From: an uncultured Chromatiaceae bacterium
GTDB lineage: Bacteria > Pseudomonadota > Gammaproteobacteria > Enterobacterales > Alteromonadaceae
Reading direction: 5' to 3'
Assembly: GCA_946482325.1 (NCBI GenBank)
Contig: CAMLRA010000034.1
Coordinates: forward strand, 1 to 30,033
DNA length: 30,033 nucleotides
The position numbers and the translations under genes are program-made. The notes beneath the pieces are model-generated. The model had not been told where the DNA came from and searched no databases. It saw only the letters and a program-made list of their open reading frames with translations. Below are positions 1 to 30,033 of the stretch, piece after piece; the stretch's first letter is position 1, and each line of letters starts with the position of its first letter.

Positions 1-39
1 GCTCAGGCCCGTGGTGGAAAGACCGGTAGCCTGAATTGA
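1..39 (+). CDS. 3' end of an upstream gene (partial, unidentified)
   Basis: An open frame enters from the left edge and reads AQARGGKTGSLN before a TGA stop at 37-39. A good intrinsic terminator follows three bases later, which supports this frame as the true end of an upstream gene. The other two plus frames also stop within about 35 bases, so frame choice rests mainly on the terminator spacing. Twelve residues are too few to name the family. Confidence 0.4.
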   Translation, partial: AQARGGKTGSLN

Positions 40-41
40 AT

Positions 42-67
42 AAGCCTGCGCAGATGCAGGCTTTTTT
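42..67 (+). terminator. Rho-independent terminator upstream of pepN
   Basis: An 8-bp perfect stem AAGCCTGC / GCAGGCTT (42-49 and 56-63) encloses a 6-base loop and runs into a T tract (62-67). It ends the gene entering from the left. It lies only about 20 bases upstream of the pepN start, so pepN is probably transcribed from a promoter inside the preceding gene or by read-through. Confidence 0.75.
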
Positions 68-89
68 CTGCTGTTTAAAGGAGTAAATG

Positions 90-2651
90 ATGTCAGCCAA
101 TATCGCTAAACGTCGCCTGGATTTTCAGCGCGCCACTTATCAGGTCAGTCAGATTGAACTGGAGTTTGAACTAAATCCAACAGCTACCAGAGTTTTGGCG
201 GTCAGTCAGCTGCAGCGCGCTGTAGCAGGAGCGGATACGCTGTGGCTTGATGGCCAGCAACTGACGTTGGTATCGCTGGAAGTTAATGGTGAGGAATGGA
301 CACAGAAAACTCAAAATGACCACGGAATTTTGCTGTCCGGTTTGCCAGAGCAGTTTGAACTGAAGGTGCGCACTGTGCTGGACCCGGCAGCCAATTCAGC
401 CTTAGAGGGGCTGTATCTGTCGAACGGTGCTTATTGTACCCAATGTGAAGCCGAAGGTTTTCGCCGCATCACTTATTACCCGGACCGGCCAGATGTGATG
501 GCGGTGTTTACCACACATATTATTGCCGATGATAAGATCCCGTTTTTATTATCCAATGGCAATCTGATAGCGAAACATCAGCTGGCTGACGGTCGGGTGC
601 GCGTCAGCTGGCATGACCCATTTCCAAAACCCTGTTATTTGTTTGCTTTAGTTGCCGGCGATTTTGATGAACTGTGCGGCGAATTTGTCACCCATAGCGG
701 CCGGCACGTTGCATTGAAATTTTATGTCGATAAAGGTCAGGGCACTAAGGCATCCTTTGCGCTGGAAGCGCTCAAGCGCGCGATGCGGTTTGATGAAGAA
801 GTCTACGGTCTTGAGTATGACCTCGATATCTACATGGTCGTCGCCGTCGATTTCTTTAATATGGGGGCGATGGAAAACAAAGGGCTGAATGTCTTTAACA
901 GTAAGTTTGTGCTGGCTGACGCTGCTACAGCAACAGACACTGACTACTTCAACATCGAAAGTATTATCGCACACGAATATTTTCATAACTGGACCGGCAA
1001 CAGAGTCACATGTCGTGACTGGTTTCAGCTCAGTTTAAAAGAGGGGCTGACGGTATTCCGCGACCAGCAATTCAGTGCCGCGATGGGTTCTGCCACTTTG
1101 TGCCGGATAGATGCGATTAAGACGATACGCACCGCACAGTTTGCCGAAGATGCCAGCCCGATGGCTCATCCAATCCGGCCGGATGTGGTGGAGGAGATGA
1201 ACAATTTTTACACCGTGACAGTGTATGACAAAGGCGCTGAAGTGATCCGGATGCAGCATACATTGCTGGGCGCTGAAGGCTTTCGCCGCGGTATGGACTT
1301 GTACTTCCAGCGACATGACGGCCACGCGGTGACCTGTGACGATTTTTTAGCCGCGATGCAGGATGCGAATCAGGTTGATTTAGCGAAGTTCAGTGTGTGG
1401 TACAGCCAATCCGGAACTCCAGAATTAACCGCGAAGCTTATGCAAACCGAAACCGGCGTACAACTCCATCTGCAACAATTTACGCCGGCAACGGCAGATC
1501 AGACAGAGAAAAAGCCTTTATTGTTACCGCTGCGTTATGAACTACACGATGCGACAGGTCGGGTGCAGACCGGTATCTTGCAATGTACGGAACAGCAGCA
1601 AACTTTTAGTTTTGACGGTCTGAAAATGCCCGTGGTACCGGTATTGCTGGCTGATTTCAGTGCGCCGGTGAAACTGAACTACGCCTATCAGACTGAAGAA
1701 TTATTGTATCTGTGTCAGCAGGCACTGGACGGGGTGGCACGCTGGGATGCGATGCAACAGTTGTGGTCAGATTTGATCCGCCAGTCGGTGCAACAGCAGC
1801 ACATATTGCCAGTCCCCGTAAAAATGCTGGAAGTTTTGGCACAGTTAATTCGTCAACCTCTGCCAGATCAGGCGTTTACGGCGGAATTGCTGACGTTGCC
1901 CGGCTTTGACAGCCTGGCCGAGCAGTACGAACAAATCCCGGTGGATCTGATCCTGCAAGCACTAGAGCATTATCAACAGCAACTCGCCGAACTTTTTGCT
2001 GCCGACTGGCTTAACTTGTATCAGCGGTTGCAACCACCTCCTTATGCGTACACCGAGGCGCAGGTTGGTCTGCGGTCGCTGCGTAATACCGCGTTGCGCT
2101 ACCTGCTGCGTGTGAAAGAAACGCCGGAGCAGCTATGGCAAGGTCAATTTGCCGATGCTGACAATATGACTGACAGACTGGCGGTGCTGCAGGCTGTAGT
2201 CAAAGCCGGGCATGGCGCCACGTCACAGTTGCTGCAGAAATTCCTGCAACAGTATGGGGACAACGTGCAGCTGTTTGATAAACATTCTGCGCTGGTTGCC
2301 TCAATCCCTGACCACAGTGTGTTTGCGTTGATGGACCTGGTCGAGCAAAGTGGTTCCTTTGACTGGAAAAATCCAAACCGGGTGCGGGCTTTATATGCGG
2401 TATTTGGTCAGCAAAACCCGGTGATGTTTCATCAGCCTGACGGCAAGGGATACCAGCGTCTGGCTGGCGTGATTGCCAAAGCCGACAGTATCAATCCGCA
2501 GCTGGCATCGCGACTGGTGACGCCGCTGCTATCGTTCCGGCGCTTTGAGCCAAAACGTCAGGCGCAGATGCGCGCAGCGCTTGAAAAACTCATGCAGCAA
2601 CAACTGAGTCCGGATCTCAGTGAAAAGTTGAACAAAGCACTGAATGGCTGA
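90..2651 (+). CDS. pepN: Aminopeptidase N (M1 family zinc metallopeptidase)
   Basis: PepN removes N-terminal residues from peptides in the cytoplasm and is the major broad-specificity aminopeptidase of gammaproteobacteria. The 853-residue product matches the family length (about 870 in E. coli). Visible hallmarks are the substrate-anchoring GAMEN motif at residues 259-263, the zinc-binding HEYFH at 295-299 followed by NWTGNR, and the third zinc ligand Glu in LKEG near 318. These sit within two residues of the E. coli positions. There is no signal peptide. Two ATG codons are adjacent (87 and 90). The second is chosen because it lies 6 bases from the AAAGGAG ribosome-binding site at 77-83, against 3 bases for the first. 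The 3' end overlaps the DUF2835 gene by 8 bases, so the two are probably translationally coupled. The C-terminal helical domain appears intact. Confidence 0.97.
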   Translation: MSANIAKRRLDFQRATYQVSQIELEFELNPTATRVLAVSQLQRAVAGADTLWLDGQQLTLVSLEVNGEEWTQKTQNDHGILLSGLPEQFELKVRTVLDPAANSALEGLYLSNGAYCTQCEAEGFRRITYYPDRPDVMAVFTTHIIADDKIPFLLSNGNLIAKHQLADGRVRVSWHDPFPKPCYLFALVAGDFDELCGEFVTHSGRHVALKFYVDKGQGTKASFALEALKRAMRFDEEVYGLEYDLDIYMVVAVDFFNMGAMENKGLNVFNSKFVLADAATATDTDYFNIESIIAHEYFHNWTGNRVTCRDWFQLSLKEGLTVFRDQQFSAAMGSATLCRIDAIKTIRTAQFAEDASPMAHPIRPDVVEEMNNFYTVTVYDKGAEVIRMQHTLLGAEGFRRGMDLYFQRHDGHAVTCDDFLAAMQDANQVDLAKFSVWYSQSGTPELTAKLMQTETGVQLHLQQFTPATADQTEKKPLLLPLRYELHDATGRVQTGILQCTEQQQTFSFDGLKMPVVPVLLADFSAPVKLNYAYQTEELLYLCQQALDGVARWDAMQQLWSDLIRQSVQQQHILPVPVKMLEVLAQLIRQPLPDQAFTAELLTLPGFDSLAEQYEQIPVDLILQALEHYQQQLAELFAADWLNLYQRLQPPPYAYTEAQVGLRSLRNTALRYLLRVKETPEQLWQGQFADADNMTDRLAVLQAVVKAGHGATSQLLQKFLQQYGDNVQLFDKHSALVASIPDHSVFALMDLVEQSGSFDWKNPNRVRALYAVFGQQNPVMFHQPDGKGYQRLAGVIAKADSINPQLASRLVTPLLSFRRFEPKRQAQMRAALEKLMQQQLSPDLSEKLNKALNG

Positions 2652-2871
2652 GCGTTGTTATCGCTTCCGGTTATTACTCAGCGCCGAGCAGGTGCTGAGT
2701 TTTTATCGCGGACATATTACTGCAGTGGTTGTGCAGGCTGACAATGGCCTGCGCGTTCAGCTCGATTTACGGCATTTCCGTCGTTATTTTCAACATTCAG
2801 GGCTCGATGGCCGTTTTGAGTTGTTAACTGACGAAAACGGTAAGTTTAAGGCGCTGCAGAAAATAAATTAG
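2644..2871 (+). CDS. DUF2835 family small protein
   Basis: A 75-residue cytoplasmic-looking protein rich in Arg, Leu and aromatic residues, with no membrane segment or signal peptide. The pattern, with a start like RFRLLLSAEQVLSFYRG, a central block LDLRHFRRYFQHSGLDGRFE and a polar end, fits the DUF2835 family, which I recognise from memory. The family's function is unknown. The ATG at 2644 lies inside the last codons of pepN (8-base overlap), and the gene is followed by a long non-coding stretch, so it is the last gene of a pepN transcript. Its only functional hint is this coupling to a peptidase. Confidence 0.8.
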   Translation: MAERCYRFRLLLSAEQVLSFYRGHITAVVVQADNGLRVQLDLRHFRRYFQHSGLDGRFELLTDENGKFKALQKIN

Positions 2872-3187
2872 AGTGAATACTTTAAACGATAGATTAAAAC
2901 CTGTCCGCCGGTTTTGCGCTTTTTGCTGTTTTAATTCAGCGAGTTAAGCATTTTATCAGCACAACCCCAAGCTTCAGTTAAACTGATGGAGGGAGTGTAG
3001 TTGCCACCACTGCAGGCAAACGGCAAAAACTAAAGGTAAATCAACAGATTTACCCAACTTGAAGCCTTGCGCCCTCCAGAAAATGATGTAATTATTTCTG
3101 CTACGTGCGCAGAGATCAGAGCAGTTGATCAACGCGACCGATTACAAAAACAAAATATACCTGCAGGGACAGGGGGGAGAATCGAAC
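2872..3187 (+). promoter_or_regulatory. 316-bp intergenic region with palindromes, upstream of the envelope cluster
   Basis: No gene is seen here. Elements visible: a weak stem AAAACC/GGTTTT at 2896-2915 that may end the pepN transcript; a 13-bp palindrome TCAGTT-A-AACTGA at 2974-2986; an inverted repeat TTGCC/GGCAA at 3001-3019; a perfect 8-bp inverted repeat GGTAAATC/GATTTACC with a 4-base spacer at 3035-3054; and a 10-bp palindrome GTTGATCAAC at 3124-3133. A poor sigma-70 candidate is TTGCGC (3067-3072), a 16-bp spacer and TAATTA (3089-3094). The number of palindromes suggests regulated expression of the downstream genes, but no regulator can be named. Confidence 0.5.
3035..3054. repeat. 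Perfect inverted repeat, candidate operator
   Basis: GGTAAATC (3035-3042) and GATTTACC (3047-3054) are exact reverse complements around the spacer AACA. There is no following T tract, so it is unlikely to be a terminator. It lies about 13 bases upstream of the best, though weak, -35-like hexamer before the DUF1302 gene, which is a sensible operator position. The binding protein is unknown. Confidence 0.45.
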
Positions 3188-5326
3188 ATGAACAAAAGGC
3201 CTTTAGCCTTCACCAAAAAGCCACTGGTGCTTGGTGTCGCGTCTGCACTGTTAGCCTTGTCTGCAACGTCCATTCAGGCAGCCAGCGTCACGCTGGGTGA
3301 GGATGTCGAAGTTGTATTTGACTCAACCTTTTCATATGGTGCCAGCTGGCGGGCAGAAGACCGCAACTGGGACACCATCAGTAAAGTCAACCATCCGCGT
3401 TTTAACTGGACCGGTTATAACGCCGCCACCAACGTGATTTATCCTTCTTCAGAAATTTGGGCCCAGCCTGGTGGTTACTCATCAAACGGTGATGCCGGTA
3501 ACCTGAACTACGACAAAGGCGATATTTTCTCCGAACTGTTTAAAGGCACACACGAGTTATCGATCACCAAAGGCGACTTTGGTTTGTTTACCCGCTTTAT
3601 GTATTTCTACGATGCCGCACTGATGGATAACGATGGTGCTTACACCAATCCTGTCTCTGGCAATCGTGTTGATCCATGCCAGGATGACGATGCCCGTGAC
3701 TTAGCCTGTCGCGATGTTCGTTTACTCGACGCTTATGTGTTTGCCAACTTTGCGCTGAATGATGGCGCCAACCCGCTGTCGATTCGCGTCGGTGAGCAGG
3801 TACTGAGCTGGGGTGAAAGTACATTAATCCAGCACGGCATTAACATCACGCCAATCGACGTAGGTATCGCCCGTCTGCCTGGTGCTGACTTAAAAGAGGC
3901 TTATATTCCGGTTGGTATGGCCTGGGCGTCTTTGGGTCTGACCGAGCAATTGTCTGCTGAAGTGTTTTACCAGTACGACTGGCAGAACAGCTATCTGCCG
4001 GTGCCTGGCACTTATTTCTCCACCAACGATTTCGCCGGTAAAGGCGGTTACAACCAAAACATTCAGTTAGGTTTTGCCGGTAACCCGGATCTGGACCTCA
4101 GCACTTTACTGGCTGGCCTGAATGGCATTGGTAACAGTGTTAAAGCGGCAATGGCCGTGTTGCAAAATCCAGCAGCTTCGGCAGCACAAAAAGCAGCCGC
4201 ACAGGGGAGTTTGACTCAGCTTTCAGCGGCGTACCTGGCTTATCCAACCAAAGTGACGTTGCGGCCAAAAGGCGATGCCGGTGAAATTGAACCAAGCGAT
4301 TCTGGTCAGTACGGTCTGAAGCTCGAATACTTCTCACCTGAACTCGGTGACACCGAGTTTGCGCTGTACCATATGAACTATCACAGCCGTACACCGGTGA
4401 TTTCTGGTATAGCTTCTGACTTCCGTACTGCGGCAATTCAGTCTGATATTGCCTACATGGCAGCGAATACACTGACAGCGGATAATGTCAGTAACCTCAA
4501 AGCAATGTCCAAAGGCTTAATTGAATATCCGGAAGACATCAAACTTTATGGCTTTAGCTTTAATACCACTTTAGAAGGCACGTCAATCGCCGGCGAGCTG
4601 GCATATCGTCAGGATGAACCGCTGCAAATTGATGACGTGGAAATTCTGTATGCTGGTATGCCGGAACAGTTGGCAAACGCCGGTATTCGTCCTGACTTAG
4701 CTGGTATTTCGCAAATTGGCCGTTATGACGGTAAAAAAGTACAGCCAGGCCAGTTTGCACAGGGTTATATCCTGAGCGATACCATGCAGGCGCAATTAAC
4801 TGTGACGCATTTGTTTGGCCCGGTTCTGAACACTGACAACTTCACTGTGCTAGCCGAGATCGGTGGTATCGATATTAAAGATATGCCGGCACAGGATGTA
4901 TTACGTCTGAACGGTCCAAACACTGACCGCAGCGGTTATCCTCTGATGGGTACCAATGCGCAAGGCCAGCTGATCCTGAAAACCGGTCTGCACACTGGTG
5001 TATCAAACGGCGCGGAAACCAACCCGTTCCCGACTAAATCAGCCTGGGGTTACCGTCTGGTTGCCATCGCCAACTACAACAACGTATTGGCCGGTGTGAA
5101 CCTGACGCAACGTCTGACGTTCTCGCATGACGTGAACGGTATTACACCAGATCCGCTGTTTATGTTCTCAGAAGACAAAAAAGCCCTGAGTTACTCATTG
5201 GCTTTTGACTATCTGAACGCCTGGTCAGCGGAATTATCTTACAACGCGTTTTTCGACGGTGTAGGCACAACAAATAACACTGAAGACCGCGATTTCGTGT
5301 CTTTTAACATCAAATACTCTTTATAA
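3188..5326 (+). CDS. DUF1302 family outer-membrane-type protein
   Basis: A 712-residue secreted protein. A classic signal peptide (NKR start, hydrophobic core LGVASALLALSAT, cleavage near IQA-AS) precedes a long mature part dominated by alternating polar and aromatic strands, as in outer-membrane beta-barrels. The segment GEQVLSWGEST followed by HGINITPID is the block by which I recognise DUF1302. The C-terminus, FNIKYSL, is beta-strand-like. ATG 3188 is chosen because a strong purine-rich ribosome-binding site (AGGGGGGAGA, 3171-3180) sits 7 bases upstream and the signal peptide begins right there. A TTG start at 3125 would put 21 unrelated residues before it. The DUF1329 gene follows after 19 bases, a pairing seen in many proteobacteria. 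A role as the outer-membrane component of a hydrophobic-compound transport system is inference; the substrate is unknown. Confidence 0.88.
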   Translation: MNKRPLAFTKKPLVLGVASALLALSATSIQAASVTLGEDVEVVFDSTFSYGASWRAEDRNWDTISKVNHPRFNWTGYNAATNVIYPSSEIWAQPGGYSSNGDAGNLNYDKGDIFSELFKGTHELSITKGDFGLFTRFMYFYDAALMDNDGAYTNPVSGNRVDPCQDDDARDLACRDVRLLDAYVFANFALNDGANPLSIRVGEQVLSWGESTLIQHGINITPIDVGIARLPGADLKEAYIPVGMAWASLGLTEQLSAEVFYQYDWQNSYLPVPGTYFSTNDFAGKGGYNQNIQLGFAGNPDLDLSTLLAGLNGIGNSVKAAMAVLQNPAASAAQKAAAQGSLTQLSAAYLAYPTKVTLRPKGDAGEIEPSDSGQYGLKLEYFSPELGDTEFALYHMNYHSRTPVISGIASDFRTAAIQSDIAYMAANTLTADNVSNLKAMSKGLIEYPEDIKLYGFSFNTTLEGTSIAGELAYRQDEPLQIDDVEILYAGMPEQLANAGIRPDLAGISQIGRYDGKKVQPGQFAQGYILSDTMQAQLTVTHLFGPVLNTDNFTVLAEIGGIDIKDMPAQDVLRLNGPNTDRSGYPLMGTNAQGQLILKTGLHTGVSNGAETNPFPTKSAWGYRLVAIANYNNVLAGVNLTQRLTFSHDVNGITPDPLFMFSEDKKALSYSLAFDYLNAWSAELSYNAFFDGVGTTNNTEDRDFVSFNIKYSL

Positions 5327-5345
5327 GAAGGGACGAGACAGAATT

Positions 5346-6704
5346 ATGAAAAAACTCACCCTGTTATCGAGCGCCATTGCGCTGGTACTGAGCTGCTCTG
5401 CAGCTGCAAAAATTAGCCCGGATCAGGTCGCCCGTTTGGGTGCTGATCTGACACCGCTGGGTGCGGAAAAAGCCGGTAACAAAGACGGTTCTATCCCGGC
5501 CTGGGAAGGTGGTATCACATCAGCGCCGGCTGGTTACAAGGCCGGTGACCATCACCCGGATCCATTTTCTGGTGATAAGGTACTGTTTACTATCGATAAA
5601 TCGAATCTGGCTAAATATAAAGATACATTATCTCCAGGCCAGTTAGCGCTGTTTGACTTGTACCCGACTTACAAGATGAACGTGTATCAGACCCGCCGCA
5701 CTGCGTCATACCCGCAGTATGTCTACGATGCGACCAAAAACATCGCCGGCAAAGCGGAATTAGTGCAGGGCGGTAACGGTATTATCAATGCTGCTATTGG
5801 TATTCCGTTCCCAATACCTGCCAATGGTCTGGAAGCGATCTGGAACCATACTGTGCGTTATCGTGGTGTTGCCGCGACGCGTAACGGTGGTCAGGCTGCA
5901 CCAACTGCAACCGGTGATTACACGCTGATCGGTTTTGATGAACAAATCATGTTCAAATATTCTGATAAAGCAGCAACTGCAGAAGCCTTGCAGGCGGAAA
6001 ATATCCTGTTCCGTTTCAAACAAAGCGTCACGACACCAGCCCGTCTGGCCGGTACTGCGCTGTTAGTGCATGAGACCATGGACCAGGTGAAAACACCACG
6101 TCAGGCCTGGACTTATAACACCGGCCAGCGTCGTGTCCGCCGCGCACCAAACGTCGCCTATGATGCGCCGGGTACGGCGTCAGACGGCCTGCGCACGACT
6201 GATGACTTCGATATGTTTAACGGCTCACCAGACCGTTACAACTGGAAACTCGTTGGTAAAAAGGAAATGTACATTCCGTACAACAGCTACAAGCTGCACA
6301 GTAAAGATGCCAAGTATGCGGACATCTTAAAACCAGGTCATATCAACCCTGAGTATGTGCGCTGGGAAAAACACCGCGTTTGGCAGGTTGAAGCTACGTT
6401 AAAAGACGGGATGCGCCACGTTTATGGCAAGCGCGTGTTCTTCATTGATGAAGACAGCTGGCAAATTCATGTGGCAGATTTGTACGATGCGCGCGGTGAA
6501 TTGTATCGCGTTGCCGTCGCGCACGGTCTGAACTACTACGAAGTGCCAACGCACTGGAGTACGCTGGAAGTCTATCATGATCTGAATTCACGCCGTTACA
6601 TCGCTATCGGTCTGGATAACGAAGACAAAATGTATGATTTCTCAGTGAAATTGTCTGACAACGACTTCACACCAGCAGCGCTGCGTCGTGAAGGCACGCG
6701 GTAA
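5346..6704 (+). CDS. DUF1329 family periplasmic protein (LolA-like fold)
   Basis: A 452-residue exported protein. The signal peptide MKKLTLLSSAIALVLSCSAAA probably ends at an AAA-K site. The Cys at position 17 gives a poor lipobox, so a lipoprotein is possible but less likely. The mature start (ISPDQVARLGADLTPLGAEK), AGNKDGSIPAWEGG, the central AWTYNTGQRRVRRAPNVAYD and the FDMFNGSPDRYNWKLVGKKE region are features I associate with DUF1329. The family is thought to share the open beta-sheet fold of LolA, LolB and RseB that cradles lipids. It sits 19 bases after the DUF1302 gene and its stop is followed closely by a strong terminator, so DUF1302-DUF1329 form a two-gene transcript. A periplasmic lipid-carrier role is inferred from fold and neighbours, not proven. 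Confidence 0.88.
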   Translation: MKKLTLLSSAIALVLSCSAAAKISPDQVARLGADLTPLGAEKAGNKDGSIPAWEGGITSAPAGYKAGDHHPDPFSGDKVLFTIDKSNLAKYKDTLSPGQLALFDLYPTYKMNVYQTRRTASYPQYVYDATKNIAGKAELVQGGNGIINAAIGIPFPIPANGLEAIWNHTVRYRGVAATRNGGQAAPTATGDYTLIGFDEQIMFKYSDKAATAEALQAENILFRFKQSVTTPARLAGTALLVHETMDQVKTPRQAWTYNTGQRRVRRAPNVAYDAPGTASDGLRTTDDFDMFNGSPDRYNWKLVGKKEMYIPYNSYKLHSKDAKYADILKPGHINPEYVRWEKHRVWQVEATLKDGMRHVYGKRVFFIDEDSWQIHVADLYDARGELYRVAVAHGLNYYEVPTHWSTLEVYHDLNSRRYIAIGLDNEDKMYDFSVKLSDNDFTPAALRREGTR

Positions 6705-6720
6705 GGCAAAGTAGAACGAA

Positions 6721-6752
6721 AAAGCGGTTGGCAACTTGCCAACCGTTTTTGT
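6721..6752 (+). terminator. Strong intrinsic terminator inside the envelope cluster
   Basis: An 8-bp perfect stem CGGTTGGC / GCCAACCG (6725-6732 and 6738-6745) has a 5-base loop. It is flanked by A residues on the left and TTTTTGTTT on the right, so it could work in both directions. It lies 16 bases after the DUF1329 stop and 30 bases before the YCF48-like start, which separates abundant DUF1302/DUF1329 mRNA from the downstream pair. Any TTG start at 6728 for the next gene would fall inside this stem and can be dismissed. Confidence 0.85.
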
Positions 6753-6781
6753 TTCAAATCTCATCTCGAGTAAAGACTCTA

Positions 6782-7804
6782 ATGAAGTTTAAATTATTAT
6801 CCGGCCTGAGTTTGTTGTTTACCTTATGGCCAGCGCTGGCTGAAACCAGCATCAAACCGCAAAGTGCTTATCTGCTGCCGCATGCAGAAAAATCAGTGCT
6901 GACTGATCTCGTGCGTGTGTCAGCAGATATGTTGGTGGCTGCCGGGGAGCGCGGCCATATTTTGCTGAGCAAGGACGGTAAACAGTGGCAACAGAGCCCA
7001 ACGCCCCTGCAGTCGAATCTGAATTCAGTATTTTTTGTAAGTCCCAGCCATGGTTGGGCGGTCGGCCATGACGCCAGTATTATCGCAAGTCAGGATGGCG
7101 GTAATACCTGGCAGTTGCAGCAGTTTTTACCAGAGCTGGATAAACCACTGTTTGATGTGTATTTCACGGATGAAAAACAGGGTTTTGCGGTCGGGGCCTA
7201 TGGCCTGTTTTACCGCACCAAAGATGGTGGTGACTCCTGGCAACAGGAATATCATGCAGAGCTCGCGAATACTGATGATCAGGCGATGCTGGCTGAATTG
7301 AAAGATTCAGACCCTGAAGCTTATCAGGCCGAACTTGGCTCAGTGCTGCCGCACATTAACCGGGTATTTGCGGCAAAAGACCGCTTAGTAATGGTCGGTG
7401 AGGCCGGTTTCTGGGCGACCAGTACCGACGGAGGCAGCAGCTGGCAGCGTCAACCGGAGTTTTACAATGGTTCCTTGTTTTCTGTCGCCCAATCACCGCA
7501 GGGTACTTTGTTTGCTGTTGGCCTGCGTGGCCACGCCTTTCGCAGCAGCGACAATGGCCAGAGCTGGCAACAACTGAGCTTATCTTCGCCGGCGACACTG
7601 AACTCAGTGGTTGCGGCAGGCTCTCAGATCTGGTTGTTCGGCAACAGTGGCGTGATTTTTCAAAGCCTTGATGATGGCCAGAGTTTTCAGCTGATCCCAC
7701 AGACTGAGGGTAAAGCGGTGCTCAATGGCCTGGTGGTTGGTACGGATTTAGTGCTGGCGACTGAAGTTGGGATCAAAACAGTGCAACAAGTGGTAAGCCA
7801 ATAA
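6782..7804 (+). CDS. YCF48-like secreted beta-propeller protein (photosystem II assembly factor-like)
   Basis: A 340-residue protein with a clear signal peptide (MKFKLLSGLSLLFTLWPALA-ET). It is followed by about six propeller blades with the BNR/Asp-box-like signature [ST]xDGGxxW: SQDGGNTWQ, TKDGGDSWQ, STDGGSSWQ, SSDNGQSWQ and a degenerate SLDDGQSFQ. The repeats alternate with GWAVG/GFAVG/LFAVG strands, the hallmark of YCF48/HCF136-type propellers. In non-photosynthetic bacteria such proteins act as periplasmic scaffolds of unknown partner. ATG 6782 is chosen because the signal peptide starts there and because upstream starts fall in the terminator stem. The ribosome-binding site is weak. The transporter gene follows after 2 bases, so the two are co-translated. 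It may be an accessory subunit of that transporter. Confidence 0.88.
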   Translation: MKFKLLSGLSLLFTLWPALAETSIKPQSAYLLPHAEKSVLTDLVRVSADMLVAAGERGHILLSKDGKQWQQSPTPLQSNLNSVFFVSPSHGWAVGHDASIIASQDGGNTWQLQQFLPELDKPLFDVYFTDEKQGFAVGAYGLFYRTKDGGDSWQQEYHAELANTDDQAMLAELKDSDPEAYQAELGSVLPHINRVFAAKDRLVMVGEAGFWATSTDGGSSWQRQPEFYNGSLFSVAQSPQGTLFAVGLRGHAFRSSDNGQSWQQLSLSSPATLNSVVAAGSQIWLFGNSGVIFQSLDDGQSFQLIPQTEGKAVLNGLVVGTDLVLATEVGIKTVQQVVSQ

Positions 7805-7806
7805 TT

Positions 7807-10125
7807 ATGAGTGCAAATCGTATTATCAATAAATGTGAGTACGCGCTGTTCCGCCATCGTGGTTTTGTGGTGATAGCATTCGTACTGGCAACTTTGTTCC
7901 TGTTGTTCAAAGCCAGTCAAATCAAGCTGGATGCTGCTTTTACCAAGAATATTCCTTTAGCACATCCGTACATGCAGACTTATATGAAGCATGCCAAAGA
8001 TTTTGGTGGCGCCAATAATATTCTGATTTCGGTCTGTGACACGTCCGGCAACATTTTTAACCCGAATTTCTTTGATACTTTCCGCAAAATCCACGATCAG
8101 GTGTATTACATGCCGGGTGTAGACCGGGTGTTGGTTAAATCTTTATTCAGTCCCAGTACCCGTTTTGTTGAGGTCGTCGAAGACGGTTTTGCCGGGGGGC
8201 CGGTCATTCCCGCTGATTTCACGTCGGATGAAAAGGGCCTGGCCGTTGTACGGCAAAACGTCGACAAAGCCGGTATCGTTGGCCGGATGGTGGCAGATGA
8301 TTACAGCTGCGCCATGGTGACGGCGCAGTTGCAGGAAGTAAATCCGGACACGCTGGAAAAACTCGATACCATCGCTTTTGCCAGTCAACTGGAAAAAGAA
8401 GTCCGTGGCCAGTATGAAAACGACAAAATCACGGTTCACATCATTGGCTTTGCCAAGATGGTTGGTGATGTGGCGCAAGGGGCTAAAGGCGTTCTGGTGT
8501 TCTTCGCTGTGGCAATCCTGATCACAGCGCTGATGGTTTATATGTTTTCGCGTTCCATGAAGCTGACCCTACTGCCCATTGGTTGTTCTCTGATTGCCGT
8601 GATCTGGCAGATGGGCTTGTTGACGGTGGTGGGCTTTGGTATTGACCCGATGTCGATTCTGGTGCCTTTCCTGATTTTTGCCATTGGCGTCAGCCACGGT
8701 GTGCAGATGATCAACGCGACCGGTAAAAGCGTCGCTGAGGGCCTGGACGCCAAAACTGCGGCGCAGGCGAGCTTTCGCAAACTGTTGATCCCGGGTGGCG
8801 TGGCGTTATTGTCCGACACTGTTGGCTTTATCACTTTGTTAGCTATTGATATCGGCGTGATCAGGGAGCTTGCCATCACGGCAAGTTTAGGTGTTGGGGT
8901 TATCATTCTGACCAACCTGATTTTGTTGCCAGTGCTGATGTCCTACATCAAATTCAGTGACAAATATGTGGCGGCAGTATCCGCGCCGACGCCTAAAGCA
9001 GATAAATTCTGGTATCTGCTGTCAGCCTGTACTGAGAAGAAAGTCGCAGCACCAATTTTGTTGCTGACGGCCGCGCTGTTTGTGTTTGGTTATCAGCAAA
9101 GTAAGGAGCTGAAAATCGGCGACTTACATCCAGGCGCTGCTGCGCTGCACTCCGACTCCCGCTATAACCAGGACACTTTCCTTATCACAGATCGCTATGC
9201 GATTTCTGTCGATTATATCAATGTGATGGTCGAAACTGACGCCAATGGTTGTACCTTCCATCCAATTATGGAAAAAATCGACCAGTTTCAATGGCAGATG
9301 GAAAATGTGCCAGGGGTGCAAAGTGCGGTGTCATTGGCTTCAGTATCTAAGACCATTAACGCAGCTTTCAACGAAGGTAACGTAAAGTGGCGGGTGCTGC
9401 CACGCACCACGGAATCGCTGGTACAGTCGTCCAGCCGGGTGGAAACCAGTACCGGCCTGTTAAACCCGGATTGTTCGGTGATGCCGGTCATTCTGTTCCT
9501 GCAGGACCATAAAGCCGAGACTATTGAAAAAATAGTAGCGGAAGCCAAACGCATCGGCAAAGAATTAGGCACAGACCAGACCAAATTTATGTTGGCGTCC
9601 GGCCCGGTTGGGGTGATGGCGGCGACTAATGAAGCGGTTGCTGCAGCGCAGGACCCTATGACCTGGTATGTCTACGCTGCGGTGATTGCCCTGTGTTTAT
9701 TGAGCTTCCGGTCAGTGCGGGCCACCACGGCGGTGATCATTCCGCTATATGTGGTGACTATGCTGGCTACGGCGCTGATGACTTATCTGGAAATTGGTCT
9801 GACGGTCTCGACATTACCTGTGATTGCGCTCGGCGTTGGTATTGGCGTGGATTACGGTATTTATATCCTGACCAATATGACACAGCCGCTACGCGATGGC
9901 GTACCACTGCGCACCGCGTATTTTAATGCGCTGAAGTCAACCGGTAGTGCCGTGCTGTTTACTGCCGTCACGCTGGCGATTGGCGTCAGCACCTGGGTAT
10001 TCTCTGCACTGAAATTCCAGGTTGATATGGGTATTCTGCTGACCTTCATGTTTGTCGTAAACATGTTAGGGGCCGTGTTTGTCCTGCCGGCACTGGCAGC
10101 CTTTTTCTGGCCACAGCGTAAATAA
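7807..10125 (+). CDS. MMPL/RND-superfamily transporter (putative lipid or hydrophobe exporter)
   Basis: A 772-residue inner-membrane protein with the two-fold RND layout: a first helix near residues 18-36, a large periplasmic loop to about 225, a five-helix bundle to about 395, a seventh helix near 415-430, a second periplasmic domain, and a final five-helix bundle from about 620 to the end. The two equivalent TM4 motifs are visible: FAIGVSHGVQMINA in the first half and GVGIGVDYGIYILTN in the second. The second carries the Asp that couples proton flow in RND/MMPL proteins. At about 770 residues it resembles MmpL- and HpnN-type lipid transporters more than the 1,000-residue AcrB drug pumps, and no membrane-fusion protein gene is adjacent. 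It starts 2 bases after the YCF48-like gene. Transport of a lipid-like substrate toward the outer membrane is inference from class and context. Confidence 0.9.
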   Translation: MSANRIINKCEYALFRHRGFVVIAFVLATLFLLFKASQIKLDAAFTKNIPLAHPYMQTYMKHAKDFGGANNILISVCDTSGNIFNPNFFDTFRKIHDQVYYMPGVDRVLVKSLFSPSTRFVEVVEDGFAGGPVIPADFTSDEKGLAVVRQNVDKAGIVGRMVADDYSCAMVTAQLQEVNPDTLEKLDTIAFASQLEKEVRGQYENDKITVHIIGFAKMVGDVAQGAKGVLVFFAVAILITALMVYMFSRSMKLTLLPIGCSLIAVIWQMGLLTVVGFGIDPMSILVPFLIFAIGVSHGVQMINATGKSVAEGLDAKTAAQASFRKLLIPGGVALLSDTVGFITLLAIDIGVIRELAITASLGVGVIILTNLILLPVLMSYIKFSDKYVAAVSAPTPKADKFWYLLSACTEKKVAAPILLLTAALFVFGYQQSKELKIGDLHPGAAALHSDSRYNQDTFLITDRYAISVDYINVMVETDANGCTFHPIMEKIDQFQWQMENVPGVQSAVSLASVSKTINAAFNEGNVKWRVLPRTTESLVQSSSRVETSTGLLNPDCSVMPVILFLQDHKAETIEKIVAEAKRIGKELGTDQTKFMLASGPVGVMAATNEAVAAAQDPMTWYVYAAVIALCLLSFRSVRATTAVIIPLYVVTMLATALMTYLEIGLTVSTLPVIALGVGIGVDYGIYILTNMTQPLRDGVPLRTAYFNALKSTGSAVLFTAVTLAIGVSTWVFSALKFQVDMGILLTFMFVVNMLGAVFVLPALAAFFWPQRK

Positions 10126-10146
10126 ACCGGCCAGCCAGGGCCAAAA

Positions 10147-10177
10147 TGCATAAAGATGCAATTCGCATCTTTATGCA
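10147..10177 (-). other. Perfect 13-bp stem-loop after the transporter gene
   Basis: TGCATAAAGATGC (10147-10159) and GCATCTTTATGCA (10165-10177) are exact reverse complements around the loop AATTC. On the plus strand the stem is followed by AAAA, not T. On the minus strand it is followed by TTTT, so as an intrinsic terminator it would serve minus-strand transcription. No minus-strand gene is seen nearby. It could instead protect the 3' end of the transporter mRNA. Confidence 0.6.
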
Positions 10178-10190
10178 AAAATCCTTATAC

Positions 10191-10218
10191 AAATGGCCGA
10201 AAGGCCATTTTGTTATTT
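10191..10218 (+). terminator. Intrinsic terminator of the transporter transcript
   Basis: AAATGGCC (10191-10198) pairs with GGCCATTT (10203-10210) around a stable GAAA tetraloop, followed by TGTTATTT. The compact stem with a GNRA loop is a plausible plus-strand terminator about 70 bases after the transporter stop. The T tract is interrupted, so strength is uncertain. Confidence 0.6.
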
Positions 10219-10396
10219 AATCCCGCTGAATATCTTGTCAAATCTGGCTTTTAGCTCTGGTACAACCAGTCATAAAGCCAGAAATAAAGCTCGAAAAGCA
10301 CTACAATTCTCAATAAACTTCGCACCTGACACGCTCTGTATACTATGCACAAATGTCATGCTCCCCCCCGGGCATAGACAAAAAAAGGATACAAAA
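10219..10396 (+). promoter_or_regulatory. Leader and promoter region of the glutamate dehydrogenase gene
   Basis: This 178-bp stretch holds no convincing gene. A good -10 hexamer, TATACT, sits at 10339-10344, but the bases 16-18 upstream do not resemble a -35 box, so activator help is likely. A transcript from it would have a leader of about 45 bases, including a C7-G3 run near 10362-10371. A ribosome-binding site AAGGAT lies 7 bases before ATG 10397. On the minus strand a perfect TTGACA hexamer occurs at 10241-10236. Confidence 0.4.
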
Positions 10397-13300
10397 ATGG
10401 CACTGATAGACGGTCAACCATCTGTACTACTACAAAACGTAAGCAAGTTAATTCGTCAGAAAGTTAAAGATCAGGTCGACCTGGTTGAAAAATTCGCCTT
10501 CACCTTATATGGCAACGTTGCACATGACGACCTGGTCGGTCGGATTGACAGCGACTTATATGGCGCAGCATTAAGCCTGTGGCAGTCATTTAATGCCCAC
10601 CACAGTGACGACGCGATGATCCGGGTGTTTAACCCTGAAATCGCCAAACATGGCTGGGAATCGAAACACACTATCGTGGAGCTGGTGATCAAAGATATGC
10701 CGTTCCTGGTGGACTCGCTGCGGATCGCACTGAATCGCCATAACATCACGGCTCATTTGTTATTACATCATCCGCTGCAAACTTTCCGCGATGATAAAGG
10801 CAATATCACTGAATTCCATAAATTAGGTACAAAAGCCAACCCATCGACTAAACAAACGGTCTTCCATGTTGAAATCGACCGGATGACTGACAAAACGGCG
10901 ATGGACCAACTGACTGCAGAATTAGCTTCAGTGATGCAAGATGTGTCTTTGGCTGTTACCGACTGGCTACCCACGCGAGCCAAGCTGGAACAGGTGATTG
11001 CTGATTTACCGAAGAACGCCGGCTTAGCCTCTGCCGAACAGCTGCAACAAGCGACGGATTTCCTCAATTGGCTGGTGAAAGATAACTTTACGTTATTGGG
11101 TTACCGCCAGTACGCCATAGTACCGATCTCCGGCGACTACAAAATCGAAGGTATCGCTGATAGCGCGCTTGGTTTAATGCGCCGCAGCACATCGCGCGAT
11201 TTGATGTTAAGTGACCTGCCGGATGTAGCGCGTAAACAGGCGCTGAGTTCTGATTTACTGATCCTGACTAAAACTAACAACAAATCCCGCGTACACAGAC
11301 CGGCTTATATCGACTACATCGGTATTAAACGATTTGATGCCAAAGGACAAGTGGTGGGTGAAGATCGTTTCATCGGCCTGTATTCCAGTTCGCTGTACAA
11401 TAACAGTGCTGCCGACATTCCGCTGCTGAAAAACAAATTGGCAAAAGTGATGGAACAGTCAGGTTTTGCGGTCGGAACGCACGCTTATAAAGCGCTGCTG
11501 AACATTCTGGAAACATATCCACGCGATGAATTGATCCAGGCCGATCACGACGAACTGTTAGACGTCGCCACCGGCGTGCTGCAGATGCAGGAACGCGACA
11601 TGACACGGCTGTTTCTGCGTAAAGATGCCTTCGGCCGTTTTGTTTCTGCCATGGTCTATGTACCACGCGAACGTTACAACACACAGCTACGCAAAGACAC
11701 GCAAAAGATCCTGCAAGGCTTTCTTGGTAGCGATGAGCCGGTGGAATTTACCACTTATTTCTCTGAATCCGTGTTGGCACGCACCCACTATTTTGTGCGC
11801 ATCAACGACAGCACAGTCGAGTTCAATGTGAAAGAAATCGAACAAAATCTGATTGAAGCCGCCCGTACCTGGGAAGATAAACTGGCCACTGCACTGGTCG
11901 GCAGTTTTGGTGAAGTGCGCGGCCGTGAGCTTGGCAATAAATATGTCAATGCGTTTCCACGTGCATACAAAGACGAAATGCTGCCCAATGACGCCTTAGT
12001 GGATATCGCCAAGCTCGAAGCTTTGAGCGCTGATCATCCGCTGGAGATGCTGTTCTACCGGCCGCAGGAAGAATCTGCCGACAGCAAAGCAGTGCGCTTA
12101 AACCTGTTCCACAAAGACAGCCCAATCCATTTGTCTGATGTGTTACCGATGCTGGAAAACTTCGGCTTACGTGTTATCGGTGAAACGCCATACGCCGTGC
12201 GTTGTCCGGATGGTTCTGTTAGCTGGGTGCTGAACTTCAGCATGGAAGTGAACGGTAAAATGCCGGCCGATTTTGAAAAAGCCCAGCAGCTGTTCCAGGA
12301 AGGTTTTGATAAAGTCTGGAAAGGCGATTTAGAGGATGACGGTTTTAACCGCTTAATTCTCGGTGCAGGCCTGACAGGCCGTGAAGCGTCATTATTGCGC
12401 GCTTTTGCTAAATATAAACGCCAGATTGGCGGTACATTCAGCCAGGCTTATGTCGAATCAACTTTTGGCCGTTATCCGCAACTGGCCAATCTGCTGGTTA
12501 AACTGTTTAACAGCAAGTTTGATCCTGCAGCAACAGCCAGCAGCGATGCAACCGCTGCCATTGAAGCAGAGATCCTGGCGCAACTGGAACAAGTGGCCAA
12601 CCTCGATGATGACCGCATCATCCGTCGTTTCCTTGCCATTATTCAGGCCATGGTCCGCACCAACTATTTCCAGAACGCTGCCGATGGTTCGCAGAAACCA
12701 TATATCTCGTTCAAAGTGCGTCCGTCGCTGATCCCGGATATGCCACTGCCACTGCCATTCTTTGAGATTTTCGTGTATTCACCGAAAGTGGAAGGCGTGC
12801 ATTTACGCTTCGGTAAAGTGGCGCGCGGTGGTCTGCGCTGGTCAGACCGTCGTGAAGACTTCCGCACCGAAGTGTTAGGCCTGGTGAAAGCGCAACAAGT
12901 GAAAAATACGGTCATTGTACCGGTCGGTGCTAAAGGCGGTTTTGTCTGTAAAAAATTGCCAACCACAGGTGGCCGCGAAGCCTGGCTGAACGAAGGGAAA
13001 GCCTGCTACCGCACCTTTATCCGCGGTTTACTCGATATCACTGACAACATTATTGCCGGTGCTATTGTGCCGCCAAAATCAGTGGTGCGCCTGGACGAAG
13101 ATGACCCGTATCTGGTGGTTGCAGCCGACAAAGGCACCGCAACTTTCTCGGATATCGCCAACGGTATTTCGCTGGAATACAACCACTGGTTAGGCGACGC
13201 CTTTGCCTCGGGCGGCTCCAACGGCTACGACCACAAAGGTATGGGCATCACAGCCCGTGGTGGCTGGGAATCAGTCAAACGCCACTTCCGTGAAGTTGGT

Positions 13301-15235
13301 ATCGATTGTCAGACCACGGATTTCACCTGTGTCGGTATCGGTGATATGGCCGGTGACGTGTTTGGTAACGGCATGTTGTTGTCGGAACATATCCGCCTGC
13401 AGGTGGCGTTTAACCACATGCACATTTTTGTCGACCCGAATCCAAACGCGGCGGCATCTTTTGTTGAGCGTCAGCGCATGTTTAATCTGCCGACCTCAAC
13501 CTGGGATGATTACAACAAAGATCTGATTTCAGAAGGCGGTGGTATTTTCCTGCGCAGCGCCAAGTCCATTAAACTGACACCGCAAATGCAACAAATGCTG
13601 GGGGTTACAGTCGCCAGCCTGACGCCGAACGAATTTATCCGTGCGGCGCTGATGATGGAAGTCGATCTGATTTGGAACGGTGGGATCGGTACTTATGTGA
13701 AAGCCACCGATGAAACCCATGCTGAAGTCGGTGACCGGGCATCAGAACCGCTGCGAGTTAACGGTAAAGAAGTTAAAGCCAAGATCATCGGCGAGGGCGG
13801 TAACTTAGGAACCACCCAACGGGGCCGTATCGAATACGCGATGAACGGTGGCCGCATCAATACGGACTTTATTGATAACGTTGGTGGTGTCGATTGTTCA
13901 GACAACGAAGTCAATATCAAAATTCTGTTGAACGCCTTGGTTGCCAGCGGCGACATGACGCTGAAACAGCGCAATGACTTGCTGTACAGCATGACCAACG
14001 ACGTTGCAGACATCGTCATCAGTGATTGTTATCGCCAGACGCAGTCGATTTCAGTGTCGATGCTGTTAGGGGCTGAGCAACTGAAAGAATACACCCGCTT
14101 TATCCACGCGCTGGAGAAAGACGGTAAGCTGAACCGTGAGCTGGAATTCCTGCCAACGGACGAAGCACTGGCTGAGCGGATGGTCAAAGGCCAGGGCCTG
14201 ACCCGGCCGGAAATGTCGATTTTAACGGCATACGGCAAAATGGTGTTAAAAGAGCAACTGGTGACGCCAGAAGTGTCCGAAGCGCCATATTTCAAGCAGT
14301 TACTGCTGGGTGCTTTCCCGCCGGTGTTGGTAGAAAAATTTGCTGCAGAGATGGAAACCCATCCGCTGAAGGCTGAAATTATTGCGACTAAACTCGCGAA
14401 CATGCTCGTCAACGATATGGGCGCCAACTTCGTGCAGCGCATGATGGAAGAAACCGGTTCCAGCGTATCTGAAGTCGCCATCAGCTACGCTATTGCCCGT
14501 GACCTGTTTGACCTGCCAGGTATCTGGGGCAAACTGGAAGCGCTGGATAACGCAATTCCTGCCGATCTGCAGACGCGCTTACTATTCCAGTTACGCCGTA
14601 CCATGCGCCGCGTGACCCGTTGGTTCCTGCGTCATCGCAACAAGGCACTGAGCATCGCAGACACTGTTGAGTTCTTTAAACCTGCCCTGAGCCGTATCAG
14701 TGAAAAACTGGATACGTTACTGGCGCGTGCTGAAGCCGACTCACTGGCGCTGTATGCGCAGAAACTACAGGAACAACAAGTGCCGGCTGAAGTCGCTCGT
14801 TATATGGCACAGCTCAGCACAGTGTTTTCAGTCATGGATATCGCACAGGTTGCTGCGGCAGAGCGGGCTGACTTGCTGCTGGTGGCCGAAATCTACTTCA
14901 AGTTAGGCGATAAGCTGGATTTACACTGGTTCCTGGAGCAAATTACGCAACAACCGGTAGCGAACCACTGGCAGGCACTTGCACGAGCCTCGTACCGCGA
15001 AGAGCTGGACTGGCAACAACGCGCACTGGCGCAAGTGGTCGTGCACAGCTGCAACGGCAGTTGCGTAGCAGATGACGTGGTGGCTAACTGGCTGGTTGCT
15101 AACGACGCCATTCTGGCACGCTGGCGCCTGATGCTGGCTGAGTTCAAAACCACGAAGAGTCACGAATTTGCTAAGTTCTCAGTCGCGCTGCGTGAGCTGA
15201 TGTTATTAAGCCACCATTGTGATTCGGTGAAATAA
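10397..15235 (+). CDS. gdhB: NAD-dependent glutamate dehydrogenase, large (about 180 kDa) class
   Basis: The enzyme oxidatively deaminates L-glutamate to 2-oxoglutarate and ammonium using NAD, mainly for catabolism of glutamate-family amino acids. The 1,612-residue length matches the large class described in Pseudomonas and Streptomyces. A long N-terminal regulatory part precedes the catalytic core. The core shows RGGLRWSDRREDFRTEVLG near residue 810, VPVGAKGGFV near 845 with the Lys expected at the active site, the Rossmann motif VGIGDMAGDVFGNG near 978, and IGEGGNLG with NVGGVDCSDNEVN from about 1130. A C-terminal helical domain follows. Start ATG 10397 is chosen for its ribosome-binding site and because residues from MALIDGQPSV onward look like the family. 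The frame stays open upstream to 10193, but that stretch crosses a terminator. The gene is monocistronic, with terminators on both sides. Confidence 0.95.
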   Translation: MALIDGQPSVLLQNVSKLIRQKVKDQVDLVEKFAFTLYGNVAHDDLVGRIDSDLYGAALSLWQSFNAHHSDDAMIRVFNPEIAKHGWESKHTIVELVIKDMPFLVDSLRIALNRHNITAHLLLHHPLQTFRDDKGNITEFHKLGTKANPSTKQTVFHVEIDRMTDKTAMDQLTAELASVMQDVSLAVTDWLPTRAKLEQVIADLPKNAGLASAEQLQQATDFLNWLVKDNFTLLGYRQYAIVPISGDYKIEGIADSALGLMRRSTSRDLMLSDLPDVARKQALSSDLLILTKTNNKSRVHRPAYIDYIGIKRFDAKGQVVGEDRFIGLYSSSLYNNSAADIPLLKNKLAKVMEQSGFAVGTHAYKALLNILETYPRDELIQADHDELLDVATGVLQMQERDMTRLFLRKDAFGRFVSAMVYVPRERYNTQLRKDTQKILQGFLGSDEPVEFTTYFSESVLARTHYFVRINDSTVEFNVKEIEQNLIEAARTWEDKLATALVGSFGEVRGRELGNKYVNAFPRAYKDEMLPNDALVDIAKLEALSADHPLEMLFYRPQEESADSKAVRLNLFHKDSPIHLSDVLPMLENFGLRVIGETPYAVRCPDGSVSWVLNFSMEVNGKMPADFEKAQQLFQEGFDKVWKGDLEDDGFNRLILGAGLTGREASLLRAFAKYKRQIGGTFSQAYVESTFGRYPQLANLLVKLFNSKFDPAATASSDATAAIEAEILAQLEQVANLDDDRIIRRFLAIIQAMVRTNYFQNAADGSQKPYISFKVRPSLIPDMPLPLPFFEIFVYSPKVEGVHLRFGKVARGGLRWSDRREDFRTEVLGLVKAQQVKNTVIVPVGAKGGFVCKKLPTTGGREAWLNEGKACYRTFIRGLLDITDNIIAGAIVPPKSVVRLDEDDPYLVVAADKGTATFSDIANGISLEYNHWLGDAFASGGSNGYDHKGMGITARGGWESVKRHFREVGIDCQTTDFTCVGIGDMAGDVFGNGMLLSEHIRLQVAFNHMHIFVDPNPNAAASFVERQRMFNLPTSTWDDYNKDLISEGGGIFLRSAKSIKLTPQMQQMLGVTVASLTPNEFIRAALMMEVDLIWNGGIGTYVKATDETHAEVGDRASEPLRVNGKEVKAKIIGEGGNLGTTQRGRIEYAMNGGRINTDFIDNVGGVDCSDNEVNIKILLNALVASGDMTLKQRNDLLYSMTNDVADIVISDCYRQTQSISVSMLLGAEQLKEYTRFIHALEKDGKLNRELEFLPTDEALAERMVKGQGLTRPEMSILTAYGKMVLKEQLVTPEVSEAPYFKQLLLGAFPPVLVEKFAAEMETHPLKAEIIATKLANMLVNDMGANFVQRMMEETGSSVSEVAISYAIARDLFDLPGIWGKLEALDNAIPADLQTRLLFQLRRTMRRVTRWFLRHRNKALSIADTVEFFKPALSRISEKLDTLLARAEADSLALYAQKLQEQQVPAEVARYMAQLSTVFSVMDIAQVAAAERADLLLVAEIYFKLGDKLDLHWFLEQITQQPVANHWQALARASYREELDWQQRALAQVVVHSCNGSCVADDVVANWLVANDAILARWRLMLAEFKTTKSHEFAKFSVALRELMLLSHHCDSVK

Positions 15236-15283
15236 GCTCAGCTGAAAGAAAAACTTCTGTCACCGCTGACAGACAGGTAAAAT

Positions 15284-15309
15284 GCCCCGCACTTAGCGGG
15301 GCTTTTTTT
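15284..15309 (+). terminator. Strong terminator after gdhB
   Basis: GCCCCGC (15284-15290) pairs with GCGGGGC (15296-15302) around ACTTA and is followed by seven T residues. A smaller hairpin, CTGTCA/TGACAG, lies just upstream at 15257-15272. It ends gdhB 12 bases before the pyrD start, so pyrD needs read-through or a promoter within the 3' end of gdhB. Confidence 0.93.
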
Positions 15310-15320
15310 AAGGAAATTCT

Positions 15321-16331
15321 ATGTTTTATCAGTTAGCGCGCACTGTGATGTTTCAGACCGATGCAGAAAAATCTCACCATTTCGCGCTGGAAAGCCTCAA
15401 ACGTTTACAACATACACCACTGAACCTGCTTTGGTCGCAGCAGGTCCCGTCAAAGCCGGTCACTGTCGCCGGTATTACTTTTGACAATCCGGTCGGCCTT
15501 GCAGCTGGCCTCGACAAAAACGCTGACTGTATCGATGCTTTTGCCGCGATGGGTTTTGGTTTTATCGAAGTTGGTACCGTCACGCCAAGACCGCAGGCCG
15601 GCAATGACAAACCGCGGCTGTTTCGTTTACCACAAGCCAATGCCATCATTAACCGGATGGGCTTTAACAACAAAGGTGTTGATTATCTGGTCGAAAACGT
15701 TAAAAACAGCCGCTACAAAGGCGTGCTGGGCATCAATATCGGCAAAAATAAAGACACACCGAATGAGCAGGGCAAAGACGATTATGTCGCTTGTATGCGC
15801 AAGGTCTACAGCCATGCCAGTTATATCACGGTGAATATTTCCTCGCCGAACACACCGGGCCTGCGCGATTTGCAGTTCGGCGAAGCTTTGTTGGATTTAC
15901 TCATCGCGGTAAAAAACGAACAGCTCGACTTAGCTGCTAAACACGGTAAGTATGTACCGGTATTTGTTAAAATCGCGCCGGACATGGATACGGTGGCTGT
16001 AGAACAAGTGGCTGAGACTTTACTGCGCAGTAAAATGGATGGTGCTATTGCCACCAACACGACTTTGGATAAAACGGCAGTGGCTACTTTACTGCATGGC
16101 AATGAAATGGGGGGCCTGAGTGGTCAACCTGTCCGGCAGAAAAGCACGCAGGTCATCAGTCAGTTACGCCAGGCGGTCGGCGTTGATTTCCCGATCATTG
16201 GGGTGGGAGGCATTGATAGTGTAGAGGCGGCGCAGGAGAAATTCGCCGCCGGGGCACAGCTGGTGCAAGTCTATACCGGCTTTATTTATCAGGGCCCGGC
16301 GCTGATTAAACAGATCGTCAGTGCCTTATAA
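15321..16331 (+). CDS. pyrD: Dihydroorotate dehydrogenase (quinone), class 2
   Basis: PyrD catalyses the fourth step of pyrimidine synthesis, oxidising dihydroorotate to orotate with FMN and passing electrons to the quinone pool at the inner face of the cytoplasmic membrane. The 336-residue product has the same length as the E. coli enzyme. The N-terminal amphipathic segment ([20 protein letters not shown]) marks the membrane-associated class 2. Other hallmarks are [45 protein letters not shown], the catalytic Ser175 in [18 protein letters not shown], and GVGGIDS with [17 protein letters not shown] for FMN phosphate binding. AAGGAA upstream of ATG 15321 is a good ribosome-binding site. zapC follows, as in E. 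coli. Confidence 0.98.
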
Positions 16332-16340
16332 CGATCCAGT

Positions 16341-16389
16341 TCTGATCAAGTCTTGCTAGTGCAAAACAGTATTTAAAGCCTTGATCAGA
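16341..16389. repeat. 10-bp inverted repeat between pyrD and zapC
   Basis: TCTGATCAAG (16341-16350) and CTTGATCAGA (16380-16389) are exact reverse complements 29 bases apart, each containing the palindrome TGATCA. There is no T tract after it, so it is not a normal intrinsic terminator. It could be a two-site operator or a long RNA hairpin between the two genes. Confidence 0.5.
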
Positions 16390-16434
16390 TTGCGTTATAA
16401 CAGCGTTATCAAAAAATCTGTGAACGGGTTTAGT

Positions 16435-16941
16435 GTGACAGAACCGCATTTTGACTGGCAATGGTGTGAGCAACAAGGCCAGCTGTGTTTAAAAACAGCT
16501 CAGGGGTTACACTGCACGCCAGTGCCGTGCAACAGCGATGTGCAGAAAGGCGATTTCACCTTGGGGCAGGCCGAGCTTTACTGGCAATGCCTGTTTGCAC
16601 TGGAAGCTTTGCATTGGCCGGCAGTGGCAGTTTTTGCCGCTTGTATTGACGCTGTGGCGCAAATTGAGTTTGGAGTCGCTGACGCGCACAAAAGCTTCTA
16701 TCTGCAAAACTCACATAGCCACCAGCATCCGGCGCCTTTTGATTTAGTGCAGCTGTGTGGTCGTAATCAGGCACTGGCATTAGTGCTGGATTCAACAGCG
16801 ACGCAAAGCCGGCTGATGCTGCTTTCCGAGCTTGAAACTCTGACTGGCCGGGTGTTTCACGCCGGCCATAGTTTCAGCAGTCTGCATGACAGACTAAGTC
16901 TGTATCAGCCCCCTCAAACGCCCTGGCGTAAATCAGCCTGA
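16435..16941 (+). CDS. zapC: Cell division protein ZapC
   Basis: ZapC binds FtsZ at mid-cell and favours bundling of its filaments. The identification rests on position directly after pyrD, as in E. coli, and on a colinear pattern: an early WQW with a following LCLKTAQGL (E. coli WRW and MMLDLANGM), GDFTLGQAELYWQCLFALE in the middle, and a C-terminal LMLLSELETLTGRVFHAG followed by LHDRLSLY. The frame is open from a TTG at 16381 (186 residues). The GTG at 16435 (168 residues) is preferred because it places the WQW motif about as far from the N-terminus as in E. coli ZapC (180 residues), and because the upstream part overlaps the inverted repeat. The ribosome-binding site is weak (GGG near 16427). 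Start choice is uncertain; the family call is good. Confidence 0.85.
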   Translation: MTEPHFDWQWCEQQGQLCLKTAQGLHCTPVPCNSDVQKGDFTLGQAELYWQCLFALEALHWPAVAVFAACIDAVAQIEFGVADAHKSFYLQNSHSHQHPAPFDLVQLCGRNQALALVLDSTATQSRLMLLSELETLTGRVFHAGHSFSSLHDRLSLYQPPQTPWRKSA

Positions 16942-17058
16942 TCTGGTCGGAGATCTGCAGCTTTTGCTGAAAACATCAGCGGTTCTTAAGATAAAAGCTA
17001 GGCAGTCGCGTGCAGATCGGTAAAAATACGCCGTTAGCAGCAGAAACAGGTAACGCGT

Positions 17059-18174
17059 GTGAAGACTGAAGTGCAGAATTTTGATGAGATCCGGCCGTAT
17101 TCGGATGCCGAAGTACCGCAAGCGATCGAACAAATCATTTCAGATCCGGAATTTACCGCGGCCATTATCCGCTATAAATTTGGCAAGGCCTTTGGTGGTC
17201 TCAGCAAGCTGCTAAGCCCATTGTTGGGCTGGTATTTGCGCCGGCACTGGCGGCGGCTGCAAACTGTGCAGGACGTACAACGTTATGTGTCCGGTTATCT
17301 GGAGCAGGCGTTGCAGCACACTACTGACGGCGTGAGCTGCAGCGGATTGGATGCTTTACCGAAAGACCAGGCCTTCTTGTTTGTCTGTAATCACCGTGAT
17401 ATTGCGATGGACCCGGCTTTAGTCAATTGGTGCCTGCACTTGCATGGTTTTGATACCGCCCGCATTGCTATTGGGGACAACCTGCTGAAAAAGCCTTGCG
17501 TGACGGCACTGATGAAACTCAATAAAAGCTTTATTGTACGCCGAAGTGCCAAAGGTCCACGTGAAATGCTAAAGGCGCTCAGCCAATTATCTGCGTATAT
17601 CCGTCATTCATTATCTGAGGGTCAGCACATCTGGATCGCGCAGAAGGAAGGCCGGGCCAAAGATGGCTTTGACCAGACAGATCCGGCGATTTTAAAAATG
17701 TTTTATATGGCCGGCAAAGCCGAGGGCCTTGAGTTTGCCGACTATATGCAGCAGCTCAATATTGTGCCGGTGGTGATTTCATACGAGTACGACCCGTGTG
17801 ATGAAGCCAAAGCCCTGGAGCTTTACCAAAGAGCTGAAGACGGCGGTTACCAGAAGGCCGAGTTTGAAGACATCGACAGTATTATCAAAGGGATCACCGG
17901 CTACAAAGGCCGGGTGCACCTGCATTTTGGTGAAATGATCCGTGATGGTTTTGACAGCCCGGAGCAACTCGCTGAATTAATAGACCGGCAAATTTATCAG
18001 GGCTATAAAATCTATCCGGCGAATCAATATGCGGCAGGTGAGCAGGTCAGCGATGCTCAGGCTGCGGCCAAGTTTGCTAGTCGCCTGGCACAAATGCTGC
18101 CAGAAATTCAAAGTTATGCCCGCGCTATGTATGCCAACCCGTTGAAAAACGCGCAAAAAGTGCAGGAACAATAA
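17059..18174 (+). CDS. PlsC-like phospholipid/glycerol acyltransferase family protein
   Basis: A 371-residue protein with the four acyltransferase blocks in order: FVCNHRDIAMD at residues 108-118 (block I), LNKSFIVRRS (block II, with the substrate-binding Arg), IAQKEGRAKDG (block III, E-G-R in place of PEGTRS), and NIVPVVISYEYDP (block IV). The family transfers an acyl group to lysophosphatidate or a related glycerolipid at the cytoplasmic membrane. Block I reads His-X5-Asp rather than the usual His-X4-Asp, so this is a divergent branch, and lysophosphatidate may not be its acceptor. An N-terminal hydrophobic stretch, LSKLLSPLLGWYL, may be a membrane contact. The start is GTG 17059, weakly supported by an AGG about 8 bases upstream. 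The DUF2960 gene follows after 2 bases. Confidence 0.85.
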   Translation: MKTEVQNFDEIRPYSDAEVPQAIEQIISDPEFTAAIIRYKFGKAFGGLSKLLSPLLGWYLRRHWRRLQTVQDVQRYVSGYLEQALQHTTDGVSCSGLDALPKDQAFLFVCNHRDIAMDPALVNWCLHLHGFDTARIAIGDNLLKKPCVTALMKLNKSFIVRRSAKGPREMLKALSQLSAYIRHSLSEGQHIWIAQKEGRAKDGFDQTDPAILKMFYMAGKAEGLEFADYMQQLNIVPVVISYEYDPCDEAKALELYQRAEDGGYQKAEFEDIDSIIKGITGYKGRVHLHFGEMIRDGFDSPEQLAELIDRQIYQGYKIYPANQYAAGEQVSDAQAAAKFASRLAQMLPEIQSYARAMYANPLKNAQKVQEQ

Positions 18175-18176
18175 AC

Positions 18177-18434
18177 ATGGCCCGCCACATCACTTATACC
18201 TTTAAAGGTCAGCCGCGGCGGATCGCCTTTAGCTATGACAAATTCCGTGACGTGCACGAGGCGGTTGCTGCCGCAGAAGGGATAGATCTGAAAAAGTTTT
18301 TACAGATGGAACAGCAGATTGCGATGACGACTAAACATAAGTCTGCGATCAAAGAGTTCCGGCAAAGCGAATTTAAACGGATGGGCTTTGCCGACATCTA
18401 CCTGCATAAAGACGAGCCGGACGCCGCCAGTTAA
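18177..18434 (+). CDS. DUF2960 family small protein
   Basis: An 85-residue soluble, basic protein without signal or membrane segment. The start ARHITYTFKGQPRRIAFSY, the middle AAAEGIDLKKFLQMEQQIA and the end FRQSEFKRMGFADIYL resemble DUF2960, a short family of marine gammaproteobacteria recalled from memory. Its function is unknown. ATG 18177 lies 2 bases after the acyltransferase stop, with AGGA 9 bases upstream, so the two genes are co-translated. It ends 10 bases before the convergent DUF192 stop. A 5-bp stem GCCGG/CCGGC (18440-18456) in the junction may be a weak terminator. Confidence 0.68.
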   Translation: MARHITYTFKGQPRRIAFSYDKFRDVHEAVAAAEGIDLKKFLQMEQQIAMTTKHKSAIKEFRQSEFKRMGFADIYLHKDEPDAAS

Positions 18435-18444
18435 ATTTGGCCGG

Positions 18445-18894
18445 TTAATTTCCGGCTTTGTTGTGACAGCTGTCCGGAATAGCCTGGCAGCTGCTGACCG
18501 CCTGTCCTACCTTCACCGCGTTGGCGGCAAACCAGCCTAGCGGCATTTCCAGCGCAGCGATAACTTCACCCGGTGATTCATGTAAATCTTCACTATTGGC
18601 CATCATCGGCTGAATTTTGCTGATGCGCCATTGTGGGTTAATAAAAGCCACATCAAGTGCCGTTGGAGTGTTTTTCATCCACAAGGTCATTGGCCTTGGT
18701 GTGTCGTACAGCAACAACATGCCGTGTTTGACCGGAGCTTGCTCCATCAGACCCCGCATACGTCGTTCTACTGTATCCGCCAGCTGCACCTGCAACTGCT
18801 GTTCACCGGCTTGCAACGGAATCAGTGGGAAAACAGGCACTTCAGCCTGACAGGCCGCTAAAGGTAACAAACAAACCATCGCAAATTGACGCAT
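18445..18894 (-). CDS. DUF192 family lipoprotein
   Basis: A 149-residue protein with a lipoprotein signal: MRQFAMVCLLPLAAC, with the lipobox LAAC giving Cys15 as the lipidated residue. The mature domain matches DUF192: VQLADTVERRMRGLME, HGMLLLYDTPRPMTLWMKNT, LDVAFINPQWRI and a late VIAALEMPLGWFAANAVKVG. DUF192 proteins are small secreted beta-structures of unknown biochemical role. The start is ATG 18894, where GGAG (18904-18901) lies 6 bases upstream; the GTG at 18897 is too close. The tail contains two more cysteines (SSCQ and DSCH) that could form a disulfide in the periplasm. Residue +2 after the Cys is Gln, so Lol sorting to the outer membrane is expected. Confidence 0.9.
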   Translation of the reverse strand: MRQFAMVCLLPLAACQAEVPVFPLIPLQAGEQQLQVQLADTVERRMRGLMEQAPVKHGMLLLYDTPRPMTLWMKNTPTALDVAFINPQWRISKIQPMMANSEDLHESPGEVIAALEMPLGWFAANAVKVGQAVSSCQAIPDSCHNKAGN

Positions 18895-18981
18895 CACAGA
18901 CTCCGGCTGAAACTACGTTATTGTGCAGTTGCAAATGGCCAGATTGCAAATGCAATTCTGCAGCTGCGGACATCACTGCGC
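18895..18981 (-). promoter_or_regulatory. Upstream region of the DUF192 gene with a 9-bp direct repeat
   Basis: TTGCAAATG occurs twice in direct orientation (18929-18937 and 18944-18952), 15 bp apart start to start. The second copy runs into TGCAA, giving TTGCA-AA-TGCAA. On the minus strand the repeats lie 30-60 bp upstream of the DUF192 start, where a promoter is needed. A possible -10 (AATAAC) lies between the repeats and the start, but no good -35 is evident. Confidence 0.35.
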
Positions 18982-19006
18982 AAAAAAAAGCCGGGTTGCC
19001 CCGGCT
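18982..19006 (-). terminator. Terminator of alanine dehydrogenase (minus strand)
   Basis: Read on the minus strand, AGCCGGG pairs with CCCGGCT around GCAA and is followed by eight T residues (18989-18982). It lies about 110 bases after the ald stop and ends that transcript before the DUF192 gene, which must therefore have its own promoter. Confidence 0.92.
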
Positions 19007-19113
19007 ATTCTTCACACTGTCCTGTGTTATGACAGACAGTCTCCAGACTATCCTGCAAGTGTTCCTGACACTTACATCCGTCCATCGCTTTTACGCAATG
19101 ACCCTCTGACGGA

Positions 19114-20235
19114 TTAGTTGGCGTTTAACGCCTGACGCGGGTCAACGTAAGCAAGGTTCAGCGCTTCAGCGACATGCTGATTGACCACCTGGCCGTTGAT
19201 CACATTCAGGCCATTTAACAGATGTTGGTCATCTAATAACGCTTGTTTGTAGCCTTTGTTTGCCAGCTTGATGATAAATGGCAAAGTCGCATTGTTCAGT
19301 GCAAAAGTTGAAGTGCGTGGCACAGCGCCTGGCATGTTGGCAACACAGTAGTGTACTACATCGTCCACGATAAAAGTTGGCTCGGCGTGTGTGGTGGCAT
19401 GAGAAGTTTCAACACAGCCGCCTTGGTCGATCGCAACATCCACAATGGCAGAGCCAGGTTTCATTTTGCGGATATGCTCGCGAGTGACCAGTTTAGGTGC
19501 GGCAGCACCTGGAATTAACACACCACCGATAACTAAATCGGCTTCAAGCACATGTTTTTCTAACGCATCTGCGGTCGAGTAAATGGCTTTGACTGCGCCA
19601 TTAAACTGCGCATTGATCCGACGCAGGACGTCAACTGAGCGGTCCAGTACGACCACATCAGCACCTAAACCTACAGCCATTTGTGCTGCATTAGTACCAA
19701 CCATGCCGCCACCAATGACCACAACTTTAGCCGGTTCAACACCTGGCACACCGCCCAGTAACATACCGCGGCCAGCACAGGATTTCTCCAACGCACGGGC
19801 ACCGGCCTGAATTGACATACGACCTGCGACTTCTGACATAGGGGCTAACAGTGGCAGACCACCGCGGCCGTCGGTGACAGTTTCGTAAGCGATACAGATG
19901 GCCTTTGATTTAATCAAATCTTCTGTTTGTGGCAGGTCTGGCGCCAGGTGTAAGTAGGTAAACAGGATTTGGCCTTCACGTAACATGGCACGTTCAACAG
20001 CCTGAGGTTCTTTCACTTTTACGATCATCTCTGCGATAGCAAAGATTTCTGCGGCGCTGTTCAGTACTTTTGCACCGGCCGCCTGATACTCGGCGTCACC
20101 ACAGCCAATACCGTCACCGGCATTATGTTCTACGTATACAGTATGGCCATGTGCGACCAGTTCGCGCACGCTGGCAGGAGTCATACCGACGCGGTATTCG
20201 TGGTTTTTAATCTCTTTTGGTACGCCAATAATCAT
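19114..20235 (-). CDS. ald: Alanine dehydrogenase
   Basis: Ald reversibly deaminates L-alanine to pyruvate and ammonium with NAD in the cytoplasm, feeding amino-acid carbon into central metabolism. The 373-residue product has the family length. Visible features: MIIGVPKEIKNHEYRVGMTP at the N-terminus with Arg15, catalytic Lys75 in VKVKEPQ, His96 in TYLHLAPD, and the Rossmann motif VVVIGGGMVGTNAA. ATG 20235 is chosen because it starts exactly at the family N-terminus and has AAAAAGG upstream. The frame continues 41 codons further into the intergenic space with no family similarity. The gene diverges from lrp, so Lrp control is likely, as for ald genes in several bacteria. Confidence 0.97.
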   Translation of the reverse strand: MIIGVPKEIKNHEYRVGMTPASVRELVAHGHTVYVEHNAGDGIGCGDAEYQAAGAKVLNSAAEIFAIAEMIVKVKEPQAVERAMLREGQILFTYLHLAPDLPQTEDLIKSKAICIAYETVTDGRGGLPLLAPMSEVAGRMSIQAGARALEKSCAGRGMLLGGVPGVEPAKVVVIGGGMVGTNAAQMAVGLGADVVVLDRSVDVLRRINAQFNGAVKAIYSTADALEKHVLEADLVIGGVLIPGAAAPKLVTREHIRKMKPGSAIVDVAIDQGGCVETSHATTHAEPTFIVDDVVHYCVANMPGAVPRTSTFALNNATLPFIIKLANKGYKQALLDDQHLLNGLNVINGQVVNQHVAEALNLAYVDPRQALNAN

Positions 20236-20283
20236 ATCTGATGCCTTTTTTGAATTGTTGCAGGGTTGGTAAAATTTTTCGCT

Positions 20284-20289
20284 AGTATA
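20284..20289 (-). promoter_or_regulatory. Candidate -10 box of ald
   Basis: On the minus strand TATACT lies about 49 bases before the ald start. The region 16-18 bases upstream has no recognisable -35, which would suit a promoter activated by a bound protein such as Lrp. The hexamer is enclosed by a short CGCT/AGCG inverted repeat (20280-20294). Confidence 0.45.
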
Positions 20290-20313
20290 AAGCGCTGATG
20301 GCAGGATTGCTGA

Positions 20314-20343
20314 TTGTTTTATTTCGCCAGTGCAGCATAATAT
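20314..20343 (+). promoter_or_regulatory. Candidate lrp promoter
   Basis: TTGTTT (20314-20319), an 18-bp spacer and TAATAT (20338-20343) form a reasonable sigma-70 promoter about 32 bases upstream of the proposed lrp TTG start. It lies back to back with the ald -10 box, so one regulator bound between them could control both genes. Confidence 0.5.
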
Positions 20344-20375
20344 GTTGTAGAAACGCAAATAGCAGGATTAATGAC

Positions 20376-20867
20376 TTGCCAATTTCACCACAAAATAGCG
20401 GTCGTAAACTGGACCGTATCGATCGGAAAATACTGACGGAATTACAAAAAGATGGACGGCTCGCCAACGTAGAACTGGCCAAGCGGGTAGGGCTCAGCCC
20501 AACACCCTGTCTGGAACGGGTGCGCAAGCTTGAACAGGAACAATTCATCCTGGGTTACAACGCCCGTGTGGATCCGAACAAAGTCGGTGCCGCGCTGCTG
20601 GTATTTGTGGAAATCACTCTGAGCAAAACCTCGCCGGAAGATTTCGACGAGTTCAGTAAAGCAGTGCAAAAACTCGATGAGATTTTAGAATGTCATCTGG
20701 TGTCTGGCAGTTTTGACTTTCTGCTCAAGACGCGGGTTGCCAATATGGCGGCTTATCGCGAGTTGCTGGGTGAAACCTTATTGCGACTGCCCAGCGTGCG
20801 CGAAAGCCGGACTTATGTGGTGATGGAAGAGGTCAAACAAACAACTTTTGTTGCAGTCACCGGCTGA
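20376..20867 (+). CDS. lrp: Leucine-responsive regulatory protein Lrp
   Basis: A global Lrp/AsnC-family transcription regulator, 163 residues against 164 in E. coli. The N-terminal winged helix-turn-helix is almost the E. coli sequence (LDRIDRKILTELQKDGRLAN, VELAKRVGLSPTPCLERVR). The C-terminal RAM effector domain includes LLVFVEITL, ECHLVSGSFDFLLKTRV and GETLLRLPSVRESRTYV. No ATG or GTG fits in frame. TTG 20376 is chosen because AGGA at 20364-20367 lies 8 bases upstream and because it puts LDRID at exactly the E. coli position (residue 12). An ATG at 20371 is out of frame. It diverges from ald and precedes ftsK, the usual gammaproteobacterial order. Confidence 0.95.
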   Translation: MPISPQNSGRKLDRIDRKILTELQKDGRLANVELAKRVGLSPTPCLERVRKLEQEQFILGYNARVDPNKVGAALLVFVEITLSKTSPEDFDEFSKAVQKLDEILECHLVSGSFDFLLKTRVANMAAYRELLGETLLRLPSVRESRTYVVMEEVKQTTFVAVTG

Positions 20868-20933
20868 AAACGGCAATACTGGATAAAAAATCAGCAAAGT
20901 GCTTTTCGCGTTGATTTTACGGCAAGGAAATAT

Positions 20934-23777
20934 GTGCAGCAAACCAGTCTGTCTGGTATCTTTGCTGTGTTTCTGACAAGTCTTTATAGGGTTATGCTGT
21001 TGCAAGCAAAAACTGTATTTTCGCTGAACGGAGTCCAGCGGCTCGTTGAAGTCGGGTTGATTGCCTGTCTGGGGATTGCCACTTTTATGCTGTTGGCGCT
21101 GCTGAGTTTCGACCCGGCAGACCCGAGCTGGACGCAAACCGGTTATCACAGTGATATTCGCAATATCGCCGGTCCGATCGGTGCTGAAGTTGCCGACATT
21201 TTGTTTGCGGTATTCGGCTGGTTATCTTATCTGGTGCCCCCGTTTTTAGCTTTTTGTGGCTATCTATTGTTCCGTCGTTTTACCGACTTATTGTCATTAG
21301 ATTATTTTGTGCTCGGTATGCGGCTATTAGGCTTGTTACTGACCGTGATTAGCGCTTGTGCGATTAGCAGTATCAATTTTGACGACATTTATATGTACTC
21401 CAGCGGCGGTGTGGTTGGTGACGTGTTGGTGGCCGTGTTATTACCGCAACTGAGCTTTGTCGGTTCCAGTTTGTTATTGTTATGCAGCTTTTGTATCGGT
21501 CTGACACTGCTGACTGGTATTTCCTGGCTAACTGTCGCAGATGAGTTGGGTGCTTTCACTGTAACGACTGCGCGCCGGTTGTGGCACTTCAATGCGACTA
21601 TCGATGCCTTGATGCGCAAGGTAAAACCCAAAGTGCGGGTAGTGGCGCCACTGCAACGCAGCGAGATTAAGGGCACCCCATATCAGCAGGAGCTTAAAGC
21701 TCCAGCGGTGGCCAAAACTGAGATAGCGGAGCAGGAAAAACCGTCTGAAATTGAGCGCGCTGAGCCGGTGATGTCAAGCGCCCGCATTGAACCTGAGATT
21801 GGATTTGACGTTGCTTCCGCCCCGGCCGAACAGGCTTTTGACTCGTTCACTGAAGCGCAAACACAACAGCATAGCAGTTATGCACCTGAGCAAATTATCG
21901 CTGCAACGCCGGCCCCGGTCGTCGTCGTGAACCTTGACGCAGCAGTACCTGCGCAATCGAAGCCCGTCAGCCCAATAAAAATTGATCCAGCGGTCCAAAG
22001 CCGGGCGTTTTTCCCGGACGCGGATGCCCGTGTTGAACCTTTACCAATCCAGCCGTTAGATATCCGTACAGATGCCAGGGCTTTTGTCAGCATTGACGAA
22101 ATTGCCGGTGATGAACTCAGTTATAGTGCAATTGATGAAACCTATGCCGAAGATGAGTTGGCACAAAGTTATCTGCACACCCAGACATCGGCTGATGCAG
22201 TGCAACTGCAACGGTTAGCCAGCACTGACGATGAAGAAGAGCAGGATGAGATTTTATATCCACAGCCGGTGCCGCCGGTTGACGCCTTGCCATCGCTAAG
22301 TCTGCTGGAGCGACCGAACCGAACAGTGAATCCTATCTCTGAAGAAGATTTAGAGCGGGTGTCGCGGCTGGTTGAAGTCAAACTGCTGGATTTTAGCGTA
22401 GATGCGAAAGTCGTCGGTGTTTATCCCGGACCTGTGGTGACCCGCTTTGAACTGGACCTCGCACCAGGCGTAAAAGTTTCCAAAATTACGGGTTTATCGA
22501 AAGACTTAGCCCGTTCTTTATCTGCCATCAGTGTGCGGGTGGTGGAGGTCATTCCGGGCAAATCTTTTATAGGCTTAGAACTGCCGAACCAGCACCGGGA
22601 AATAGTCCGGTTGTCCGAAGTCATCGGCGATGAGGTGTTTGAGCAGTCTAAATCGCCGTTAACCATGGTGCTTGGCAAGGATATCGCTGGTAAAGCCGTA
22701 GTGGCGGATTTAGCAAAAATGCCGCATTTGCTGGTGGCTGGTACGACTGGTTCAGGGAAGTCCGTCGGTGTCAACGTGATGATTTGTAGTTTGCTCTACA
22801 AGTCGACGCCGGATGATGTGCGTTTCCTGATGATTGACCCGAAAATGCTCGAATTGTCGGTCTATGAAGGCATTCCGCATTTATTGACTGAAGTCGTCAC
22901 TGACATGAAAGAGGCGGCCAATGGCCTGCGTTGGTGTGTCGGTGAGATGGAACGTCGTTATAAGCTGATGTCAGCGTTAGGGGTTCGGAACCTTAAAGGT
23001 TACAACGCCAAAGTTGCCGAGGCCATTGCCGAAGGCAAGCCGCTGCGCGACCCGTTATGGCGCCCAACCGATGATATGCGTGGCGAGCCACCAGTGCTGG
23101 AGAAGCTGCCGTCTATCGTCGTGGTCATTGACGAATTCGCCGACATGATGATGATTGTTGGCAAAAAAGTTGAAGAGCTGATCGCGCGCATTGCGCAAAA
23201 AGCACGGGCAGCCGGCATTCATTTAATTCTCGCAACACAACGGCCATCGGTCGATGTGATCACAGGCTTGATTAAAGCCAACATTCCGACCCGGATTGCC
23301 TTCCAGGTGTCGTCGAAAATCGACTCCAGAACCATCCTGGATCAACAAGGTGCTGAAAGCTTATTAGGTCAGGGCGATATGTTGTATCTGCCTCCGGGTT
23401 CGGGTGTACCGAACCGGGTGCATGGCGCCTTTGTCGACGACCATGAAGTTCACGCCATCGTCGCGGACTGGAAAACCAGAGGCCGGCCAAACTATATTCC
23501 GGAAATTCTCTCGGGTGAAACCAACGAAGAGAATCTGCTGCCTGGCGAGACGCTGGAAGAAGACGATGCGGAAGCCGATCCGCTGTTTGATCAGGCTGTG
23601 GCCTTTGTAACTGAAAGTCGCAAAGCCTCGGTATCCGGTGTGCAGCGTCGATTCAGAATCGGCTATAACCGGGCTGCGCGTCTGGTTGAAACCATGGAAC
23701 AAGTTGGGATTGTCAGTGGCCCGGGCCACAACGGCAACCGGGAAGTATTAGCTCCGCCTCCGCCAAAAGGGTTTTAA
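20934..23777 (+). CDS. ftsK: DNA translocase FtsK
   Basis: FtsK sits at the septum, clears the chromosome termini and activates XerCD at dif. The 947-residue product has the three expected parts. An N-terminal domain holds about four membrane helices ([18 protein letters not shown] and onward) with the family segment [19 protein letters not shown] linker of about 250 residues is rich in Ala, Glu, Asp and Pro. The hexameric motor has Walker A GTTGSGKS near residue 603, Walker [13 protein letters not shown] near 728 and [21 protein letters not shown]. The C-terminal gamma winged helix ([20 protein letters not shown]) reads KOPS sites. It is shorter than the E. coli protein (1,329) because of the linker. 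GTG 20934 has AGGA 5 bases upstream. ATG 20994 fits the usual FtsK N-terminus equally well but has poor ribosome-binding spacing. Confidence 0.96.
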
Positions 23778-24401
23778 ATGAAACAGGTTTTTACGTTAAC
23801 GGGTCTTCTGCTGGCAGCTGTATGTTCTGGTGTTGTCAGTGCGGTTGAAACGGCTGCAGAGCAGCTTAAATACAAACTGGCGCGACTAAACAGTTATCAG
23901 GCCAGCTTCCAGCAAACGGTCACTGACGCAACGAATAAACAGGTGCAAACTGGTGAAGGCTACCTCAGCCTGAAGCAGCCAGCGTTATTTCGTTTTGAAA
24001 CCATCAGCCCGACACCAAATTTGCTGATTGGCGACGGCCGGACTTTGTGGCACTACGACGAAACGCTCGAAGAGCTGAAAGTCTATGATGCGGCGAAAGA
24101 GGTTGATAAAACGCCTTTTGTGCTGCTGACTTCCAGCGATGCCAAACTATGGGCTTTGTACGATGTTGTCGGTCAGGGGGAAACTTTTGTTATCACACCT
24201 AAGGACAAAAATAATCCGGTACAAAAACTGACGTTGCAATTTTCCGGGGTCGGCCTCGCCAAAATGGCGGTGGCCAGTCAAGATGGGCAGACCAGCAGTT
24301 TTGAATTTATTGCGATGCAGAGTAATGTCAGTATCGACAGCGCACAGTTTAAATTCAGCCCGCCGAATGGCGTTGATATCGTTGATTTACGTGGCAAGTG
24401 A
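23778..24401 (+). CDS. lolA: Outer-membrane lipoprotein carrier protein LolA
   Basis: LolA is the periplasmic chaperone that receives lipoproteins from LolCDE and hands them to LolB. The product has 207 residues, including the signal peptide [22 protein letters not shown]. The mature part shows the family patterns [53 protein letters not shown] and the closing [17 protein letters not shown]. The ATG follows the ftsK stop with no gap (TAA-ATG), and rarA overlaps its last 4 bases, so ftsK, lolA and rarA are translationally linked, as in E. coli and relatives. Confidence 0.97.
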
Positions 24402-25738
24402 GCAATCTGTCTCTTAGTTTTGCGCCGGACGTGCGGCCGTTAGCAGCACGGTTAAGGCCAAAAAATCTGCAGGAATATGTCGGTCAGCAGCATTTGCTCG
24501 GTCCCGGCACACCGCTGCGTCGTGCTGTTGAAGCAGGGCAGCTGAACTCGCTGATTTTTTGGGGGCCGCCCGGCACCGGCAAAACCAGCCTGGCCGAACT
24601 GATTGCCGGCAGTACTGCCGCGGCCATCGAAAAAATCTCGGCCGTTACCGCCGGTATCAAAGAGATCCGTGAGGCTATTGAACGCGCAGCAAATCGTCTA
24701 CAACAAGGTCAGCGCACGTTGTTGTTTGTTGACGAAGTGCATCGTTTTAACAAAAGCCAACAGGATGCGTTTTTACCCCATATCGAAGATGGCACCATCA
24801 TCTTTATTGGCGCGACCACTGAAAACCCATCGTTTGCGCTCAATAACGCCCTGTTATCCCGTGCCCGGGTCTGTGTGCTGCGCAAAATCAATCACGATGA
24901 TTTGCGTCAGCTACTACAGCGAGCCTTAGCTGATGAAACTCTGAATCTGCAGTTTCCGATTGCACTTACGCCGCATGCCACCGAACTGTTGTTGCAACTG
25001 GCCGACGGTGATGCACGTAAAATGCTCAATCTGCTGGAGCTCGCCGCCCAAAGCAGCGCTGATGGCAGCATTGATACCAACTTATTAAAACAGTTAGTGG
25101 AACGGCAATTACCCGGTTTTGATAATCAGGGCGAGCTGTATTACGACCTGATTTCTGCTTTTCACAAGTCAGTACGGGGTTCACAACCGGATGCGGCCTT
25201 ATATTGGTATTGTCGTATTCTTGAAGGCGGTGGAGACCCGCTGTATGTGGCCAGACGGTTGTTAGCGATTGCCTCAGAAGATATTGGTAATGCTGATCCA
25301 AGAGCTTTGTCGTTAGCGCTGACTGCTTTTGATACCTTCCAGCGGGTTGGACCGGCTGAAGGTGAGCGCGCCATCGCGCAGGCCGCGGTATATTGCGCCC
25401 TGGCGCCAAAAAGCAACGCGCTGTACAGCGCTTTTAATCAAATGCGCGCTTTTGTCCGGGAACAGCCTGCATTTGAAGTACCGATCCAGCTACGTAACGC
25501 CGCGACCGGTTTGCTGAAGGAACTGGGGTATGGCGAAGGTTATCGTTATGCCCATGATGAACCCGGCGCTTATGCCGCAGGCATGACATATTTGCCGCCA
25601 GAAATGCAGCAGATGCAATTCTACCAGCCTACAGACCGTGGTTTAGAACGTCAGCTGGCAGAAAAGCTGCGTTATTTACGTGGTCTCGACGATGCGCATG
25701 CTGCCACGGATGACGGAGGCAAGCCTGATGTGGGTTAA
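24398..25738 (+). CDS. rarA: Replication-associated recombination protein A (RarA/MgsA AAA+ ATPase)
   Basis: RarA acts at stalled replication forks and belongs to the clamp-loader AAA+ clade. The 446-residue product has the start [23 protein letters not shown], Walker A GPPGTGKT at 56-63, Walker [17 protein letters not shown] near 108, sensor 1 GATTENPSF, and the C-terminal tetramerisation region with [20 protein letters not shown]. The GTG start at 24398 overlaps the lolA stop (GTGA). crcB begins inside its last codons. Length and motifs match the family. Confidence 0.96.
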
Positions 25739-26105
25739 CTACGCAGCTATTGCCGTGGGCGGCGCTATCGGCGCCTGTTTGCGTTTTGCGATTAGCGATG
25801 CCATGTTACATCTTTTCGGCCGGGCATTTCCTTTTGGCACTTTGCTGGTTAATATTCTCGGGTCTTTTATTATCGGTCTGTTGTATGGTCTGATCCTGAC
25901 TGAACAACTGGCGCCTAATCCGTGGCGAATTTTTATCGGCATTGGCATTTTGGGCGCGTTTACCACATTCTCTACTTTTTCTATGGACACTGTGTTGATG
26001 CTGCAGCAAGGCGCTTTTATCAAGGCGATGCTGAACGTGTTGGCCAACCTGGTGTTGTGTTTAACCCTGACCTGGCTTGGTATTAAGCTTGGGACTTTGA
26101 AGTAA
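25728..26105 (+). CDS. crcB: Fluoride ion channel FluC/CrcB
   Basis: A 125-residue inner-membrane protein with four hydrophobic helices, the size of FluC, which dimerises in antiparallel fashion and lets fluoride leave the cell. Family blocks are [26 protein letters not shown] and [16 protein letters not shown]. The last holds the FSTF phenylalanine/threonine track and the helix break near the central sodium site. ATG 25728 has a perfect GGAGG 8 bases upstream and overlaps the rarA end by 11 bases. An open frame extends upstream to 25680, but that part only shadows rarA. No fluoride riboswitch is possible here, because the upstream DNA is rarA coding sequence. Confidence 0.95.
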
Positions 26106-27401
<1,296 letters not shown>

Positions 27402-27410
27402 TCTTCTATC

Positions 27411-27435
27411 ACACCGGCTGCGTAGCGGCCGGTGT
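27411..27435 (+). other. Stem-loop after serS without a T tract
   Basis: ACACCGGC (27411-27418) and GCCGGTGT (27428-27435) form an 8-bp stem around a 9-base loop, starting 10 bases after the serS stop. No run of T follows, so full termination is unlikely. It may stabilise the serS mRNA end or partially separate it from the next small gene. Confidence 0.45.
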
Positions 27436-27457
27436 AACTGAATGAAATGAGTATGTT

Positions 27458-27664
27458 ATGACTGCTACGCCGGAAAAACCAACACCAGCAGAACACCGAA
27501 ATCCAGGCATTACTAAAAAAGTTGCCGTCAAACGCACCAGAACCAGTCCGGTGAAGGTGTTTTTGCGCACTGTCTATTGGCTGATCACTTTAGCTGTTAT
27601 CGGCATAGTGCTGTATATCAGTTTTGAAGCTGGCTGGATGATTTACAAAAACACTGCGAATTGA
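27458..27664 (+). CDS. Small single-pass membrane protein, unknown function
   Basis: A 68-residue protein with a polar N-terminus rich in Pro and then Lys/Arg (residues 1-35, including KKVAVKRTRTSP), one hydrophobic helix (VYWLITLAVIGIVLYISF) and a short tail. The positive residues before the helix predict an N-in orientation in the inner membrane. I do not recognise a family. It lies 56 bases after serS on the same strand, so it may share that transcript. A ribosome-binding site is poor, and an out-of-frame ATG lies 5 bases upstream. It ends 57 bases before the convergent tusE end. Coding likelihood rests on the coherent membrane topology. Confidence 0.6.
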   Translation: MTATPEKPTPAEHRNPGITKKVAVKRTRTSPVKVFLRTVYWLITLAVIGIVLYISFEAGWMIYKNTAN

Positions 27665-27721
27665 CACAACTGCCGGTGCGGTATCGTTGAAAGCTCAGCA
27701 GGGCCCTCAAGTCTGAATGAG

Positions 27722-28057
27722 TTATAAACACTTCGCCGGTTTCGGTAAGCCTGCAATCCGGGTTGCCTGTTTCGCCGGGCCGTCCGGGAATAACATAAAC
27801 AAATACTTACTGTTACCTTTCTCCGCACCCAGTTTCTCAGCCATCGCTTTCACCAGAATACGCACCGCCGGTGAGGTGTTGTATTCCTGATAAAACTCGC
27901 GAACAAACCATACAACTTCCCAATGGGCTGGTGTCATGTTGATCTGTTCCAGTCGGGCAAATTCAACAGCTAATGCTTCACTCCAAAGACTTAAATCAGC
28001 AAGATAGCCGTGTTTGTCCAGCGGGATATGCTGAAATTCCGTACTTAATCCGGACAT
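27722..28057 (-). CDS. tusE: TusE sulfur-relay protein (DsrC family)
   Basis: TusE accepts a persulfide sulfur from TusBCD and passes it to MnmA for 2-thiolation of the wobble uridine in tRNA-Lys, -Glu and -Gln. The 111-residue product is closely related to E. coli TusE (109): [61 protein letters not shown], and the end [19 protein letters not shown] with the essential penultimate Cys110. Only that C-terminal Cys is present, as expected for TusE rather than the two-Cys DsrC of dissimilatory sulfur metabolism. The ATG lies within the tusB end (13-base overlap), so it is the last gene of tusDCBE. Confidence 0.97.
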
Positions 28058-28302
28058 GAAATGACCTGCGATGCCTGTAGTGTAAGCTCAACCCATTGGG
28101 TATCGGTTATTGCGTGGACTGACGAAGGGCAGACAATTCCACGTTGGATTAAATCCTGCTGTAGTACACTGACCTGACAGGGCCAATCAGGCTGGCTCAG
28201 TAATAAATACGCCGCATCGCAGCGTAGTAACAGCATGTCGTCCGGCTGTGCCAGTTCAAGCAACGCCGGCATTTTTGCCTGATGAAGTTGGAACAATCGC
28301 AT
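28045..28302 (-). CDS. tusB: TusB, sulfurtransferase complex subunit
   Basis: An 85-residue DsrH-family protein, slightly shorter than E. coli TusB (95). The pattern [34 protein letters not shown] and [12 protein letters not shown] follows the family. TusB forms the heterohexameric TusBCD complex with TusC and TusD in the cytoplasm. The start abuts the tusC stop (TAA-ATG), and tusE overlaps its end by 13 bases. The position between tusC and tusE is the strongest support, since TusB is the least conserved subunit. Confidence 0.9.
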
Positions 28303-28653
28303 TTAAACCACCACGACAAGGTCAGCCTGGTCCAGCAGGGCACACTGTTCGGCTGCGTTTAACATTTCAGCTTCGATACGCAGCTGCCCGGTTGTCAGTG
28401 ATAAATCGGCCATCGCCTGCTGACACACCGCGACACACGCAATGTCATACAACGCAAAAAGTTTTTGGGTAACGGTAAAGTCCTTCACTACCAGAGATTC
28501 AGCCAGTGGCAGCAATTGCGTCACTGCGACGCCGCGATACAGTACAGTCACTTGATGCTCTGCAGCGGCGAGTGCAAGGCAAAGATCCTGCGCTTCGCGC
28601 GCTGCGCTGCCGTCCCAGGCGCTGTGCTGCTGAATAATGACAACGCGGCGCAT
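28303..28653 (-). CDS. tusC: TusC, sulfurtransferase complex subunit
   Basis: A 116-residue DsrF-family protein (119 in E. coli) with the DsrE-like fold: start MRRVVIIQQHSAWDGSAARE, then AQDLCLALAAAEHQVTVLY and KLFALYDIACVAVC. The last matches the E. coli KLLGLYDIEQCWVC segment. It is a structural and regulatory partner in TusBCD. ATG 28653 overlaps the tusD stop by one base (TGATG). The frame extends upstream to 28809, but that part shadows tusD. Confidence 0.93.
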   Translation of the reverse strand: MRRVVIIQQHSAWDGSAAREAQDLCLALAAAEHQVTVLYRGVAVTQLLPLAESLVVKDFTVTQKLFALYDIACVAVCQQAMADLSLTTGQLRIEAEMLNAAEQCALLDQADLVVVV

Positions 28654-29003
28654 CAGAATTGTACCAATTTGTCGGTGCCGGCAAGCCGCATACCAAACTC
28701 CGCGAGACCCGCCAAAGTGAATCCCGGGCGCGCTTTGGTAAAACCGCGTTTTTCTGCAGCTGTCGCACAATACAATAACGGGATATTTTGCCCGCTGGCA
28801 AAGTCGCAAAAACGACCAACCAGGTCGGCTTCGTCAGATGGTAAATCAATCTCCGGACAAATCACCTGTACGGCTTGTTGATAAAAAAAGATGTGGTCAA
28901 TCTGATGTCCCAGTGCGATAGCTGCTGTAGCAAATCGCTGCACGTCATCAAGCACCGGACTGCCATAACAATCTGATTGGATGTACAAAACAAAATTGGC
29001 CAT
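28653..29003 (-). CDS. tusD: TusD, sulfurtransferase complex catalytic subunit
   Basis: TusD takes sulfur from TusA onto its active Cys and passes it to TusE. The 116-residue DsrE-family product shows MANFVLYIQSDCYGS, ALGHQIDHIFFYQQAV, the active-site region IPLLYCATAAEKRG with Cys79 (Cys78 in E. coli), and the closing FTLAGLAEFGMRLAGTDKLV. ATG 29003 fits the family N-terminus. The start is odd: the T tract of the yccA terminator ends 6 bases upstream and there is no Shine-Dalgarno sequence. An alternative ATG at 29036 lies inside the terminator stem and adds 11 unlikely residues. Confidence 0.94.
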   Translation of the reverse strand: MANFVLYIQSDCYGSPVLDDVQRFATAAIALGHQIDHIFFYQQAVQVICPEIDLPSDEADLVGRFCDFASGQNIPLLYCATAAEKRGFTKARPGFTLAGLAEFGMRLAGTDKLVQF

Positions 29004-29008
29004 ATAGT

Positions 29009-29039
29009 AAAAAAAATGCCCCAAAGAGTGGGGCATTTT
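29009..29039 (-). terminator. Terminator between yccA and tusD
   Basis: On the minus strand AAAATGCCCC pairs with GGGGCATTTT around a 7-base loop (29039-29013), running into eight T residues that end at 29009. The stem is 10 bp and perfect. It ends yccA about 24 bases after its stop and lies directly against the tusD start codon, leaving no room for a promoter and leader in between. Confidence 0.92.
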
Positions 29040-29062
29040 AGAGGAAACGGGCCAATTTGTCG

Positions 29063-29728
29063 TTAGTCGTCGCTGCCGAAAACACCTAACAACTGCAGTA
29101 ATGCGGTGAACAGATTAAAAATGTTCAGGTACAGACCGACAGTGGCGCGGATATAGTTGGTTTCGCCGCCGTGAATAATGCGGCTGGTATCAAACAGGAT
29201 AAAACCGGACATGATCAGCACGATGACAGCATTAATCGCCAGATGCAGCGCCGGTACCTGAAAGAAGATATTCGCAATCATGGCGATAAAGGCCAGGATT
29301 AATCCAACGAACAAAAAATTACCCATAAACGAGAAATCTTTTTTGCTGGTCAGGGTGTAAGCTGACAAGCTGAAGAAAATCAGCGCAGTAGCGCCAAATG
29401 CCTGCATGATAAGTTCCGGGCCATTTGGCAGGGCGGCATAGCGGTTCAGCATAGGACCGATCGACGCGCCCATCACAGCGGTGAATAAAAACACCCAGCC
29501 GATACCTGAAGCTTTATCTGCTGTTTTCATCACAACAAATACCAGCACTAATGCCAGTATTGACAATCCGAGGCCGGCCATGGCACTCAGTTCTAATGCC
29601 ATCGAAATGCCAGCTGCGACTGCGCTGCCGGTCAGCGTCATCGCCAACAGCAGATAAGTGTTACGCAGAACTTTATTGACCGCAGCACTGTCGTGGCTGG
29701 TCAGGACCTGTGATTGTTGATATTGCAT
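29063..29728 (-). CDS. yccA: YccA, Bax inhibitor-1 family membrane protein
   Basis: A 221-residue inner-membrane protein with about seven hydrophobic helices, matching E. coli YccA (219), a modulator and substrate of the FtsH protease. Conserved stretches are VNKVLRNTYLLLAMTLT, FFSLSAYTLTSKKDFSFMG, IANIFFQVPALHLAINAV and RIIHGGETNYIRATVGLY. The acidic end GSDD is comparable to that of relatives. ATG 29728 has AAGGAG 7 bases upstream. A -10-like TATAGT lies at 29759-29754 on the minus strand, without a clear -35. yccA beside tus genes also occurs in E. coli. Confidence 0.96.
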   Translation of the reverse strand: MQYQQSQVLTSHDSAAVNKVLRNTYLLLAMTLTGSAVAAGISMALELSAMAGLGLSILALVLVFVVMKTADKASGIGWVFLFTAVMGASIGPMLNRYAALPNGPELIMQAFGATALIFFSLSAYTLTSKKDFSFMGNFLFVGLILAFIAMIANIFFQVPALHLAINAVIVLIMSGFILFDTSRIIHGGETNYIRATVGLYLNIFNLFTALLQLLGVFGSDD

Positions 29729-29904
29729 AGACTCTCCTTGGTTATCAATGGACTATACCGAATCGTTGCCAGCGACGCTATGACTAAAAAGACCTCTGAA
29801 ACTGAAAAAAATTCCCGGTGACTACTGCTACTGCTAAAAAACCGCCAGACTGAACAAAAAATATTCTTTCAGTCAATTCAAGATGTTAATTGATAAAAAA
29901 GTGC
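29729..29904. promoter_or_regulatory. Divergent intergenic region between yccA and tRNA-Ser
   Basis: No gene is visible. The left part holds the yccA ribosome-binding site and a weak minus-strand -10 (29759-29754). The right part (about 29855-29900) is A/T-rich, with A tracts directly upstream of the tRNA promoter where an UP element would lie. Confidence 0.4.
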
Positions 29905-29933
29905 TTGGAGTTTTTTAGTGTCTTGATTAATAT
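29905..29933 (+). promoter_or_regulatory. Promoter of the tRNA-Ser gene
   Basis: TTGGAG (29905-29910), exactly 17 bp, then TAATAT (29928-29933) make a good sigma-70 promoter. It is followed by the G/C-rich discriminator GCGCC (29936-29940), typical of stringently controlled stable-RNA genes. Transcription would start near 29940, leaving only a few bases of 5' leader before the tRNA. Confidence 0.75.
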
Positions 29934-29942
29934 AAGCGCCAC

Positions 29943-30033
29943 GGAGAGATGGCAGAGTGGTTTAATGCACCGGTCTTGAAAACCGGCGAGGGTTAGTAGC
30001 CCTTCAAGAGTTCGAATCTCTTTCTCTCCGCCA
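29943..30033 (+). tRNA. tRNA-Ser (anticodon UGA)
   Basis: A 91-base class II tRNA. The acceptor stem is GGAGAGA (29943-29949) with TCTCTCC (30023-30029), discriminator G and an encoded CCA (30031-30033). The anticodon stem CCGGT/ACCGG encloses CTTGAAA with anticodon TGA at 29977-29979, reading UCA and other UCN codons. A long variable arm (GAGGGTTAGTAGCCCTTC region) and the TTCGAAT T-loop sequence fit tRNA-Ser. It ends on the last base of the window. Confidence 0.98.

Follow-up and report, generated by a model that had tools for sequence, protein, structure and literature searches.

How hydrophobic substrates pass across the periplasm of Gram-negative bacteria is poorly understood. A four-gene envelope cluster in the window (the whole stretch of DNA analyzed, 30,033 nucleotides from an uncultured Chromatiaceae bacterium) raises the question of what such a set of genes moves, and in which direction. 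The genes encode a DUF1302 protein, a DUF1329 protein, a YCF48-type propeller and an MMPL/RND transporter. The original prediction read them as one route carrying a hydrophobic molecule outward, an interpretation that is, as a whole, partly supported. The set is present on one strand, as first described. The features of the window are given here, with labels from the AmeABCD system of Castellaniella defragrans.

87–2651, plus strand: pepN, conserved upstream flank (Pfam)
3188–5326, plus strand: DUF1302 predicted outer-membrane barrel, AmeA-like, 712 aa from the ATG at 3188 (Pfam DUF1302, 534.6 bits)
5346–6704, plus strand: DUF1329 predicted LolA-fold periplasmic carrier, AmeB-like, 452 aa (Pfam DUF1329, 538.7 bits)
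6782–7804, plus strand: YCF48-type periplasmic propeller, AmeC-like, 340 aa (PSII_BNR PF14870, 86.3 bits, 3e-24)
7807–10125, plus strand: MMPL/RND inner-membrane transporter, AmeD-like, 772 aa (MMPL PF03176, 82.1 bits, 4.5e-23)
8692–8706, plus strand: S-H-x-x-Q motif of the MMPL, residues 296–300, placed in TM4 by analogy only
9850–9855, plus strand: D682-Y683 of the MMPL, candidate proton relay, placed in TM10 by analogy
10191–10210, plus strand: terminator-like hairpin 3' of the MMPL gene (pattern scan)
10397–15235, plus strand: NAD-glutamate dehydrogenase (GDH), conserved downstream flank (Pfam)

The ORF coordinates and Pfam together confirm the predicted row of four genes, with intergenic gaps of 19, 77 and 2 bases. 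All four proteins score above the curated Pfam cut-offs, and the DUF1329 protein also matches LolA_like. Judged by eye, the DUF1302, DUF1329 and YCF48 proteins carry putative signal peptides at their N-termini. The nearest named protein to the window MMPL is from Rheinheimera (96% identity), and the nearest loci among the best 80 of 554 relatives are also Rheinheimera (L001 and L002, 98% and 97%). The hairpin scan returned 21 sites against 8.6 in shuffled sequence, which is no evidence of function, and a promoter pattern scan of the window returned 10 sites against 8.7, no excess.

Housekeeping genes surround the window copy and give no clue to its substrate. By Pfam, the genes further downstream are those for dihydroorotate dehydrogenase, an acyltransferase-family protein, alanine dehydrogenase, FtsK, LolA, an MgsA/RarA-type AAA ATPase and seryl-tRNA synthetase. 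A 75-aa ORF (2644–2871) overlaps the end of pepN ahead of the operon, and a 186-aa ORF with no Pfam match (16381–16941) lies between the dihydroorotate dehydrogenase and acyltransferase-family genes. The LolA gene is canonical (PF03548, 23778–24401). Because it is present in the same window, the DUF1329 carrier does not replace LolA, and this candidate role was ruled out.

We scanned a genome collection with an MMPL alignment and kept the best 80 of 554 confirmed relatives, a selection that biases the set to close kin. All four genes are found in the same order at 76 of these 80 loci, and their clustering is far beyond chance. At the 76 complete loci pepN lies upstream in 75 and GDH downstream in every one. 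Contig ends truncate three of the incomplete loci (L019, L043 and L070). The remaining one, L072 from a Colwellia MAG, keeps pepN, YCF48 and MMPL, with no DUF1302 or DUF1329 ORF between pepN and YCF48 (7985–8840). That genome has a DUF1302–DUF1329 pair on a different contig, and two of its contigs end in DUF1329 fragments; the missing pair is possibly an assembly effect. The window copy is a core locus, conserved in its place between the pepN and GDH genes.

The MMPL is found in 94 of 98 genomes of the family that includes Rheinheimera texasensis. None of the other four has a full-length DUF1329 either: a search of them for DUF1329 alone gave matches of at most 26.2 bits per stretch, in frames of about 270–290 aa. 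At the order level, an MMPL match reaching E 0.001 or lower is present in 65 of 148 genomes. Among Alteromonadales, the first seven genomes examined each have a single full-length DUF1329; two of four more Colwellia-type genomes have 2 and 5 DUF1329 copies above 200 bits.

Such constancy could mean that in Alteromonadales the core locus serves the traffic of an endogenous lipid or fatty acid from one membrane to the other, with catabolic roles confined to accessory copies. The near-universal presence in the family, the fixed place beside housekeeping genes and the single full-length DUF1329 in each of those first seven genomes would all fit. The four family genomes without the locus count against this, since they show that it is not essential for life. 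Growth of Pseudomonas putida on Tween 20 needs PP_0765 (DUF1302), PP_0766 (DUF1329), PP_2018 and PP_2019, according to PMC10866462, and this phenotype concerns an outside substrate, if PP_2018 and PP_2019 are orthologues, as we infer. We consider a purely endogenous role improbable.

What the individual proteins look like bears on how they might work together. The structure model of the window DUF1329 protein matches LolA-family proteins, which supports the LolA-like fold that had been proposed for it. The model of the DUF1302 protein likewise supports an 18-strand porin-like barrel. The better superposition figures for this barrel come from VIA-align; Foldseek alone superposed it poorly, with a TM-score to the target of about 0.5 and an rmsd of at least 10. 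FadL-like barrels are absent among the 50 VIA-align matches listed for this model, which excludes nothing, and the protein gives no match to the OprD/Occ porin Pfam family. Sequence searches against solved structures found no relative of DUF1302, nothing of note for DUF1329 and partial matches only for the MMPL, to MmpL and other RND proteins. The same search matched the YCF48 protein to Ycf48 (2xbg) at 1.6e-22, and this protein has four strict Asp-box motifs.

The MMPL has motifs conserved across its relatives. SH.VQ and GVDYG are each found at 80 of 80 loci (the best 80 of 554 relatives), and SHxxQ and GVDY each in all 16 aligned clusters. Named transporter families were also compared. The window MMPL reaches 155 bits against HAE3 (TIGR00921), below the curated cut-off of 351.9. 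Two lipid transporters were rejected as identities, the hopanoid transporter HpnN (61.5 bits, far below the cut-off of 751.85) and the sterol transporter BstA (34 bits, far below 1400). A classical tripartite drug pump (HAE1) was also rejected; as the original prediction had said, no membrane-fusion or TolC-type protein is encoded nearby, with no such Pfam match among the 15 window proteins scanned.

Do the four families travel together beyond close kin? We surveyed 120 genomes drawn evenly from Pseudomonadota. An AmeD-type MMPL is present in 12 of them (at least 746 bits, the next match being 205); the label denotes a distinct class in a bimodal score distribution, a putative AmeD lineage. 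DUF1329 above 300 bits is found in the same 12 genomes, and DUF1302 above 300 bits in those 12 plus G076. This last genome is the one exception to co-occurrence, with a DUF1302 gene (L109, 7681–9474, 443 bits) and neither a full-length DUF1329 nor an AmeD-type MMPL. Two sets of 12 drawn at random would coincide with a probability of about 1e-16, a figure that is too extreme because the genomes are kin.

Matches scoring below 170 bits for DUF1329 or below 100 bits for DUF1302 were left out of the neighbor and copy counts; the DUF1329 matches removed were two in G039, at about 100 bits, and the short LolA-like ones. The YCF48 search covered the 12 positive genomes. Within 8 kb of their 18 MMPL loci, YCF48 is found at 17, DUF1329 at 15, DUF1302 at 15 and all at 14, so the recurrence of these families together, stated in the original prediction, is borne out. 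The propeller, for which that prediction proposed a scaffold role, is thus a regular companion of the MMPL. pepN flanks 9 of the 18 loci, in 9 of the 12 genomes, one of which, a diverged genome (L081), has both the pepN and GDH flanks. In the MMPL tree the pepN-linked copies cluster (2 changes) but do not form one clade, since other copies branch among them; the deep forks are unsure because the branches are very long. Distances between 10 clusters correlate for every pair of families (r 0.62–0.79), with at most 5 of 2,000 shuffles as high.

The survey also shows that the DUF1302–DUF1329 pair and the YCF48–MMPL pair are mostly separate genomic units, and that genomes tend toward both modules or neither. 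In the 12 positive genomes, 49 of 52 DUF1302 genes have a DUF1329 gene within 4 kb, and 35 of these 49 pairs have no AmeD-type MMPL within 9 kb. A genome holds up to 14 DUF1302 genes and 1 to 3 inner units. The genomes richest in these genes have DUF1302 and MMPL counts of 8:1, 10:3, 10:3 and 14:2, and the four in which both pepN and GDH flank the locus have 1:1. Some of the 12 also have more distant MMPLs, and the unlinked pairs may have another inner-membrane partner or none.

The boundary between the modules is visible in gene order. Median gaps at the best 80 of 554 relatives, with mechanically set ORF starts, are 77 bases between DUF1329 and YCF48, the widest, versus 11 and 2. Genome G030 (MMPL 97% identical to a Stutzerimonas protein) has pepN–YCF48–MMPL and an unlinked DUF1302–DUF1329 pair (L084 and L085), and G089 has the modules on opposite strands, again broken between DUF1329 and YCF48. 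The widest operon gap is where the modules meet, the same place as the split and the strand switch. The split layout is presumably that of P. putida, where we take PP_2018 and PP_2019 to be the YCF48 and AmeD-type MMPL genes beside pepN. There are exceptions to the modules: 14 of 62 DUF1329 genes lack a DUF1302 gene within 4 kb, a single DUF1302 accompanies 6 DUF1329 genes in one genome, a pepN locus in G077 has no DUF1302 and one locus in G069 has no DUF1329. Locus L094 (5711–17234) is a tandem, DUF1302–DUF1329–DUF1329–DUF1302–DUF1329–YCF48–MMPL, with two barrels and three carriers ahead of one motor.

We then turned from core to accessory copies and scanned 20 hand-picked proteins with Pfam at 8 of the 9 accessory MMPL loci (all except L096). 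Catabolic-type neighbors are present at 6 of these 8, namely Rieske oxygenase, aldehyde or acyl-CoA dehydrogenase, acyl-CoA ligase, thiolase, glyoxalase/dioxygenase-family and FAD enzymes. At L089 and L102 the one neighbor scanned at each is an ABC ATPase. For unlinked pairs, 29 hand-picked proteins were scanned at 11 pairs, 10 of the 35 plus L103 from another genome (L085, L093, L098, L099, L103 and L114–L119), and one gene at L120 as well. Acyl-CoA ligase, thiolase or acyl-CoA dehydrogenase genes lie within 3 kb of 6 of the 11 (L093, L098, L099, L103, L115 and L118); at L085, L114, L116, L117 and L119 the neighbors scanned include no such gene. A regulator gene lies near 8 of the 11, of MalT-type LuxR (L085, L093, L098, L099 and L114), LysR (L117 and L118) or TetR (L119) family.

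A more distant arrangement was also seen. In 15 of the 120 genomes, no more than 4 kb separates a short DUF1329-type gene from a DUF1302-like one. At the two such loci scanned with Pfam, L108 (4515–9486) and L110 (5218–11973), the short gene belongs to LolA_like (PF17131), and a distant MMPL stands between this gene and the one for the DUF1302-like barrel. A TetR gene is close by, and YCF48 has no match among the genes scanned. A barrel, a LolA-fold carrier and an MMPL therefore recur in a second, distant branch, possibly a little described one.

We propose that the cluster is a two-module AmeABCD-type system for proton-driven uptake of hydrophobic molecules, a reading to which we give about an even chance. 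A hydrophobic or amphiphilic molecule (fatty-acyl, ester, terpene or aromatic in type) would pass the outer membrane through the DUF1302 barrel. The DUF1329 protein, with its predicted LolA fold, would ferry this cargo across the periplasm, and the loaded carrier would dock on the YCF48–MMPL unit. Powered by the proton gradient, with D682-Y683 as the candidate relay, the MMPL would then pull the cargo into the inner membrane. The handover from DUF1329 to MMPL may be likened to that of sterol from NPC2 to NPC1. Barrel–carrier pairs would be exchangeable, substrate-specific front ends and YCF48–MMPL a shared motor, and the window locus would be the core form, both modules joined in one operon.

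The copy numbers bear on direction. TonB-dependent uptake combines many outer parts with a common inner part, while TolC-type exporters have one outer channel common to many inner pumps. Here outer parts are many and inner motors few, which is the uptake pattern, as in TonB-dependent systems, and the reverse of TolC pumps. Together with the catabolic neighbors and the growth phenotypes, this pattern leads us to lean toward uptake over the published efflux reading. A broader form of the proposal, held more tentatively and at somewhat less than even chance, is a TonB-like logic in which many substrate-specific pairs serve one shared, proton-driven, inward RND motor resembling NPC1. The pepN-linked core would be the ancestral form among Gammaproteobacteria, and P. 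putida, with its two Tween loci, would have the split form.

RND pumps usually export, and this favors the opposite direction, in which the MMPL would pick up hydrophobes at the inner membrane's outer leaflet and pass them to DUF1329 for release outside by DUF1302, protecting the envelope. We regard such an exporter as possible, though rather unlikely. PMC6394551, the sole study of transport in this family, whose authors read AmeABCD as efflux, reports that the deletion mutant tolerated monoterpenes less well and accumulated slightly more Nile Red under CCCP, but that its real-time Nile Red efflux was almost identical to wild type. On these modest data the study leans toward export. The outward direction first proposed for the window cluster is accordingly contested, with AmeABCD for it and the copy numbers and catabolic neighbors against it.

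Another explanation of the Tween phenotype is that the four proteins place a hydrolase or a lipid-bearing protein on the cell surface, and that growth depends on that enzyme. LolA-type carriers move lipoproteins, and hydrolase genes adjoin L097 and L103. A hydrolase-related activity was initially suspected for the P. putida genes (PMC10866462). Yet a canonical LolA gene is present in the window, and the neighbors of the cluster vary with the pathway, as for small-molecule transport. We find such an assembly role very improbable. If two-module uptake is correct, the many genes for DUF1302 and DUF1329 proteins would gain a function, there would be an example of an importing RND protein, and the presence of these genes in catabolic islands would be explained. 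Single-copy core loci like that of the window offer a simple genetic test.

The window cluster is not a new kind of system. It is of the AmeABCD type and already in print; the idea that it was unstudied does not stand, as the cassette has been published with a deletion phenotype (PMC6394551) and in aromatic regulons (PMC6449761). What is new here is the genome survey, with its co-occurrence, core locus and module split. Neither the pepN-linked core locus nor the model of front ends and motor was found in the part of the DUF1302/DUF1329 literature searched. HpnN and BstA, like the window MMPL, belong to the RND/MMPL superfamily and move lipids, but the window protein scores far below their cut-offs, and we know of no DUF1302 or DUF1329 partners for them. 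MetJ is reported to control a DUF1302 gene in Kangiella, and the DUF1302 protein PA3923 binds laminin, which has no bearing on transport.

Several relatives lie in catabolic settings. The same four families are under the phenol regulators AphR, AphS and AphT (PMC6449761), and DUF1302 and DUF1329 genes adjoin a phenol-hydroxylase cluster (PMC7012976). The benzene degrader ORM2a highly expresses a 'Nanopod' cluster that shares a porin-like protein, DUF1329, YCF48 and MMPL with the window (PMC13101534). It differs in having two extra genes between them and in belonging to an anaerobic benzene degrader, and its authors leave direction open. The same source cites a Delftia DUF1329 gene deletion that impaired growth on phenanthrene. 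In P. putida, a common phenotype connects the DUF1302 and DUF1329 proteins with a periplasmic protein and a transporter of efflux type (PMC10866462). Predicted contacts there are weak for PP_0766 with PP_0765 and with PP_2019 and strong for PP_2018 with PP_2019. Its genes form two separate loci, whereas those of the window form one operon.

A close relative is AmeABCD itself (PMC6394551). It has DUF1302, DUF1329, COG4447 and an HAE3 RND protein, with composition and order conserved among its relatives. It shares with the window the four families, their order and an HAE3-like RND protein, and its authors describe a conserved cassette lineage. AmeA is likened there to OpcA, and the window DUF1302 model is an 18-strand porin-like barrel. 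The AmeABCD genes lie in a monoterpene island, whereas the window copy lies at the pepN/GDH core locus and not in a catabolic island. Location in a catabolic island is not a necessary feature of the AmeABCD lineage.
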